This document shows, in pieces, positions 1-64,000 of a DNA stretch of 64,000 nt. A model generated the notes under the pieces. That model did not search any database, was not told the origin of the DNA, and saw only the letters and a list, made by a program, of their open reading frames with translations. The position numbers and the translations under genes are program-made. Each line of letters opens with the position of its first letter. Position 1 is the first letter of the stretch. The DNA comes from Mycolicibacterium arabiense (lineage in GTDB: Bacteria > Actinomycetota > Actinomycetes > Mycobacteriales > Mycobacteriaceae), in the NCBI RefSeq assembly GCF_010731815.2, contig NZ_AP022593.1, positions 4,712,001 to 4,776,000 on the forward strand, given 5' to 3'.

Positions 1-144
1 CTCGTACACAAGAGAGGAGGTGGTCCAAGATTTCGAGTGACATATGGACATGTGAGGTGGCTGCCCGCTAGCAGCACCGGGAGTGATCGTCGCTCACGCG
101 CATCGACATGCCTGCGCGCGCTAGCGAATTCCCGGCGGTCACCC
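1..144. other. left-edge region, no confident gene
   Basis: No gene can be assigned with confidence. Frame 1 on the plus strand is open from the edge to a TAG at 163-165, and the minus strand has an ATG at 43-41 that reads MSLEILDHLLSCVR off the edge. Neither has a convincing Shine-Dalgarno or -10 element. A strong hairpin at 145-193 suggests that a plus-strand transcript from the left ends here. Confidence 0.3.
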
Positions 145-193
145 GGCCCCCGAGCCCCTCGGTAGTCCACCGAGGACGTACGGCTCGGGGGCC
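145..193 (+). terminator. two-tier hairpin, probable terminator or leader structure
   Basis: A perfect 12-bp outer stem (GGCCCCCGAGCC at 145-156 with GGCTCGGGGGCC at 182-193) encloses an inner 7-bp stem (157-163 with 169-175). There is no U-tract, which is usual for mycobacterial terminators. It lies 40 bp before the lipase start, so it may end an upstream transcript or structure the lipase leader. Confidence 0.45.
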
Positions 194-233
194 GCTCCAT
201 GTCTGGGGCACCCGCACGGCCTACCGTGGCGGC

Positions 234-1427
234 ATGCGTCGACTGTCGCTCGTGCCCATCGCCATCGTCGTGCTGGCCCTGCTCCCGCCCTCGGCGCCGC
301 TGGCGTTTGCGGCGACCCCCGACTGGTCCGGGCTGGACGCCACCGACTACGCGGGCACGATCGGCGCGCCAGGCACCCTCATCGAATCGGTACCGCTGGA
401 TCCCGCCGTGTCGCTGCCCGGCGCTGGCTCCGCCTACCGAATCCTGTACGCCACGACGAACACTCACCAGCGGCCCGCAGTGAGCACGGCCGCAGTGTTC
501 CTGCCCGCCGGAGCGCCGCCGGAGGGCGGGTGGCCGACCGTGGCCTGGGCGCACGGAACCACCGGCCTCGGCGACGACTGCACGCCCTCGGCGCTACCGC
601 GCAGCGACCGCGACGACGGCTACCTCGACCACTGGCTCGGGGAGGGCTACGCGGTGGTCGCCTCCGACTACACGGGCCTCGGCACTCCGGGTCTGATGAG
701 CTACCTGGACACCGCCACCACGGCGCACGGCATCGTCGACTCCGTCATCGCGTTCCACCAGCTCGCCGACCGCACGGGCGTCGCACTGTCGCCGCGCTGG
801 GCGGTCATCGGCCAGTCCCAGGGCGGTGCGGCCGCCGTCGGCACCGCGCACTACGCAACCGAGTTCAGCGCGGGCAGCGGGCTCGACTACCGCGGTGCCA
901 TCGCCACCGGCACGCCCGCCTTCATCGACGAGATCGTCGGCAAGGCCGGCCCGGACATGGTGCTGCCACCCGAACTCGGCTCGGTCGCCAGCGCGTACTC
1001 GGCCTACATCCTCGCCGCATTCCGGGAGGCGCGACCCGACCTCGACGTCGACGCCGTGCTGTCCGCCGAGGGCAAGGACGCCATCGCGAAGGCCGAGGTG
1101 GCGTGCGCCGCCGAACTCGCGACCGCCCTCACCGACACTCGGCCCAACGAGTTCTTCGTGGCGCCGCTGGCGTCGGTGCCCGGCGCCGGGCCGGCGCTCA
1201 CCGACTACCTCGGGATCCCGACGAGCGGGTACGACCGGCCGGTCTTCCTCGGCGTGGGGCTGCGTGACAGCGACGTGCCCCCGTCGTCCTCACTGCGGCT
1301 CGACGAGGCGATGCGCGCCAACCGCCAACCCGTGGAATTGCACGTCTATCCCGACCAGGACCACAGCGGGACGGTGGTCGCATCGGTGCCCGACTCGACG
1401 CCGTTCCTCCAACGCATCATGTCCTGA
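234..1427 (+). CDS. secreted lipase/esterase (alpha/beta hydrolase, LIP family)
   Basis: An exported alpha/beta hydrolase of 397 residues, probably acting on lipid esters at the cell surface. The N-terminus from the ATG at 234 is a typical Sec signal peptide (MRR followed by a long hydrophobic run ending ...PLAFA), so I prefer it to the in-frame ATG at 108. The nucleophile elbow GQSQGG (GxSxG) lies near residue 202, and a late DQDH supplies a plausible catalytic acid/His. An early WAHGTTG is a plausible oxyanion-hole region. Such proteins are often called secretory lipases or triacylglycerol lipases in mycobacteria. It is convergent with the lipoprotein gene (1 bp between stops), so the two are separate units. 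Substrate is not shown by the sequence. Confidence 0.85.
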   Translation: MRRLSLVPIAIVVLALLPPSAPLAFAATPDWSGLDATDYAGTIGAPGTLIESVPLDPAVSLPGAGSAYRILYATTNTHQRPAVSTAAVFLPAGAPPEGGWPTVAWAHGTTGLGDDCTPSALPRSDRDDGYLDHWLGEGYAVVASDYTGLGTPGLMSYLDTATTAHGIVDSVIAFHQLADRTGVALSPRWAVIGQSQGGAAAVGTAHYATEFSAGSGLDYRGAIATGTPAFIDEIVGKAGPDMVLPPELGSVASAYSAYILAAFREARPDLDVDAVLSAEGKDAIAKAEVACAAELATALTDTRPNEFFVAPLASVPGAGPALTDYLGIPTSGYDRPVFLGVGLRDSDVPPSSSLRLDEAMRANRQPVELHVYPDQDHSGTVVASVPDSTPFLQRIMS

Positions 1428-1428
1428 T

Positions 1429-1698
1429 CTACGACGCGGGGCCGGGCGCCTTGTCCGCGCACGCCTGCTGCGCCTGTGCCCACGTCTGCGGATCGACGCC
1501 GGGTGGCGCTGCGGGACCCGCCGGGGGAGTGTCGACGCCGTGCTCGGCAAGGCATTCGGCATAGGCGCCGTGACCGGACGAGGCCGGGGCGCTCGACGGC
1601 GCAGGGGCCGACGGTTCCGCCGGCTGGTCCGTGGAGCCGCACGCAGCCAGCAGGCCGACGACGACCAGCGCCGCACCCACCCGGGCCGGACCGGTCAA
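1429..1698 (-). CDS. small lipoprotein, hypothetical
   Basis: An 89-residue exported lipoprotein. A hydrophobic N-terminus leads to a lipobox LLAACGS, so the mature protein would start at Cys20 and be anchored to the outer face of the plasma membrane. A Pro/Ala/Ser-rich linker follows, then a short region with two further cysteines ([10 protein letters not shown] and QACADK) that could form a disulfide. Its start overlaps the nitrobindin stop by 4 bp, so it is translationally coupled and is the last gene of the sulfur/redox block. I do not recognise a function. Confidence 0.75.
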
Positions 1699-2375
1699 CC
1701 GACGAACCGCGTCAGACGTGCCGAGAGGTGCGGAACGAGGCCGCCGTCGGCGTCGACGCGCTCCTCGACGTAGGCGAGGTCGCCGCCGTCGACGATGCCG
1801 TAGAGCCGCTTGGCGCCACCCACCAGCACGCCGGACTTGCTGCGCGCCAGCGCATCGGTCACCAGCTCCCAGGACGCCTGGTTCAGTGGGGTGCCGTAGA
1901 AGAGTTCGACGAAGCCGGTGGAGTGTGCGAGCAGCAGTTCGATCGCAGTGGTCTCCGACGGGTCGGCCGGGTCGTTGACGAAGCGCCAGTAGCCCGTCTC
2001 GCGCAGCCCGGGTACCGCGGCGTCGTCACCCTCGGCGTCATCGGCGTCGGACAGCCGCCACGACCGCGCTTCCCAAATCAGGTAGTCGCCGCCGTCGTGG
2101 GACACCACGATCTGCTGGCCGAAGCGGTAGTCGCCGTCGGCGTCACGCCCTTCGCCGGTGCCACGCCACACGCCCACCAGCGGCAGCAGGGCGAGCAGGG
2201 CGTCGTTCAGCGACACGCCCTCTCGCAAGTTCGCGGTATCGGCGGGCACGGGCAGGTCGTCGAAACCCGGCACGTTGCGCAGCGCCGTCTCCCTGGCACG
2301 CTCCGCGGCCGCGGCAACGGCGCGATCGGCGGACCCGTGCGTCACCGCGCCCGGCGTCGTGTCGTCGGAAGTCAC
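1695..2375 (-). CDS. nitrobindin-like heme protein (FABP-like, Rv0813c family)
   Basis: A 226-residue beta-barrel protein of the THAP4/nitrobindin (formerly UPF0678 fatty-acid-binding-like) family, the same length as M. tuberculosis Rv0813c. Family hallmarks are the GVWRGTGEG signature at about residues 67-75 and a His at about 216 in the C-terminal strand (LVPHLSARL), the position of the heme-ligating His in characterised nitrobindins. Those proteins bind ferric heme and isomerise peroxynitrite to nitrate; that role here is inferred. The start is GTG, overlapping the stop of an upstream 32-residue ORF as GTGA. A GAGGGG just before the GTG could be its ribosome site. Confidence 0.85.
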
Positions 2376-2470
2376 CCCTCGTCAGTGATCAGGCGGTAGA
2401 GAGCGTAGACCGCGAACCACGCGATGACCACGCTGACCACGACGAGAAGGATCTCGAAGAACAGAATCAC
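2372..2470 (-). CDS. 32-residue single-span membrane peptide
   Basis: A very short ORF beginning GTG at 2470. It encodes one hydrophobic segment ([20 protein letters not shown]) followed by a short charged tail (YRLITDEG). Its TGA overlaps the GTG of the nitrobindin gene in a GTGA junction, a strong sign that it is translated and coupled. It lies 76 bp after sseC2. The function is unknown; a membrane tether or small partner for the nitrobindin is speculation from position only. Confidence 0.6.
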
Positions 2471-2546
2471 GGATTCAGTCTAGTTCCCGCGGCGGTGCCC
2501 CGGCGCGCCGGGACACCGCCATCGTCGTGCCTCGCCGGTTTCGTCG

Positions 2547-2849
2547 TCAGGCGACCTTGACGTCGACTTCGTGGATGCCCGCGCCGGACGGGGCGACGGT
2601 CGCATCGCCGTTGCCGACCTTCGACAGCGCGCGCAGCGTCCACGTGCCGGGCGCGGCGAAGAACCGGAAGTCACCCGTCGCCGACGCCACGACCTCGGCG
2701 GTGAACTCGTCACTGCTGTCGAGCAGGCGCACGAACGCACCGCCGACGGTCTGTCCCGAGCCGTCGACGACGCGACCGGTGATCACCGTCTCCTTCTCGA
2801 GGTCGACGCCTGCGGGCAACGTCAGTCCTTGTTTCGGTGCAGAGCACAT
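2547..2849 (-). CDS. sseC2: DUF1416 protein SseC
   Basis: A 100-residue DUF1416 protein, orthologous by context to Rv0814c (sseC2), always found next to the cysA-type sulfurtransferase in mycobacteria. The start MCSAPKQG lies one base after the cysA2 stop, so the pair is co-translated. The sequence forms a small beta-rich domain (VVDGSGQTVGGAFVRL, GDFRFFAAPGTW) resembling carboxypeptidase-regulatory-like folds. The single conserved Cys2 could be functional. Its role in sulfur metabolism is inferred from the fixed gene pairing; the biochemistry is unknown. Confidence 0.9.
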   Translation of the reverse strand: MCSAPKQGLTLPAGVDLEKETVITGRVVDGSGQTVGGAFVRLLDSSDEFTAEVVASATGDFRFFAAPGTWTLRALSKVGNGDATVAPSGAGIHEVDVKVA

Positions 2850-2850
2850 A

Positions 2851-3684
2851 TCAGCTTCCCAACTCGATCGGGGCTCCCACGAGGGAGCCATATTCCGTCC
2901 AACTGCCGTCGTAGTTCTTGACGTTCTTGTGACCCAACAGCTCCTGCAGCACGAACCAGGTGTGCGACGAGCGCTCACCGATGCGGCAGTAGGCGATGGT
3001 CAGCTTGTCGCCGTCGAGGCCGGCGTCGGCGTAGAGCTTCGCCAGGTCCTCGTCGGACTTGAAGGTGCCGTCCTCGTTCGCGGCCTTGCTCCACGGCACG
3101 CTGATGGCGGTGGGGATGTGGCCGGCGCGCTGGCTCTGCTCCTGCGGGAGGTGGGCCGGGGCGAGGATCTTGCCGGAGAACTCGTCGGGGGAGCGCACGT
3201 CGACGAGGTTCTTCTCACCGATCGCGGCGATCACCTCGTCGCGGAACGCGCGGATGTCGTTGTTGGGGGCCTTGGCCGAGTACGACGTGGCGGTGCGGTT
3301 GGGGACGTCGGTGACCAGCGGGCGACCGTCGAGTTCCCACTTCTTGCGGCCGCCGTCGAGCAGCTTGACGTTCTCGTGGCCGTACAGCTTGAAGTACCAG
3401 TAGGCATACGCCGCGAACCAGTTGTTGTTGCCGCCGTACAGGATCACGGTGTCGTCGTTGGCGATTCCCTTGTCCGACAGCAACTTCGAGAACTGCTGCT
3501 GGTCGACGAAGTCACGCTTCACCGGATCCTGCAGTTCGGTCTTCCAGTCGATCCGGACGGCGCCTGCGATGTGGCCGCCCTCGTAGGCGGTGGTGTCCTC
3601 GTCGACCTCGACGAAGACGGTGTTGGGGGCGTCGAGGTTGTTCTCGGCCCACTCGGTGGTGACCAGGACGTCGGAACGTGCCAT
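2851..3684 (-). CDS. cysA2: thiosulfate sulfurtransferase (rhodanese) CysA
   Basis: A 277-residue two-domain rhodanese that moves sulfane sulfur from thiosulfate to an acceptor thiol or cyanide. The N-terminal rhodanese domain (about 10-130) is catalytically silent. The C-terminal domain (about 145-270) carries the active-site loop CRIGERS with the persulfide-forming Cys233. The start ATG at 3684 follows a GAAAGGACCC ribosome site; the longer frame upstream runs into the DUF4395 gene and lacks family similarity. It forms one transcription block with DUF4395 (26 bp gap) and sseC2 (1 bp gap), downstream of the poly-Cys leader that probably controls it by cysteine supply. Confidence 0.95.
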   Translation of the reverse strand: MARSDVLVTTEWAENNLDAPNTVFVEVDEDTTAYEGGHIAGAVRIDWKTELQDPVKRDFVDQQQFSKLLSDKGIANDDTVILYGGNNNWFAAYAYWYFKLYGHENVKLLDGGRKKWELDGRPLVTDVPNRTATSYSAKAPNNDIRAFRDEVIAAIGEKNLVDVRSPDEFSGKILAPAHLPQEQSQRAGHIPTAISVPWSKAANEDGTFKSDEDLAKLYADAGLDGDKLTIAYCRIGERSSHTWFVLQELLGHKNVKNYDGSWTEYGSLVGAPIELGS

Positions 3685-3710
3685 GAAGAAGGGTCCTTTC
3701 GGATGTGCGG

Positions 3711-4172
3711 TTATGACGACGGTGCGGGTGCCCGGCGCAGGCGTGCGACGAGCGGGTACAGCTGGCAGCCGAGGCAGATGCCGAAGGCGGCGTTGAGGAA
3801 CGCGGCGACGAGTGCGAACGCCGTCGCGGCGAGGCCCACCGGACCCCACCCGACGCCGAAGGCGACGGCGCCGACCACGGCGAAGAACAAACCCACCGAC
3901 TGGGCGAACTTGAGCGGGGGCACCGGCTCGGTCTCGGTGACGGGCCGCAGGCGGGGTGCGATGACGCTGGCGAACACCCGACCGTAGGGATTGCGGCGAG
4001 GGCCGCCGACCGCCCCGATGGCGAACACGACTGCCTGTGCGGCGAGAACGACCGCCGCCGCGGCGTAGCTCGCCACGGAGGCGAACAGTGCCGCGACGAG
4101 CACGGCCGTCGTCACCCAGGCGGTGAAGCGGGGACCACGAACGTCGACCTGACCTATGTTCTGGTTCGGCAC
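3711..4172 (-). CDS. DUF4395 membrane protein
   Basis: A DUF4395 integral membrane protein of 153 residues with about four hydrophobic spans and a C-terminal CLGC (CxxC) motif in GICLGCQLYPL, suggesting a membrane thiol/disulfide or sulfur-handling role. I set the start at the GTG at 4172 because a perfect AAGGAG lies 7 nt before it; the in-frame ATG at 4220 lacks one. It is the first full-length gene after the cysteine-rich leader, so its ribosome site is the likely output point of the attenuator. Members of this family commonly neighbour thioredoxin and rhodanese genes; the exact substrate is unknown. Confidence 0.85.
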   Translation of the reverse strand: MPNQNIGQVDVRGPRFTAWVTTAVLVAALFASVASYAAAAVVLAAQAVVFAIGAVGGPRRNPYGRVFASVIAPRLRPVTETEPVPPLKFAQSVGLFFAVVGAVAFGVGWGPVGLAATAFALVAAFLNAAFGICLGCQLYPLVARLRRAPAPSS

Positions 4173-4192
4173 GTTGATGCTCCTTGGAATGC

Positions 4193-4221
4193 TGTGGTCA
4201 CAGGGCTGGGGGCACACCACA
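4193..4221 (-). promoter_or_regulatory. possible attenuator stem before DUF4395
   Basis: On the minus strand TGTGGT (4221-4216) can pair with ACCACA (4198-4193) across a 17-nt loop, ending 8 nt before the AAGGAG of DUF4395. This could be part of the structure switched by translation of the leader peptide. The stem is short, so support is weak. Confidence 0.35.
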
Positions 4222-4260
4222 TGGGTCTGCTCCGAGTGCGGCTCTAAACGGCGCGGCTAC

Positions 4261-4353
4261 TCAGCAGCTACGACAACAACAGCAACAACCCGCAACGCGG
4301 CACAGGTCCACTGCGCGGCGCTTGGTGAGCAACTGCTCGAGGCGGGCTGACAC
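4261..4353 (-). CDS. leaderless poly-cysteine leader peptide (cysteine attenuator)
   Basis: A 30-codon sORF from GTG 4353 ending in GCCCCCRSC, with seven Cys codons in its last thirteen; an in-frame ATG at 4362 would add three residues. The -10 box TAGTAT lies exactly 7 nt before the GTG, so the mRNA should begin at the start codon (leaderless). Poly-cysteine leaderless sORFs that act as cysteine-responsive attenuators of downstream sulfur operons are known in mycobacteria (work on M. smegmatis by Canestrari and colleagues, recalled). Here it precedes DUF4395-cysA2-sseC2 by 88 nt. Inference: ribosome stalling at Cys codons when cysteine is short changes RNA folding and exposes the downstream AAGGAG. 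Confidence 0.88.
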   Translation of the reverse strand: MSARLEQLLTKRRAVDLCRVAGCCCCCRSC

Positions 4354-4360
4354 GTCCGAC

Positions 4361-4366
4361 ATACTA
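4361..4366 (-). promoter_or_regulatory. promoter -10 of the poly-Cys leader
   Basis: The hexamer TAGTAT (minus strand) fits TANNNT and is followed by 7 nt and then the GTG of the leader peptide. A weak -35 candidate TTCGTC lies 17 nt upstream at 4389-4384, just inside the end of thiX. This gives cysA2-sseC2 an internal promoter independent of lmeA-thiX. Confidence 0.7.
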
Positions 4367-4393
4367 CCCAATCGCCTACCGATGACGAAGTCG

Positions 4394-4816
4394 TCAGGCC
4401 AACAGTGGTTCGAGCGCAGACCGCAGGTCAGCGGCCTTGGGCACGCCGGTCATGCGGAAACGCGGGCGACCGTCGGCGCCGAACACGATCGTCGTCGGCA
4501 GCGACATCACCGAAAGGCGCCGCGCCGCCTCCGGATTGGCATCCATGTCGATCTCGACGTGCGCGACGGCAGGCAGCTCGGCGCAGACCTGCTCCACCAC
4601 CCGACGCACGGCCACGCAGGGTCCGCACCAGGTGGCCGTGAAGTGCAGCACCGTCGGTCCGGTGGTCGACAGGCCCAGACCCGAGGTGTCGACGTCGGCG
4701 GCCTTCTCGGCGTCGCGCAACATGCCCGCGCGCAGCGTCACCAGCCTCCCGACGACCAGTGCGACGCCAACCGCGGCGATCAGCACCGCGATCACGACGA
4801 TCATCGAAGAACTCAT
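4394..4816 (-). CDS. thiX: membrane-anchored thioredoxin-like protein ThiX
   Basis: A 140-residue thioredoxin-fold protein. Residues 3-27 form one transmembrane segment; the thioredoxin domain follows with the classical active site WCGPC (about 63-67) and a cis-Pro loop SLPTT (about 104-108). The domain probably faces the outside, where it could reduce or exchange disulfides. It corresponds by position to Rv0816c. Its start overlaps the lmeA stop by 4 bp (ATGA), so the two are coupled. A separate promoter for the cysteine leader begins just after it, so its link to cysA2 expression may be only partial. Confidence 0.88.
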   Translation of the reverse strand: MSSSMIVVIAVLIAAVGVALVVGRLVTLRAGMLRDAEKAADVDTSGLGLSTTGPTVLHFTATWCGPCVAVRRVVEQVCAELPAVAHVEIDMDANPEAARRLSVMSLPTTIVFGADGRPRFRMTGVPKAADLRSALEPLLA

Positions 4817-5628
4817 GTCTGATCGAACCCGTCCAGCGTCACTGTTACTCCCTCGGCGATGCCCTCCACGATGATGTCCGAACCCCTGGCCCCGCCGCTG
4901 GTCGGTGCGATGCCGAAGGGCAGCTTCAACCCGGGTATCGACGCACTGAACGCGGCAAGCACGGCCGCCAGCTCGTCGTCGGGTACCTCTTCATCGGCGG
5001 TGCCCGGTCCGGTCAGCACTCCGGTCGGGGTCAGCAGCACCGTGGTCTGATCCTCGCCGACCATCGTGAGGTCGACCGAGATGCTCACCTTCTCCTCGAA
5101 GCCACTGGCCGTCGGCGTACCGGTGAACACCAGCCCGCGGCTGTCGGAGATCCCCGACTCCGTCGTCCCGCCGGTGGAGTCGTTGGTCTCGCGCGTCGGC
5201 GCCTCGACGAGCAGGTCCTTGATGCCCATGTATCGGCCGAGGTGGGTCGAGTCGACGATGATCCGGCTCTCGATCTTGCCGATCGGCAGCGTCGCCTCCG
5301 GTCCGATCAGCCAGGAGGACTTGGCGAGGTCCACGTCGTGCAGCGTCGTCTCGAGCGACGCCTTGCCCACGACCGGATGATCCACGCCGCCCGCGCGGAC
5401 CTCGACCTCCCCGTACTCGTGGTCGAGAGCCTGGGTGACGAAGGGAAAGCCCAGGACACCGACCCAGGGGTCGAAGCCGAGGTCGTTGGCCGTGCGGAGG
5501 CTGCGGGCCCACCGGTACTCGGCGTAGATGGCGGTGCCGAAGTCCACGCCCACGGCCGCCACCACGAGTGACGTCAGAGCCGCCACGAGTCCGATCAGCA
5601 GCCTGCGCACTCCGACATTCTGGCCCAT
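4813..5628 (-). CDS. lmeA: phospholipid-binding periplasmic protein LmeA (DUF2993)
   Basis: A 271-residue DUF2993 protein corresponding to Rv0817c/MSMEG_5785, known as LmeA, a cell-envelope phospholipid-binding protein needed for mannan elongation of lipomannan. Residues about 6-30 form an uncleaved signal/anchor ([21 protein letters not shown]), with the rest outside the membrane. The start ATG at 5628 is chosen because the ORF extension upstream overlaps the divergent glnR promoter region and looks non-coding. It is divergent from the glnR-like gene and coupled by ATGA to thiX. Confidence 0.88.
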
Positions 5629-5795
5629 CGGGTACAGCTCACATCTCTCAGCGCGGCTAATTCGCAGGTGGCACGCTATCGTTGGACGATCGCTGGCCGG
5701 TAACGGCCACGTGTCAGCCATGAATCTGGGCTGTGACCGGGCTTCGTCGGTGTCGTTGGCGCCGTCGACGGGCTCGCGACGGTGCCGGAGGCATG

Positions 5796-6584
5796 ATGGA
5801 GGACCCGTTGGACTTATTACTACTGACCGTCGACCCGCAACCCGAGTCGGTCCTGCCGTCACTGGCGTTGTTGGCGCACACCGTGCGTTCGGCGCCCACC
5901 GAGGTCTCCTCGCTGCTGGAGGCCGGAAACGCCGACGTGGCGATCGTCGACGCGCGCACCGACCTGGCCGCTGCCCGCGGGTTGTGCAGACTGCTGGGCT
6001 CCACGGGTACCTCGGTGCCCGTCGTCGCCGTGGTCAACGAAGGTGGACTGGTCGCCGTCAACACCGAATGGGGCCTCGACGAGATCCTGCTGCCCAGCAC
6101 CGGCCCCGCGGAGATCGACGCCCGGCTGCGCCTGCTCGTCGGCAGGCGGGGCGGCGGAGCCGACCAGGAGAGCGTCGGCAAGGTCAGCCTCGGGGAACTC
6201 ATCATCGACGAGGGCACCTACACGGCCCGGCTGCGTGGCCGTCCGCTCGACCTGACCTACAAGGAATTCGAGCTGCTCAAGTATCTCGCGCAGCATGCCG
6301 GCCGGGTCTTCACCCGCGCGCAGCTGCTGCAGGAGGTGTGGGGTTACGACTTCTTCGGCGGCACCCGCACGGTCGACGTCCACGTGCGACGGCTGCGTGC
6401 CAAGCTCGGCCCCGAATACGAGGCGCTGATCGGCACGGTGCGCAACGTCGGATACAAGGCCGTGCGACCGGCGCGCGGCCGATCGCCCGCCGCAGGCACC
6501 GACGTCACCGACGACCTCGACGACGACTACGACACCCCCGACGCCGTCCCCGACGCGTTCGGCGACCCGCTGCGCGCGCAGTGA
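5796..6584 (+). CDS. glnR: GlnR-like OmpR-family response regulator (Rv0818 type)
   Basis: A winged-helix response regulator of about 260 residues. The N-terminal receiver-like domain (about 5-115) lacks the usual acidic pocket, as in orphan actinobacterial GlnR proteins. The C-terminal OmpR/PhoB DNA-binding domain (about 125-225) is well conserved ([34 protein letters not shown]). A low-complexity Asp-rich tail follows. GlnR controls nitrogen-assimilation genes in actinobacteria. Three starts are possible: ATG 5793, ATG 5796 (GGAGG 4 nt upstream) and TTG 5808 (GGAGGA 4 nt upstream, closest to the Rv0818 N-terminus as I recall it). Its stop overlaps the mshD start (GTGA). Confidence 0.88.
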
Positions 6585-7474
6585 TCGCCTGGCGCCAAGA
6601 GCTGTCGGACGCCGAACAGCGCACCATCCGCACCATGATCGACGCCGCGACGGCGGCCGACGGCGTCGCGCCGGTCGGTGACGGCGTACTGCGCGAACTC
6701 CCGCACGCCCGCACCCGGCACCTGCTGGCGCTCGACGACTCCGACCTGGCTTCGGACGACGTCGTCGGCTACCTGAACCTCACTCCAGGCTCCGCGGACA
6801 CACCCGCGATGGCCGAAGCGGTCGTGCACCCGGGTGCCCGGCGACGCGGCTTCGGCTCGGAACTGATTCGCGCCGGGCTCGCCGAAGGCGGCGACGGCGC
6901 ACGCATCTGGGCGCACGGGAACCTCGAACCCGCCAGGGCAGTGGCGTCGGCGTTGGGACTGACCAACGTCCGCGAACTCTGGCAGATGCGCCGCCCGCTC
7001 GCCGACCTCCCCGAGGTGACGGTGGCCCCCGGAATCCAGCTGCGCACCTACGCCGGGCCCAGCGACGACGCCGAACTGCTCCGGGTCAACAACGCCGCGT
7101 TCTCGTGGCACCCCGAGCAGGGCGGCTGGACCGAGGCCGACATCGAGGAGCGCCGCAGCGAGAAGTGGTTCGACGCAGCGGGTCTGTTCCTCGCGTATGA
7201 CACTTCCGGCGGGCAGTTGCTCGGGTTCCACTGGACGAAGGTCCATGGACCCGATCTCGGCGAGGTGTACGTCGTCGGGGTCGATCCGGCCGCGCAGGGG
7301 CGTGGTCTCGGAGCGACGTTGACGCTCGTCGGCCTACACCATCTGCGTGACCGACTGGGGCCCTCGGCGACCGTCATGCTCTACGTCGAGGCAAATAACT
7401 CGCAGGCCGTGAAGACGTATGAACGGCTCGCTTTCTCGGTGTCGAGCGCGGACGTGGCGTACACCACCAGTTAG
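6581..7474 (+). CDS. mshD: mycothiol synthase
   Basis: MshD acetylates the cysteine amine of Cys-GlcN-Ins using acetyl-CoA, the last step in making mycothiol, the main actinobacterial thiol. The protein has 297 residues and two tandem GNAT domains: an N-terminal one (about 1-140, with [16 protein letters not shown]) and an active C-terminal one (about 150-297, with the acetyl-CoA loop [14 protein letters not shown]). The GTG start at 6581 overlaps the regulator stop by 4 bp, so they are coupled. Its place next to glnR and a sulfur operon is the same as in M. tuberculosis. Confidence 0.95.
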
Positions 7475-7501
7475 CCGCCTAGCTGTGAAATCGCTGAGGC
7501 T

Positions 7502-7519
7502 GTTCACCGCTCGTTCACC
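7502..7519 (+). promoter_or_regulatory. Pho-box-like direct repeat (probable RegX3 site) of pstS
   Basis: Two perfect GTTCACC units at 7502-7508 and 7513-7519 are spaced 11 nt apart (one helical turn), the arrangement bound by PhoB-type regulators and by SenX3-RegX3 in mycobacteria. It lies just before the -35 region of pstS; a -10 candidate TACGTT is at 7551-7556. A similar repeat lies before phoU. Confidence 0.78.
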
Positions 7520-7594
7520 TGCCATCCCCAAACCGTCCATGACGGACGCATACGTTGCCGGAGAGTCTGAAGCCGTCAATCGAAAGTGGGATCA

Positions 7595-8731
7595 GTGAAG
7601 CTCAATCGCATCGGTCGCAGTACCGGAACGCCGCTTGCCGTGGCGATTTCAGTGACCGCCGCCTCCGCCCTCCTGCTGACCGCCTGTGGCAGCGACAACA
7701 ACGCGGGCACCTCGTCGTCGAGCGCCTCGGGCAGCTCCTCGTCGTCGGCCGACTGTGGCGGCAAGACCTCCCTGACCGCCGAGGGTTCGACCGCGCAGCA
7801 GAACGCCGTCGCAGAGTTCAACAAGGTCTGGCAGCAGGTCTGCTCCGGCAAGAACCTCTCGTACAACCCGACCGGTTCGGGCGCGGGCCGTGAGCAGTTC
7901 ATCGCCAAGCAGGTCGACTTCGCCGGTTCGGATTCCGCGCTGAAGGACGAGCAGATCGCAGCCGCCGCCGAGCGCTGCGGTGGCAACCCGGCGTGGAACC
8001 TGCCGCTGGTCTTCGGACCCGTCGCCATGGCCTACAACATCGAGGGCGTCGACAAGCTGGTCGTCAATGGCGACGTCCTGTCGAAGATCTTCCAGGGCCA
8101 GATCACCAAGTGGAACGACCCGGCGATCGCCGCGCTGAACGCCGACGCCAACCTGCCGGACGTCAACATCACGCCGGTCTACCGCTCGGATTCGTCGGGC
8201 ACCACCGACAACTTCCAGAAGTACCTGGGTGCCGCGGCGCCGCAGGCGTGGACCAAGGGCGCGGGCAGCGAGTTCCAGGGCGGCGCGGGCGAGGGCGCGC
8301 AGAAGTCGTCCGGCGTCGTGCAGGCCGTGCAGGCCACCCCGGGTGCGATCGGCTACGTCGAGAAGGGCTTCGCTCAGCAGGCCGGCCTGCCGATGGCCCA
8401 GATCGACAACGGCGCAGGCGCCGTCGAGCTGACCGACGAGACGACGAAGAAAGCCATCGACACGGCCAAGTTCGCCGCGGAGGGCAACGACCTCACGCTC
8501 GACCTGAACTCGATCTACGGCACCAAGGACGCCGGCTCCTACCCGCTGGTGCTCGCGACCTACGAGATCGTCTGCAGCAAGGGTTACGACGCCGACACCG
8601 CCGCGGCGGTCAAGTCGTTCCTGACCGTGGCTGCCAACGAGGGTCAGGCCAACCTGGGACCTGCCGGTTACGTGCCGCTGCCGGATGCCTTCAAGGAGCG
8701 CCTCCTCACGTCCATCAACGCAATCGCCTAG
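7595..8731 (+). CDS. pstS: phosphate-binding lipoprotein PstS
   Basis: The periplasmic phosphate receptor of the high-affinity ABC importer, 378 residues. A signal peptide ends in a lipobox LLLTACGS, followed by a Ser-rich linker and the phosphate-binding fold (TAEGSTAQQNAV and YRSDSSGTTDNF are phosphate-contact loops). I chose GTG 7595 (VKLNRIG) over the GTG at 7586, since AAAGTGGG sits upstream at a reasonable distance. It leads pstC-pstA-pstB, with a 52-bp gap to pstC. Expression is probably induced by phosphate starvation through the GTTCACC repeats upstream. Confidence 0.95.
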   Translation: MKLNRIGRSTGTPLAVAISVTAASALLLTACGSDNNAGTSSSSASGSSSSSADCGGKTSLTAEGSTAQQNAVAEFNKVWQQVCSGKNLSYNPTGSGAGREQFIAKQVDFAGSDSALKDEQIAAAAERCGGNPAWNLPLVFGPVAMAYNIEGVDKLVVNGDVLSKIFQGQITKWNDPAIAALNADANLPDVNITPVYRSDSSGTTDNFQKYLGAAAPQAWTKGAGSEFQGGAGEGAQKSSGVVQAVQATPGAIGYVEKGFAQQAGLPMAQIDNGAGAVELTDETTKKAIDTAKFAAEGNDLTLDLNSIYGTKDAGSYPLVLATYEIVCSKGYDADTAAAVKSFLTVAANEGQANLGPAGYVPLPDAFKERLLTSINAIA

Positions 8732-8783
8732 TTCGCTACCTAGCGCACCAGCACCACAACGGTGAGGATGGGGTCCGGAATAC

Positions 8784-9839
8784 ATGACCGATAGGGTCAC
8801 CGACGGGATGACAGTGACGACACCAGATCCAACGGGTGCCGGGTCGGGTGAGGCCATTGCCGCGCCCTTCCCCGAACCGGACCCCATCTCCACCAACCCC
8901 AACAAGGGCAGCAAGGTCCGCTTGGGAGACCGGATCTTCGGCGGCCTCGCCGAGGGTTCCGGCATCCTGATCGTCGTCCTCATCGGCGCGATCGGTGTCT
9001 TCCTGCTCATGCGCGCCATCCCGGCGCTCACCCGCAACGAGGTGAACTTCTTCACCTACGGCGGGAACTGGATCACCACCGACACGTCGGCGATGACGTT
9101 CGGCATCCTGGACCTGCTCCAGGTGACGGTGTTCGTGTCGGTCTTCGCGCTGGTGCTCGCGATGCCGATCGCGCTCGGCATCGCCATCTTCCTCACGCAG
9201 TACTCGCCGAAGCGTCTCGCGGGTCCGCTGGCCTACATGGTGGACCTGCTGGCCGCGGTGCCTTCGATCGTCTACGGCGTGTGGGGCCTCTACGTGCTGG
9301 CGCCGGTGCTGAAGCCGGTAGCGGTCTTCCTCAACGAGAACCTGGGTTGGCTGTTCCTGTTCAAGACCGGCACCGCCTCGGTGGCCGGTGGCGGCACGAT
9401 CTTCACCGCGGGCATCGTGCTGGCGGTGATGATCCTGCCGATCATCACCGCCGTGACGCGTGAGGTGTTCGTCCAGACGCCGCGCGGAATCATCGAGGCC
9501 GCACTCGCTCTCGGCGCCACGCGCTGGGAGGTCGTGCGCACCACGGTGCTCCCGTTCGGTCTGTCCGGCTACATCAGCGGCTCGATGCTCGGCCTGGGCC
9601 GCGCGCTCGGCGAGACCATCGCGCTGCTGATCATCCTGCGCGGCACCCAGACCGCGTTCGGCTGGTCGCTGTTCGACGGCGGTTACACCTTCGCCAGCAA
9701 GATCGCTGCCACGGCAAGCGAGTTCAACGACCAGTACAAGGCAGGCGCGTACATCGCCGCAGGCCTGGTGCTGTTCATCCTCACGTTCGTGGTGAACTCG
9801 GCGGCGCGTGCCGCGGTCGCCGGAAGGGGCGCCAAATGA
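8784..9839 (+). CDS. pstC: phosphate ABC transporter permease PstC
   Basis: One of the two membrane subunits of the PstSCAB importer, 351 residues. A hydrophilic N-terminus of about 45 residues precedes six predicted spans. The permease EAA loop that docks on the ATPase is visible near residue 238 ([20 protein letters not shown]). ATG 8784 has a GGTGAGGATGGGG upstream; an alternative ATG at 8808 would remove eight residues. The stop overlaps pstA by 4 bp, consistent with stoichiometric synthesis. Confidence 0.95.
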
Positions 9840-10750
9840 CTTCCACGCTGGACCGCCCGGTCAAGCAGCCGACCTTCCAGGGCGTCAGTGCGCGCCGGAA
9901 GCTGACCAACAACGTTGCGACCGTGCTGGTCTCGGTGTCGGTGCTGATCGCACTGGTACCGCTGCTGTGGGTGCTGTACTCGGTCATCACCAAGGGCGTC
10001 TCGGCACTGATGCAGCCGCAGTGGTTCACGAACTCCCAGGGCGGCATGACCGCGTTCTCGCCCGGTGGCGGCGTGTACCACGCGTTGGTGGGAACGGTGC
10101 TGCAGGGCGTCGTGTGCTCACTCATCTCGATCCCGATCGGCATCATGGTCGCGGTCTACCTGGTGGAGTACGGCGGCGGCACCCGGCTGGGCAAGGTCAC
10201 GACCTTCATGGTCGACATCCTCACCGGCGTCCCCTCGATCGTCGCGGCGTTGTTCATCTACGCGCTGTGGGTCGCCACGCTGGGCTTCGAACGCTCCGGT
10301 TTCGCAGTGTCGCTGGCACTGGTGCTGCTGATGATCCCGGTGATCGTGCGTGCCACCGAGGAGATGCTGCGCATCGTCCCGATGGACCTGCGCGAGGCGA
10401 GTTACGCACTAGGCGTGCCGAAGTGGAAGACGATCGTGCGCATCGTCATCCCGACCGCGCTGTCGGGCATCGTCACCGGCATCATGCTGGCGCTGGCCCG
10501 AGTGATGGGCGAGACGGCGCCGCTGCTGATCCTGGTGGGCTACGCCCAGGCGATGAACTTCGACATGTTCGGCGGGTTCATGGGCTCGCTGCCCGGCATG
10601 ATGTACGACCAGATCTCGGCAGGCGCGGGTGCCAACCCGGTGCCGACCGACCGGCTGTGGGGCGCCGCCCTGACGCTGATCCTGCTGATCGCCATCCTCA
10701 ACATCGCGGCCCGGTTGGTCGCCAAGATCTTTGCCCCCAAGAAGGTTTAG
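9836..10750 (+). CDS. pstA: phosphate ABC transporter permease PstA
   Basis: The second membrane subunit, 304 residues, with six predicted spans and the EAA-type coupling loop [20 protein letters not shown] near residue 185. It starts inside the pstC stop (ATGA at 9836) and ends 10 bp before pstB. With pstC it forms the heterodimeric channel for phosphate delivered by PstS. Confidence 0.95.
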
Positions 10751-10760
10751 GAGTTCTGCC

Positions 10761-11534
10761 GTGGCCAAGCGCCTCGATCTCAAAGACGTCAACATCTACT
10801 ACGGCGCGTTCCACGCCGTGTCCAACGTCGCGCTGTCGGTGCAACCGCGCAGCGTCACCGCGTTCATCGGTCCGTCGGGCTGCGGCAAGTCGACCGTGCT
10901 GCGGACGCTCAACCGCATGCACGAGGTGATCCCCGGCGCTCGCGTCGAGGGTTCCGTGTTGCTCGACGGCGAGGACATCTACGGAGCCGGCGTCGACCCG
11001 GTCGGCGTCCGCAAGACCATCGGCATGGTGTTCCAGCGCCCGAACCCGTTCCCCACCATGTCGATTCGCGACAACGTGGTGGCCGGGCTGAAGCTGCAGG
11101 GCGTTCGTGGCAAGGCGCTCGACGAGGTCGCCGAGCGTTCGCTCAAGGGCGCCAACCTGTGGAACGAGGTCAAGGACCGCCTCGAGAAGCCGGGTGGCGG
11201 CCTCTCCGGTGGTCAGCAGCAGCGCCTGTGCATCGCGCGTGCGATCGCCGTGCAGCCCGACGTGCTGCTGATGGACGAGCCGTGCTCGGCGCTCGACCCC
11301 ATCTCCACGCTGGCGATCGAGGACCTGATCTCGGAGCTGAAGCAGGACTTCACGATCGTGATCGTCACGCACAACATGCAGCAGGCCGCACGCGTCAGCG
11401 ATCAGACCGCGTTCTTCAACCTCGAGGCGACCGGCAAGCCCGGCCAGCTGGTCGAGATCGACGACACGGAGAAGATCTTCTCCAACCCGACTCAGAAGGC
11501 GACCGAGGACTACATCTCGGGCCGCTTCGGCTAG
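10761..11534 (+). CDS. pstB: phosphate ABC transporter ATPase PstB (PhoT)
   Basis: The ATP-hydrolysing subunit, 257 residues. Walker [10 protein letters not shown] (about 34-42), signature LSGGQQQR (about 150), Walker [13 protein letters not shown] and the H-loop THNMQQ are all intact. The GTG start at 10761 has AGGAG 7 nt upstream, at the end of pstA. In M. tuberculosis only this subunit (phoT, Rv0820) remains beside mshD, so this genome keeps the full four-gene operon at the locus. Confidence 0.95.
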
Positions 11535-11541
11535 GGCCGGC

Positions 11542-12528
11542 TCAGGGGACCAGCACGACGCGGGTTCCCGACGGCTCGGTCGCCGTCCACGCCTGCTCGA
11601 CGTCGCGCAGTGCGCGCGTTGCGGTCTCGAGGCGCAGTTCCCCCGAGGCGACCATGTCGAAGATGCGGGGCAGCGCCTCGGTGCGGGCGTTCGACATGAC
11701 CTCCGGCGGCACGCTGCCGATGCCCACGCCCGACAGGACGATGCCGGTTCCGCGGAGGATGCCCGAGGGTAGCTCGATCGGATCGCCTGCGATGGAACCG
11801 ATCTGGACGAATCGCGTGGCGTGGTAGTGCGCTGCTGGGTGGCTGTCGGCCAGCGCGGCGAGGGTCGTGGCGGCGGGCTGACCCCACAGGTAGTCGAGCA
11901 CGGCGTCGAACGGCCGCTCGGCGTGCAGCGCACCGACGCGCGCGGCGAGGTCCTCGTCGCGCATCGCGATCGCATCGTCGGCGCCCGCGGCGCGCAGCCA
12001 GTCCAATCGGCCTGAGTCGCGGCCGGCGACCACCACGCGACCGGCGCCGAACACGTTCTTGGCCAACTGCGCCGCCATCGAGCCCGTGACGCCGGTGGCG
12101 CCGAGGATCAGCACGCGGTCACCCTGCCGAACGTTGGCGGCGTAAGAGAGGGCCGTCCACGCCGAGATGCCCGGATTGGGCACGGCCGCACCGGTCACCG
12201 AATCGACCGCCTCGGGGATGTCGACGAGACCGGCGGTGCCGACGAGTGTCCGCTCGGCCATCATCCCGTGGGGCGCCAGCGAGGTCCCGTACACCCGGCG
12301 ACCGTCGGCGAGGCGGGCGACGCCGTCGAAGCCCGGGACCGCCGGGAGGGGGACTTCCTTGCTGGCGTAGTGCGTCCCGGAGACCAGGGCGCGCGTGAGG
12401 TTGGTCAGTGCGGATGCCTCGACAGTCGCGACGACGGCGCCATCGCGTTCCTCGGGCTCGGCGATCTCGGTGTACACCGGGGTCGCGCCCCACTCCTCGA
12501 CGACTGCTGCGAACACGAGCGCCTCCAT
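11542..12528 (-). CDS. zinc-free MDR-family NADPH:quinone-type oxidoreductase
   Basis: A 328-residue medium-chain dehydrogenase/reductase. The GroES-like domain (about 1-120) lacks the zinc-binding cysteines, and the Rossmann domain has ILGATGVTGSMAAQLAK (about 145-160), as in NADPH-dependent quinone or enone reductases. The ATG at 12528 is embedded in an inverted repeat shared with the divergent MarR gene, so it is probably repressed by that regulator and induced by a quinone, phenolic or electrophile. The substrate cannot be read from the sequence. Confidence 0.85.
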   Translation of the reverse strand: MEALVFAAVVEEWGATPVYTEIAEPEERDGAVVATVEASALTNLTRALVSGTHYASKEVPLPAVPGFDGVARLADGRRVYGTSLAPHGMMAERTLVGTAGLVDIPEAVDSVTGAAVPNPGISAWTALSYAANVRQGDRVLILGATGVTGSMAAQLAKNVFGAGRVVVAGRDSGRLDWLRAAGADDAIAMRDEDLAARVGALHAERPFDAVLDYLWGQPAATTLAALADSHPAAHYHATRFVQIGSIAGDPIELPSGILRGTGIVLSGVGIGSVPPEVMSNARTEALPRIFDMVASGELRLETATRALRDVEQAWTATEPSGTRVVLVP

Positions 12529-12562
12529 TGTTTCCGGTAGAACGGTTTCTATGGAAACAATG
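12526..12562. promoter_or_regulatory. MarR-type operator region between oxidoreductase and MarR
   Basis: A perfect 10-bp inverted repeat CATTGTTTCC/GGAAACAATG spans 12526-12562. It contains two overlapping dyads, GTTTCCGGTAGAAC (12530-12543) and GTTTCTATGGAAAC (12545-12558). Binding here would cover the oxidoreductase start codon. Confidence 0.7.
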
Positions 12563-12588
12563 TACGGCGGCGCCGGTGGGCTGCCAAG

Positions 12589-13101
12589 ATGGTTTCCGTG
12601 AAAACCAAGTCGGCGCTGGTGGCGGACGTCAACGAGTTGCTGATCGCGGTCAAGGACAAGCTTGAGTCGGACGAGGATGGGGACGCCGAGCGGGACTACA
12701 TGGTCGAGCGCTGCCCGCCCCGCCTCGAGGGCGCGGTGCGTTCGCTGCCCACCCTGGCCATGCACCTGTTGGCACACCTCGCCGACGGCGCGACGGGCGT
12801 GGTCGGGCTCGCCGCACGCTCGGGGCAACTCAAGGGCACGGTGTCCAAGCACGTGCAGCGCCTGGTAGAGGCGGGGCTGGTGGTGCGCACGCCGATTCCG
12901 GGCAACCGCAAGGAGATCGAACTCGCGCTGTCGAAGGACGGCGAATTGGTGGTGGCAGCGCACGCCGCCATGCACGAGGAGATGGCCGACGGCGTCGGCG
13001 AGTTCCTACGGCGGTACGAGAATGCCGAGCTGGAGGTGATCGCCAAGGTGCTCCGCGACCTCACGGCGGCCCGCAAGGTCGGCGTCAGGCTGGTGCTCTA
13101 G
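12589..13101 (+). CDS. MarR-family transcriptional regulator
   Basis: A winged-helix regulator of 170 residues. The helix-turn-helix region (about 70-110) contains [23 protein letters not shown] followed by a wing segment and the LSKDGE motif common in the MarR family, with helical dimerisation segments at both ends. Start is ATG 12589 or GTG 12598. It is divergent from the oxidoreductase and flanked by three copies of a GTTTC-N4-GAAAC dyad, so it very likely represses itself and that enzyme. Its stop shares the tetramer CTAG with the phoU stop on the other strand. Confidence 0.85.
12591..12606. promoter_or_regulatory. third MarR-type operator, over the marR start
   Basis: GGTTTCCGTGAAAACC is a near-palindrome matching the GTTTC-N4-GAAAC dyads 30 bp away. 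It covers both candidate start codons of the MarR gene, which suggests autorepression. Confidence 0.6.
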
Positions 13102-13766
13102 AGCGGGGTTGGGACTTCCTCTTCCGACGGGAATTGGCCGGTGACCTGGAAGATGACCCGGCGGGCGACCTCGACGGCGTGATCGGCGAAGCGCTCGTAG
13201 AAGCGGCTCAGCAGCGTCACGTCGACTGCCGCGGTCACGCCGTGCTTCCACTCGCGGTCCATCAGCACGTTGAAGAGGTGACGGTGCAGGTCGTCCATCG
13301 CATCGTCCTCCTCGCGGATGCGGGCGGCCTTCTCCGGGTCGCGAGTGAGCAGTACCTCCTGGGCGCTGTTGCTCAGTTCGACTGCGACCCGGCCCATTTC
13401 GGCGAAGTAGCCGTTGACCTCCTCCGGCAGCGCGTGCTGCGGGTGGCGGCGGCGGGCGATCTTGGCCACGTGCAGCGCGAGCGCCCCCATGCGGTCGAGG
13501 TCGGCGACGATCTGGATCGCGCTGACGATCGAGCGGAGATCCCCGGCAACCGGCGCCTGCAGCGCGAGGAGCACGAACGCGGACTCCTCGGCACTGACGC
13601 TCAGCACGCTGATCTGATCGTGGTCGGTGATCACCTGTTCGGCCAGCGCCAAGTCGGCCTGCAGCAGGGCCTGGGTCGAACGCTCCATGGCGGCACCGGC
13701 AAGGCCACACATCTCGCCGAGCTGTTCGGACAGGGCAGCCAATTGCTCGTGGTACGCGGTACGCAT
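13098..13766 (-). CDS. phoY2: phosphate-signalling regulator PhoU (PhoY2)
   Basis: PhoU links the Pst transporter to the SenX3-RegX3 two-component system and keeps the Pho regulon off when phosphate is plentiful. The 222-residue, all-helical protein has two three-helix repeats with metal-binding motifs ([17 protein letters not shown] near 89 and [16 protein letters not shown] near 190). A -10 element TAGGCT lies 7 nt before the ATG, so it is probably leaderless. RegX3-like repeats lie upstream, giving likely feedback control. It corresponds to Rv0821c. Confidence 0.95.
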
Positions 13767-13773
13767 GAAGGCC

Positions 13774-13830
13774 AGCCTACGTTCCGAACTGGTGAAACGT
13801 CACGACGCCGCAGGTGAACGTGCGGTGAAT
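13774..13830 (-). promoter_or_regulatory. phoU promoter with Pho-box-like repeats
   Basis: On the minus strand ATTCACC (13830-13824) and GTTCACC (13819-13813) are spaced 11 nt apart, with a further TTTCACC (13797-13791) exactly 22 nt on. The last unit abuts a GTGACG -35-like box and is followed by the -10 TAGGCT (13779-13774), 7 nt from the phoU ATG. Confidence 0.7.
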
Positions 13831-13847
13831 GGCGTCCCCGCGCTTCG

Positions 13848-15935
13848 TCACTCGCAGGTGGTGTCGGCGGCGTTGGTGACCGTCAGGTCCTCGGGGAGGT
13901 GGGTGGGCTGACTGCTCGAGTCCTTGAGGACCCGTACCTGCACCGGCAGGCCGCTCGGGGTGGGCGGTGCCACCGAGGCGAAGTCCGATCCGAGGACCAC
14001 GCGGATTTCACTGCCCATGCCCGACACGCGCTCGATCGTGGGGCTGGAGAACGACGAGGCGACCGTCGCGGCGGCCTCCTCGTTGCCTGCCGAGAAGAAC
14101 ACGGTGGTGTTGTCGAGCGGACCCGGGTAGTCGTCGGGTTCGACGGTGTTGAACCCGTGGTTCTGCAGTTCGGTCGCAGCCGTCGTGGCCAGCCCGTCCT
14201 CGCCGGTGGAGTTCGACACCCGCACCGTGATCGCCGTGGGGTCGGTGGCGACGGCCTCGACCATCTCGTCGGCACTCTCGGGCTCGGGTTCAGTGCTGCT
14301 CTGCGTCTCAGACGGCGGGGCGTCGTCGGCGGGCTTCTCCTCGGGCAGCGGGTCGTCGTTGATGATCGCGTCGAACAACGCGCGCATGTCGTCCATGCGG
14401 GGTGTCTCGTTGCCGTACTCGTCGGCGTAGCCGACGGTGGGCACCGTCACGAACGTGATCCGTCCCGCGTTGACGCCCTGCACCGACTGCCCGAGGTCGA
14501 CGAGGTCCTTGGTGTCGATGTTGTCGACGTAGCTGTCGGCGATGAACATGTTGACGACGTTGTTGAGCTTGCTCAGCGAGAAGAACGTGTCCTTCGAGAT
14601 CAGCGAGCGCAGCAGCGACGACAGGAACAGCTGCTGACGCTTGATCCGGCCGTAGTCGCCGTTGGTCTCGGTGGTGACCTGGCGGGCGCGCACGTACTGC
14701 AGGGCGGTGTGGCCGTCGACCATCTGCCGGCCGGCCGTGGGCAGGACCGTGCCGAGTTCGTAGTCCTCCAGCGGGGTGGTGCTGCAGACCTCGACGCCGC
14801 CGAGCGCGTCGACCATCTTCGAGAAGCCGGCGAAGTCGACGGCCATGAAGCGGTTGACCGACAGGCCCGACAGCTTCTGGATGACCTTGACCAGACACTT
14901 CGGCCCACCGACGGCGTACGCCGAGTTGAGCTTGGTCTCCGTGTACACCTCCTCGAGGCCGTACATCGGGGACTCTTCGTCGGTAATCGGCCCGTACGCG
15001 CGGGTCTCGGGATTCCACGGCTCGCACTCCTGCGGCGTGATCGCGAGGTCGCGCGGGAAGGACACCGCGACGACGCGTTTCCGGTCCGCGGGGATGTTGA
15101 CCATCATGATCGTGTCGGATCGCGCACCGTCGGCGTCGTCGGTGGTGCCCGCGCCCAGCTCGCTGTTGACGCCGAGGCGGGTGTCGGTTCCGACGATCAG
15201 GAAGTTCTCGTCGCCGAACTGGGCATTCGGATCGAGGATGTCGCGCGAGTTGGGGTCGAGCGCCGACACCTTGTTGAGGCTGCGGTTCTTCATCGACTGC
15301 CACTGCCATGCCGACCCGGTGAGCGCGAGTGCGAAGACTGCGATCAGGGCCGCCGCGACGCGTCCGACGACCATGGCCGACCGCCGCCTCCGGCGATCCC
15401 GCACGGCCGGGATGACGCGCGTCTCGCCGATGCGTTCGGGCGCAGCGGCAGGCTTGGACTTGCCGGACAGCACCGGCAGCTCGGAGGCGTGCGAGGCGTA
15501 GGCCGGGAGGATGTCGGTCTTCGGATCGGCCTCCACGGCGCCGAAGCCGAACACGGCCGTTGGTTCGGGCTCGGGTTCGGGCTCCGGCTGGGACTCGAGT
15601 GCCGGTCCGTCTTCGGGTTCGGGCTCCGGTTCTGGGTCCTCGCGAGCGCGGCGTCGGCGACGCTCCTCGCGCTTGGCCGGGGGAGCTGTGCCGCTGACCT
15701 TGGCGATCAGATCGGCGACGGTGACGACGCCGTCGGTGTGGTTGCCTGCGGCAGGCTCCGGCTCACCCGCGGCGGGATCCTCGTCGGGCTCGCTCGGCCG
15801 TGACACGGGACTCGCGCCCCGCTCCCACGGCGCGGCGCCTGGTGTCGGACGGGTCGATCGGGTAAGCCATTGATTGTCGTCGCTCGACCCGTCAGGACGC
15901 GGACGGCCGGGAGCGGCGTTGTCGCCGTCACTCAT
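13848..15935 (-). CDS. LytR-CpsA-Psr (LCP) family cell-wall glycopolymer ligase
   Basis: A 695-residue LCP protein, corresponding to Rv0822c. LCP enzymes transfer glycopolymers such as arabinogalactan from polyprenyl carriers to peptidoglycan. The first about 185 residues are a cytoplasmic, disordered, Pro/Glu-rich tail ending in RDRRRRRS. One transmembrane span follows (about 190-210). The LCP catalytic domain (about 245-450) has LIVGTDTRLG, arginine-bearing VAVSFPRDLAI and ALQYVRARQ. A C-terminal LytR_C domain (about 570-660) is present. The very long N-terminal tail is a possible target for Ser/Thr kinases. Confidence 0.88.
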   Translation of the reverse strand: MSDGDNAAPGRPRPDGSSDDNQWLTRSTRPTPGAAPWERGASPVSRPSEPDEDPAAGEPEPAAGNHTDGVVTVADLIAKVSGTAPPAKREERRRRRAREDPEPEPEPEDGPALESQPEPEPEPEPTAVFGFGAVEADPKTDILPAYASHASELPVLSGKSKPAAAPERIGETRVIPAVRDRRRRRSAMVVGRVAAALIAVFALALTGSAWQWQSMKNRSLNKVSALDPNSRDILDPNAQFGDENFLIVGTDTRLGVNSELGAGTTDDADGARSDTIMMVNIPADRKRVVAVSFPRDLAITPQECEPWNPETRAYGPITDEESPMYGLEEVYTETKLNSAYAVGGPKCLVKVIQKLSGLSVNRFMAVDFAGFSKMVDALGGVEVCSTTPLEDYELGTVLPTAGRQMVDGHTALQYVRARQVTTETNGDYGRIKRQQLFLSSLLRSLISKDTFFSLSKLNNVVNMFIADSYVDNIDTKDLVDLGQSVQGVNAGRITFVTVPTVGYADEYGNETPRMDDMRALFDAIINDDPLPEEKPADDAPPSETQSSTEPEPESADEMVEAVATDPTAITVRVSNSTGEDGLATTAATELQNHGFNTVEPDDYPGPLDNTTVFFSAGNEEAAATVASSFSSPTIERVSGMGSEIRVVLGSDFASVAPPTPSGLPVQVRVLKDSSSQPTHLPEDLTVTNAADTTCE

Positions 15936-16045
15936 GTCCCGGTGGCCTCCGACTCTGATCGACGCTCATTCACCTCGAGCGCTCGTACTCGCCTCTGTCG
16001 AGACGTCCTAAGTTTCGTGCTCTCTAGTCTTGTAGCAGCACGACG

Positions 16046-16068
16046 ACGGCTCCGCTAGTTGGAGCCGT
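16046..16068 (-). terminator. hairpin downstream of dus
   Basis: ACGGCTCC (16046-16053) and GGAGCCGT (16061-16068) form an 8-bp stem with a 7-nt loop. It lies 108 bp after the dus stop and before the LCP gene on the same strand, so it may separate the two transcripts. Confidence 0.45.
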
Positions 16069-16175
16069 TCACGATGGACTCCCATCGTACTGAGACATCC
16101 TGAGAACGGGCCAGCCAGCGGACGTGACAGTGCTGCGTCGGTGCGGTCTCGACGGCATCTCGGGAGACGTCGTCC

Positions 16176-17399
16176 CTAGCCGCCGGAATGCATGACGTCG
16201 GCCGCCGTCGGCACCGTGCAATCGTCCGGATCGTCGAGCCAGCCGTCGGGCAGTGACACCGACGCGGCGGATCCCTGCCGGCCGCGAGGGCCCTCGGCCG
16301 CGCGCGGGAACGGGACGTCCGGGTCGAGCTGGGCCAGCAGGTCGTCGAGTTCGGACAGCGTCTTGACCAGGGCCAACCCACGCCGCAGGTCCGCGCCGGC
16401 GGGGAACCCGTGCAGGTACCACGCGACGTGCTTGCGGATGTCGCGCATCGCCTTGTCCTCGCCGAAGTGGTCGGTGAGGAGTTCGCCGTGGCGGCGGATG
16501 ATCCGGGTGACCTCGCCCAGGGTGGGCGGCGTCTTGATCGGGCGCCCGGCGAAGGCGGCGGACAGTTCGGCGAACAGCCACGGCCTGCCGAGGCAGCCGC
16601 GGCCGATGACCACGCCGTCGCATCCGGTGGCGTCCATCATCGCGATCGCGTCGCCGGCGTCGAAGATGTCGCCGTTGCCGAGCACGGGCACCGAGGTGAC
16701 GTGTTGCTTGAGCTCGGCGATCTGCTCCCAGTCGGCCGTACCCGAGTAGCGCTGGGCAGCAGTGCGGGCGTGCAGCGCGACCGCGGCCGCACCTTCCTCG
16801 GCGGCGATCCGGCCCGCGTCGAGATGGGTGTGGTGCGCGTCGTCGATGCCGATGCGGAACTTCACGGTGACGGGGATGTCGGTGCCCTCGGTGGCGCGTA
16901 CCGCGGCGGCGACGATCTCGCCGAACAACTTGCGCTTGTACGGCAGCGCGGCGCCGCCGCCCCTGCGGGTGACCTTGGGCACCGGGCAGCCGAAGTTCAT
17001 GTCGATGTGGTCGGCGAGCCCCTCGTCGGCGATCATCTTCGCCGCCGCATAGGTGTTCACCGGGTCGACGCTGTAGAGCTGCAGCGAGCGCGGTGACTCC
17101 TCCGGCGCGAACGTCGTCATGTGCATCGTGACCGGATGGCGCTCGACGAGTGCACGGGCCGTCACCATCTCGCACACGTACAGGCCGCTGACGGTGCCTT
17201 CGCGAGCCAGTTCCAGTTCGCGGCACAGGGTGCGGAACGCGACGTTCGTGACGCCGGCCATCGGCGCCAGCACGACGGGGCTGCGCAAGGCGAACGGCCC
17301 GATCTTCAACCCGAGGGCAGGAGCGCAGCGACTCGGGGGATCGGGGAGTGCAGACCGAGCCGTATCGCCGGTTGTCGGCGCTTCAGGTGCGAGGGTCAT
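16176..17399 (-). CDS. dus: tRNA-dihydrouridine synthase (Dus)
   Basis: An FMN enzyme that reduces uridines in tRNA to dihydrouridine, using NADPH. The 407-residue protein has a TIM-barrel domain with the family signature LAPMAGVTNVAFR (about 44-56) and the active-site loop MNFGCPVPKVTRRGGG, whose Cys is the catalytic acid. The phosphate-binding GNGDIFD and VIGRGCLGRPW motifs for FMN are intact. A C-terminal extension of about 50 residues is specific to actinobacteria. The start overlaps the desA1 stop by 4 bp, so it is translated from the desA1 transcript. It corresponds to Rv0823c. Confidence 0.92.
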   Translation of the reverse strand: MTLAPEAPTTGDTARSALPDPPSRCAPALGLKIGPFALRSPVVLAPMAGVTNVAFRTLCRELELAREGTVSGLYVCEMVTARALVERHPVTMHMTTFAPEESPRSLQLYSVDPVNTYAAAKMIADEGLADHIDMNFGCPVPKVTRRGGGAALPYKRKLFGEIVAAAVRATEGTDIPVTVKFRIGIDDAHHTHLDAGRIAAEEGAAAVALHARTAAQRYSGTADWEQIAELKQHVTSVPVLGNGDIFDAGDAIAMMDATGCDGVVIGRGCLGRPWLFAELSAAFAGRPIKTPPTLGEVTRIIRRHGELLTDHFGEDKAMRDIRKHVAWYLHGFPAGADLRRGLALVKTLSELDDLLAQLDPDVPFPRAAEGPRGRQGSAASVSLPDGWLDDPDDCTVPTAADVMHSGG

Positions 17400-18400
17400 C
17401 CCGCGGACGATGATCCCACCAGGAGGTTCTTGCGGGCCTTCTTCTCGGCGACCTGACGCTCGCGCTCGAGGCGGCGCTGCTTGGCCGTCTCGAACTTCTC
17501 GCAGGCGTCCTCAAGTTCCTCGATCAGGACGCCGAGGTCGTCGCGCATCTCGGCGGCCTCGCCGGTGAAGTCCTCGCGCTCGAAGATGCGCCACTTCTTC
17601 AGGACGGGCATCACGACGTCGTCGAGGTGGATGCGCGGGTCGTACACACCGCCGACGGCGATCGTGACGGCGCGGCGCCGGAACTCCGGCACGGTGTACC
17701 CGGGCATCTTGAAGTTGCGCAGCACCCGGTGCAGCGACTTCATCGCCTGGTTGGGCGCGATGTCGAGACCGGCGGCCGACACGTCGCGGTAGAAGATCAT
17801 GTGCAGGTTCTCGTCGGCGGAGACGCGGGCCAACAGCTGGTCGGCGACCGTCTCGTTGCACGCCTTGCCGGTATTGCGGTGCGAGACGCGGGTGGCGAGT
17901 TCCTGGAACGTCACGTAGATGACGGAGTCGAACAGGCTCTCGGCGAACATGTCGCCCTGACCGTGCTGGCCGGGGCTGAAGCCGCGGGTGACCTGCTCGA
18001 GCCGGATGGTCTCGAGTTCGACGGGGTCGATCGCGCGGGTGACGATGAGGTAGTCGCGCAGGGCGATGCCGTGCCGGTTCTCCTCGGCGGTCCAGCGGTT
18101 GACCCACCAGCCCCAGGGGCCGTCCATGCTGAAGTTCATCGCGATCTCGCGGTGGTAGGACGGCAGGTTGTCCTCGGTGAGCAGGTTCTGCACCATGGCG
18201 GTCTGGGCGATGTCGGAGAGCTTCGACTGCTCGGGGCTCCACTCCTGGCCGCCGAGCGCGTAGAAGTTCTTTCCGTCGGACCACGGGATGTAGTCGTGCG
18301 GGTTCCAGTCCTTGCGCATGGACAGGTGCCGGTTGATGTTCTTCTCGACGACCGGTTCCAGTTCGCGCAGCAGGTGCAGGTCGGTCAGATCCTTCGACAT
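17396..18400 (-). CDS. desA1: acyl-[ACP] desaturase DesA1
   Basis: A soluble di-iron stearoyl-ACP-type desaturase of 334 residues, thought to introduce double bonds into meromycolate chains during mycolic acid synthesis. The two carboxylate-bridge motifs are EENRH (106-110) and DENLH (196-200), both intact. A charged C-terminal helix (about 300-325) follows the core. The start MSKDLTDLH matches the family. It is the first gene of a desA1-dus unit driven by a clear promoter at 18441-18469. It corresponds to Rv0824c. Confidence 0.95.
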   Translation of the reverse strand: MSKDLTDLHLLRELEPVVEKNINRHLSMRKDWNPHDYIPWSDGKNFYALGGQEWSPEQSKLSDIAQTAMVQNLLTEDNLPSYHREIAMNFSMDGPWGWWVNRWTAEENRHGIALRDYLIVTRAIDPVELETIRLEQVTRGFSPGQHGQGDMFAESLFDSVIYVTFQELATRVSHRNTGKACNETVADQLLARVSADENLHMIFYRDVSAAGLDIAPNQAMKSLHRVLRNFKMPGYTVPEFRRRAVTIAVGGVYDPRIHLDDVVMPVLKKWRIFEREDFTGEAAEMRDDLGVLIEELEDACEKFETAKQRRLERERQVAEKKARKNLLVGSSSAG

Positions 18401-18440
18401 GTGCCTATGTACTCCTCGCCTCGCGGGGGATGAGCCTCGC

Positions 18441-18483
18441 AGTTATCTGTACCTGGTGGTTGCACTCAATATATCTGTGTACC
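18441..18483 (-). promoter_or_regulatory. desA1 promoter with repeated GGTAC(AC)AGAT motifs
   Basis: On the minus strand TTGAGT (18469-18464) and ATAACT (18446-18441) are separated by 17 bp, a good SigA-type promoter. Two related motifs flank it: GGTACACAGAT (18483-18473) upstream of the -35 and GGTACAGAT (18453-18445) overlapping the -10. They look like sites for a regulator of mycolate desaturation. Confidence 0.6.
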
Positions 18484-18632
18484 CCGGTGACATTCAAGCG
18501 CCGTGACCCGAGTGTGACGGGTGTTGCACGGCTGACACCCAAACCCCCGCCGCGGGCGGTACGATCCGTGTCAGACATACCCGTTCAGCAAAACCCCCGC
18601 CCGCCCAGGCGTGACGAAAGGTCCCGACCGAC

Positions 18633-19097
18633 GTGAAGAATCTCTTGGTCCTCGGTGCCGGTGCCTGCGCAGCCGCGGCAGTTTCGGTGGGGTTGCTGGG
18701 CGCAGGCGTGGCCAGCGCCGACGATGCCGTCGTCGGTCAGACGTTTGCCGACGCCAAGGCCGCGCTGAGCCAGCAGGGGATGAGCGCTCAGGTCGCGACC
18801 ACGGTCGGAGACCGCAAGGACTGGAACGAGTGCATCGTGACGAGCGCCACGCCGGCCTCGAGCATCGACGGCTTCGGCGAGTCCAAGGGTGGCGTCATGA
18901 ACGTCAACCTCAATTGCTACGCAAAGTACGGAACCGCGCTGTGGCCGGGCTACTCCCTGCAGAGCCCGACCGGCCGCAAGATGTACGAGGCCGACCTCGC
19001 AGCAAAGGAGCAGCGCGAGGCCCAGCAGGCGGCCGCGCAGCAGCAGGCCGAGGCGGCGGAACTCGCTGGCGAAGATGCTCAGGTAGCCGGCGAGTAG
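18633..19097 (+). CDS. secreted PASTA-like protein, hypothetical (paralogue 1)
   Basis: An exported protein of 154 residues. A Sec signal peptide ends near VASADD (about residue 30). The mature part has a PASTA-like motif (VGQTFADAKAALSQQGMSAQV), two cysteines (ECIVTS and LNCYA) that could pair, and a charged Gln/Ala/Glu-rich tail predicted to be helical. The start is GTG at 18633 with GAAAGG upstream. The next gene downstream is a clear paralogue, and a third lies at 32629. The family is common in mycobacteria, but I know of no assigned function. Confidence 0.78.
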   Translation: MKNLLVLGAGACAAAAVSVGLLGAGVASADDAVVGQTFADAKAALSQQGMSAQVATTVGDRKDWNECIVTSATPASSIDGFGESKGGVMNVNLNCYAKYGTALWPGYSLQSPTGRKMYEADLAAKEQREAQQAAAQQQAEAAELAGEDAQVAGE

Positions 19098-19217
19098 ACG
19101 TCGGGTAAACGCTGCTGAGGGCCCTATTCCTCAGTCGACGACTGGTCGTGCGCGCCCGTCTCCGCGGAGGTACTATCCCCGCGGGCGGGCAAGGTTTCGA
19201 CGGCAGATAGGGCACAC

Positions 19218-19667
19218 GTGAAGAAGCTCATCGTTATTGGTTCGGGCGCGGCATGCGCGTTCGCGCTCTCCGCTGTGCTGGGCACCGGGGTCGCAGCCGC
19301 CGACGACTACGCGGGTCAGTCCTACGCCGATGCGTCGTCCGCGGCGAGCGACAACGGTCTGACCGTCGTGGTGGCGAGTCGCGTGGGTGACAAGGTCAGC
19401 GAGGATGAATGCCTCGTCGTGCGCTCGCAGGACGCGCCGTTCACCAGCGCGATCGACGGCGCAGGCGTCGAGGACACCGTGCAGTTCTACTTGAACTGCA
19501 ATGCAGGCGTGGCCTCCGCGACCACGCCCGGCAATTCGATGGCGAGCGCCGTGGGCCGCGAGACCAGGGCGGCCGAGGAAGAAGCCGCGGCGGCGCAGAA
19601 CGAGCAGGATCAACTCGCCGAGGCTGGCGAGACTCCCGGCGCGACCATCTCGCTCCCCGAAGGCTAG
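19218..19667 (+). CDS. secreted PASTA-like protein, hypothetical (paralogue 2)
   Basis: 149 residues, paralogous to the preceding gene: same MKxLxVxGxGA signal peptide, same DDYAGQSYADASSAASDNGL PASTA-like start, conserved EDECLVV and LNCNAG cysteines, and an acidic helical tail. The GTG start at 19218 has TAGGGCAC upstream. A -10 candidate TACTAT at 19171-19176 suggests its own promoter, so the two genes need not be co-transcribed. Function unknown; probably a cell-envelope protein. Confidence 0.78.
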   Translation: MKKLIVIGSGAACAFALSAVLGTGVAAADDYAGQSYADASSAASDNGLTVVVASRVGDKVSEDECLVVRSQDAPFTSAIDGAGVEDTVQFYLNCNAGVASATTPGNSMASAVGRETRAAEEEAAAAQNEQDQLAEAGETPGATISLPEG

Positions 19668-19671
19668 AACC

Positions 19672-20256
19672 TCAGGCAGTCGGCGCCCGGCTGAGCAGCA
19701 TGTCGACGCAGTAGTCGATGAACTGCTCCCGGGTCGTCGCGAGCCTGCCGTTCAGGTAGGCGGTGAAGAGCGCCGTCAGGGCGCCCACCAGGCCGGTCGC
19801 GACCATGGCCTGCACACCCGGGTCGGTGATGCGGGTCAGCTTGTGCTGCAGCAGGTCGATGAACGTCGGCATCCACTCCGCGCCGGAGCGCGCGAGCACG
19901 GGTTCGCGCTCGGGGGCGATAAGCAGGACGCGGCCGCGCGCCGGATCGTCGACCATCAGCGTCACGAACCGTTCGACGGCGTCGCGCGGTGTGGTCGACG
20001 ACGTCAGCGCCGACATGGCCGTGCTGCACACGTCGTCGTAGACCGCGCGGACGAATTCGTCGCGGTCACTAAAGCTCTCGTAGAAGTAGCGTTCCGTCAG
20101 GCCGGCTTCCTTGCAGACCGCCCGCACGGTCAGCGCCGGACCGGCCGCGCCACCGAGTAGTGCGACGCCCGCGGCGACGAGTTTGTCGCGACGCAGCGCC
20201 TGGCGGTCCTGCAGGGGCACACCAGACCATTGGCTCCGTCGTTGACCGGACGTCAC
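19672..20256 (-). CDS. TetR-family regulator (Rv0825c type)
   Basis: A 194-residue TetR regulator. The helix-turn-helix (about 20-60) contains LTVRAVCKEAGLTERYFYESF, and the C-terminal helical domain would bind an unknown ligand. I place the start at GTG 20256 because AGGAGG precedes it closely; the frame upstream crosses the divergent promoter region. It is divergent from the MpaB-family oxygenase, and a dyad at 20277-20294 lies between them. The pair corresponds to Rv0825c-Rv0826. Confidence 0.82.
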   Translation of the reverse strand: MTSGQRRSQWSGVPLQDRQALRRDKLVAAGVALLGGAAGPALTVRAVCKEAGLTERYFYESFSDRDEFVRAVYDDVCSTAMSALTSSTTPRDAVERFVTLMVDDPARGRVLLIAPEREPVLARSGAEWMPTFIDLLQHKLTRITDPGVQAMVATGLVGALTALFTAYLNGRLATTREQFIDYCVDMLLSRAPTA

Positions 20257-20276
20257 ATCCCTCCTAAGCTCATAGA

Positions 20277-20294
20277 TGACAACGCTTGTAGTCA
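20277..20294. promoter_or_regulatory. dyad operator between TetR and MpaB-family gene
   Basis: TGACAACGCTTGTAGTCA has two-fold symmetry TGACnAC-N4-GTnGTCA. It lies midway between the divergent starts, the usual site for an autoregulated TetR repressor. Confidence 0.6.
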
Positions 20295-20327
20295 GAGTGT
20301 CCGTCTGAGTTCCAGGAGATGCCGCCA

Positions 20328-21332
20328 GTGACACAAGATACGTCCCCGTCGTGCCCCGTCACCAGCGCGGCCGACCTCGCCGTCGGCTGCCCCGTCGCCC
20401 CGGGCGGGTATGACGCCCCGCCGGCGCCGCTGGGACCCGACTCGCTGACGTGGAAGTACTTCGGCGACTGGCGCGGCCTGCTGCAGGGGCCGTGGGCCGG
20501 CTCGATGCAGAACATGCACCCCCAGCTCGGTGCTGCCGTCGAGGAGCACTCCACCTTCTTCATCGAGCGCTGGCAGCGTCTGCTGCGGTCGCTGTACCCC
20601 ATCGGCGGCGTGGTCTTCGACGGCGACCGGTCGCCGCGCACCGGTGCCGAGGTCCGCGACTATCACGTCGACATCAAGGGCGTCGACGCCCAGGGTCGGC
20701 GTTATCACGCACTCAATCCGGACGTCTTCTACTGGGCGCACTCGACGTTCTTCGTCGGCACGCTGATCGTCGCCGAACGCTTCTGTGGCGGGCTCACCGA
20801 GGCGCAGAAGCGGCAACTGTTCGAGGAGCACAAGACCTGGTACGCCATGTACGGCATGAGCACGCGACCGGTGCCCGAGACCTGGGAGGACTTCCAGGAC
20901 TACTGGGATCACATGTGCCGCAACGTGTTGGAGAACAACTACGCCGCACGGGCCGTCCTCGACCTCAGTGAGTTGCCCAAGCCACCGTTCGCGGACAAGC
21001 TGCCCGACTGGATGTGGAAGCTGCAGCGGCCGCTCGTCGCGCGGTTCTTCGTCTGGTTCACCGTTGGGTTGTACGACCCGCCCGTGCGCGAACTGATGGG
21101 CTACGAGTGGACCGCGCGCGACGAATGGCTGCACCGCCGCCTCGGCAACGCGGTCGGCCGGGTATTCGCGCTACTGCCCGAGCGGGTCCGCATGCACCCC
21201 CGTGCGCGCGCGGGCTGGGACCGCGCCAACGGGCGCCTCCCGGCTGATGCGCCACCCCCGGAAACCCCTGCGCGGAATCTGCCGCCGCTGCAGGAGCGGG
21301 GCAACCCGATGCACTACTGCCCGAACGTCTGA
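20328..21332 (+). CDS. oxygenase MpaB family protein (DUF2236, Rv0826 type)
   Basis: A 334-residue DUF2236 protein, the family that includes the heme-dependent rubber oxygenase Lcp and fungal MpaB. Visible features are the WAHSTFFVGTLIVAERF helix typical of the family and several His residues (YHVDIKG, EEHKTWY) that could ligate heme. The start is ambiguous: AGGAG directly abuts ATG 20319, whereas GTG 20328 lies 9 nt from it, which is a better distance. Control by the divergent TetR is likely. The substrate is unknown. Confidence 0.82.
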   Translation: MTQDTSPSCPVTSAADLAVGCPVAPGGYDAPPAPLGPDSLTWKYFGDWRGLLQGPWAGSMQNMHPQLGAAVEEHSTFFIERWQRLLRSLYPIGGVVFDGDRSPRTGAEVRDYHVDIKGVDAQGRRYHALNPDVFYWAHSTFFVGTLIVAERFCGGLTEAQKRQLFEEHKTWYAMYGMSTRPVPETWEDFQDYWDHMCRNVLENNYAARAVLDLSELPKPPFADKLPDWMWKLQRPLVARFFVWFTVGLYDPPVRELMGYEWTARDEWLHRRLGNAVGRVFALLPERVRMHPRARAGWDRANGRLPADAPPPETPARNLPPLQERGNPMHYCPNV

Positions 21333-21357
21333 CGGCAGGGCGCGCTGCGTCTGCCGC

Positions 21358-21363
21358 TACCGT
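21358..21363 (+). promoter_or_regulatory. leaderless promoter -10 of the kinase gene
   Basis: TACCGT is followed by 7 nt and the kinase ATG at 21371, with no Shine-Dalgarno in between. Confidence 0.55.
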
Positions 21364-21370
21364 GTAGCCG

Positions 21371-22534
21371 ATGACGAGCCCTGAACTCATCGGGGGACGG
21401 TACGAACTGCGCGGCGTCCTCGGCCGTGGCGGCATGGCCGAGGTGCACTCGGCCTGGGACGTCCGGCTCAACCGACCCGTCGCCGTCAAGCTGCTGCACC
21501 CCTCGCTGCTCGGCGACCCGGACTCCCGGACGCGCTTCGAGTTCGAGGCGAGGGCGGCCGCCGGACTGGCCCACCCCAACATCGTCGTCGTCCACGACAG
21601 CGGCGAACAACCACCGCACGGCGTGCCCTTCCTGGTCATGGAGCAACTTCCGGGAGCGTCGCTGGCAGATGAGATCGCCAGGGGACCGTTGCCCGTGCCA
21701 CGGGTGCGCAGCGTGCTGGCGGACGTCCTCGCGGGTCTGGGTGCGGCGCACGCGGCAGGCATCCTGCACCGCGATGTGAAACCCGCCAACGTACTGTTCG
21801 CCGAGACGGGGCAGGCCAAGCTCGCCGACTTCGGGATCGCGAAGTCGGGCAGCGCCAGCCTGACCCGCGCCGGCCAGATCTTCGGCACGATGGCCTATTT
21901 GAGCCCCGAGCGGATCGCGGGCAGGCCCGCCACCCCCGCCGACGACCTCTACGCCGTCGGGGCCATGGGCTACGAGGCGCTGACCGGTGCCATGCCCTTC
22001 CCGCAGAGCGAACCGGCTGCCCTGGTGCGGGCGATCGCCGCACACGACGTGGTTCCGCTGCAGACGGCCCGCCCGGACGTCGACGCCGGACTGGCCACGG
22101 TGATCGAGCGCGCGATGGCGCCCGATCCGTCGCAGCGCTTCTCGAGCGCGGCGGAGATGCGGGCCGCGCTGCTCTCGGTACGGCCGGCCACGCGCGTGAT
22201 GACCGCCCCGCCGCTGCCGATGACGACCGGCGCAGTGCTGCCACCGCCGCCACCGGACCGCAGGCGGCGCGTGATGGGCGGCGTAGCGGCCGGTGCCGCC
22301 GTCCTGCTGGCGCTGGTGTTCGTGATCGTCGAGGCGACGCGGTCCTCGCCCGCCACCCCCAGCCCTGCCGCCACCACGACGCCGACCACCACCACGTCGA
22401 GTACGACGACGACCACCACGACGCCCCCGCCGACGACGTCGTCGCTCGCGCCGGCGCCGATTCAGACCGAGCCGCGCCGGGGTCCGGGTAATGGGAACGA
22501 CAAGCCGAAGAAGCCCAAGGGCGACGACGATTGA
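21371..22534 (+). CDS. membrane serine/threonine protein kinase
   Basis: A Hanks-type kinase of 387 residues. The catalytic domain (about 11-270) has the glycine loop GRGGMAEV, Lys40 (VAVKLL), catalytic HRDVKPAN (133-140), DFGIAK (153-158) and the APE-equivalent SPE at 178-180. A basic juxtamembrane stretch (RRRR at 297-300) leads to one transmembrane span (301-321). The short extracellular part is only a Thr/Pro/Ser-rich, low-complexity tail ending in Lys/Asp, so there is no folded sensor such as PASTA. It is one of the mycobacterial Pkn proteins, but I cannot assign a letter. A tRNA-Lys gene follows convergently. Confidence 0.9.
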   Translation: MTSPELIGGRYELRGVLGRGGMAEVHSAWDVRLNRPVAVKLLHPSLLGDPDSRTRFEFEARAAAGLAHPNIVVVHDSGEQPPHGVPFLVMEQLPGASLADEIARGPLPVPRVRSVLADVLAGLGAAHAAGILHRDVKPANVLFAETGQAKLADFGIAKSGSASLTRAGQIFGTMAYLSPERIAGRPATPADDLYAVGAMGYEALTGAMPFPQSEPAALVRAIAAHDVVPLQTARPDVDAGLATVIERAMAPDPSQRFSSAAEMRAALLSVRPATRVMTAPPLPMTTGAVLPPPPPDRRRRVMGGVAAGAAVLLALVFVIVEATRSSPATPSPAATTTPTTTTSSTTTTTTTPPPTTSSLAPAPIQTEPRRGPGNGNDKPKKPKGDDD

Positions 22535-22550
22535 GCGGTATTTCGCGAGG

Positions 22551-22623
22551 TGCCCCCACCAGGGCTCGAACCTGGGACCTGCGGATTAAAAGTCCGTAGC
22601 TCTACCAACTGAGCTATAGGGGC
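22551..22623 (-). tRNA. lysT: tRNA-Lys (anticodon TTT)
   Basis: A 73-nt cloverleaf on the minus strand. Acceptor GCCCCTA pairs with TGGGGGC (including one G-T), discriminator A, anticodon loop CTTTTAA, T-loop GGTTCGAGCC. CCA is not encoded. It heads a four-tRNA cluster in which it alone is on the minus strand, as in M. tuberculosis. Confidence 0.95.
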
Positions 22624-22736
22624 GCGGAAGTCAGGATACTGGGCCACCCTCGTTTGAGGATTTGGGTGTCGATCCCCTAAGCTATCGAAGCTCCCAGCGT
22701 TCCGGCGCCGGGAGTACCCCGAAGAGATTCGGCTTG

Positions 22737-22809
22737 GCCCCCTTCGTTTAGCGGCCTAGGACGCCGCCCTTTCAAGGCGGTAGCGCGGGTTCGAATCCCG
22801 TAGGGGGTA
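22737..22809 (+). tRNA. gltT: tRNA-Glu (anticodon TTC)
   Basis: 73 nt. Acceptor GCCCCCT pairs with AGGGGGT (one G-T wobble), discriminator A, anticodon stem-loop CCGCC-CTTTCAA-GGCGG, T-loop GGTTCGAATC. CCA is not encoded. Confidence 0.95.
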
Positions 22810-22857
22810 CGACGCAACGGCGGCAACGTCGGAGCAGCAGTAACGCAGGAAGAGCAA

Positions 22858-22934
22858 GGCCCTGTGGCGCAGTTGGTTAGCGCGCCGCCCTGTCACGGCG
22901 GAGGTCGCGGGTTCGAGTCCCGTCAGGGTCGCCA
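22858..22934 (+). tRNA. aspT: tRNA-Asp (anticodon GTC)
   Basis: Acceptor GGCCCTG pairs with CAGGGTC, discriminator G, anticodon loop CTGTCAC, T-loop GGTTCGAGTC. The mature body is 22858-22931, and CCA is encoded at 22932-22934, unlike its three neighbours. Confidence 0.95.
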
Positions 22935-22973
22935 TCATTGGCGAGGCACATCGGTGTGAGTCGGTTGCCTTCC

Positions 22974-23047
22974 GGCCAGGTAGCTCAGTTGGTACGAGCG
23001 TCCGCCTGAAAAGCGGAAGGTCGCCGGTTCGATCCCGGCCCTGGCCA
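22974..23047 (+). tRNA. pheU: tRNA-Phe (anticodon GAA)
   Basis: 74 nt. Acceptor GGCCAGG pairs with CCTGGCC, discriminator A, anticodon loop CTGAAAA, T-loop GGTTCGATCC. It follows tRNA-Asp by 39 bp, so Glu-Asp-Phe are probably processed from one transcript. Confidence 0.95.
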
Positions 23048-23088
23048 CTTCAGTACAGTGCGAATCCCGTTGCCGGGGCCCAATCGGG

Positions 23089-23670
23089 TCATTCCGCTCG
23101 GAACACTCCCGCGGTCGCGAAGCCGACCCGATGGCGTGCGCGCTCGGCGTCGTCGCCGAAGCGATCGATGCCCCATGACACGGCCGTGATGAGTTGGAAC
23201 AGCTCCTCGGCGGTGACGGTCGCCGATGCCGCACCATGGTCGCGCGCCCGGTGCAGGAAGTCGCGGGTCCGGTCGGTCAGGCGCGTCGAGACGTCCTGCA
23301 CCGGCGAGGTGTCGTCGGCGATCGTGGTGGCGATGCACGTCGGCAGCTCCTGCCAGATGCGCAGCGCCCACGCGAGCCGGAACAGCCACTCCCGCAGCCC
23401 CTCGTCGGCTTCCATGTCGCGCTCGATCGCGTCCGACTCCTGGAGCAGGTCGCCGATGCTGTCCTCGATGACGGCGGCGAGCAGATCGTTGCGGGTGGGG
23501 AAGTTCCGGTAGAGGGTCGCGTTGCCGACGCCTGCGGCACTGGCGATGCCGTCGAGCGAGGCGAAGATCCCGTCGGTGTCGAAGACCGCCCGTGCGGCGC
23601 GCAGGATCGCGTCGCGGTTGCGCTTGGCGTCGGCCCGGAGCGGGCGTGCCGTTTGCGTGTTCACCGTCAC
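23089..23670 (-). CDS. TetR-family regulator
   Basis: A 193-residue TetR protein. The N-terminal helix-turn-helix is canonical (SLDGIASAAGVGNATLYRNF, about 38-57). The C-terminal domain contains LFRLAWALRIWQELP and LFQLITAVSWGIDRF, typical of TetR proteins adjacent to SDR or oxidoreductase genes. It is divergent from an SDR, with two TGGGG/CCCCA dyads between the genes, so it probably represses the SDR and itself. The start is GTG at 23670 or 23664. The ligand is unknown. Confidence 0.85.
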   Translation of the reverse strand: MTVNTQTARPLRADAKRNRDAILRAARAVFDTDGIFASLDGIASAAGVGNATLYRNFPTRNDLLAAVIEDSIGDLLQESDAIERDMEADEGLREWLFRLAWALRIWQELPTCIATTIADDTSPVQDVSTRLTDRTRDFLHRARDHGAASATVTAEELFQLITAVSWGIDRFGDDAERARHRVGFATAGVFRAE

Positions 23671-23684
23671 CTAGCCATCGGTTG

Positions 23685-23736
23685 CATAAGTGGGGATAGT
23701 CCCCACATACTGATCTGGGGACCAACCCCACTTATG
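23685..23736. promoter_or_regulatory. paired TetR operators in nested inverted repeat
   Basis: GTGGGGATAGTCCCCAC (23690-23706) is a perfect palindrome around a 3-nt centre, and TGGGGACCAACCCCA (23716-23730) is a second dyad of the same type. The outer arms CATAAGTGGGG (23685-23695) and CCCCACTTATG (23726-23736) form a perfect 11-bp inverted repeat over both sites. Confidence 0.75.
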
Positions 23737-23760
23737 AACGACCCTACAGCAGGAGTGACG

Positions 23761-24486
23761 ATGACAGAGCGACTCGACGGTCGGACAGTGCTGGTGACCG
23801 GAGCGAACGGCGGGCTCGGGGAGGAGTTCGTGCGCCAGGCCCTCGACCGGGGTGCACGCAGGGTCTACGCCAGCGCGCGCAGGCCGCGGGAGTGGAACGA
23901 CGAGCGCATCGTGCCGCTGCCGCTCGACTTGACCGACACGGCATCGGTCGCCGGTGCAGCTGCCACGGCGTCCGACGTCGACCTGGTGGTCAACAACGCT
24001 GCCATCGCACCCGCCGACGACGTCTCCGTCCTCGCCGGCGACGAGGAGGTCCTGCGCCGCATCTTCGAGACCAACGTCATCGGCAACCTGCGGGTGGCCA
24101 AGGCCTTCGCGCCCGTGTTGGCCGCCAACGGCGGTGGCGCGCTGCTGAACGTCCTGTCACTGGCAGCCTGGTTGCCGCTGCCCACCGCCTACGCGGCATC
24201 CAAGGCTGCGATGTGGTCGGCCACCAACGCACTCCGGGGCGAACTCGCCCCGCAGGGCACCACCGTCACGGGCCTGCTCGTCGGCATGGTCGACACGCCC
24301 ATGACGACACGCTGGGACATGCCCAAGGTCAGCCCGGCCAGTGTCGTGGATCAGGCGTATGACGGCGTCGCCACCGGGGCGTTCGAGGTACACGCCGACG
24401 AGGACACCCGCGACGTGAAGGCCCGGCTCAGCGGCAGCTCGGAGGAACTAAACGCCTACATCGCCTCGAAGCTCGTCGACTTCTAG
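23761..24486 (+). CDS. short-chain dehydrogenase/reductase
   Basis: A classical SDR of 241 residues. The dinucleotide-binding motif VTGANGGLG (about 13-21), the NNAA motif (about 80), Ser (VLSLAA) and YAASK (Tyr-x-x-x-Lys, about 148-152) are present. ATG 23761 has AGGAG 6 nt upstream; GTG 23755 and ATG 23734 are alternatives. The divergent TetR and its operators indicate inducible expression. A paralogue lies at 38975-39685. The substrate is unknown. Confidence 0.88.
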   Translation: MTERLDGRTVLVTGANGGLGEEFVRQALDRGARRVYASARRPREWNDERIVPLPLDLTDTASVAGAAATASDVDLVVNNAAIAPADDVSVLAGDEEVLRRIFETNVIGNLRVAKAFAPVLAANGGGALLNVLSLAAWLPLPTAYAASKAAMWSATNALRGELAPQGTTVTGLLVGMVDTPMTTRWDMPKVSPASVVDQAYDGVATGAFEVHADEDTRDVKARLSGSSEELNAYIASKLVDF

Positions 24487-24510
24487 GCGCGACACGGCCA
24501 GGACGCGAAA

Positions 24511-24543
24511 GGACCGCCCGAAGTCGATGACCTCGGGCGGCCC
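24511..24543. terminator. bidirectional terminator hairpin
   Basis: CCGCCCGA (24514-24521) and TCGGGCGG (24533-24540) form a GC-rich 8-bp stem with an 11-nt loop, between convergent genes. Confidence 0.6.
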
Positions 24544-24576
24544 ATTCAGCCAGCCTGTTTCGGCTGTGGTGCGGCG

Positions 24577-25254
24577 TTACTTGTCGCTGGCGCGCTCGGC
24601 CTGACGCTTTTCCTTCTCGGCGTCAGCCAGGCTCTCGACCTTGTCGGCCTGGGCCCGCTTCTGCGCCGCTTCGGTGCGCTTGTCACGCGCATCGTCGCGC
24701 TTGGCCTCGGCGGCGTTGGTGACCGCCTTCTCCTGGGCGCGAATCGCGGACGTCTCTGCGCGACGTGCGTTCTCGGCCGACTGCACGCGCTTCTCGGCGA
24801 CCTCGTCGGCCTGCTTCTTCACCGCCGCGGCCCGCTGGGCTGCGGTCTGCGTTGCGGCACGCTTCTTCTCGTCGGCGGCCTGCCGGGCCTCGCTCATGCG
24901 ACGGTTCTTCTCGGCATGCGCGTCCTCAGCCTGCTCCTGAGCCTGCTCGCGCTTCGCCTCGAGCCGCTCGTCGGCCTGGCGACGCTTGGCCTCGGCCTCG
25001 GCCTCGAGAGTGGCTGCGCGTCCCAGGGTTTCGCTGCGCTCGACCAACGCCGACCCGCGTGCGGCGAGATCGGCATCGCCCAGGACGGATCCAACGGTCG
25101 AGTCCAAAGAGCCGAGCGAGCGCTCGTAGAACAGACGGGCGGGGGCTTCGGAGTCCCAACGCGAGACGACGCGGTCTTCGATCAGCTGCAAGGGAAACCG
25201 CGCGAGGGAGTACTGAAAGCGCAGGACGGCAAAGGGTATTTCGAGAATCTTCAT
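24577..25254 (-). CDS. coiled-coil protein, hypothetical (IF2-like by composition only)
   Basis: 225 residues. The first about 75 residues are a short folded segment (MKILEIPFAVLRFQYSLARF). The remainder is an almost uninterrupted, highly charged Ala/Glu/Lys/Arg helix predicted as coiled coil (about 90-225). Similar mycobacterial proteins have been labelled IF2-family from low-complexity similarity; I see no GTPase motif. The ATG at 25254 has AGGAG about 8 nt upstream; a GTG at 25284 overlapping the preceding stop is an alternative. It follows the CsbD-like gene directly, so the pair probably forms a stress-related operon. Confidence 0.72.
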   Translation of the reverse strand: MKILEIPFAVLRFQYSLARFPLQLIEDRVVSRWDSEAPARLFYERSLGSLDSTVGSVLGDADLAARGSALVERSETLGRAATLEAEAEAKRRQADERLEAKREQAQEQAEDAHAEKNRRMSEARQAADEKKRAATQTAAQRAAAVKKQADEVAEKRVQSAENARRAETSAIRAQEKAVTNAAEAKRDDARDKRTEAAQKRAQADKVESLADAEKEKRQAERASDK

Positions 25255-25280
25255 TGATGAACTCCTGTTGGGGTCGCTGC

Positions 25281-25838
25281 TCACGGTAGGTCGGCTTGGT
25301 CGGTCAATGCTTCGGCCTCGCGCCGCAACCGCGCCGCCTCGACCTCGGGTGCGGCTGCGTCACGTGCCGCTCGCTGGTGCTCGTCGAGGGCGCCGTCCAC
25401 CTGGTCGACGGCATTCTCGACCTTGGCGTCCTCGGCGGCCTTGGCGACCGCAGCCTTCTGCGCCGCCTCGGCCTCGGCCTGCGTGCGCTGGGCCGCAGCG
25501 TCGCGCTGGGCCGCTGCTTCCGCGGCTTGCTTCTGCGCTGCGGACTGCGCCCGCGCCTCGGTCTTGACTGCAGTGGTCTCGGCGTCGACCTCGCGGCGAG
25601 CCTCGAAGCTCTCCTTCTGCGCCTCGGCCTGCTGCTGGCGTGCCTGGTCGGCCTCGGCCTTGGCGACGGCCTCGACGCTGTTGGCTTCCTTGCGCTCCTG
25701 CGCCTGAGTCTGCTCAAGCTGGCCCTCGGCGGTGAGCGAGTCATTGCCCGTGACGGCTCCGGCGATCTCCTTCGCCTTGCCCTTCACGGAGTCGAACAGA
25801 CCCTTGCGTGCCTGGTCTGAAGTACTGTCGTCAGTCAT
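25281..25838 (-). CDS. CsbD-like stress protein with coiled-coil tail
   Basis: 185 residues. Residues about 10-50 match the CsbD pattern (GLFDSVKGKAKEIAGAVTGN followed by an EGQLEQ segment), a family of small general-stress proteins. The rest is Ala/Glu/Gln/Arg-rich and predicted coiled coil, much longer than the usual 60-70-residue CsbD. The ATG at 25838 has AAGGGGA 4 nt upstream. Its downstream partner has a similar helical tail, so the two may interact. The function is unknown. Confidence 0.78.
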   Translation of the reverse strand: MTDDSTSDQARKGLFDSVKGKAKEIAGAVTGNDSLTAEGQLEQTQAQERKEANSVEAVAKAEADQARQQQAEAQKESFEARREVDAETTAVKTEARAQSAAQKQAAEAAAQRDAAAQRTQAEAEAAQKAAVAKAAEDAKVENAVDQVDGALDEHQRAARDAAAPEVEAARLRREAEALTDQADLP

Positions 25839-25975
25839 CGGTCCCCTTTCGACCTCGGTGGAATCCAAGGCAGAATTGCTCAGTGGTGTCTGCGGAGTAA
25901 TTCCACGTGTGGAGAATGCGAAACCCCTCGTGATCTGCGCCACTCGGTGCTGCGCGACCCAGAAAAGGGAGCGGG

Positions 25976-25981
25976 TAGGTT
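25976..25981 (+). promoter_or_regulatory. leaderless promoter -10 of a TetR gene
   Basis: TAGGTT is followed by 6 nt and the ATG at 25988. No Shine-Dalgarno is present. Confidence 0.55.
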
Positions 25982-25987
25982 ACCCAC

Positions 25988-26596
25988 ATGGTCCGGCCTG
26001 CGCAGACGGCGCGCAGCGAGCGAACTCGCGATGCATTGCGTAGGGCTGCGTTGGTCCGATTCCTGGGCCAGGGCGTCGAGGACACGTCGGCCGAGCAAAT
26101 CTCCGCAGACGCCGGCGTCTCGCTGCGCACCTTCTACCGTCACTTCTCCTCCAAGCACGACCTGCTGTTCGCCGACTACGACGCCGGACTCGAGTGGTTC
26201 CGCACAGCCCTGGCCGAGCAGACGGGTGAGCAATCGCTGATCGATTCCGTCCACGCCGCGGTCATGGCGGCGCCGTACGACGTCGAAGCCGTGGCGAAGA
26301 TCGCCGAACTGCGTACCCAGGAACTCGACGCGGGGCGCATCGTGCGCCACGTGCGTCAGGTCGAGGCAGACTTCGCCGAGGCCGTCGAGGAGTACCTGAC
26401 CCGCACCGAGTCCCCGGGCGCGGACACCGACGACCGCCTGCGCGTGACGGTCACCGCCCGATGCGTCGCCGCGGCGGTCTTCGGCGCCATGGAGTTCTGG
26501 ATGCTCGACCCGAACCGGTCGCTGCCCGAACTGGCACGGCTGTGCCGCAAGGCCTTGGACTCGGTCGCCGCGGGGTTCGGCAGCGCCTTCGACTGA
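25988..26596 (+). CDS. TetR-family regulator
   Basis: A 202-residue TetR regulator. The DNA-binding part (about 10-55) includes TSAEQISADAGVSLRTFYRH followed by FSSKHDLL; the C-terminal part is helical with a MEFWML segment. It precedes an FAD oxidoreductase in the same direction by 48 bp. A 24-bp near-perfect palindrome overlaps its stop codon, so the oxidoreductase is its likely target, through an operator at the gene junction. It may be leaderless. Confidence 0.87.
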   Translation: MVRPAQTARSERTRDALRRAALVRFLGQGVEDTSAEQISADAGVSLRTFYRHFSSKHDLLFADYDAGLEWFRTALAEQTGEQSLIDSVHAAVMAAPYDVEAVAKIAELRTQELDAGRIVRHVRQVEADFAEAVEEYLTRTESPGADTDDRLRVTVTARCVAAAVFGAMEFWMLDPNRSLPELARLCRKALDSVAAGFGSAFD

Positions 26597-26619
26597 GTTT
26601 CGTCAATATTGACAAAACT
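26596..26619. promoter_or_regulatory. 24-bp palindromic operator before the FAD oxidoreductase
   Basis: The perfect core GTCAATATTGAC (26602-26613) extends to AGTTTC...AAAACT with a single mismatch in twelve base pairs. It overlaps the TetR stop and lies 25 bp before the next start, an excellent TetR operator candidate. Confidence 0.8.
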
Positions 26620-26644
26620 GAGTCGGCCTGTCAGCGTCGGTGCA

Positions 26645-28216
26645 ATGACGGACTTCGACGCGATCGTCGTCGGCGCGGGGCACAACGGACTCGCCGCGGC
26701 CGCCCTCCTGCAGCGGGCGGGACTGCGAACGCTTTGCGTGGACTCCAAGCTCTACGCGGGCGGCATGGCGTCGACGGTCGAGTTGTTCGACGGCTACGAA
26801 TTCGAGATCGCCGGCTCGCTGCAATTCCCGACCTCGGCGAAGGTGAGCGCCGAACTCGGCCTCGACGACCTGCCCACGGTGGACGTCGACGTCATGTCGG
26901 TGTCGTTGCGGGGGATCGGCGACGAGCCCGTCGTCTACTACAGCGACCCGATGCGAATGCTGACCCACCTCAACGACGTTCACGGTGCCGAGGCGGTCAA
27001 CGGCATGGCCGGCCTGATGGCCTGGAGCCAGGCGCCGACGCGCGCGCTCGGCCGCTTCGAGGCGGGCATGCCACCGAAGACCCTCGACGAGATGTACGCC
27101 TGCGCGACAGGAGAATTCGAGCGTTCGGCGATCACCGACATGCTGTTCGGTTCGGTGACCGACGTCCTGGACCGCTATCTTCCCGACGCCGAGAAGCACG
27201 GCGCACTGCGCGGCATGCTGGCCTTCCTCGCCATCAACACCACCTACCGGGGTCCGGCAACACCGGGCAGCGCGGCCGCGCTGGCGTTCGGCCTGGCCGT
27301 ACCCGATGAGAACGCCAAGCTCATGAAGAAGCTGAGGGGCGGAATCGGTGCGCTGACCGCGCATCTCGTCGACACGCTGGTCGGCGGGGGTGGGGAACTC
27401 CGGCTGCGCGCCAAGGTGAAGGAGATCCTGGTCGCCGACGGTCGCGTGACGGGTGTCCGGCTCAACGACGGAACGACGGTGCACGCCGGCGTGGTGGTCT
27501 CCGGCGTTGCACCCGACCTCACCGTGAACTCGCTCGTCGACCCGGCCGCCATGCCGGCGGAGGTGCGCGAGCGCTACGCGCGCATCGACCACCGCGGCAG
27601 CTACCTGCAGATGCACTTCGCGCTCGACGGCATGCCGACCTTCGCCGAGCCGTACGAGATGCTCAACGACCCCGAGATGCAAACTGCCGTCGGCCTGTTC
27701 AGCAGCCCCGAGGAACTACAGCAGCAGTGGCAGGACTGCCGGCGCGGCATCGTGCCCGCCGATCCGGCGATCGCGATGCAGTTCCCGTCGGTACACGACC
27801 CAGGGCTGGCGCCCCCGGGCAAGCACGCGGTCTCGGCGTTCTCCATGTGGTTTCCCGTCGAGGGTGCGGCAGCAGGTGACACCGGCTACGGCCACCGCAA
27901 GGCCGAGATGGGGCGTCGGGTCGTCGAGAAGATCAACAGGGTGGCACCCGACTTCGAGTCGAAGATCCTCCGCTATACGACGTTCACGCCGAAGCACATG
28001 GGCACGATGTTCGGTGCCCCCGGCGGTGACTACTGTCACGGCCTGATCCACCCCGAGCAGATGGGGCCCAATCGGCCCGGCCCCACGGGGTACGTCGATC
28101 AGCCCATCCCCATCCGCGGGTTGTACCTCGGCAGCGCGGGATGCCATGGCGGACCGGGCATCACGTTCATCCCGGGTTACAACGCCGCACACGCCGCGCT
28201 GGCGGACCTGCACTAG
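26645..28216 (+). CDS. FAD-dependent NAD(P)-binding oxidoreductase, phytoene-dehydrogenase-like
   Basis: A 523-residue flavoprotein of the phytoene desaturase/amine oxidase superfamily. The N-terminal FAD motif is VVGAGHNGLAAAALLQRAG (about 7-25) with an acidic/Asp end. A C-terminal motif, LYLGSAGCHGGPGITFIPGY (about 492-511), resembles the FAD-ribityl contact of carotenoid desaturases and retinol saturases. There is no carotenoid cluster here, so the substrate may be another polyene or lipid. It is preceded by a TetR gene and a clear palindromic operator. Confidence 0.85.
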   Translation: MTDFDAIVVGAGHNGLAAAALLQRAGLRTLCVDSKLYAGGMASTVELFDGYEFEIAGSLQFPTSAKVSAELGLDDLPTVDVDVMSVSLRGIGDEPVVYYSDPMRMLTHLNDVHGAEAVNGMAGLMAWSQAPTRALGRFEAGMPPKTLDEMYACATGEFERSAITDMLFGSVTDVLDRYLPDAEKHGALRGMLAFLAINTTYRGPATPGSAAALAFGLAVPDENAKLMKKLRGGIGALTAHLVDTLVGGGGELRLRAKVKEILVADGRVTGVRLNDGTTVHAGVVVSGVAPDLTVNSLVDPAAMPAEVRERYARIDHRGSYLQMHFALDGMPTFAEPYEMLNDPEMQTAVGLFSSPEELQQQWQDCRRGIVPADPAIAMQFPSVHDPGLAPPGKHAVSAFSMWFPVEGAAAGDTGYGHRKAEMGRRVVEKINRVAPDFESKILRYTTFTPKHMGTMFGAPGGDYCHGLIHPEQMGPNRPGPTGYVDQPIPIRGLYLGSAGCHGGPGITFIPGYNAAHAALADLH

Positions 28217-28234
28217 ACCGCGGCGGGCACCACG

Positions 28235-28588
28235 TCAGTCGGTGCGGTTGTTCAGCTCGGCCATCCAGTCGGCAGGCACGCGCTCGCGCGGCCCGGGCAC
28301 CGTCTGTGCCGCCGGGTGGCTGTCGGGCGCGGCGAGTTCCGGGCCCTCGTAGTACGCATTCTCGGAGTAGTCCCAGAACCAGTCCTCACCGGGCTCGAAC
28401 GACTGGATGATCGGGTGGCCGGTGGAACGCCAGTGCGCGGCGGCGTGGCGGGCCAGCGAGTCGTCGCAGCACCCGACGTGACCGCACGCCGCGCAGCGGC
28501 GCAGGTGCACCCACCACCCGCCGTCGGCGTCGCACTCTGCGCATCCCGTACCGCTCGGCGGGACGGTCGGGTCAACGGCATTGGTCAT
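28235..28588 (-). CDS. UBP-type zinc finger protein
   Basis: 117 residues with one zf-UBP domain (about 14-66): cysteines in CAEC, CAACG and CC, followed by histidines in LARHAAAHWRSTGHP, fit the Cys/His ligand set. In eukaryotes this domain binds the ubiquitin C-terminus; in actinobacteria the role is unknown. The C-terminal part (DWFWDYSENAYYEGPEL) is acidic and aromatic. A -10 TACGCT lies 7 nt before the ATG (28601-28596), so the mRNA is probably leaderless. Confidence 0.88.
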   Translation of the reverse strand: MTNAVDPTVPPSGTGCAECDADGGWWVHLRRCAACGHVGCCDDSLARHAAAHWRSTGHPIIQSFEPGEDWFWDYSENAYYEGPELAAPDSHPAAQTVPGPRERVPADWMAELNNRTD

Positions 28589-28609
28589 GTGAGACAGCGT
28601 AATCCCGCC

Positions 28610-30115
28610 TTACTTCTTCTCGCGCCATGCCCGTTCGAACGGTAGCCGCCAGGCGTTCGGCGCAATCAGCTGATGGATGGCGTTGGGGCCCCAGGTGCCC
28701 GGCTGGTAGAGCTTCACCGGCGGCGGATCCTGCAGCAGCGGCATCGACCGATCCCACAGCGATTCGATGCCCTCGGCGGTGGTGAACAAGGTGTGGTCGC
28801 CGCGCATGGCGTCGAGGATCAGCCGCTCGTACGCCTCCAGCACGTCGTCCTCGTACTCGGTCTCCTGCGTCGAGAACTGCATGGACAGCTTCTCCAGCTT
28901 CATCCCCGGCCCCGGCCGCTTGCCGTAGAACGACAGCGACACCTTCGAGTTGTCGGCGAGGTCGAAGGTCAGGTGGTCGGGGCCCTGCGATCCGACGCCC
29001 GAGCCCGCCGGGAACATCGTGCGCGGCGCCTCCTTGAACGCGATCGAGATGATCCGCTGCCCCTCGGCCATTCTCTTGCCGGTGCGCAGATAGATCGGCA
29101 CACCGGCCCAGCGCCAGTTGTCGATGCCCACCTTGAGCGCGATGAACGTCTCGGTCTCGGAGTCGCGCGCGACGCCGTCCTCGGTGCGGTAGCCCGCGTA
29201 CTGCCCGCGGACCACCTTCGAGGTGTCAATCGGCAGCATCGATCGGAAGACCTTGTTCTTCTCCTCGCTGATCGCGCGCGGCTCCAGCGCCGTGGGCGGT
29301 TCCATGACGACGAAGGCCATCACCTGGAACAGGTGCGTGACCACCATGTCCTTGAAGGCGCCGGTGCTCTCGTAGAAGTTGGCCCGCTGGTCGAGTCCCA
29401 GCTTCTCGGGGATGTCGATCTGAATGTGGTCGATGAAATTGCGGTTCCAGATCGGCTCGAACAGGCCGTTGGCGAAGCGGAACGCCAGGATGTTCTGCGC
29501 GGCCTCCTTGCCGAGGAAGTGGTCGATCCGGAAGATCTGCCGCTCCCGGAAGGTCTGGTGCACGAACTCGTTGAGTTCGATGGCGCTGTCGAGGTCGGTG
29601 CCGAACGGCTTCTCCATCACGACCCGCGAGCGGTCCACCAAATCCGCGTCGCGGAGCATCGTGATCACGGCGCGCGCAGCCTTGGGTGGCACCGAAAGAT
29701 AATGCAGGCGTTGCGCTTCGCTCCCGAGGTCGTTCTCCGCGGCCTTGACCGCCGTGGCCAGCGCCTCGGGGCCGGCGCCCTGGGGTACGTAGGTGATGCG
29801 GTTGGCAAAGCCGGCCCACTGCTCGTCGGTCAGCGGATGCGTACCGAACGCCTCCACCGCCTCCTTGGTCAGCGCCCGGAACTCGTCGTCGGTCAGGTCT
29901 TCGAGCGACGTGCCGACCACGCGGATCTTCGGCGCCAGCGACGATTCGACCAGATACGCCATGCCAGGCAGCAGCTTGCGCTTGGCCAGGTCTCCCGTCG
30001 CCCCGAAGAGGACGATGACGTGTGGCGCCAGCGCGGCCTCCTCTCGACGTTGCGGGCGTGCGCCGGGCGCGGGGTAGGCGATGGTCTGCGCTTCGTTCGG
30101 CTTGTCTGTGGCCAC
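28610..30115 (-). CDS. zwf: glucose-6-phosphate 1-dehydrogenase
   Basis: Oxidises glucose-6-phosphate to 6-phosphogluconolactone with NADP+, the entry step of the oxidative pentose phosphate pathway. The 501-residue protein has the coenzyme motif GATGDLAKRKLLPG (about 39-52) and the active-site signature RIDHFLGKEA with its catalytic His (about 195-204), plus EKPFG for substrate binding. The start is GTG at 30115. It stands alone rather than in the usual tal-zwf-opcA cluster, so it may be a second isozyme. Confidence 0.95.
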   Translation of the reverse strand: MATDKPNEAQTIAYPAPGARPQRREEAALAPHVIVLFGATGDLAKRKLLPGMAYLVESSLAPKIRVVGTSLEDLTDDEFRALTKEAVEAFGTHPLTDEQWAGFANRITYVPQGAGPEALATAVKAAENDLGSEAQRLHYLSVPPKAARAVITMLRDADLVDRSRVVMEKPFGTDLDSAIELNEFVHQTFRERQIFRIDHFLGKEAAQNILAFRFANGLFEPIWNRNFIDHIQIDIPEKLGLDQRANFYESTGAFKDMVVTHLFQVMAFVVMEPPTALEPRAISEEKNKVFRSMLPIDTSKVVRGQYAGYRTEDGVARDSETETFIALKVGIDNWRWAGVPIYLRTGKRMAEGQRIISIAFKEAPRTMFPAGSGVGSQGPDHLTFDLADNSKVSLSFYGKRPGPGMKLEKLSMQFSTQETEYEDDVLEAYERLILDAMRGDHTLFTTAEGIESLWDRSMPLLQDPPPVKLYQPGTWGPNAIHQLIAPNAWRLPFERAWREKK

Positions 30116-30189
30116 GCGTCGATGCTTCCACTCCGAGGTGAACGGCGCAGCACGCTGACGAAAGCGCTCGCCGACGAGCGTCGGGTGGT

Positions 30190-30195
30190 TACTGT
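30190..30195 (+). promoter_or_regulatory. leaderless promoter -10 of SRPBCC gene 1
   Basis: TACTGT followed by 6 nt and the ATG at 30202. Confidence 0.55.
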
Positions 30196-30201
30196 CACCG
30201 C

Positions 30202-30648
30202 ATGGCAGTCAGCGACTCACGCGAAGTGGTCATCGAAGCAACGCCCGAGGAGATCATGGACGTGATCGCCGACGTGAAGTCGGCGCCGGACTGGTCGTCC
30301 CAGCATCAAGGGGCCGAGATCCTCGAGGAGGACGCCAACGGCAGGCCCGGCAAGGTGAAACTAAAGCTCAAGACCATGGGCATCTCCGACGAGCAGGTCG
30401 TCCAGTACTCCTGGACCGACACCAGCGCCAGCTGGAAGCTGGTCAGCTCCAGCCAACTCAAGACCCAGGACGCCAGCTACACGCTGACCCCGGACGGCGC
30501 CAAGACGAAGGTCAGGTTCGAGATCACCGTCGACCCGTCGGTGCCGATTCCGGGTTTCGTGCTGAAGCGGGCGATGAAGGGCGGTCTGGAAGCCGCCACC
30601 GATGGTTTGCGCAAACAGGTCATGAAGGTCAAGAAGAGCAAGGGCTGA
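30202..30648 (+). CDS. SRPBCC (START-like) family protein, tandem copy 1
   Basis: A 148-residue polyketide-cyclase/SRPBCC protein, a hydrophobic-cavity fold that binds or modifies lipids. The family start EVVIEATPEEIMDVIADVKS and the strand QYSWTDTSASWKLVSSSQ are shared with the next two genes. By order the three match Rv0854, Rv0856 and Rv0857 of M. tuberculosis. A -10 box 6 nt before the ATG implies a leaderless transcript. No ligand is known. Confidence 0.87.
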   Translation: MAVSDSREVVIEATPEEIMDVIADVKSAPDWSSQHQGAEILEEDANGRPGKVKLKLKTMGISDEQVVQYSWTDTSASWKLVSSSQLKTQDASYTLTPDGAKTKVRFEITVDPSVPIPGFVLKRAMKGGLEAATDGLRKQVMKVKKSKG

Positions 30649-30676
30649 TCTCGGTTTCACCGCGACGTTCGCTGGC

Positions 30677-30682
30677 TATCGT
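30677..30682 (+). promoter_or_regulatory. leaderless promoter -10 of SRPBCC gene 2
   Basis: TATCGT followed by 6 nt and the ATG at 30689, giving the second copy its own promoter. Confidence 0.55.
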
Positions 30683-30688
30683 CCTTGC

Positions 30689-31129
30689 ATGGCCGTAACC
30701 GAATCCCGCGACATCACGATCGAAGCGACACCCGAGGAGATCATGGAGGTCTTGATCGACCTCGAATCGCTGCCGGAGTGGTCGTCGGCGCACCAGAAGA
30801 TCGAGGTCCTCGAACGCGACGCCGAGGGTAGGCCGAGCAAGTCCCGACAGGTCGTCAAGATCGTCGGAGTCAGCGACGAGCAGGTGCTGTCCTACACCGT
30901 CTACGACGACGGCGTCGGGTGGACCCTCGACGAGTCCAAACAGCAACGCGCACAGGATGGTCGGTACACGCTGACCCCGGACGGCGATTCGACCAAGGTG
31001 CGGTTCGAGCTGACCGTGGATCCGACCGTGCCGCTGCCCGGCTTCCTCGTCAGGAAGGGCGCGAACGGCTTGATGGACACCGCCACCAAGGGCCTGCGCA
31101 AGCGGGTGCTGGAGAAGAAGGGGAAGTAG
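30689..31129 (+). CDS. SRPBCC (START-like) family protein, tandem copy 2
   Basis: 146 residues, closely related to the gene before it (DITIEATPEEIMEVLIDLES, YTLTPDGDSTKVRFELTVDP, VPLPGFLVRKG). It probably has its own leaderless promoter 40 bp after copy 1 and is followed 5 bp later by copy 3. A small hydrophobic ligand-binding protein by fold; function unknown. Confidence 0.87.
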   Translation: MAVTESRDITIEATPEEIMEVLIDLESLPEWSSAHQKIEVLERDAEGRPSKSRQVVKIVGVSDEQVLSYTVYDDGVGWTLDESKQQRAQDGRYTLTPDGDSTKVRFELTVDPTVPLPGFLVRKGANGLMDTATKGLRKRVLEKKGK

Positions 31130-31134
31130 CCAGT

Positions 31135-31572
31135 GTGGCCGTGAGGGCGTCGCGGGAGGAACTCTTCGACGCCTCGCCGGAGGCGATCCTCGACGCGATC
31201 GCCGACATCGACGAGGTGCCGCAATGGTCGACGCTGCACCGCGACGCCGAGGTACTCGACCGGCACCCCGACGGTAGGCCGCACCACGTCAGGGCCACGC
31301 TGAAGATCATGGGCATCACCGACAGGGAAGTGCTCGAATACCACTGGGGTGACGACTGGGTGGTTTGGGATGCCGCCGAGACGTTCCAGCAGCGCGGTCA
31401 GCACGGCGAGTACAACCTGACCCGCCTCGGCGACCAGACCCGGGTGCGGTTCGACCTGATCATCGACCTGGCCGCACCAGTCCCGGAGTTCCTGATCAAG
31501 CGGGCCAGGAAGCTCGTTCTCGACGTGGCCGTCGACAGGCTGCGCTGCCGCGTCACGCGTAACCACGGCTGA
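31135..31572 (+). CDS. SRPBCC (START-like) family protein, tandem copy 3
   Basis: 145 residues, the most divergent of the three paralogues (EELFDASPEAILDAIADIDE, VRFDLIIDLAAPVPEFLIKR). The GTG at 31135 is preceded by GGGGAAG, which overlaps the end of copy 2, so it is translated from the copy 2 transcript. The conserved trio suggests specialised ligands or a hetero-oligomer. Confidence 0.85.
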   Translation: MAVRASREELFDASPEAILDAIADIDEVPQWSTLHRDAEVLDRHPDGRPHHVRATLKIMGITDREVLEYHWGDDWVVWDAAETFQQRGQHGEYNLTRLGDQTRVRFDLIIDLAAPVPEFLIKRARKLVLDVAVDRLRCRVTRNHG

Positions 31573-31603
31573 CCCGTGATCCGCTCGCGATGAGCGAAAG
31601 GGA

Positions 31604-32563
31604 ATGTCCGCGGGCATGCACTCGGTTGTGCCGGACATGTCAACCGGAGTAGTGCTGCATCGGAGCAAGACGGCAAGCAACGCAGTCGACGACTTCGTCG
31701 CCCAGGCCCGGGAGGCCTTCGCATTGGGCGTCCGGCAGGTGTGGATCGCTCAGCAATTCGACCACGACGCGATCTCGCTGGCCGGTCTGATGGGCGCCGC
31801 GGTGCCCGGGCTCGGCGTGGGGACCTTCGTGGTGCCGGTCAACCCGCGGCACCCCCTGGTGATCGCGTCGGCGGCCCAGACCGCGCAGGCGGCGTCGCAC
31901 GGGAACTTCAGCCTCGGGTTGGGCCTCGGCGCGCACCGGGTGGAGGAAGCGGCATTCGGCATCGCCGCGCCCAACACCGTGCAACGCCTCCGTGAACACC
32001 TTCAGGTACTCCGCTCGATCAACGAGACCGGCTCGGTCGACTTCCACGGCAGTGAGTTCACCGCCGCCCCGGAGTGGCCCGTCGCGCTCCCCGGCGGCAC
32101 GCCGATCCCGGTGTACGTGGCGGCCATGGGGCCCAAGGCGCTTCACGTCACCGGCGAACTCGCCGACGGCACATTGCCGTACCTCGCCGGGCCTCGCACG
32201 ATCAGCGAGTTCATCGCACCCACGATTGGGCAGGCGGCAGCGGAGGCGGGCAGGCCGTCGCCGCGCATCATCGCCGCGGTCCCGGTCGTCGTCACCGACG
32301 ATCCCGACGCCGGCCGGGCCGCGGCAGCCGAGACACTAGCGTTCTACGCCACGATTCCGTCGTATCAGAAGGTCATCGCGCGCGAGGGCGTCGACTCGGT
32401 TGCCGATCTCGCCGCGGTGGGCTCTGCGACGGCCGCAGCGGAACAGCTGCTGCGCTACCGGGATGCGGGCGCCACCGACCTCGTGCTCAGCCCGCTGATG
32501 GGCACCGACGACGATCCGCGCCGCCTGTGGGAGGTCGCAGCCGCATTGACCGATGGTAGCTAG
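31604..32563 (+). CDS. LLM-class (F420/FMN-dependent) oxidoreductase
   Basis: A luciferase-like monooxygenase family protein of up to 319 residues with a TIM-barrel fold. Typical segments are VRQVWIAQQFDHDAISLAGL, GTFVVPVNPRHPLVIASAAQ and a GLGLGAH phosphate/cofactor loop near 105. In mycobacteria many of these use cofactor F420. The start may be ATG 31604 (AAAGGGA upstream) or ATG 31637 (MSTGVVLHR), where the conserved barrel begins. The substrate is unknown. Confidence 0.85.
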   Translation: MSAGMHSVVPDMSTGVVLHRSKTASNAVDDFVAQAREAFALGVRQVWIAQQFDHDAISLAGLMGAAVPGLGVGTFVVPVNPRHPLVIASAAQTAQAASHGNFSLGLGLGAHRVEEAAFGIAAPNTVQRLREHLQVLRSINETGSVDFHGSEFTAAPEWPVALPGGTPIPVYVAAMGPKALHVTGELADGTLPYLAGPRTISEFIAPTIGQAAAEAGRPSPRIIAAVPVVVTDDPDAGRAAAAETLAFYATIPSYQKVIAREGVDSVADLAAVGSATAAAEQLLRYRDAGATDLVLSPLMGTDDDPRRLWEVAAALTDGS

Positions 32564-32628
32564 CCGGTAGGCCGGATTGGGTGCCAGCAGCGAGGCGCGC
32601 GACCGCGGCGCCGACGATCGTAGGAGTC

Positions 32629-32928
32629 ATGAAAACACTTCTCGCATCCGTCGCCATCGCAGGTTCCGTCTTCGCCGGCGCCATCGGCATCGCCGCACCC
32701 GCACTCGCCGCACCGCTCGGCGGACAATCCGCCGCCGACGCGGTCAGCAGCCTGCACGCCCGCGGCTACGACGTCCAGGTCCAGGGCGACACCGAAGCGC
32801 CCCTGTCGGAGTGCATCGCAACGCAGGTCAGTGGACTGTCGGGCTCCGACGCCAACGGCCAGTCCGGAGTGCCCGCCGGATCGACGGTCTACGTGACGGT
32901 GTCGTGCGACGACGACTACGACGAGTGA
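32629..32928 (+). CDS. secreted PASTA-like small protein (paralogue 3)
   Basis: A 99-residue exported protein: a Sec signal peptide ending ...APALAAPLG, then a PASTA-like core (GGQSAADAVSSLHARGYDVQ) and two cysteines (SECIATQ and VSCDDD), ending in an acidic DDDYDE. It shares layout and motifs with the genes at 18633 and 19218 but lacks their long helical tail. The ATG at 32629 has TAGGAG 3 nt upstream. Its stop abuts the dapC stop convergently, with no space between. Confidence 0.8.
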   Translation: MKTLLASVAIAGSVFAGAIGIAAPALAAPLGGQSAADAVSSLHARGYDVQVQGDTEAPLSECIATQVSGLSGSDANGQSGVPAGSTVYVTVSCDDDYDE

Positions 32929-34098
32929 CTAGGCCTTGAGCACCCCGAGGCGCCGGATCGCCTCGTCCATCGTGTCGTCGCGCTTGCAGAAGGCGAAGCG
33001 CACCAGGTGATTCCAGTCCCCGAGGTGGGGAGCGCGCGGGTCGCAGAATGCCGACATCGGAATCGCGGCCACACCGGCGCGTTCGGGCAGCTCCGCGCAG
33101 AACGTGGCACTGTCGGTGTAGCCGAGCGGGCGCGGGTCCGCGCACAGGAAGTACGTCCCGTGACTCGCGTGCACGCCGAAGCCGATGTCGGTCAGCGCCG
33201 CGGCGAGCCGGTCGCGTCTGCCTTGGAACGACGTGCGCAGGTCGGCGACCCAGCCGTCCTCGTCGTCGAGCGCCTTGGCGACGGCCGGTTGGAACGGCGC
33301 GCCGCCGACGTAGCTCAGGTACTGCTTGGCGGCACGGATGCCTGCAATCAGATTGGCTGGGGCACAGGCCCATCCGATCTTCCAGCCGGTGACGTTGAAC
33401 ATCTTCGCCGCACTCGAGATCGTGACGGTGCGTTCGGCCATGCCGGGGTAGGACGCCAGCGGGATGTGCCTGTGCCCGTCGAACGTCAGCGTCTCGTACA
33501 CCTCGTCGGTGATCACCAGCAGATCGTTGGCGACGGTGATCTCGGCGATGGCCCGCAGCTCGTCGTCACCGGCGACCATCCCGGTCGGGTTGTGCGGCGA
33601 GTTGACGATCAGTGCCCTCGTCCTCGGCGTCACCGCGGCTCGCAGCGCGTCGACGTCGATGACGAAGCCGGGGCCATCGGTCGCCATGGGGACCGTGACG
33701 CGGTGGCAGCCCGCCATGGCCAGCACGGGGGAGTAGCTGTCGTAGAAGGGCTCGACGAGGATCACCTCCGAGCCGGGTTCGATCAGGCCGATCACCGAGG
33801 CGGCGATGGCCTCGGTCGCGCCGACGGTGACGAGCACCTCGGTGTCGGGATCGTACGTCACCCCGTAGAGGCGTTGGCGCTGGGCGGCGATGGCCTCGCG
33901 CAGCGGCGCGATCCCCAGGCCAGGCGGGTACTGGTTGACGCCGTCGCCGATCGCGTCCTGGGCCGTCTCGAGCATTGCGGCCGGCCCGTCCTCGTCGGGG
34001 AAACCCTGCCCGAGGTTCACCGCGCCGATCCGCGCGGCCAGCGCCGACATCTCCGCGAAGATCGTCACCGCGTAGGGCTTGAGCCGTTCGACCGTCAT
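32929..34098 (-). CDS. dapC: class I/II PLP aminotransferase (DapC-like)
   Basis: A fold-type I aminotransferase of 389 residues, corresponding to Rv0858c, annotated as N-succinyldiaminopimelate aminotransferase of the lysine/meso-DAP route. The PLP-lysine motif SSAAKMFNVTGWKIGWA, the NSPHNPTG motif and the phosphate-binding GATEAIAAS are present. The start at 34098 has a TACCCT -10 box 8 nt upstream (34112-34107), implying a leaderless mRNA. Related enzymes act as kynurenine or methionine aminotransferases, so the substrate remains uncertain. Confidence 0.88.
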   Translation of the reverse strand: MTVERLKPYAVTIFAEMSALAARIGAVNLGQGFPDEDGPAAMLETAQDAIGDGVNQYPPGLGIAPLREAIAAQRQRLYGVTYDPDTEVLVTVGATEAIAASVIGLIEPGSEVILVEPFYDSYSPVLAMAGCHRVTVPMATDGPGFVIDVDALRAAVTPRTRALIVNSPHNPTGMVAGDDELRAIAEITVANDLLVITDEVYETLTFDGHRHIPLASYPGMAERTVTISSAAKMFNVTGWKIGWACAPANLIAGIRAAKQYLSYVGGAPFQPAVAKALDDEDGWVADLRTSFQGRRDRLAAALTDIGFGVHASHGTYFLCADPRPLGYTDSATFCAELPERAGVAAIPMSAFCDPRAPHLGDWNHLVRFAFCKRDDTMDEAIRRLGVLKA

Positions 34099-34162
34099 GT
34101 CCGTCGAGGGTAGGCGAGCGCCCGGGGGAATGAATCGAGCCGCCCCGACGCTGAGGGGAGTC

Positions 34163-35266
34163 ATGACGTTCACGCTCGCGGCCGACGCGGCCCTGCTCAA
34201 GCCCGTCCGCATCGGTGACACCACCGCAGAGAACCGAATCTTCATGGCGCCGTTGACCAGATCGCGTGCCCACGCCGACGGCACCCCGTCGGACCTCGCT
34301 GCTCAGTACTACGCGCAGCGTGCCGCAGCCGGCCTGATCATCTCCGAGGCCACGGCCATCTCGCGCGAGTCCAACGGCGCGTACGCCAACACGCCGGGCA
34401 ACTACACCGACGGGCACCAGGCCAAGTGGGCCGAGATCGCCGCCGCCGTGCACGAGGCGGGCGGACGCATGTTCATGCAGCTGTGGCACGTAGGCCGGAT
34501 GGGTCACCCCGAAATCAGCGGCGTCGAGACGGTGGGCCCGTCGGCCATCGCCGCCGACATGTCGGCCCACACGCCGTCGGGCAAGCAGCCGCTGCCGGTT
34601 CCCCGGGCGCTCGAGGTCGACGAGATCGCGACCATCGTCGACCAGTTCCGGCTCGCCGCACGCCGCGCGATCGACGCGGGCATGGACGGTGTCGAGATCC
34701 ACGGGGCCAACGGCTACCTGCTGCACGAGTTCGCCTCGGACGTCGTGAACCAGCGCACCGACGCCTACGGCGGTTCGCCGGAGAACCGGGCCCGATTCAC
34801 CGCGGAGGTCGTCGAGGCGGTGGCGGCCGAGATCGGACCCGGTCGCGTGGGGCTGCGGCTCTCTCCCGGCGGCGGCGCGGGTGACGTGCGCGAGGTCGAC
34901 ACGGTGTCCACCTACGAAGCGCTGGTGGAGCGGATCGCCCCGCTCGACATCGCCTACCTGCACCTGCTGATCGACCCCAGCACGCCGACCTTCGGCGCGC
35001 TGCGGGCGCTGTGGGCAGGTGCGCTGGTGCTCAACACCGGTCGCGAGGTCGACACCGACTTCTGCCAGATGGAGTCCCTGGCCGGGTGGGGCGCGATCAG
35101 CGCCGCCGCCGTGGGCCGCGCCTTCCTGGCCAACCCGGACCTGATCGACCGTCTGCTGCTCGGCGCCGAGCTGAACGAACCGGACGTCGCGACGTTCTAC
35201 GCGCCGGGCCCCGCCGGCTACGTCGACTACCCGACGCTCGACGAGGTCCGCGTCGCCTCCGCCTAG
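34163..35266 (+). CDS. Old Yellow Enzyme-type ene-reductase (alkene reductase)
   Basis: An FMN-dependent NADH:flavin oxidoreductase of the Old Yellow Enzyme family, 367 residues, reducing activated C=C bonds such as those of enones or nitro compounds. The barrel start MAPLTRSRA (about 32-40), the substrate-binding HGAN (about 177-180, His/Asn pair) and SDVVNQRTDAYGGSPENRAR for FMN are intact. ATG 34163 has GAGGGGAG upstream. It is divergent from dapC and ends before a very strong hairpin. Confidence 0.9.
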   Translation: MTFTLAADAALLKPVRIGDTTAENRIFMAPLTRSRAHADGTPSDLAAQYYAQRAAAGLIISEATAISRESNGAYANTPGNYTDGHQAKWAEIAAAVHEAGGRMFMQLWHVGRMGHPEISGVETVGPSAIAADMSAHTPSGKQPLPVPRALEVDEIATIVDQFRLAARRAIDAGMDGVEIHGANGYLLHEFASDVVNQRTDAYGGSPENRARFTAEVVEAVAAEIGPGRVGLRLSPGGGAGDVREVDTVSTYEALVERIAPLDIAYLHLLIDPSTPTFGALRALWAGALVLNTGREVDTDFCQMESLAGWGAISAAAVGRAFLANPDLIDRLLLGAELNEPDVATFYAPGPAGYVDYPTLDEVRVASA

Positions 35267-35293
35267 GAAGCCCGCCCATACCGTTTTGCCCGC

Positions 35294-35348
35294 GAGCAGA
35301 CGCAAAAGCCCCTCATCCCACGGGATCGAGGGGTTTTTGCGTCTGCTC
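35294..35348 (+). terminator. long palindromic hairpin/terminator
   Basis: Arms at 35294-35314 and 35328-35348 are complementary over 21 bp with one G-U. The 13-nt loop itself contains ATCCC/GGGAT, so the RNA could form an almost continuous 26-bp helix. The flanking CGCGAGCAGACGCAAAA/TTTTTGCGTCTGCTCGT is reminiscent of palindromes repeated in other mycobacterial intergenic regions (recollection, unchecked). Confidence 0.75.
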
Positions 35349-35514
35349 GTGACGGGCTGTGAGGCCGCTTTGGTACTCCGACGTGCCCATACTCCCAACC
35401 AACGGGTTGGGCGAGGCTGCTAGGCTCGGCCTGCGAGGACTACCCTCCACGTGGGCTCCCGGCTGCGGTGAACCCTCTCGACCCCGAACCCAATATGGAC
35501 CTGGAGAGTCAGAC

Positions 35515-36726
<1,212 letters not shown>

Positions 36727-36745
36727 GAGCAGGGGACCAGAAATC

Positions 36746-38893
36746 ATGGCAGAGAACACGATTCAGTGGGACCAGGATGCCGACGGCATCGTCACCCTGA
36801 CGTTGGACGACCCGACCGGGTCGGCCAACGTGATGAACGAGCACTACCAGGAATCCATGCACAACGTCGTCGAACGGCTTGCTGCGGAGAAGGATTCGAT
36901 TACCGGCGTGGTGATCACCAGCGCGAAGAAGACCTTCTTCGCCGGTGGCGACCTCAAGGGAATGATCAACCTCGGGCCCGAGAACGCCGGTGAGGCGTTC
37001 GCGATGGTCGAGGCCGTCAAGCGTGACCTGCGTGCGCTCGAGACCCTCGGCAAGCCCGTCGTCGCCGCGATCAACGGCGCCGCGCTCGGTGGCGGTCTGG
37101 AGATCGCGCTGGCGTGTCACCACCGCATCGCCGCCGACGTGAAGGGCAGCCAGATCGGCCTGCCCGAGGTCACTCTCGGCCTGCTGCCCGGTGGCGGCGG
37201 CGTGACGCGCACCGTGCGCATGTTCGGCATCCAGAAGGCCTTCATGGAGATCCTGAGCCAGGGCACGCGTTTCAAGCCCGGCAAGGCCAAGGAGACCGGT
37301 CTGGTCGACGAACTCGTCGGCTCGGTCGAGGAACTCGTCCCGGCCGCCAAGGCGTGGATCAAGGCCAACCCCGAATCCCACACTCAGCCGTGGGATGCCA
37401 AGGGCTACAAGATGCCCGGCGGCACCCCGAGCCACCCCGCACTCGCAGGAATCCTGCCGTCGTTCCCGGCGCTGCTGAAGAAGCAGCTCAAGGGTGCGCC
37501 GATGCCCGCGCCGCGCGCGATCCTCGACGCGGCCGTCGAAGGTGCGCAGGTCGACTTCGACACCGCCAGCCGCATCGAGAGCCGCTACTTCACGCAGCTC
37601 GTCACCGGCCAGGTCGCGAAGAACATGATCCAGGCGTTCTTCCTGGACCTGCAGTACATCAACTCGGGCGGTTCGCGTCCCGACGGCATCGGCAAGACGC
37701 CGATCACCAAGATCGGCGTGCTGGGCGCGGGCATGATGGGCGCCGGAATCGCCTACGTGTCGGCCAAGGCCGGCTTCGACGTCGTGCTCAAGGACGTCAG
37801 CACCGAGGCTGCCGAGAAGGGCAAGAACTACTCCGAGAAGATCGAGGCAAAGGCGCTCGAGCGCGGCCGCACCACGCAGGAGCGCTCCGACGCGCTGCTG
37901 GCCCGCATCACTCCGACGGCCGACGCCGCGGACTTCGCCGGTGTCGACTTCGTCATCGAGGCGGTGTTCGAGTCGGTCGAGCTGAAGCATCAGGTGTTCC
38001 AGGAGATCGAGGACATCGTCGAGCCCAACGCCCTGCTGGGGTCGAACACCTCGACGCTGCCGATCACCAGCCTGGCGACCGGCGTGAAGCGCCAGGACGA
38101 CTTCATCGGCATCCACTTCTTCTCGCCGGTCGACAAGATGCCGCTGGTGGAGATCATCAAGGGCGAGAAGACCTCTGACGAGGCGCTGGCCCGCGTGTTC
38201 GACTACACGCTGGCCATCGGCAAGACGCCGATCGTGGTGAACGACAGCCGCGGGTTCTTCACCTCGCGCGTCATCGGCACCTTCGTCAACGAGGCCCTGG
38301 CCATGCTCGGCGAGGGCGTCGCCCCCGCCAGCATCGAGCAGGCGGGATCGCAGGCCGGGTACCCGGCGCCGCCGCTGCAGCTGTCCGACGAGCTCAACCT
38401 CGAGCTGATGCACAAGATCGCCGTAGCGACCCGCAAGGGCGTCGAGGAGTCGGGTGGCACGTACGAGCCGCACCCGGCCGAGGCCGTCGTCGAGAAGATG
38501 ATCGAGATCGGTCGTCCGTCGCGTCTCAAGGGTGCCGGTTTCTACGCCTACACCGACGGCAAGCGCACCGGACTGTGGGAGGGGTTGAAGGAGACCTTCA
38601 ACTCCGGTTCCACGTCGATCCCGTTGCAGGACATGATCGATCGGATGCTCTTCGCCGAGGCGATCGAGACGCAGAAGTGCATCGACGAGGGCGTGCTGAC
38701 CTCGACGGCGGATGCGAACATCGGCTCGATCATGGGCATCGGCTTCCCGCCCTACACCGGCGGGTCGGCGCAGTTCATCGTCGGCTACGAGGGTGCGGGA
38801 GGCGTCGGCAAGGCAGCCTTCGTCGCCCGGGCGAAGGAACTCGCCGAGAAGTACGGCGAGCGGTTCACTCCGCCGGCGTCACTGACCAGCTAG
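36746..38893 (+). CDS. fadB: fatty-acid oxidation complex alpha subunit FadB
   Basis: A bifunctional enoyl-CoA hydratase/3-hydroxyacyl-CoA dehydrogenase of 715 residues, partner of FadA (Rv0860). The N-terminal crotonase domain (about 5-200) has an oxyanion loop in FFAGGDLKGM and NGAALGGGLEIALACHHR. The dehydrogenase domain (about 320-620) has the NAD motif GVLGAGMMGAGIAYVSAKAG and the HFFSPVDKMPLVEI catalytic region. ATG 36746 follows GAGCAGGGGACC. A strong terminator lies just after the stop. Confidence 0.96.
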   Translation: MAENTIQWDQDADGIVTLTLDDPTGSANVMNEHYQESMHNVVERLAAEKDSITGVVITSAKKTFFAGGDLKGMINLGPENAGEAFAMVEAVKRDLRALETLGKPVVAAINGAALGGGLEIALACHHRIAADVKGSQIGLPEVTLGLLPGGGGVTRTVRMFGIQKAFMEILSQGTRFKPGKAKETGLVDELVGSVEELVPAAKAWIKANPESHTQPWDAKGYKMPGGTPSHPALAGILPSFPALLKKQLKGAPMPAPRAILDAAVEGAQVDFDTASRIESRYFTQLVTGQVAKNMIQAFFLDLQYINSGGSRPDGIGKTPITKIGVLGAGMMGAGIAYVSAKAGFDVVLKDVSTEAAEKGKNYSEKIEAKALERGRTTQERSDALLARITPTADAADFAGVDFVIEAVFESVELKHQVFQEIEDIVEPNALLGSNTSTLPITSLATGVKRQDDFIGIHFFSPVDKMPLVEIIKGEKTSDEALARVFDYTLAIGKTPIVVNDSRGFFTSRVIGTFVNEALAMLGEGVAPASIEQAGSQAGYPAPPLQLSDELNLELMHKIAVATRKGVEESGGTYEPHPAEAVVEKMIEIGRPSRLKGAGFYAYTDGKRTGLWEGLKETFNSGSTSIPLQDMIDRMLFAEAIETQKCIDEGVLTSTADANIGSIMGIGFPPYTGGSAQFIVGYEGAGGVGKAAFVARAKELAEKYGERFTPPASLTS

Positions 38894-38953
38894 TCCGAAC
38901 ACGCGAAGAGCCCCGAATCCGCCTTGGATTCGGGGCTTTTCGCGTACCGGTGG
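38882..38953 (+). repeat. direct repeat copy 1 (fadB end plus terminator)
   Basis: About 72 bp that includes the last codons of fadB (CTGACCA...), GTCCGAACACGCGAAGAGCC and the following hairpin up to CGCGTACCGGTGG. A close copy in the same orientation lies at 39735-39804. The two copies bracket one SDR gene. Confidence 0.75.
38902..38944. terminator. fadB terminator, 19-bp stem
   Basis: Arms 38902-38920 and 38926-38944 are complementary over 19 bp with one G-U and a 5-nt loop. It ends in TTTTCGCG and separates the convergent fadB and SDR genes. Confidence 0.85.
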
Positions 38954-38974
38954 CCGCTGCGGATGATTGGAACC

Positions 38975-39685
38975 TCACTGGGTGATGCCGGCATACATTT
39001 CGCTCGGCGGTTGAGCCAGCAGTGCTTTCACTGCCCTGGTATCGGCGTCGGCTAGTACCTCGTCCAACCCGGACTCGAGGCCGTCGAGTGCCTGACGGAT
39101 CACCTCGGCAGGGTCGTTCTTGGGCATGTCGACTCCGGCCAGCATGTCGGTGTCGGTGGCTGACAGGTGTAGCCCGAGGACTCGAGTTCCTTGGGCAGCC
39201 AATTCGAGTCGGGTGCTGTTGGTCAGCTGCCACTGCGCGGCCTTGGCTACCGCGTAGGCACCGTTGCCGGGGAACACTTGGAAGGATCCGACCGACAGCA
39301 CGTTGAGGATGGCGCCACCGCCGTTGCCTGCCAGGATCGGCGCGAAGGCGCGTGTCATCGACAGCGTGCCCCAGAAGTGCGTGGCCAGTTCGAGGCGAAT
39401 GGCGTCGAGATCACCCGACACCAGGTTCTGCATCGTCATCACGCCGGCGTTGTTGATCACCACGTCGACGTCGGTGGCGGTGCTGGCGACCGCTGCCACC
39501 ATCGCCTCATCCGTGATGTCGAGGGAGATCGGCACGATCCGTGCGTCACCGCCGGGAACGGTTTCCGCCCGCCGCGCCGCGGCATAGACCTTGGCGGCAC
39601 CCCGCTCGATCGACTGCCGGACGAACTCCGCACCCAAACCGCGGTTGGCGCCGGTGACCAGGACTGTTGCATCTCGTAGTTCCAC
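38975..39685 (-). CDS. short-chain dehydrogenase/reductase
   Basis: A 236-residue SDR with VTGANRGLG (about 10-18), NNAGV (about 78-82) and a catalytic region around VLSVGS and YAVAKAAQW. It is a paralogue of the SDR at 23761 (GLGxEFVRQ, AFAPILAGNGGGAILNVLS). The GTG at 39685 is preceded by TAGGGT with a 6-nt gap (39697-39692), so it is probably leaderless. The gene is bracketed by two direct repeats of the fadB terminator, suggesting that it was inserted between fadB and the next gene. Confidence 0.88.
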   Translation of the reverse strand: MELRDATVLVTGANRGLGAEFVRQSIERGAAKVYAAARRAETVPGGDARIVPISLDITDEAMVAAVASTATDVDVVINNAGVMTMQNLVSGDLDAIRLELATHFWGTLSMTRAFAPILAGNGGGAILNVLSVGSFQVFPGNGAYAVAKAAQWQLTNSTRLELAAQGTRVLGLHLSATDTDMLAGVDMPKNDPAEVIRQALDGLESGLDEVLADADTRAVKALLAQPPSEMYAGITQ

Positions 39686-39734
39686 CCCTCGACCCTAGGA
39701 TGTGACATCAGTGTCAGCTTCAAGTCGGGATCCG

Positions 39735-39804
39735 CTGACCACTGGTCCGAACACGCGAAGAGCCCCGAATCCACCGTGGACTCGGGGCTTTCGCGTACCA
39801 GTGG
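39735..39804 (+). repeat. direct repeat copy 2 (duplicated terminator)
   Basis: Matches copy 1 from CTGACCA through GTCCGAACACGCGAAGAGCC to CGCGTACCAGTGG, with small differences. In this copy the flanks CCACTGGT and ACCAGTGG are also complementary, so the whole element is one large palindrome. Confidence 0.75.
39754..39795. terminator. terminator hairpin after the low-complexity exported protein
   Basis: CGCGAAGAGCCCCGAATCC pairs with GGACTCGGGGCTTTCGCG, with one mismatch and one bulge, loop ACCGT. It lies 11 bp past the stop of the minus-strand gene at 39807. Confidence 0.75.
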
Positions 39805-39806
39805 GG

Positions 39807-41096
39807 TCAGGCGTCGCTGCTGCTGCTCGCCCCATCGCCTGAGTCGCTGTCCGACCCGTTGTCCGAGGTCGAGCCACCCGCGCTGTCCGCGTCAGTGGAT
39901 GCGCCGGTGGTGGCACCAGCCGGTTCGTCGCCAGTGGGGTCGGATCCACCCGACGCGCTGCCGGCAGCGTCGGCGCCGACCTTGCCAGGCTCGGCCTTGA
40001 CGCTGTCTCGAGTCAGCGAATCCTTGATCGTGGAATCGGATTCCGCGTCGTCGGTGCCGGCCGCGGTGCCCGCCGTCTCGTCGGTTGTCTCGACGTCGGC
40101 GGGGACGGTATCGGTGGCCTCTTCGTCGGTGGATGTGGTTGCCGCCGGTGTCGAAGGCGACTCGTCAGTGGGCGGCGGATCGGCCGGCGATGCCTCCCCG
40201 GTTGCATCAGAGTCACCGGGAGCGATTGCTGCCGTGGTGTTCTCGGCGGGGTCCTCGACGGCCGCCGCGGTGTCGGGCGCCGTGGCGACGGTCGCCGTCA
40301 GCGTGGCAGCGGGCGTCGCCTGCAGCGCTGCGATGATCGAGTCGCGGATGAAGGGCAGCGTGCCCGTGGTGAAGCTGTCGAGTTGAGCGAACACGTTGAG
40401 TGCCACGTCCGCGAACCCGTGCTGGATTGCGTTGAGCACGTTGATGGGATTCAGTGTCGTGACGGCGTTCAACACCGACTGGGTGCTCGAGACGATCTGC
40501 TGCACGAGCGGTTTCAGGCCGGTGTCGAACCCGATGCCGACGGTCGATGCGACCGCGGCCAACGCGAGGCTCAGGCCGGCGTTGAACAGCGCAGGCACCA
40601 GCGCCTGACCGACCGCGAACGGCCGCTGCAGCACGTCCTGCAGTGGCGTCCACACGCCCGTGATCAAGTTGACGATCGGGTTCAGGCCGCTGGCGATCAC
40701 GCTGTCTATCGCGCCGTTGACGTCCCCGACCGCGAGCTTCGAGAATGCGATCTGCAGCGTCGCGGGGAGCCCGGCAGCCAGATCGCCCAGCGCCGCGCCA
40801 CCGGCATTGACGGCTTGCAGCAGCTGGCCCGCGGTCGTGATCTGGTTCGTCACGATCTGATGCAGGATCGGGAAGGGGTTGGCGATCTCGCTACGGATCG
40901 TGTTGGTCAGCCAGGTGCCCGCGGCATCGACCACGGGCGTGAAGACCTCGATGGGGTTGTCGATCGCCGCACTGAGCTGGACGGCGGGCAGTTGCACGTC
41001 GGGGTGCGGGGCGATCGGTGCCACCGCGATGACGCTGGCGCCGACGAGTGCGATGCCTGCGGTGACGTACGGCCTCAAGGCCATCTGCATGGACAT
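39807..41096 (-). CDS. exported low-complexity protein, hypothetical
   Basis: 429 residues. A signal-like N-terminus (LRPYVTAGIALVGASVIAVA) leads into a moderately hydrophobic, helix-rich region (about 30-265) similar in style to many mycobacterial exported proteins related to PE-type or surface proteins. From about 270 to the end the protein is Ala/Asp/Ser/Thr/Glu-rich and very acidic, predicted disordered. The start is probably ATG 41096 (MSMQMALRP). There is no PE or PPE motif. Probably a cell-envelope or surface protein; function unknown. Confidence 0.72.
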   Translation of the reverse strand: MSMQMALRPYVTAGIALVGASVIAVAPIAPHPDVQLPAVQLSAAIDNPIEVFTPVVDAAGTWLTNTIRSEIANPFPILHQIVTNQITTAGQLLQAVNAGGAALGDLAAGLPATLQIAFSKLAVGDVNGAIDSVIASGLNPIVNLITGVWTPLQDVLQRPFAVGQALVPALFNAGLSLALAAVASTVGIGFDTGLKPLVQQIVSSTQSVLNAVTTLNPINVLNAIQHGFADVALNVFAQLDSFTTGTLPFIRDSIIAALQATPAATLTATVATAPDTAAAVEDPAENTTAAIAPGDSDATGEASPADPPPTDESPSTPAATTSTDEEATDTVPADVETTDETAGTAAGTDDAESDSTIKDSLTRDSVKAEPGKVGADAAGSASGGSDPTGDEPAGATTGASTDADSAGGSTSDNGSDSDSGDGASSSSDA

Positions 41097-41509
41097 ATCG
41101 GTTCGGAATCCCTTCGTTCGGTCAATCTGGTCCCCCGGCGAGCAGAACTTACCCATCAGTAAGTTCGGGCTGGTACGGAATCGAGCGAAGTGGGTGCGGA
41201 TGACACTTGGCAAGCGCTGCCACATTACGAATACGTAACGTAGCTGCTAGAGGCCATGATCAGCGCGTGAGGGAAGCGCGGCTAACCGGCTATCGAGTGA
41301 ACGTGTTAGCCGGTCTCATCAGTTGATCTTGATCAGCGGCCCGATGGAGAGGGCGGACTCGTCGCCAACATGGCGACCCTGCTGCCGTCAGCTATCTCTA
41401 GCCGTCGGCAACTCCGTGCTTGCCACGTTGGTGCCCGGCTGGATGGGCATTCGGATTGCTCGCGTCCACATCGTGAGACGGACGCGCCGCGGGACGGCTG
41501 ATTCCGTCG
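41097..41509. other. intergenic region with two dyads, no gene seen
   Basis: No convincing coding frame. It holds a perfect 8-bp inverted repeat GAACTTAC-N6-GTAAGTTC (41145-41152, 41159-41166) upstream of the exported protein at 39807, and a second dyad TTACG-N4-CGTAA at 41225-41238. Both look like regulator binding sites. Confidence 0.6.
41145..41166. promoter_or_regulatory. inverted repeat, probable operator
   Basis: GAACTTAC and GTAAGTTC are perfect 8-bp arms around a 6-nt centre, 49 bp upstream of the start of the exported low-complexity protein. Confidence 0.55.
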
Positions 41510-41938
41510 TCAGAAGGAGCCCATGTCGGCCGACAGCCAGTGCTGCGGCGTCATGAAGATCGCGACGTGCTCACCGAGGTTCTCCCGGGCGAAGTCGAGG
41601 TAGCGGTCGGCCGCGTCGCCGCTCAGGTACCGGCGGGTGACCTCTTCGAGCTGTGCATCGGTACCAGGTTCGATCCGGCTTACGGGTCCGTCGACCGCGA
41701 CGTAGCGGGTGGTCGGCTCGACTCGGTCGATCATGAGCGAGAACTGGCCGGCCGCTTCGATCAGCCGATGCTTGCGGGATCCCGAGCCCGTCAGCACCCA
41801 CAGCTCGCCACGCGGGGTGTAGTGGTACCAGATGGGCAACGTCAGTGGGCCGCGGTCGGTACCGGCGGACACGGACAGCGCACCGACGTGCTGCGGTTCA
41901 GCCAGGAAAGCTTCGCGTTCGTCCTTGGAGAGAGCCAT
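41510..41938 (-). CDS. PPOX-class flavin/F420-binding protein
   Basis: A 142-residue split-barrel protein of the pyridoxamine-phosphate-oxidase-like superfamily, which in mycobacteria commonly binds F420 or FMN. Recognisable segments are the N-terminal LSKDEREAFLAEP, the strand LTLPIWYHYTPRGELWVLTG, the phosphate-binding GSRKHRL and TRYVAVDGPVSRIEPG. The start is ATG 41938. Function is unknown beyond a likely redox role. The DUF2505 gene lies just upstream on the same strand (39 bp), so the two may be co-transcribed. Confidence 0.82.
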   Translation of the reverse strand: MALSKDEREAFLAEPQHVGALSVSAGTDRGPLTLPIWYHYTPRGELWVLTGSGSRKHRLIEAAGQFSLMIDRVEPTTRYVAVDGPVSRIEPGTDAQLEEVTRRYLSGDAADRYLDFARENLGEHVAIFMTPQHWLSADMGSF

Positions 41939-41977
41939 GACGCCAGGCTAGTCAGCCGTCCTGACACGAGGAGGTGC

Positions 41978-42484
41978 TCAGGAGTGGGCGTCGAGCCAGG
42001 TGTCGGTGACGCGGACGATGTCGACGATCCCGTCGGCGAGCAGCCCGGCGACGAAGGCTGCGATCTTGCCGCCGATGATCGGCACGTTCACGTCGACCTC
42101 CGCCGTGCCCGTCAGTGCCGTTCCGGATCCAACCGCTTGCATGCTGACCGAACCCTGGCCGGAGAGAGGCGTTCGAGGCGCATGAATGGTGATTTCGCCG
42201 TCGACCGTGGTGCCGTCGATGGCGAACCACCGTTCGTGCTGAACGACGTGCAGCGAGCCGAGTCGCAGCCGCTGCAGCGGTCCGGGCAGCTGATCGCCGC
42301 CGAAGCGCATGGTCATCTGCATCGTGGTGATTCCCGCGCAGTCGGTCTCGAAAGTGTCGAGCGTGGGGGAGCCACCCTCGACGAAGGCCAGGCGCGCCCG
42401 CCAGTATTCCGGGTCGTCGAATGCGGCACGGATCTGGCGAATGTCATGCGGCGAACTGGCGGCGAGGTTGATCGAGCGCGGCAC
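41978..42484 (-). CDS. DUF2505 family protein
   Basis: A 168-residue DUF2505 protein with an SRPBCC-like ligand-binding fold. The N-terminal AASSPHDIRQIRAAFDDPEYWRARL and the glycine-rich strand VDVNVPIIGGKIAAFVAGLL are typical of the mycobacterial family. No catalytic residues can be named. It has 39 bp to the following PPOX gene on the same strand. Confidence 0.8.
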   Translation of the reverse strand: MPRSINLAASSPHDIRQIRAAFDDPEYWRARLAFVEGGSPTLDTFETDCAGITTMQMTMRFGGDQLPGPLQRLRLGSLHVVQHERWFAIDGTTVDGEITIHAPRTPLSGQGSVSMQAVGSGTALTGTAEVDVNVPIIGGKIAAFVAGLLADGIVDIVRVTDTWLDAHS

Positions 42485-42838
42485 AGCACGGCACGCTACC
42501 GACGTGCGGCGCCGACGGGGGATCGGCGACCGGCGGCGTCGAGAATTGGCTAACTATTTGGAGTTGCTTGTAATTGGTTCATTCGGTGGTCGACGGTGCC
42601 CAGCGCCATCGATGATTAAACAGGCGTATAGCTGTACTCGATGTAGCGATGTTGGCCTCACCCCGTCGCGAGGCGAGGCGCTTGACCTGCGCGGGGGCGG
42701 ATGGGCGGTCCGACCGGCGCTCGACGGTTGGGCGAAACACGCGGGCTTTGCTGCCGTTGCCGTGATCGTCTCGACTTGGACCGCCCGATGTGACCCATAT
42801 CTCCCAAAATTGGGACACCTCTGCTAGCTTTGGCAACC
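42485..42838. other. intergenic region, no gene seen
   Basis: About 350 bp, with an AT-richer stretch at 42545-42650. Short open frames on both strands show no recognisable protein. The only signal I support is the -10 TAGCTT at 42825-42830. Confidence 0.5.
42825..42830 (+). promoter_or_regulatory. leaderless promoter -10 of the small CSCGW protein
   Basis: TAGCTT lies 8 nt before ATG 42839; no Shine-Dalgarno is present. Confidence 0.5.
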
Positions 42839-43129
42839 ATGTTGAACGTGGCGGCGGTCGGCCGTCCCAGCCCCCTCCTCGACTTGAATCTGCAGGAGAT
42901 CGGCCGCCTCGGTGCCCGCGCTCTGCAGCCGAGCGAATGTCGCCGCAATGTGGAGGCGGCCGCCCCCGGGGGCATGGCGGTCGTCCGCAAGGGTCGGATC
43001 CGTTCGCAGGGCTCGTGTAGCTGTGGTTGGCAGGGCGCATCGCACGTGCTCTCCGCGATGTCCGTGCACGACGCGCTCCTCCACGTCGCGATCGCACGCT
43101 GCCGCCCCGCCACGCCACTGGTGGTCTGA
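42839..43129 (+). CDS. small cysteine-containing protein (CSCGW motif), hypothetical
   Basis: 96 residues. The C-terminal half has a pattern I associate with conserved small actinobacterial proteins: QGSCSCGWQG, then an H/L-rich helix AMSVHDALLHVAIARC and a final Pro-Leu-Val. Cys-x-Cys plus the later Cys and His residues could bind zinc. The ATG at 42839 follows TAGCTT by 8 nt, so the mRNA may be leaderless; a TTG at 42830 would add three residues. The function is unknown. A terminator hairpin lies just after the stop. Confidence 0.68.
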   Translation: MLNVAAVGRPSPLLDLNLQEIGRLGARALQPSECRRNVEAAAPGGMAVVRKGRIRSQGSCSCGWQGASHVLSAMSVHDALLHVAIARCRPATPLVV

Positions 43130-43146
43130 ACCCGTCCGGAAACGAG

Positions 43147-43178
43147 ATCAGCCGGCACCCCGAGGGGCACCGGCTGAT
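43147..43178. terminator. bidirectional terminator between convergent genes
   Basis: ATCAGCCGG (43147-43155) pairs with CCGGCTGAT (43170-43178), and an inner CCCC/GGGG pair closes a 2-nt loop across a small mismatch. Confidence 0.7.
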
Positions 43179-43195
43179 TCGACGTCGACGCTAGG

Positions 43196-43735
43196 TCAGA
43201 TGAGGGGAATCCCCGGGGTCAGGTCCGGCGGCGGCGGGAGGCCGAGCGGGTTCAGGGGGTTCACCTTCGGCAGCTGCGGGGCGGGCAACCGAGGCGCAGC
43301 AGCGCCAGCGATGGCCCCCAGGCCGAGGTTGGGATTGATGCTGAGATCCGGCACGAGGTCCACGCCGAAACTGGGCAGCACGAGGTCGGGCGCGTTGATG
43401 GTGCCGAGCGACGGGATGCCGCCGAGGGACGGAAGGCCGCCGCCACCGCCGCCGCCACCGAAGCCAGAGAGCGACGGGGGCGCGGGAAGAGCCTGAAGCT
43501 GCTTGCTGATGCCGTCGAGCAGGGCGACGCACTTGCCGTTCTGCTCGTCGACCACCTGGCCGTCCTGGCAGGTGACCCCGCCGTCCTTCGGCTTCTCCTC
43601 CTGGGCGGCGGTGTTGCTCTGCTCATCAGCGTTGCTGGTCGCGGGTACGACGACCGTTGCAAAGGTCAGTGGAGCGACGGCCAGCGCCGATCCCGACAGG
43701 AGCGTCAGCAGTACTCGCTTGGCGCGAACGGTCAT
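43196..43735 (-). CDS. exported Gly/Pro-rich protein, hypothetical
   Basis: A 179-residue exported protein. The signal peptide (RVLLTLLSGSALAVAPLTFA) is followed by a charged stretch with two cysteines (GVTCQDGQ and GKCVALLDG, probably a disulfide), a poly-Gly segment (GFGGGGGGGG) and a repetitive Leu/Pro/Gly-rich tail (LPSLGGIPSLG, PLNPLGLPPPP). The ATG at 43735 has GAGGGA upstream. It resembles other mycobacterial low-complexity envelope proteins; function unknown. Confidence 0.7.
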   Translation of the reverse strand: MTVRAKRVLLTLLSGSALAVAPLTFATVVVPATSNADEQSNTAAQEEKPKDGGVTCQDGQVVDEQNGKCVALLDGISKQLQALPAPPSLSGFGGGGGGGGLPSLGGIPSLGTINAPDLVLPSFGVDLVPDLSINPNLGLGAIAGAAAPRLPAPQLPKVNPLNPLGLPPPPDLTPGIPLI

Positions 43736-43920
43736 GGAAATCCCTCGTAATCGAAATGCGATCAATGAATGGATCCGAGTGTAGACAATAGTTCGGCTAA
43801 CTGGCACCGCAGAAACCATTCATCCCGAAGGCACGATTTGCGGGGCGGTGCCGGCCGGCAGTCGCCACGGCACGTTGGAACAGCGTGATCAAGCCGTCGA
43901 CTCGGTCGTAGATGCAGGCC

Positions 43921-43926
43921 TAGAGT
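43921..43926 (+). promoter_or_regulatory. leaderless promoter of the LLM oxidoreductase
   Basis: The -10 TAGAGT lies 8 nt before GTG 43935; a -35-like TCGACT (43898-43903) is 17 bp upstream. Confidence 0.65.
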
Positions 43927-43934
43927 GTGTCTTC

Positions 43935-44924
43935 GTGCGCTTCGGACTCTTCATTCCGCAGGGTTGGCGACTCGATCTCGTCGACATTCCGCCCGCCGAC
44001 CACTGGCAGGTGATGCGAGACCTCGCTCATCACGCCGACGGCGGGCCCTGGGACTCGCTGTGGGTCTACGACCACTTCCATACGGTGCCGGTACCGACGG
44101 ACGAGGCCACCCACGAAGCCTGGTCGCTGATGGCCGCGTACGCCGCGACGACGTCCCGCATCAAGCTCGGTCAGATGTGCACCGCGATGAGCTACCGCAA
44201 TCCCGTGTACCTCTCCAAGGTGGCAGCCACCACCGACGTCATCTCCGGTGGGCGCGTCCAGATGGGCATTGGCGGTGGTTGGTACGAGCACGAGTGGCGT
44301 GCCTACGGATACGGTTTCCCCTCCGCGGGAGTTCGATTGGCTCGCCTCGACGAGGGCGTCCAGATCATGCGGGACGCCTGGCGCGACGGCAGGGCGAGCT
44401 TCGACGGCAAGCACTACCAGGTGGACGGGGCGATCGTCGCGCCGAAGCCCCTGCAGGACAACGGGATTCCGTTGTGGATCGCCGGCGGAGGGGAGAAGGT
44501 CACCCTGAAGATCGCGGCGAAGCACGCGCAGTACACCAACTTCACCTCCGAGCCAGAGGGGTTCCGGCACAAGTCAGAGGTGCTCGAGGGGCATTGCCGC
44601 GAGGTGGGCACCGATTATGGCGCGATCGTCCGGTCGGCCAACTTCAACGCCGTCGTCGCGGGATCCGAGGCGGAGGTGCGTGACCGCGTCGAGCGCATCC
44701 GTGCCCGTCAGTCCACGAAGGCGAACGCTGAGGCCGTGGATGCCATGCTCGCGTCCGTGACGTCGGCGGACTCGGCGAGCGGAACTCCCGAGCAGGTCAT
44801 CGAACGGCTGACGCGATTGCGCGACCTAGGTTGCGAGTACGCAATCCTCTACTTCCCCGAGGCTGCATACGACCGCTCCGGGATCGAACTCTTCGAGCGC
44901 GAGGTCATCCCCGCCCTGTCGTGA
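43935..44924 (+). CDS. LLM-class F420-dependent oxidoreductase
   Basis: A 329-residue luciferase-like monooxygenase family enzyme. The conserved start VRFGLFIPQGWRLDL, LWVYDHFHTVPVP (His in the active site), SYRNPVYLSKVAATTDVISG and GIGGGWYEHEWRAYG (GxGGGW/E for F420) fit TIGR-type F420-dependent families. The GTG at 43935 is chosen because a TAGAGT -10 box and a -35 lie at leaderless distance. The substrate is unknown. Confidence 0.88.
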   Translation: MRFGLFIPQGWRLDLVDIPPADHWQVMRDLAHHADGGPWDSLWVYDHFHTVPVPTDEATHEAWSLMAAYAATTSRIKLGQMCTAMSYRNPVYLSKVAATTDVISGGRVQMGIGGGWYEHEWRAYGYGFPSAGVRLARLDEGVQIMRDAWRDGRASFDGKHYQVDGAIVAPKPLQDNGIPLWIAGGGEKVTLKIAAKHAQYTNFTSEPEGFRHKSEVLEGHCREVGTDYGAIVRSANFNAVVAGSEAEVRDRVERIRARQSTKANAEAVDAMLASVTSADSASGTPEQVIERLTRLRDLGCEYAILYFPEAAYDRSGIELFEREVIPALS

Positions 44925-45417
44925 GGGTGCGCTGGGCTCGGCACGCGAGCAACGTCGCCTAGCGCGCGTCCCACGTTCTTCGTCGGCAGGCGATGCCATC
45001 CGCTGTTGAGCCCGTCGCTTAGCGGCGTCTCGTCGGGGGTGGGGTCGTACCGCGTCGTGACGCGTCTAATTGTGATTACGCTGGACGTAACTGTCGTCAC
45101 CGTCAAAAGCGCATCCACCAGCACTTGAGTGCTGGTTACGGCTAGCTCGGTTAGCCGGAAAGTTGCGAACGCAAAGAGGCATGTTTTGACGCACGAAAAT
45201 ATAAGGCGACATAGCCATCGGCCATTTACGCTCGCGAAAATGAGCGGCCGCAAACCGTGTTCAGCAACGTTGGAACGGTGAGCGGCTGGCACCTTCGGGG
45301 GCGGTAGGGCTTCAGCCGCGACGACGCCACGTCATCGCTCCTGGGTCGGTCATCGGCTCTGTTCGTGCTGCCAGAAAACGTTCATTCCGAACGGCACGAG
45401 CACCTGGAGACGATCGA
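44925..45417. other. 493-bp region upstream of the giant protein gene
   Basis: No gene is supported. It contains a 20-bp near-perfect palindrome ACCAGCACTTGAGTGCTGGT (45117-45136), a hairpin CGGCTA-N7-TAGCCG right after it, and an AT-rich stretch (about 45165-45245). GGAG at 45407-45410 lies 8 nt... before ATG 45418 and is the likely ribosome site. The palindrome may be an LLM-gene terminator or an operator. Confidence 0.5.
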
Positions 45418-48400
45418 ATGTGCGCTAACACCCCACGGCACCGCGCAGGGGACAACTCGGCTCAGGCGGGGGTGTGGGCGGCGAGGCAGATCCTCGTCAA
45501 CGAAGGTTCGACGTCGGGCGGTCGTCGACACGCGGTGAAGCCGAACACCGGCTATGCGAGGTACATCGGCCGCGTGGGTGCCCTCGCCGTGTCGCTGGGG
45601 GTCGGAATGGCCGTTGCGACGTCGCCCGGCGTGGCTTACGCCGAAACCGAGTCCGACCCAGACTCGCCGGCGGCGTCCGGCCCCTCCGGTGCGGGCCCCG
45701 CAGCATCGTCGACGCCCGCGTCATCCACCCCGACTGACTCCTCTCCCGATGCGGCGGACGTCGACGAGCCGGCAGGGCCGACGTCGGCGTCCGAGTCGGC
45801 AGCCGACGACGGTGGTGACGTGCCGAAGATGAACGTCAACAGCTCGGGTGGAGCGCACACGTCGACGTACGGCACGTCGGCCGCCGGGGACGAGGATCCC
45901 GTCGTCACGCCGGGCGCGGCTGACCTCGACACCGTGGTGGAGAGCGAGGCGGGCCAGGAGGACGAGACGGCGGGGCCCGTCGAGGAACCGCCGGCGGGCA
46001 CGTCGCCGGAACCGGTCGCGGAGGTGCCGACCGATACGTCGGAACCGATCGACGCGCCCGCGGACCCGGTCGCAACCGATGGTGACGATTCCGGGTCGCC
46101 AACCCAGCCGAGCGGTGAGTCGGCTGGCGGACAAAGCGAAGGCGCACAACCCGGACCCGAGCCGAGTCTTCCTCAAACGCAGACGCTTTCCGTGACCGAC
46201 GATCCGGCGCCGCCGTCGGAGAGCACGTTCCAGGCGACCTCGTTCAACACGCTCATCGTCCCCTCGCCTTCAGCCGACCCACTGTCGGCACTGCTGGCCG
46301 TACCCGGCGCCATCGTCAACGTGTTCACCGGCTTCGTGGGCGCGCTGCTCACCCCGTTCCTCGTGCCGGGTCCGTTCGCGCCTGCGCCACTGCCGGGACT
46401 GTGGGCCGTATTGGCATGGGTGCGAAGGGAAATAACCCACACTTTCTTCAATCGCAGTCCCATCGCCGTTCCCATTCAGACCGGGCAGAGCCTGACGGGC
46501 GTCGTTACCGGCAACCTCAACGCGGTTGACCCCAATGGCGACCCGTTGACCGCCACGGTGACGCAGCAGGGGCAGTTCGGCACCGTCGTGATCAACGCGA
46601 ACGGCACCTACACCTACACCCCGAACGGTGCAGTTCCGGCCGGCGGCATCATCGACTCGTTCAAGGTGACCATCACCGACGGCCCCGACATGCATCTGCC
46701 GGGGATCTTCGGTCTCGTACAGGGCGTCTTCGAGTGCATTGCGCGATTCGTCGGCATCGCCCAGCCCGACACGATCGTGAAGACGGTCCCCGTCACGGTC
46801 GTCGGTTCGGCGATCGGGCTGCCGCCGGTGATCGTCACCAACCCGGTGGGTCCGATCGTCACGCCGAATAGCCCACCGGTGGTGGTCGATTCGTCCCTCG
46901 TCATCAGCGACGTTGATTCGCCGAAGCTCTCGAGCGCAACGGTCAAGGTCGGCGTCGGATACGTCCAGGGTGACGTCCTGGCGTACACGCCGACGGCAGG
47001 ACGTCCGATCACCGCAGATTGGAATGCCACCACAGGCGTCCTGACCCTGTCCGGTGAAGCGACGCTCGCCCAGTATCAAGAGGCGCTGAGGTCGGTCACC
47101 TTCGCCTCCGCTGCAGCGACTTTGGTTGGTGCGAAGGCGATCCTGATCTCTGCCACGGATACGAAGAACCTGACCAGCCTACCCGCGCTCGTCGCGGTGA
47201 CGATGCTCGGGGCCAACGTGCCGCCGCTCGTGGTGACCGTTCCGGTGGGTCCCATCGTGACCGCTGGAAGTCCGCCCGTCCCCCTCAATCCACTGCTGAC
47301 CGTGGTCGACCTGAACTCTTCAAGGCTCAACGGCGCCACCGTCACCATCACGACGGGGTTCACCGCAGGCGACGTCCTCGCGCTGGGCCCACTGACCAAC
47401 AACCCGGTCACCGGCAGCTGGAACGCCGCAACCGGCACGTTGACACTGACGGGGGAGGCCACCGTCGCGCAGTACCAGGAGGCCCTGCGTGCGGTGACCT
47501 TTGCGAGCACCACGGCCGCGGTGATCGGCCTGCGAACGGTGTCGATCGTCGCGACCGACGATCAGAGTTTGGCGAGTCTGCCGGGGCTGGTCGCGGTCAC
47601 GGTCCTTGGCCTGCCCGGCAGCGCGCCCTCGGTGATCGCCACGGTGCCGGTGAAGCTGTACACCTCGGGCGGTACGCCAGTGGTCCTGGATGCCAACCTG
47701 ACGATCGTCGACGTCGACTCGACGACGGCGACCGGCGCGACGGTGAGTTTCGATCCGTTGACCTATGACCCGGCGAAGGACCGGTTGGACTTCGTCGGCT
47801 CCGGATCGATCACCGGTGCCTTCAACGCAACCACAGGCGTGTTGGCGCTGACGGGTGCCGGGTCGATCGCGGAGTACCAGGCGGCGTTGCGGTCGGTGAG
47901 GATCGCCTCCGATGCGGTGGTCGGACTGCGGACGGTAACGATCGTCGTCACCGCCGATGGCGTGCCGAGTGCACCGGGGCTGATCGCGGTGACCATCGCG
48001 TCGCTACCGGTCTCGACGAACCTCCCGTCGGTGATCGCCACGGTGCCGGTGAAGCTGTACACCTCGGGCGGTACGCCAGTCGTGCTGGATGGCAACCTGA
48101 CGATCGTCGACGCGGACTCGTCGTCTGCCAGTGGTGCGACGGTGACCATCGGCGGTTACACCAATGGTGCAGACACACTGGGGTACAACGGGTCCGGGCC
48201 GATCAGCGGCACGTTCAATGCCGCGACTGGTGTGCTGACCCTCTCCGGTACGGCCTCCATCGCCGAATACCAGGCCGCGCTGCGGTCGGTGACGTTCGCT
48301 TCCACCGCTGGCGTGGGGTTAAAGCCGGTGACGATTGTGCTGACTGCCGATGGCGTGGCGAGTGCGCCGGGAGTGGTGGCCGTGACGGTTGCCTCCTTGC

Positions 48401-51400
48401 CGGTGTCGACGAACCTGCCCTCGGTGATCGCGACGGTGCCGGTGAAGCTGTATACCTCCGGCGGCGTGCCGGCGGTGCTCGATGGCAACCTGACCATCGT
48501 CGACGCGGACTCGACGTCCGCCAGCGGTGCAACGGTGACCATCGGCGGCTACACGGCCGGTGTCGACACGTTGGGGTACAACGGGTCCGGGCCGATCAGC
48601 GGCACGTTCGACGCCGCGACTGGTGTGTTGACGTTGACCGGTAGTGCCTCGATCGCCGAATATCAAGCCGCGCTGCGGTCGGTGACGTTTGCCTCTACCG
48701 CTGGCGTGGGGTTGAAGCCGGTCACGATCGTGCTGACCGCCGATGGCGTGGCGAGTGCGCCGGGTGTGGTGGCCGTGACGGTGGCCTCCTTGCCGGTGTC
48801 GACGAACCTGCCCTCGGTGATCGCGACGGTGCCGGTGAAGTTGTATACCTCCGGCGGCGTGCCGGCGGTGCTCGATGGCAACCTGACCATCGTCGACGCG
48901 GACTCGACGTCCGCCAGCGGTGCAACGGTGACCATCGGCGGTTACACGGCCGGTGTCGACACGTTGGGGTACAACGGGTCCGGGCCGATCAGCGGGGCGT
49001 TTGATGCCGCGACTGGTGTGTTGACGTTGACCGGTAGTGCCTCGATCGCCGAATATCAAGCCGCGCTGCGGTCGGTGACGTTTGCTTCTACCGCTGGCGT
49101 GGGGTTGAAGCCGGTGACGATCGTGCTGACTGCCGATGGCGTGGCGAGTGCGCCGGGTGTGGTGGCCGTGACGGTGGCCTCCTTGCCGGTGTCGACGAAC
49201 CTGCCCTCGGTGATCGCGACGGTGCCGGTGAAGTTGTACACCTCCGGTGGTACGCCGGTGGTGCTCGATGCGAACCTGATGATCGTCGACATCGATTCCA
49301 CGTCGGCTAGTGGTGCGACGGTGACCATCGGCGGCTACACGGCCGGTGTCGACACGTTGGGGTTCAACGGGTCCGGGCCGATCAGCGGCGCGTTCGATGC
49401 CGCGACCGGTGTGCTCACCCTCTCCGGTACGGCCTCCATCGCCGAATACCAGGCCGCACTCCGGTCGGTGACGTTCTCGTCCACGGCGACCGTTGGTGTG
49501 AAGCCGGTGACGATCGTGCTGACCGCCGATGGCGCTACGAGCGCACCGGGTTTGGTGACGGTGACGGTGGCGACCTTGCCGACGTCGACGAACTTGCCCT
49601 CAGTGATCGCCACGACTCCGGTGAAGCTGTACACCTCCGGTGGCGCGCCGGTCGTGCTCGATGCCAACGTGACGATCGTCGACGTTGACTCGACAACCGC
49701 CAGCGGAGCGACGGTCACCATCGGCGGTTACACCAATGGTGCGGACACGTTGGCGTACAACGGGTTGGGACCGATCAGTGGAGCGTTCGATGCAGCGACA
49801 GGCATTCTCACGCTCTCCGGTACGGCCTCCATCGCCGAATACCAGGCCGCACTCCGGTCGGTGACGTTCGCTTCTACCGCCGGCGTTGGTGTCAAGGCGG
49901 TGACGATCGAACTGACTGCCGATGGCGTGGAGAGCGCACCCGGGCTGGTGACCGTTACGGTCGCCACCCTGCCGGTGTCGACGAATCTGCCGTCGGTGAT
50001 CGCCACGACGCCGGTAAAGCTGTACACAAGCGGCGGAACGCCGGTCGTGTTGGATGCGAACCTGACGATCGTCGACGCGGATTCGACGTCGGCCAGTGGT
50101 GCGACGGTCACCATCGGTGGATACTCCAACGGTGCGGACACGTTGTCGTACAACGGCTTCGGACCGATCACCGGCTTGTTCGACCCTGCGACGGGTGTGT
50201 TGACGCTGACCGGTACGGCTTCGATCGCCCAGTATCAGGCGGCCCTGCGCTCGGTGACATTCGCTTCCACGGCCGAGGTAGGGGTCAAGGCGGTCACGAT
50301 CGTCCTGACGGCCGATGGCGTGCCGAGTGCGACGGGTCTGGTGACCGTCACGGTCGCCACGCTGCCGGTGTCGACGAACCTGCCTTCGGTGGTCGCCACG
50401 ACTCCGGTGAAGCTGTACACCTCAGGCGGTATGCCGGTGGTGCTGGATGCGAACCTGACGGTCGTCGACGCGGATTCGACGTCGGCCAGTGGTGCGACGG
50501 TGACCATCAGCGGTTACAGCAACGGTGCGGACACGTTGGGTTACAACGGGTCCGGGTTGATCAGCGGGTCGTTCGATGTCGCGACCGGTGTGCTGACCCT
50601 CTCCGGTACGGCCTCGATCGCCGAGTACCAGGCGGCGTTGCGGTCGGTGACGTTCGCTTCCACCGCCGGCGTGGGTGTGAAGCCGGTGACGATCGTGCTG
50701 ACCGCCGATGACGTGCAGAGCGCACCAGGGCTCGTGACGGTCACGGTCGCCACCTTGCCGGTCTCGACGAACCTGCCCTCGGTGATCGCCACGACGCCCG
50801 TGAAGCTGTACACCTCGGGTGGCGCGCCGGTGGTGCTGGATGCAAGTTTGACGATTGTCGACGCTGACTCGACGTCGGCCAGTGGTGCGACGGTGACCAT
50901 CGGCGGCTACACGGCCGGTGCAGACTCGTTGACGTACAACGGCGCAGGAACGATAACCGGGATATTCAACCCGGTTACGGGGGTGTTGGAGCTGACTGGC
51001 AATGCCACGATCGATCAATACCAGGCCGCCCTCCGGTCGGTCACCTTCTCTTCCACGGCGACCGCCGGCGTCAAGGCGGTCACGATCGTGCTGACCGCCG
51101 ATGAGGTGGAGAGCACTCCCGGACTGGTGACCGTCACGGTCGCCACCCTCCCGGTGTCGACGAATGTGCCGTCGGTGGTGGCGACGTCGGCGGTGAAGTT
51201 GTACACCGCTGGTGGTGCTGCGGTGGTGTTGGATCCGGTGCTCACGGTGGTGGATCTGGATTCGAATACGGTGTCGCAGGCGACGGTGACCGTCGGTGGT
51301 GTTGGGTTCGATTCGGCCACTGATTCGTTGGGATTCGTTGATGGCAACGGGATTACGGGGTCGTGGGATGCGGCGTCGGGGACGTTGACTCTCAACGGTG

Positions 51401-53178
51401 ATGCGTCGGTGGCGGCGTATCAGGCGGCGTTGCGTTCGGTGACGTTCGCCTCGACGGCGACTGCGTTGGCGGGGTTGAGGTCGGTGTCGGTGGTGGTGAC
51501 TGCCGATGGCGTCGACAGCCTGCCGGGTGTGATCGGTGTGACGGTGGTGGCGCTGCCGATGTCGACGAATGTGCCGTCGGTGGTGGCGACGTCGGCGGTG
51601 AAGTTGTACACCGCTGGTGGTGCTGCGGTGGTGTTGGATCCGGTGCTCACGGTGGTGGATCTGGATTCGAATACGGTGTCGCAGGCGACGGTCACCGTCG
51701 GTGGTGTTGGGTTCGATTCGGCCACTGATTCGTTGGGATTCGTCGATGGCAACGGGATTACGGGGTCGTGGGATGCGGCGTCGGGGACGTTGACTCTCAA
51801 CGGTGATGCATCGGTGGCGGCGTATCAGGCGGCGTTGCGTTCGGTGACGTTCGCCTCGACGGCGACTGCGTTGGCCGGGTTGAGGTCGGTGTCGGTGGTG
51901 GTGACTGCCGATGACGTCGACAGCCTGCCGGGTGTGATCGGTGTGACGGTGGTGGCGCTGCCGCCGATCGTCAACGTCCCACCATTGGTCGTCACCTCGC
52001 TGGCGCAGAGCTACACCGCCGGCGCCACCGCGGTCGTTCTCGATCCGTCCCTCTCGGTGGCCGATCTGACATCGCCGACCATGTCGGGCGCGACGGTGAC
52101 GATCGGGCTCGGCCGAAACGTCAACGACGTGCTCAGCTACACGGGCACGACGCCGGGGATAAGCGCCTCATGGAACGCGGCCACGGGAACGTTGACGTTG
52201 ACCGGCGATGCCTCTGCGCAGGCCTACCAAGAGGCACTTCGGTCGGTGACGTTCTCGTCGTCAACGTCTGCAACGCAGGGGATTCGGACAGTCGCGGTCG
52301 TCGTTACGGATTCGCAACTGGCGCCGAGCATCCCCGCCGTCATCGCCGTGACCGTCTTGGCGAACCAGTCGCCGATCATCGTCGGCTCATTGATCAACGC
52401 GGTGCCCTACACGGTGGGCAACGCTCCGGTCGTCTTGGACCAGTTCGTCACCATCCTCGACGACTCGACCTCGATCCAGGGTGCCAAGGTGCGGATCACG
52501 CTGGGGAAGCAGGCTGGGGACGCGTTGTCCTTCACAGCACCGTCGGCAAGCGGCATCACGATGAGCTACGACAGCGCCAACGGGGTCCTCACGCTCTCCG
52601 GGACGGCGACGGTCGAGCAGTATCAGGCCGCTCTGCGTTCAGTGACATTCTCCACCAGTGCATCCGGGCTCATCGGTCTGCGGACGTTCACGTTCGAGAT
52701 CACCGACCAGCAAGGCCTGGCGGGAACGTCGCTTCCATTCACGGCCATCGTCACCGCGAACTCGGCGCCGCTCGTCACGTCATCGCTGGTCGGCGTGGAC
52801 ATCAAGGTCCTCAACAACGACCCGGCGAAGGTCTTGGACCCGAACATCACGATCCTCGATGATTCCACGTCGCTGACCGGTGCCACGGTGACCATCACCT
52901 ACACCGGGGTGAACCTCGGCGGCAGCGATGTCCTCGCGGCGACACCGCCTGCCAGCAGCGGTATTACGTGGATCTACAACTCGACCACCAGAACGTTGAC
53001 GATGGCTGGCGAGGCCACCGTGGCCGAGTACCAGGCAGCCCTGCGGTCGGTCACATTCGACACCTCGGGCGGCCTACTCAACCTCGCCGTCCGGACCGTC
53101 ACGTTCAACGTGACGGACCGACAGGGCGCGACTAGTCTCGGGCTGCCGTTGACGGTGCCGGTCGTGAGCGTCCTCTAA
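45418..53178 (+). CDS. giant exported repeat protein, probable surface adhesin
   Basis: 2586 residues. A long N-terminus carries a signal (YARYIGRVGALAVSLGVG, ending VAYA at 75); GTG 45535 (VKPNTGYARY) is an alternative start. Residues about 76-280 are acidic, Pro/Ser/Thr-rich and disordered. A VCBS/cadherin-like domain (about 345-460; VTGNLNAVDPNGDPLTATV) follows. About 16 tandem repeats of roughly 130 residues fill 468-2586, each with a VxLD...TIVDxDS, SGATVTIxxGY, GVLTLSGxASIAEYQAALRS and VTF/VTIVxTADG pattern. Similar repeats occur in large calcium-binding adhesins of other bacteria. There is no LPxTG or C-terminal membrane span, so anchoring is unexplained. Adhesion or biofilm function is inferred. 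Confidence 0.85.
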   Translation: MCANTPRHRAGDNSAQAGVWAARQILVNEGSTSGGRRHAVKPNTGYARYIGRVGALAVSLGVGMAVATSPGVAYAETESDPDSPAASGPSGAGPAASSTPASSTPTDSSPDAADVDEPAGPTSASESAADDGGDVPKMNVNSSGGAHTSTYGTSAAGDEDPVVTPGAADLDTVVESEAGQEDETAGPVEEPPAGTSPEPVAEVPTDTSEPIDAPADPVATDGDDSGSPTQPSGESAGGQSEGAQPGPEPSLPQTQTLSVTDDPAPPSESTFQATSFNTLIVPSPSADPLSALLAVPGAIVNVFTGFVGALLTPFLVPGPFAPAPLPGLWAVLAWVRREITHTFFNRSPIAVPIQTGQSLTGVVTGNLNAVDPNGDPLTATVTQQGQFGTVVINANGTYTYTPNGAVPAGGIIDSFKVTITDGPDMHLPGIFGLVQGVFECIARFVGIAQPDTIVKTVPVTVVGSAIGLPPVIVTNPVGPIVTPNSPPVVVDSSLVISDVDSPKLSSATVKVGVGYVQGDVLAYTPTAGRPITADWNATTGVLTLSGEATLAQYQEALRSVTFASAAATLVGAKAILISATDTKNLTSLPALVAVTMLGANVPPLVVTVPVGPIVTAGSPPVPLNPLLTVVDLNSSRLNGATVTITTGFTAGDVLALGPLTNNPVTGSWNAATGTLTLTGEATVAQYQEALRAVTFASTTAAVIGLRTVSIVATDDQSLASLPGLVAVTVLGLPGSAPSVIATVPVKLYTSGGTPVVLDANLTIVDVDSTTATGATVSFDPLTYDPAKDRLDFVGSGSITGAFNATTGVLALTGAGSIAEYQAALRSVRIASDAVVGLRTVTIVVTADGVPSAPGLIAVTIASLPVSTNLPSVIATVPVKLYTSGGTPVVLDGNLTIVDADSSSASGATVTIGGYTNGADTLGYNGSGPISGTFNAATGVLTLSGTASIAEYQAALRSVTFASTAGVGLKPVTIVLTADGVASAPGVVAVTVASLPVSTNLPSVIATVPVKLYTSGGVPAVLDGNLTIVDADSTSASGATVTIGGYTAGVDTLGYNGSGPISGTFDAATGVLTLTGSASIAEYQAALRSVTFASTAGVGLKPVTIVLTADGVASAPGVVAVTVASLPVSTNLPSVIATVPVKLYTSGGVPAVLDGNLTIVDADSTSASGATVTIGGYTAGVDTLGYNGSGPISGAFDAATGVLTLTGSASIAEYQAALRSVTFASTAGVGLKPVTIVLTADGVASAPGVVAVTVASLPVSTNLPSVIATVPVKLYTSGGTPVVLDANLMIVDIDSTSASGATVTIGGYTAGVDTLGFNGSGPISGAFDAATGVLTLSGTASIAEYQAALRSVTFSSTATVGVKPVTIVLTADGATSAPGLVTVTVATLPTSTNLPSVIATTPVKLYTSGGAPVVLDANVTIVDVDSTTASGATVTIGGYTNGADTLAYNGLGPISGAFDAATGILTLSGTASIAEYQAALRSVTFASTAGVGVKAVTIELTADGVESAPGLVTVTVATLPVSTNLPSVIATTPVKLYTSGGTPVVLDANLTIVDADSTSASGATVTIGGYSNGADTLSYNGFGPITGLFDPATGVLTLTGTASIAQYQAALRSVTFASTAEVGVKAVTIVLTADGVPSATGLVTVTVATLPVSTNLPSVVATTPVKLYTSGGMPVVLDANLTVVDADSTSASGATVTISGYSNGADTLGYNGSGLISGSFDVATGVLTLSGTASIAEYQAALRSVTFASTAGVGVKPVTIVLTADDVQSAPGLVTVTVATLPVSTNLPSVIATTPVKLYTSGGAPVVLDASLTIVDADSTSASGATVTIGGYTAGADSLTYNGAGTITGIFNPVTGVLELTGNATIDQYQAALRSVTFSSTATAGVKAVTIVLTADEVESTPGLVTVTVATLPVSTNVPSVVATSAVKLYTAGGAAVVLDPVLTVVDLDSNTVSQATVTVGGVGFDSATDSLGFVDGNGITGSWDAASGTLTLNGDASVAAYQAALRSVTFASTATALAGLRSVSVVVTADGVDSLPGVIGVTVVALPMSTNVPSVVATSAVKLYTAGGAAVVLDPVLTVVDLDSNTVSQATVTVGGVGFDSATDSLGFVDGNGITGSWDAASGTLTLNGDASVAAYQAALRSVTFASTATALAGLRSVSVVVTADDVDSLPGVIGVTVVALPPIVNVPPLVVTSLAQSYTAGATAVVLDPSLSVADLTSPTMSGATVTIGLGRNVNDVLSYTGTTPGISASWNAATGTLTLTGDASAQAYQEALRSVTFSSSTSATQGIRTVAVVVTDSQLAPSIPAVIAVTVLANQSPIIVGSLINAVPYTVGNAPVVLDQFVTILDDSTSIQGAKVRITLGKQAGDALSFTAPSASGITMSYDSANGVLTLSGTATVEQYQAALRSVTFSTSASGLIGLRTFTFEITDQQGLAGTSLPFTAIVTANSAPLVTSSLVGVDIKVLNNDPAKVLDPNITILDDSTSLTGATVTITYTGVNLGGSDVLAATPPASSGITWIYNSTTRTLTMAGEATVAEYQAALRSVTFDTSGGLLNLAVRTVTFNVTDRQGATSLGLPLTVPVVSVL
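46819..53175 (+). repeat. tandem array of about 16 repeats (about 390 bp each)
   Basis: Repeats begin at a conserved PSVIAT/PPLVVT-type motif. Units 4-11 (about 48000-51150) are most alike, with 390-393-bp periods; units 1-3 and 14-16 are diverged, as expected if the array expands from the middle. Minus-strand open frames throughout are by-products of the repeat. Confidence 0.9.
51157..51963 (+). repeat. recent tandem duplication of one 405-bp repeat unit
   Basis: Units at 51157-51558 and 51562-51963 differ at only about five positions by eye, some synonymous (GTG/GTC, GCG/GCA). They encode the NVPSVVATSAVKLYTAGG type. This indicates recent unequal crossing-over or gene conversion. Confidence 0.88.
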
Positions 53179-53531
53179 ACCCGCGACGCCTGGTACTGGG
53201 CGACGAGCCACTCGTCACCCACTCGGGCGAGCGCCACACCGATGTTCAGGTCCAGCGACGGCTGATCGACAAACTCGAACGTCGCGCGCAGGTATCCGAT
53301 GACGGCATCGGTTGCCAGCGTGCGACTTTCGAGCACGCGGTACGAGACGGTCATGCCCGACGGCTGCGACTCGTAGTACGCCGCAACCGCCGCACGCCCC
53401 ACGCCGTACGGGCGCAGGCCCTGGAACACCGCGTCCCGGGCGAACGCGGCGGCCACCCGGCCGGGATCGTGTGCGTCGATCCCGGCCTTCCATTCGTCCA
53501 TGACGGCGACGACGACCGATGCGGCGTCCAT
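53175..53531 (-). CDS. SnoaL/NTF2-like protein
   Basis: A 118-residue cystatin-fold (SnoaL-like) protein: VVAVMDEWKAGIDAHDPGRVAAAF and DAVFQGLRPYGVGRAAVAAYY match the typical DUF4440/SnoaL pattern. Such proteins are small enzymes or binding domains acting on hydrophobic substrates. The start ATG at 53531 lies 1 bp after the SDR stop on the same strand, so it is the second gene of a two-gene operon. Its stop overlaps the stop of the giant repeat-protein gene by 4 bp, convergently. Confidence 0.83.
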   Translation of the reverse strand: MDAASVVVAVMDEWKAGIDAHDPGRVAAAFARDAVFQGLRPYGVGRAAVAAYYESQPSGMTVSYRVLESRTLATDAVIGYLRATFEFVDQPSLDLNIGVALARVGDEWLVAQYQASRV

Positions 53532-53532
53532 G

Positions 53533-54246
53533 TCAGTGGCCCGCACTCTGACCGCCGTCGACGTGCAAGATCTCGCCGGTGACGAAGTTCGCGTTCTCCA
53601 GGTACAGCACGGCGTCGACGACGTCGTCGATCTCACCGATCCGACCGACGGGGTGCAGCGCCGCCAGGGCGTCGTACTCCGACGGATCGTGCATGGGCGT
53701 CCGAATGATGCCCAGTGCAACGGCATTCGACCGGATGCCCCGTGTCGCATACTCGACCGCGAGCGCCCGCGTCGCCGCGTTCACCCCGCCCTTGGTCAGC
53801 GACGCGAGCGTCGACGGCACGTTCGAGTTGGCATGTTCGACCAGCGTCGTCGAGATGCTGACCACGTGGCCACCGTTGCCCTGGTTCAGCATCGCGGCGA
53901 CCGCCGCACGGGACACCTCGAAGAAGCCACGGAGGTTCACACCCGTGATGGCATCGAAGTCCTCGTCGGTGTACTCGGTGAACGGCTTGGGGATGAAGAT
54001 GCCCGCGTTGTTCACGACGGTGTCGATCCGGCCGAAGCGAGCCAGGGTCGCGTCGACGATCCGTTGGCCGACGCCGGGGTCGGACACGTCGCCCGGGATG
54101 GCGAGCACCATCGGGTCGTCCGACTCCGCGATGTTGCGTGAGACGGCGGCGACGGCGTAGCCGAGCTTGCGGTAGCCGGCCACCAGGCCCCCGCCGATGC
54201 CCTGCGATGCGCCGGTGATGAGTGCGACGCGTGGAGTGTTGTTCAT
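53533..54246 (-). CDS. short-chain dehydrogenase/reductase
   Basis: A 237-residue classical SDR with ITGASQGIGGGL (about 10-21), NNAGIF (about 83-88) and a catalytic region in which Ser is in VSISTTL. The usual Tyr-x-x-x-Lys appears as LASLTKGG, that is, Tyr replaced by Leu/Ser, which is notable and may alter activity. ATG 54246 has GAAGGGAACGGAC upstream. It is divergent from a LysR gene and followed by the SnoaL-like gene, so this is probably a LysR-controlled operon. Confidence 0.86.
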   Translation of the reverse strand: MNNTPRVALITGASQGIGGGLVAGYRKLGYAVAAVSRNIAESDDPMVLAIPGDVSDPGVGQRIVDATLARFGRIDTVVNNAGIFIPKPFTEYTDEDFDAITGVNLRGFFEVSRAAVAAMLNQGNGGHVVSISTTLVEHANSNVPSTLASLTKGGVNAATRALAVEYATRGIRSNAVALGIIRTPMHDPSEYDALAALHPVGRIGEIDDVVDAVLYLENANFVTGEILHVDGGQSAGH

Positions 54247-54335
54247 GTCCGTTCCCTTCTCGTGGTGGTGTCCGTGGAAACGCAGCATCGCCCCGGCCCA
54301 CTCCTCGGCGACAGGACCGGAATGCTCGCTGCTGA

Positions 54336-54363
54336 TAGGCAACGCCTACCACTGGACTACGCT
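54336..54363. promoter_or_regulatory. LysR operator dyad and leaderless promoter
   Basis: TAGGC-AAC-GCCTA (54336-54348) is a perfect dyad between the divergent genes. The -10 TACGCT (54358-54363) lies 7 nt before the LysR GTG at 54371. Confidence 0.62.
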
Positions 54364-54370
54364 GACCGGC

Positions 54371-55288
54371 GTGGAGCTGCGCCAGCTGCGCTATTTCGTC
54401 ACGGTCGCCGAGGAGCTGAACTTCGGCCGGGCCGCGGAGCGGCTGCGCATCGCGGGGCCGTCCCTTTCGCAGCAGATCAAGGCCTTGGAGCGGGATCTCA
54501 AGGTCCAGCTATTCGATCGGGACCGTCGCTCCGTGGCCCTCACCGCAGCAGGCTCGGCGTTGCTTCCCCGCGCCCGCGCCCTCGTCACCGATGCAGACGA
54601 CCTACGCAGACAGGCGCAGGGGATGTCGTCGACCGAGCCCGTGCGAATCGGCTACGTGCAGTGGTGCCCGACGGATTGGGCGGAACGGGCGGCCGGCGTT
54701 GCCCAGGTCCGGATCGACACGTGGGTGATGCCGTCGCATGCGCAGGCCGCCCGCGTCGCCGAGGGCAGCCTGGATCTGGCCATCTGCTGGGTGCAGAACG
54801 CTGACCTCGACGCGCTGTCCCTCAACGCCCGCCTGGTGGGCACCGACCGGCTCTACGCCCTCGACGTCGGCAGGGATGCAACTCCCGTCGCCGCGCGGGA
54901 CACCAGCGTCCTCGCCGACGCCGACGAAGCCAGCTGGTCGTCGTGGAACCGGTACGCCGAACAGTTCGCGCGGGACAACGACGCCCGGCTGATCCGGGTG
55001 GACGACGGCGGCGTCACCGGCTCCACGTTCTTCGACCACGTCCGTCGCTTCCGCCGGCCGTTGCTGAACAACCCCCGCGGCCAGAACGATGCGACACCGC
55101 CGGATCTGGTGCGGCGCCCGGTGATCGGTCCGGCTCCGGTATGGACCTGGTCGCTGGTGTGGCGGCGGGCGGAGGTCAACCCCGCGGTGCTGGCTCTCAT
55201 CGAGGCGTTCTGCGCGGGGGCGGACCGGTCGGCCCTTGACGACCCGCAGACGTGGCTGCCGCCAGGCGATCCGCACCGCCGCGACTGA
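54371..55288 (+). CDS. LysR-family transcriptional regulator
   Basis: A 305-residue LysR regulator. The N-terminal winged helix-turn-helix is canonical (LRQLRYFVTVAEELNFGRAA, LSQQIKALERDLKVQLFDR). The C-terminal substrate-binding domain (about 90-290) is less conserved. The GTG at 54371 follows TACGCT by 7 nt (leaderless). It is divergent from the SDR-SnoaL operon, its probable target. The last 92 bp overlap the end of the MFS gene on the other strand. Confidence 0.88.
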   Translation: MELRQLRYFVTVAEELNFGRAAERLRIAGPSLSQQIKALERDLKVQLFDRDRRSVALTAAGSALLPRARALVTDADDLRRQAQGMSSTEPVRIGYVQWCPTDWAERAAGVAQVRIDTWVMPSHAQAARVAEGSLDLAICWVQNADLDALSLNARLVGTDRLYALDVGRDATPVAARDTSVLADADEASWSSWNRYAEQFARDNDARLIRVDDGGVTGSTFFDHVRRFRRPLLNNPRGQNDATPPDLVRRPVIGPAPVWTWSLVWRRAEVNPAVLALIEAFCAGADRSALDDPQTWLPPGDPHRRD

Positions 55289-56420
55289 GTTCCGACGAGC
55301 CGACCCGCAGTCCGATCGCGGCGACCGCGGCGAGGCTCACCACGGCCGACGAGGTGATGAGTGCCAGCCGAAAACCCTGGTGCAGAAGCGGACTGACGAG
55401 CAACGGGCCGACGATCTGGCCGACGGAATAGCCCGTCGTGAGCACTGCCACCGCCCGGGGAAACGCCAGCAGGCGCCCCGCCGCCAGAGCAACGGTACTC
55501 ACGCCGATGAAGGTGCCGCCGAACAACACCGCGCCGATCAACGCAGCCACGGGGCCTCCGGCCACGGCGGGCAACGCGATGCCCACGGCCTGCAGCGCCA
55601 ACGCCGCGACGAGCAGGGTCGGGTGTGACCAGCGTCTGCTGGCCGCCGCCCACAGCGCTGCCGACGGTGCGGCTGCCACCCCGACGACGATCCATGCGCT
55701 GTTGCCGAGCCAGCCCGGAGAACTCTGGCCGATGGCGGCGACCAGGAACGTCCCCGCGATGATGTACCCGACTCCTTCGAGGGTGTAGCAAGCGAACAGC
55801 ACGATGAACCAGCGCCGTGAATTAGCGGTCGCCACAACGGAATCCGCCACTGGACCGGTGCCTTCGGCCGCGCCGCGCATGTGCCATGCCACGGCCGCGA
55901 TCAGGGCCGCCAGCGCAGCCGACGACCACCACGCGGTGCGCCATCCGGCCGTCGGCAGCAGCAGGACCAGGGCGCCCGACAGCGCTATCCCGACGCCCAC
56001 CCCGCCGAAGCCCCAGCCCGGAAGCTGCGCGGACCGGCCTCTGGCATGGTCGAGCATCCAGTCGACGGCGATCACGAACAGCAGGGCGCTCGCGAACCCT
56101 GCGACCGTGCGGACGACGAGCCATCCGATGACGCCGTCGCACAACGGCATCGCGGCCAGGCTGGCGACCACGAGGACCAGCGCCGCACGCCAGGTGAAAC
56201 GCGTACGGACCAGTCTCGGCGCGACGGCACCTGCCATCGCGCCCGCGAGGTAGCCGACGTAGTTGGCCGTCGCAAGACCGCCAGCGGCCGCGGGACTGAG
56301 CCCGCTCTGGGCGGTCATCAGCGGAAGGATCGGCGTGTAGACGAAACGACCGATCCCCATGGCGGCGGCCAAGCCGGCCGCGCCGCGGGCGATGTGAACG
56401 TGGGGGTGCTGCCAGGTCAT
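55197..56420 (-). CDS. MFS transporter (YbfB/YjiJ-type)
   Basis: A major-facilitator transporter of about 407 residues with about 12 predicted spans. Family features are RFVYTPILPLMTAQSGLSPA near the N-terminus and GWGFGGVGVGIALSGALVLL mid-protein. The ORF runs from 56456, but ATG 56420 (MTWQHPHVH) is the likelier start. Its last 92 bp overlap the LysR gene tail-to-tail. Proteins of this type are putative exporters; no substrate is visible. Confidence 0.83.
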   Translation of the reverse strand: MTWQHPHVHIARGAAGLAAAMGIGRFVYTPILPLMTAQSGLSPAAAGGLATANYVGYLAGAMAGAVAPRLVRTRFTWRAALVLVVASLAAMPLCDGVIGWLVVRTVAGFASALLFVIAVDWMLDHARGRSAQLPGWGFGGVGVGIALSGALVLLLPTAGWRTAWWSSAALAALIAAVAWHMRGAAEGTGPVADSVVATANSRRWFIVLFACYTLEGVGYIIAGTFLVAAIGQSSPGWLGNSAWIVVGVAAAPSAALWAAASRRWSHPTLLVAALALQAVGIALPAVAGGPVAALIGAVLFGGTFIGVSTVALAAGRLLAFPRAVAVLTTGYSVGQIVGPLLVSPLLHQGFRLALITSSAVVSLAAVAAIGLRVGSSELSRGGADRLAAATSAGRQGPTGPPPRRTPR

Positions 56421-56505
56421 CCTGCCATCGTGGGCAGAGCGCCGCGGCATGGCCACGACCCATTTGCTCGCAGCTGTGAGGCCTTACCTCACAGCGCCGT
56501 TCGAG

Positions 56506-57129
56506 CTAGCGAGGAGGCAGCAGCGGTGGCGGCGGGGGTGAGACCACCGGCACGTACGCATTCGGGTCCGGGGGCGGCGGTGGTGGCGGCCCGTCGAAGT
56601 ACCCGGGCGGCGGCGGACCGTTCAGGGAGTGGTACCCCTCGGGAAGCGGAGGTCCCCCGGAGTAGTCGCCCATCGCAGGAGGCCCGTTGGACCCCGGCGC
56701 GTTCGTCGACACGTACCCGGGCGGCAACTGAGGTGCGGGTCCTGCGCCGGGCGGAGGTGCAGACTGCACCGGCATCGCGTCGCCGTACGGGTTCTTCGCC
56801 TGGTTCCACGCGTCCTTGAGGAAGCCCAGCGGACCCGAGCTGGATCCCGACCCGTACTTGGGGTCGGTGATCTCGGGAACCATCGGCTCACCCATGGGCG
56901 GCGGCGCGGGAGCCGCGACCACCAGTTCGCCGGGCGGGACCGGCACGGGCTGCCCCGGCGGTGGCGGCGGGGCAGGCTCACCCGGCACCGGTGTGGGAAC
57001 GAGGGGCTCGGCACCAGCGGGTCCGGCCAGGCCCAGCGCGAACGCGCCCAGGCCTATCGCCGCGCCGGCCACCACGATCTTGGCGGCCTGCACGGGTGAG
57101 GTGGCGCGGTCGCGCCGACGTGCGGTCAT
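56506..57129 (-). CDS. exported Pro-rich protein, hypothetical
   Basis: A 207-residue exported protein. A signal peptide (IVVAGAAIGLGAFALGLAG) is followed by a mature chain that is very rich in Pro and Gly (APPPPPGQPVPVPPG, PPPPPPPDP), with one non-repetitive segment (PLGFLKDAWNQAKNPYGDAM). The start ATG at 57129 has a -10-like TAGCCT 8 nt upstream (57143-57138), so it may be leaderless; a TTG at 57135 is in frame. A cell-envelope role is likely; there is no specific function. Confidence 0.75.
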   Translation of the reverse strand: MTARRRDRATSPVQAAKIVVAGAAIGLGAFALGLAGPAGAEPLVPTPVPGEPAPPPPPGQPVPVPPGELVVAAPAPPPMGEPMVPEITDPKYGSGSSSGPLGFLKDAWNQAKNPYGDAMPVQSAPPPGAGPAPQLPPGYVSTNAPGSNGPPAMGDYSGGPPLPEGYHSLNGPPPPGYFDGPPPPPPPDPNAYVPVVSPPPPPLLPPR

Positions 57130-57174
57130 GAACAAGGAGGCTAGCGCCTCCGCGCTCCTACCGCGCCGTCACGA

Positions 57175-58824
57175 TCAGATCGCCGGTCCCAGCAGGTCGT
57201 CGGCGTCCTTGATCACGTACCCGTAGCCCTGCTCGGCGAGGAAGCGTTGGCGGTGTGCGGCGTACTCGGCGTCGAGGCTGTCGCGGGACACGACCGAGTA
57301 GAACACCGCACCGCCGCCGTCGGCCTTGGGGCGCAACAGCCTGCCCAGGCGCTGCGCCTCCTCCTGCCGGGATCCGAACGTGCCGGACACCTGGACCGCG
57401 ACGCTGGCCTCGGGCAGGTCGATCGAGAAGTTGGCGACCTTGCTGACCACCAGGGTCTGGATGTCGCCGCGCCGGAACTGGTCGAACAGGATCTCGCGTT
57501 CGGCGTTCTTCGTCGAACCCTGGATCACGGGTGCGTTCAGCTCCTCACCCAACTCGTCGAGCTGGTCGAGGTAGGCCCCGATGACCAGCGTCGGCTCGTT
57601 GGGATGACGTTCGAGGATCGACTTGACCACCGGGATCTTGGTCCGCGCCGTCGAACACAGCTTGTAGCGTTCCTCCGGCTCGGCGGTGGCGTAGAGCATG
57701 CGCTCGTTGTCGGTCATCGTGACGCGCACCTCGATGCACTCGGCAGGCGCGATCCAGCCCTGGGCCTCGATGTCCTTCCACGGCGCGTCGTACCGCTTGG
57801 GGCCGATCAGGCTGAACACGTCGCCCTCGCGGCCGTCCTCGCGGATCAACGTCGCGGTCAGCCCCAGCCGGCGTCGCGACTGGAGGTCGGCAGTCATCCG
57901 GAACACGGGCGCGGGCAGCAGGTGCACCTCGTCGTAGATGATCAGGCCCCAGTCGCGGCTGTCGAACAGCTCGAGGTGCTTGTACTCGCCCTTGGTGCGC
58001 CGTGTGATCACCTGGTAGGTCGCGATGGTGACCGGCCGGACCTCCTTGCGTTCACCGGAGTACTCGCCGATCTCCTCCTCGGTCAGTGACGTGCGCGCGA
58101 TCAGTTCGCGCTTCCACTGCCGTCCCGCGACGGTGTTGGTCACAAGGATCAGCGTGGTGGCGCCCGCCTTGGCCATCGCCGCGGCGCCGACCAGCGTCTT
58201 GCCCGCGCCACAGGGGAGGACCACCACGCCCGAGCCGCCGGCCCAGAACGATTCGACGGCCATCTCCTGGTAGTCGCGCAGCTCCCAGCCGGTCTGGTCC
58301 AGGTCGATCGTGTGGGCCTCGCCGTTGACGTACCCGGCGAGATCCTCCGCCGGCCAGCCGATCTTGAGCAGCATCTGCTTCACTCGGCCGCGCTCACTGG
58401 GGTGCACGATCACGGTGTCGTCATCGAGGCGGGCGCCCAGCATCGGGGCGATCTTCTTGTTGCGCAGCACCTCTTCGAGCACCGCGCGGTCGGTGCTGAC
58501 CAGCATCAAGCCGTGCACGGGGCTCTTCACCAGCTGCAGGCGCCCGTACCGGGCCATGGTGTCGACGATGTCGACGAGCAGCGGCTGCGGCACGGCGTAG
58601 CGCGAGAAGGACACCAGCGCGTCGACCACCTGCTCGGCGTCGTGGCCCGCGGCGCGGGCGTTCCACAGCGCCAGCGGCGTGATGCGGTAGGTGTGCACGT
58701 GCTCGGGGGCACGCTCCAGCTCGGCGAACGGCGCGATGGCCGAGCGGGCGGCGCCCGCCAGCTCGTGGTCGATCTCGAGCAGCAGTGTCTTGTCGGACTG
58801 CACGATCAAGGGGCCGTCGGTCAC
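57175..58824 (-). CDS. xpb: XPB/ERCC3-type DNA helicase
   Basis: A 549-residue superfamily 2 DNA helicase of the archaeal/actinobacterial XPB family, corresponding to Rv0861c (ercc3), a probable 3'-to-5' helicase in DNA repair. Motifs in order: Walker A CGAGKTLVGAA, Walker B with YDEVHLLPAP, GLTATLIRED, and the C-terminal GRLLRPK (motif VI region). The N-terminal 150 residues form the damage-recognition-like domain of this family. GTG 58824 is the start. It lies 40 bp after the larger partner gene. Confidence 0.94.
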   Translation of the reverse strand: MTDGPLIVQSDKTLLLEIDHELAGAARSAIAPFAELERAPEHVHTYRITPLALWNARAAGHDAEQVVDALVSFSRYAVPQPLLVDIVDTMARYGRLQLVKSPVHGLMLVSTDRAVLEEVLRNKKIAPMLGARLDDDTVIVHPSERGRVKQMLLKIGWPAEDLAGYVNGEAHTIDLDQTGWELRDYQEMAVESFWAGGSGVVVLPCGAGKTLVGAAAMAKAGATTLILVTNTVAGRQWKRELIARTSLTEEEIGEYSGERKEVRPVTIATYQVITRRTKGEYKHLELFDSRDWGLIIYDEVHLLPAPVFRMTADLQSRRRLGLTATLIREDGREGDVFSLIGPKRYDAPWKDIEAQGWIAPAECIEVRVTMTDNERMLYATAEPEERYKLCSTARTKIPVVKSILERHPNEPTLVIGAYLDQLDELGEELNAPVIQGSTKNAEREILFDQFRRGDIQTLVVSKVANFSIDLPEASVAVQVSGTFGSRQEEAQRLGRLLRPKADGGGAVFYSVVSRDSLDAEYAAHRQRFLAEQGYGYVIKDADDLLGPAI

Positions 58825-58864
58825 GAGCGATCCCCGCTGCAGTTGTGGGAGGTCATCTGACCCA

Positions 58865-61111
58865 TTATCCCGTGTCCGCCGACACCACGGACGTCACGCG
58901 GTGAATCGCGAACTCCCGGACCCGGCCGGCAGCCGGGTCGTAGGCGGTCAACTGCCCCCCGCGGACGTTGATCGGCGAGACCACGCGCTGGGTCGCGACT
59001 CCCGCGGGGTCGACGTAACCGATCACGACCGAGGTCTGCTGATGCGCCGCGGACTGCAGCTGCGCCATCGCCTCGGCGGGGTCGAGTCGCGATCCCGAGG
59101 CGTGCGCGCCGCCCATCTTGCGCAGCACCGCGACGATCGCGCCGAGGGTCTGCGCGTTGGGTGTGGACATCGGCCGGTAGCCGCGCCTGCGCACGGGCGC
59201 GGGAACCCTGGCCCCGCGGGCGCTGATGTCGACGATGGCGCCGGACCAGTCCTCGGCCGCCGGCGCGAAGCCGCCTGCGCGCAACGCCGCCAGCACGTCG
59301 GCGATGGGCGCCGCCGAGATCGCGACGGTCGGCGCCAGGCTGCGCATCTCGACGTTGGCCAGCGCAGGCGCGGCGATGGCCTGGGCCAGCAGCGCCGGGT
59401 CCTCGCAACGGATGAACGACGACGCCATGCCGACCCGGAGCTGCCCGTGCCGCCGCGCCACGTCGTCGACGAGGTAGGTCAGCCCCTGGGGGACCGGGGT
59501 CTTGGAATGACGCTCGAACAGCGTGTGCAACTCACTCGCCGTGCAGCCGGTGTCCAGCGCCCGCCGGATCGTGGCCTCGCTGATCCGATAGACCGTCGCC
59601 GCGCCCGCCGACTCGATGGTCGCCACCGCGGCGAGCCGCTCGGCGAGTTCGCGCTCCAGCGGACCCGGCACGATCACCGTGAGGTCGCCCTGCAGCAGGA
59701 AGTAGTCGATGGGCGCAGGCAGCACCTTCTCCATCGATGCGACGACGGCGGCTTCCTCCGCGCCGTCGAGCAGGCGACGGATCGGCGTCGCGATCGCACC
59801 GCGGCCGACCATGCCCAGCGTGTGCGCTTCGGTCAGCAGCGCCCCGACGGGGACCGGCTGCAGGCGCGTCGACCACCGCGGCCTGCGCCACGCCATGGCC
59901 GCGGCGACGGAGTTCGCGTCCACCGCAGAGCCCGACGGCAGGTCGGCGATGGCCTGCAGGAGCAGCCTGCGGTCCAGCGGCGCCGCGGTCGAGTAGAGCG
60001 AATCCGACAGCGCCGCATAGGGTTTGCCGTCAGGCCCGCGTTCGCCGATGAGGCTGGGCCGGGCCGCGAGGTCGAGCCACGCCGACGCCAGCGCGTACCA
60101 CCGCGTCGCGGCCGGCGACTCGACGAACCGGTCGGCCGCCACGGTCGGCGCCCAGAACGGGCCCGAGCCGTCCTGGGGTTCGGGGTCCGGAATGCCCGAG
60201 GCGATCAGGCCGGCGGCGGCGGCCACCTCGAGGATGAGGCCGAGCCGGTGGTCGTCGATGCCCGTGGCCTTGGTGAGCCGTTTCACCTCGCGCACGCCGA
60301 GGCCGCCGTTGCGCAGTTCGACGACCGGCGCAGCCGAGAGCGTCTCGAGGATCACCTCGACCTCGCGCAGCACGTCGATCGCGGCACCTGCGGCCGCGGC
60401 GTCGACGTCGCCCACCTTCAGCTTGGCGACCGTCGGGTCGGGCGGCGCCAGGCCGGTGGGGCCGGGCTGCTGACCGCGCATGATCTGCCCGACGGTGCGC
60501 GGCAGGATGACGGTGTCGTCGTCGAGTTGCCGCAACAGCCCCGCGGCCAGCAGGCGCTGCACGGGGCGGTCGGGCGGCGTGCCCGGAGCGGCGTCCCGCG
60601 TCCGCCCCACGGGGGAGCCCTCGACGAGGCGCTCGAGCAGTTCGCGGGCAGGGGTGTCCAGACCGGCGAGGCGTTCCGCGATTGCAGCAGGGTCGGGTGC
60701 GGCGGTCTCGGCCGTCACCTGACCCGGGTACCAGGGCAGACCGGACGCCGCCTCGGCCGTCACGCGCAGGCTGGTGTCGCCCCAGATCAGCGCCCGATCC
60801 CGCAGATCGTCGACCGCGGCACTCACCCGCTCGTCGTCGCCGAACAGCGACAGCAGCTTGGCCACCGGCACCGCGGAGGCGTCGGCGTGCAGCAGCAACA
60901 GGCCGTCGAGCACGGAAAGCCGCAGGTAGTCCAGGTCGTCGGTGGCAGCCTTCACCGACTGACGGGACTGCGCCCTGGCCGCAAGAGCCGCGATGGAGCC
61001 GGGCGGCGGTTGCGTGAGGTCGGGTCGCAACTGGAGCAGCCGGATCAGCTGCTCGTCGGGCAGGCCGGCCAACCAGGCGCCCAGCGGCATGGCGGGGTTG
61101 GGTTCGGTCAT
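58865..61111 (-). CDS. helicase-associated protein (Rv0862c type)
   Basis: A 748-residue protein paired with XPB in mycobacteria, matching Rv0862c. The N-terminal half (about 1-350) is helical with winged-helix-like repeats ([27 protein letters not shown]). The middle part (about 460-560) resembles helicase C-terminal-associated domains, and the last about 60 residues have a WYL-like strand pattern ([20 protein letters not shown]). There is no NTPase motif. It probably binds DNA or the helicase. Start ATG 61111 is chosen over GTG 61117 by the [11 protein letters not shown] match to the family. Confidence 0.85.
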
Positions 61112-61176
61112 CGACACCCAGCGTAAGCCAGGTGACCGGTCTCGCCAGTCAACGCTTGGCCTGCCACAATGTCAGC

Positions 61177-61362
61177 GTGGCTGAGAAGAAGAAGAACCAC
61201 TACGTCGACAATGGCTGGCCCGTCACCGAGGACGGTGACCATGCGGTCAGCGAACTCGCGGCAGACCGCACGGGCGCACTGTCCCCGTTCGGCGACGTGA
61301 CGTTCCCGCTGCCGGCCACGGAACTGCCGTACACGCACCCGGTCACCGTCGTAAACAAGTAG
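61177..61362 (+). CDS. small conserved hypothetical protein (Rv0863 position)
   Basis: 61 residues, basic at the start (VAEKKKNHY) and otherwise acidic/Pro-rich ([21 protein letters not shown]). It holds the place of Rv0863, between the helicase partner and moaC. The GTG at 61177 has ACAATG 6 nt upstream as a weak -10, so it may be leaderless. The function is unknown; its stop is 2 bp before moaC, so it is co-transcribed. Confidence 0.75.
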
Positions 61363-61364
61363 CC

Positions 61365-61838
61365 GTGACCGATCGGTTGTCGCACCTCGACGACGAGGGC
61401 GCGGCACACATGGTCGACGTCACGGCGAAGGACGCCACCAAGCGCACCGCGGTCGCGACGGGCACGCTCCGGACGCGTCCCGACGTCGTGGACCTCATCG
61501 CGTCCAAGGGACTGCCCAAGGGCGATGCGCTGGCGACCGCGCGCGTCGCAGGCATCCTCGCGGCCAAGCGGACCAGCGACCTCATCCCGCTGTGCCATCA
61601 ATTGGCGCTCACCGGCGTGGACGTCGAATTCGCCATCGGTACAACGGCTGTCGACATCACGGCGACCGTGCGCACCACCGACCGCACCGGCGTCGAGATG
61701 GAGGCGCTCACGGCCGTCAGCGTGGCCGCCCTGACGCTCTACGACATGCTCAAGGCCGTCGACCCCGCGGCCACCATCGACGGCATCGCCGTGGTGCGCA
61801 AGGACGGCGGCAAGACGGGGACGTGGGAGCGGACGTGA
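61365..61838 (+). CDS. moaC2: cyclic pyranopterin monophosphate synthase MoaC
   Basis: Converts the 3',8-cyclo-GTP product of MoaA to cyclic pyranopterin monophosphate, the first stable intermediate of molybdopterin. The 157-residue protein has the family start [19 protein letters not shown], the IPLCHQL motif and [17 protein letters not shown]. The start is GTG at 61365. Its stop overlaps mog by 4 bp. It corresponds to Rv0864. Confidence 0.95.
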
Positions 61839-62323
61839 CGAGCGCTCGCAGGACCGCACGAGTCATCGTCGCCTCGACCCGGGCGGCGGCCGGGGTCTAC
61901 TCCGACCGCAGCGGACCCGTCGTCGTCGAATGGCTGACCGCCCGCGGGTTCGACGCGCCCGAACCGGTCGTGGTGCCCGACGGCACCGACGTCAGCCGCG
62001 CGCTGCTCGCCGCCGTCGGGGAGCGCGTCGACGTGATCCTCACCTCCGGCGGCACCGGCATCTCGCCGACCGACGGCACCGCGGACGCAACGGCGGCAAT
62101 CGTCGACTACGAGATTCCCGGCCTCGCGGACGCGATCCGGCGGTCCGGACTACCGCACGTGCCCACCTCGGTGCTCTCCCGCGGCGTCTGCGGCGTCCGG
62201 GACGGCGTGCTGATCGTCAACCTGCCCGGCTCGACGGGCGGCGTGAGGGACGGCCTTGGCGTCCTGGACGGTGTGCTCGACCATGCGCTGGATCAACTAC
62301 GGGGCGGAGACCATCAACGATGA
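61835..62323 (+). CDS. mog: molybdopterin adenylyltransferase-like Mog/MoaB
   Basis: Adenylates molybdopterin before molybdenum insertion. 162 residues, with the MPT-binding signature [14 protein letters not shown] (about 67-80) and the [17 protein letters not shown] region. GTG 61835 overlaps the moaC stop (GTGA), and its stop overlaps moaE (ATGA). It corresponds to Rv0865. A full set for molybdenum cofactor is not present in the window; moaD and moaA would lie beyond rpfA. Confidence 0.93.
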
Positions 62324-62745
62324 CGTCGATCGTGCGCATCGCACTCACCGAGGAATTGATCGACCTGACCGAGCACGAGGCGCTCGTCGCTCACCAGGCA
62401 GCAGGTGCGGTGGTCGGCTTCTCCGGCGTCGTACGCGATCACGACGGCGGCCGGGGCGTGACGCGGCTCGAGTACTCCGCGCACCCGACTGCTCTGGACG
62501 TGCTCACCGAGGTCGCCGAGGACGTCGCACGCACCGCTGACGGCGTGCGCGCCATCGCGGTGAGCCACCGCATCGGGACCTTGCACATCGGCGACGCCGC
62601 CCTGGTGGCCGCCGTGGCGGCCGACCACCGAAGGGCTGCGTTCGAGACGTGCGCGTCGCTCGTCGACACCGTGAAGGCGCGGCTACCGGTGTGGAAGCAC
62701 CAGTTCTTCGCCGACGGCTCCGAGGAGTGGGTCGGCTCGGCCTGA
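62320..62745 (+). CDS. moaE2: molybdopterin synthase catalytic subunit MoaE
   Basis: The large subunit of molybdopterin synthase, which uses thiocarboxylated MoaD to add dithiolene sulfurs. 141 residues, with [13 protein letters not shown], the [13 protein letters not shown] strand and the C-terminal catalytic motif [15 protein letters not shown], including the active Lys. ATG 62320 overlaps the mog stop. It corresponds to Rv0866. It needs a MoaD partner encoded elsewhere. Confidence 0.95.
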
Positions 62746-62750
62746 CTGAC

Positions 62751-64000
<1,250 letters not shown>

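Follow-up and report, generated by a model that had tools for sequence, protein, structure and literature searches.

A Cys-rich leader peptide of the Ms5788A family upstream of the DUF4395-cysA2-sseC2 operon of Mycolicibacterium arabiense and its relatives among Actinomycetes

A leaderless Cys-rich ORF precedes DUF4395-cysA2-sseC2

The stretch of DNA analysed here (the window) comprises 64,000 nucleotides of the M. arabiense contig NZ_AP022593.1, and the features of the locus described below all lie on its minus strand. A short ORF occupies positions 4261..4353; it starts at a GTG (4353-4351), runs for 30 codons up to a TGA (4263-4261) and translates as MSARLEQLLTKRRAVDLCRVAGCCCCCRSC. The GTG is preceded by a -10 box, TAGTAT (4366-4361), at a distance of 7 nt (spacer GTCGGAC), which we read as a leaderless promoter. 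Seven Cys codons are found among the last 13 codons, arranged 1 + 5 + 1, with the run of five reading TGT TGC TGT TGT TGT (4273..4287). The core motif of the peptide, from L0 to C16, LTKRRAVDLCRVAGCCC, corresponds to positions 4279..4329 and ends at the TGT codon of C16 (4279..4281), a Cys position written as UGU in almost every relative examined. Downstream of the leader stop codon, a spacer of 88 nt (4173..4260), without any terminator-like site, contains the Shine-Dalgarno (SD) sequence AAGGAG (4180..4185), which falls inside the region complementary to the Cys tract. The first gene presumed to be controlled encodes a DUF4395 protein (3711..4172; PF14340, E 4e-41), whose GTG start at 4172 was placed from the SD sequence. 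It is followed by cysA2, encoding a rhodanese-type sulfurtransferase (2851..3684; PF00581, two stretches), and by sseC2, encoding a DUF1416 protein (2547..2849; PF07210), whose start we assigned to an internal ATG of the ORF 2547-2978. Immediately upstream of the leader lies a thioredoxin-like gene (4394..4816; PF00085), which we take to be thiX. The sequence-only reading of this locus had given the same ORF length, Cys codon count, promoter spacing and placement; re-reading of the sequence bore out the first three, and the Pfam domain matches of the downstream ORFs the last.

The peptide belongs to a family that already has a model. It reaches 52.7 bits against the NCBIfam equivalog NF042933 ('Ms5788A family Cys-rich leader peptide'; cut-off 45) and also exceeds the cut-off of NF042934 (putative leader peptide, cis_reg_atten). 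The earlier remark that normal gene finders do not call the element is out of date, since this dedicated model is part of NCBIfam, which is described as an annotation resource of NCBI. Shell et al. (2015; Fig 7A) presented, in front of cysA2/Msmeg_5788, an orthologous leaderless Cys-rich sORF that is occupied by ribosomes in M. smegmatis. Later papers citing Canestrari (2020) state that attenuation in M. smegmatis depends on cysteine, a review reports that expression in this species rises on cysteine limitation via stalling, and one later paper terms the system translation attenuation. As these sources describe them, Ms5788A of M. smegmatis and the cysA2 sORF of M. tuberculosis resemble the window leader in their position before the operon, their leaderless layout and their Cys-rich end. 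The window leader differs from them in its species and in an SD region without the CAACAGGAG form, and the likeness is read through the model and the published description. The match to the polycysteine leaders of M. smegmatis and M. tuberculosis, as first proposed from the sequence alone, is supported by the NF042933 score, by the orthologue of Shell et al. and by the conservation of both the Cys codons and the leaderless layout. The window leader is a new species' copy of the known Ms5788A-type attenuator and is in essence already explained; on its own, it extends a published mechanism to one more mycobacterium and contributes little beyond that.

Two further leaders of the same genome exceed the cut-offs of their own models and precede different operons. 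The Ms4527A-type leader of nirA (positions 10223-10128 of locus L145, minus strand) scores 49.5 against NF042936 (cut-off 45), and the Ms4533A-type leader of subI (positions 2804-2896 of L145, plus strand) scores 49 against NF042937 (cut-off 31). The nirA leader starts with a CAGAAT box, 7 nt and GTGATG, and it has in common with the cysA2 leader the RRxVD-x8-C spacing with a UGU codon, whereas the RRxVD motif is absent from the subI leader. A second NirA-domain match in this genome (G000:C2:5805301-5805738) is read through one TAG and may represent an alignment overrunning its frame.

Cys leader peptides were described by Seliverstov et al. (2005) in Mycobacterium, Propionibacterium acnes and Bifidobacterium longum. 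As presented in that source, these are likewise short ORFs with Cys codons located before a cys operon or cbs and devoid of a terminator, but Rho was put forward there, and neither the UGU nor the RRxVD feature appears in the portion of the description available. A reannotation of S. lividans lists eight leader peptides, and the cysteine type is absent from the list as accessible. No description of the UGU or RRxVD feature was found in the literature searched, which included few subscription journals and mostly not full texts.

Conservation of the leader within and beyond mycobacteria

Inside the M. arabiense genome, four tandem Cys codons occur 63 times (29 forward and 34 reverse). When all 63 matches (56 loci) were inspected, the window leader was the only one in an ORF shorter than 70 codons whose ATG, GTG or TTG follows a TANNNT box at 5-8 nt. 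A chance run of Cys codons was rejected as an explanation on these grounds, the leader being the sole leaderless short ORF in the set. No other close copy of the peptide was found in this genome, the next matches (E 0.08 and 0.85) lying in frames of 85 and 83 aa that are not leader-like. The leader was not assigned to an Rfam family, since its only match, mir-978, reached 19.8 bits where the gathering score is 100, and the viral contigs gave one pattern match and no relative.

To this single-genome comparison we added 80 named relatives, out of 296 confirmed by tblastn, which were fetched through DUF4395 alone. Nearly all of them belong to Mycobacteriaceae, the nearest being at 95%. The leader is kept in 74 of the 78 relatives that could be tested (71 with the motif in frame and three, L038, L046 and L080, in diverged form), the upstream sequence of L078 and L081 being too short. 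Conservation of the Cys frame in relatives had been set beforehand as a test of the sequence-only reading, and it was found (71 of 80 with the motif in frame, plus the three diverged cases). A TANNNT box precedes the start codon in all 71 motif-bearing relatives, at 7 nt in 68 and at 6 nt in three, and the start codon is GTG in 64 of the 65 distinct sequences and ATG in the remaining one. The leader is absent at the DUF4395 loci fetched from M. persicum, M. gastri, M. asiaticum and M. simulans (L018, L019, L041 and L062), which may reflect either lineage loss or a second DUF4395 copy. At these four loci (about 2700-3020) the thioredoxin gene is joined straight to DUF4395, and the fetched stretch carries no cysA2 marker. 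In L046, a MAG, a decayed leader, LTSCCAVEPRCTAGSCCRC, is located about 300-170 nt before position 3001; R3, R4 and D7 are lost from it and the Cys codons are kept, UGU at C16 among them.

Beyond the named relatives, the peptide profile A1 matched at E <= 0.001 in at least 313 of 401 Mycobacteriaceae genomes and in at least 265 of 298 genomes drawn from the order, and at E <= 0.01 in at least 282 of 394 genomes from the class; the three genome sets overlap, and the counts are of profile matches, not of individually inspected loci. Forty distant matches, hand-picked among the matches listed, were inspected. Of these, 36 have a TANNNT box located 6-8 nt ahead of a start codon, and 38 have a DUF4395 or cysA2 marker at most 1200 nt downstream.

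We also ran a search anchored on cysA2, in order to avoid a choice of loci based on the motif. The set comprised 32 genomes, namely the first 29 in list order present only in the class set and three genomes of the family without a profile match; 30 of them matched and gave 30 loci, and one genome (G666) is common to the profile-found and anchored sets (L202 and L240). Twenty-three loci (L237-L259) are close to cysA2 (65-76% identity), while L260-L266 are rhodanese loci at 43-58% identity, of which L260 (58%) is cysA2-like at its N-terminus. The leader is present in 22 of the 23 close loci: 19 were found through a loose motif, and three (L239, L247 and L251) in a motif-free scan that looked for leaderless Cys sORFs. 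Each of the 22 leaders starts with ATG or GTG, and a TANNNT box lies 6-7 nt ahead of that codon. In L258 neither the loose motif nor the motif-free scan revealed a leader, and the motif-free scan detected no leaderless Cys sORF at the seven loci of 43-58% identity. The leader is present in species such as Nonomuraea gerenzanensis and Tsukamurella tyrosinosolvens, and the family reaches well beyond mycobacteria. NF042934 is a broad model, with several leaders from outside Mycobacteriaceae also above its cut-off, but L239, L251 and L257 fall below the cut-off or have no match. As for plasmid-borne cysA2, no leader was found before the copies of Streptomyces sp. NBC_01454 and of M. gilvum (pMSPYR101, L269), and one is present in a Tsukamurella plasmid record (L270).

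Predicted pairing of the Cys tract with the ribosome binding site and the probable mode of attenuation

Taking the anatomy and the published systems together, we consider it highly probable that the leader is an Ms5788A-type, cysteine-responsive translation attenuator of the DUF4395-cysA2-sseC2 operon; in simpler terms, this tiny Cys-rich gene at the start of the message probably works as a cysteine gauge. Transcription would begin at the G of the GTG, and a ribosome would initiate at the very 5′ end of the mRNA and translate as far as the Cys codons. With ample Cys-tRNA, the ribosome would finish the leader and leave, and the Cys tract would pair with the ribosome binding site (RBS) of DUF4395 and keep operon translation low. 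With scarce Cys-tRNA, the ribosome would stall at the Cys codons and cover the tract, so that the RBS would be freed and expression would go up. For M. arabiense itself, we infer the transcript start, the stalling and the effect of stalling.

Complementarity between the Cys tract and the RBS is a property of the mycobacterial leaders as a group. In an RNAalifold analysis of 32 of them, columns 68-84, which hold the Cys tract, were paired with columns 213-231, which hold CAACA-GGAGC around the DUF4395 SD sequence; the covariation term was small (-1.15). The predicted duplex between the Cys tail and the RBS reached -18.2 kcal/mol, against -13.1 kcal/mol for other windows; among the 67 distinct mycobacterial leaders, 93% had their stronger duplex at the RBS. 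Redrawing the Cys codons synonymously across mycobacteria did not weaken the duplex significantly (p 0.11). Predicted RBS openness rose from 0.39 with the tract free to 0.53 with a ribosome at C16 and was higher in 58 of 69 leaders. Because removal of RNA tends to open the remainder, we included a length-matched control, in which masking 31 nt at the tract gave 0.50 and masking other 31-nt windows 0.40, the former being higher in 60 of 69. The start codons used in these comparisons came from a script; of 130 loci, 6 had none and were dropped, and in at least one case (L226) cysA2 was taken instead of DUF4395. At the level of the group, the folding predictions fit translation attenuation in mycobacteria.

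Folding of the window's own RNA is mixed to contrary. Predicted RBS openness was 0.64 for the full leader, 0.52 with the stalled ribosome and 0.45 for the 3′ part lacking the tract, so that the predictions agree with the model only against the tract-free 3′ part and otherwise run contrary to it. Masking the tract closed the RBS (0.47, compared with 0.64 unmasked and 0.54 with other windows masked), and the SD sequence alone had a predicted openness of 0.74 at full length and of 0.36-0.42 with a ribosome inside the Cys run. The SD region of this species lacks CAACA, and its duplex (-16.9) is weaker than those of synonymous redraws (-17.9) and stronger than those of other windows (-13.2). Our confidence in attenuation is high and not higher because the tract-masking control goes the wrong way for the window.

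These mixed predictions leave some room for attenuation at the level of transcription, in which the finished leader would expose the spacer to Rho or to a terminator, transcription would end before DUF4395, and stalling would prevent that. For their cys leaders, which lack a terminator, Seliverstov et al. (2005) proposed Rho and rated that prediction as rather weak. Terminator-like sites are likewise few in the present set: the counts were 4 among 69 mycobacterial spacers (2 when each was shuffled once), 3 among 11 spacers of other Mycobacteriaceae genera (0 shuffled) and 3 among 37 from outside the family (0 shuffled). In the window, no intrinsic terminator separates the leader from DUF4395: between 4000 and 4500 a single terminator-like site was found, within the sORF itself (4308-4287), where 0.4 would be expected by chance in this interval. 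Rho, however, would not need the tract-to-RBS complementarity that is conserved in mycobacteria, and the published account that names a mode for M. smegmatis speaks of translation attenuation. We regard termination before DUF4395 as unlikely and retain translation attenuation as the preferred reading.

A UGU codon behind a conserved peptide motif

In the anchored leaders, L0, R3, D7 and C16 are each present in 22 of 22, with the Cys eight residues after the Asp (D-x8-C), and C16 is separated from the stop codon by 2-3 codons. The invariance of R3 and D7 is partly built in, because 19 of the 22 were selected with a pattern that contains both; L0, the position of C16 and its codon are not part of that pattern. 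R3 is encoded by five different codons. C16, in turn, is UGU in all 22 anchored leaders, in all 28 profile-found leaders from outside Mycobacteriaceae, in 11 of 12 from other Mycobacteriaceae genera and in 70 of 72 of the named set plus the window, as well as in the diverged L038, L046 and L080. For comparison, the share of UGU among Cys codons is 16% at the anchored loci (18 loci), 20% at the profile-found loci, 26% in the other family genera, 17% by named loci and 25/150 in the window, as counted in nearby long frames with GC-rich third positions instead of annotated genes. Fisher tests run with these counts take no account of relatedness among the loci. Where the anchored peptides have a Cys at position 9, its codon is UGC in 13 of 15 cases.

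Pairing with the RBS was rejected as the cause of UGU outside Mycobacteriaceae. In 43 loci, the duplex of the Cys tail was -12.1 with the RBS and -12.7 with other windows; complementarity to the RBS does not exceed that to other windows, so such pairing does not explain the codon there. Masking the tract outside Mycobacteriaceae still opens the RBS slightly (0.48 versus 0.44; 24 of 37), and predicted openness was higher with a stalled ribosome in 27 of 37.

From the core on, the 22 anchored leaders contain one (4 leaders), two (8), three (8) or four (2) Cys codons, and the 28 profile-found leaders outside Mycobacteriaceae one (2), two (7), three (17) or four (2); counted over the whole ORF, the named set (mycobacteria plus Nocardia and Prescottella) has six to nine in 70 of 72 and five in two. 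With one to four Cys codons and an invariant UGU at C16 in the anchored leaders, the poly-cysteine run therefore appears to be a late elaboration. The comparison suggests that the run is derived and that the leader is older than it and centred on one Cys codon; the wider conserved feature outside the family appears to be the peptide motif with one UGU codon behind it at a fixed distance, and not the Cys run. This is what the survey adds to the published system, and it sharpens a question: if several Cys codons are all that the textbook model requires, why has a whole bacterial class kept one particular codon (UGU) and a peptide motif?

We then considered whether this conservation acts on the peptide or on the RNA. 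Pairwise differences at codon positions 1, 2 and 3 amounted to 1464, 691 and 3974 among 55 distinct mycobacterial cores, and to 1391, 643 and 3543 among 36 distinct cores of L189-L228. The pN/pS of the 12-codon core was about 0.24 in mycobacteria and 0.25 in L189-L228 (range 0.23-0.25), for sequences picked by the motif. Variation concentrated at third positions together with low pN/pS suggests constraint at the level of the peptide. Constraint on the RNA is present too and is not fully separated from it: a hairpin in the RRAVDLC region is 99% paired in the mycobacterial leaders, 96% in those from other genera of the family, 80% in the profile-found class members and 72% in the anchored ones (best slid controls, 0.61-0.62), and the cores fold on average more stably than synonymous redraws (mean z -0.24, -0.78, -1.12 and -0.81 in four sets). 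As a sufficient cause of the conservation, this hairpin was rejected, given that at most 6 of its 8 pairs remain in 14 of the 22 distinct anchored cores, and those 14, like all 22, keep UGU at C16. That the ORF is a chance run, with the conservation coming only from an RNA element or from the neighbouring genes, can draw on the RNA pairing that does exist, in the RNAalifold consensus and in the hairpin. We hold it to be extremely improbable, as third codon positions change most in both core sets, and the alignment shows a conserved start, frame and end of the ORF next to a variable spacer.

In TnaC-type arrest peptides, conserved residues lie at a fixed distance upstream of the stall codon. 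The likeness to the present leaders would be one of working principle only, as the signal here would be a shortage of Cys-tRNA. The nascent peptide may itself act, with L0, R3 and D7 in the exit tunnel aiding a stall with UGU C16 in the A site; one codon would then suffice, and the Cys run of the family would have been added later. We put this forward tentatively, and it is compatible with RBS sequestration. Several observations are consistent with it: the four invariant positions with C16 at fixed spacing and R3 written with five codons, the low pN/pS of the core, the leaders in which a single Cys codon is counted from the core onwards (4 of the 22 anchored and 2 of the 28 profile-found outside Mycobacteriaceae), and the nirA leader of the same genome, which keeps L-x2-R-x3-D-x8-C with UGU. 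They are weakened by the choice of loci, R3 and D7 being in the selection pattern for 19 of 22 and the pN/pS sets being motif-chosen, by the RNA constraint seen in the hairpin and the core folds, and by L046, which lacks R3, R4 and D7 yet keeps its Cys end. In its broadest form, which we consider possible but doubtful, there would be an Actinomycetes-wide cysteine sensor made of one UGU at a fixed distance behind an arrest-like motif, L-x2-R-x3-D-x8-C, in which the nascent chain would sensitise the ribosome to Cys-tRNA at that codon, and the mycobacterial poly-Cys run would be a later amplifier that also covers the RBS. Should the nascent chain participate, the 'polycysteine attenuator' would be just one form of a more ancient sensor of the arrest type.

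The two distant profile matches without a DUF4395 or cysA2 marker, L214 and L215, are followed by genes for a PF03601 protein and an SBP_bac_11 protein. Both are motif-bearing ORFs with a single Cys codon (UGU) from the core on and without a TANNNT box, and at these loci the motif may serve other operons.
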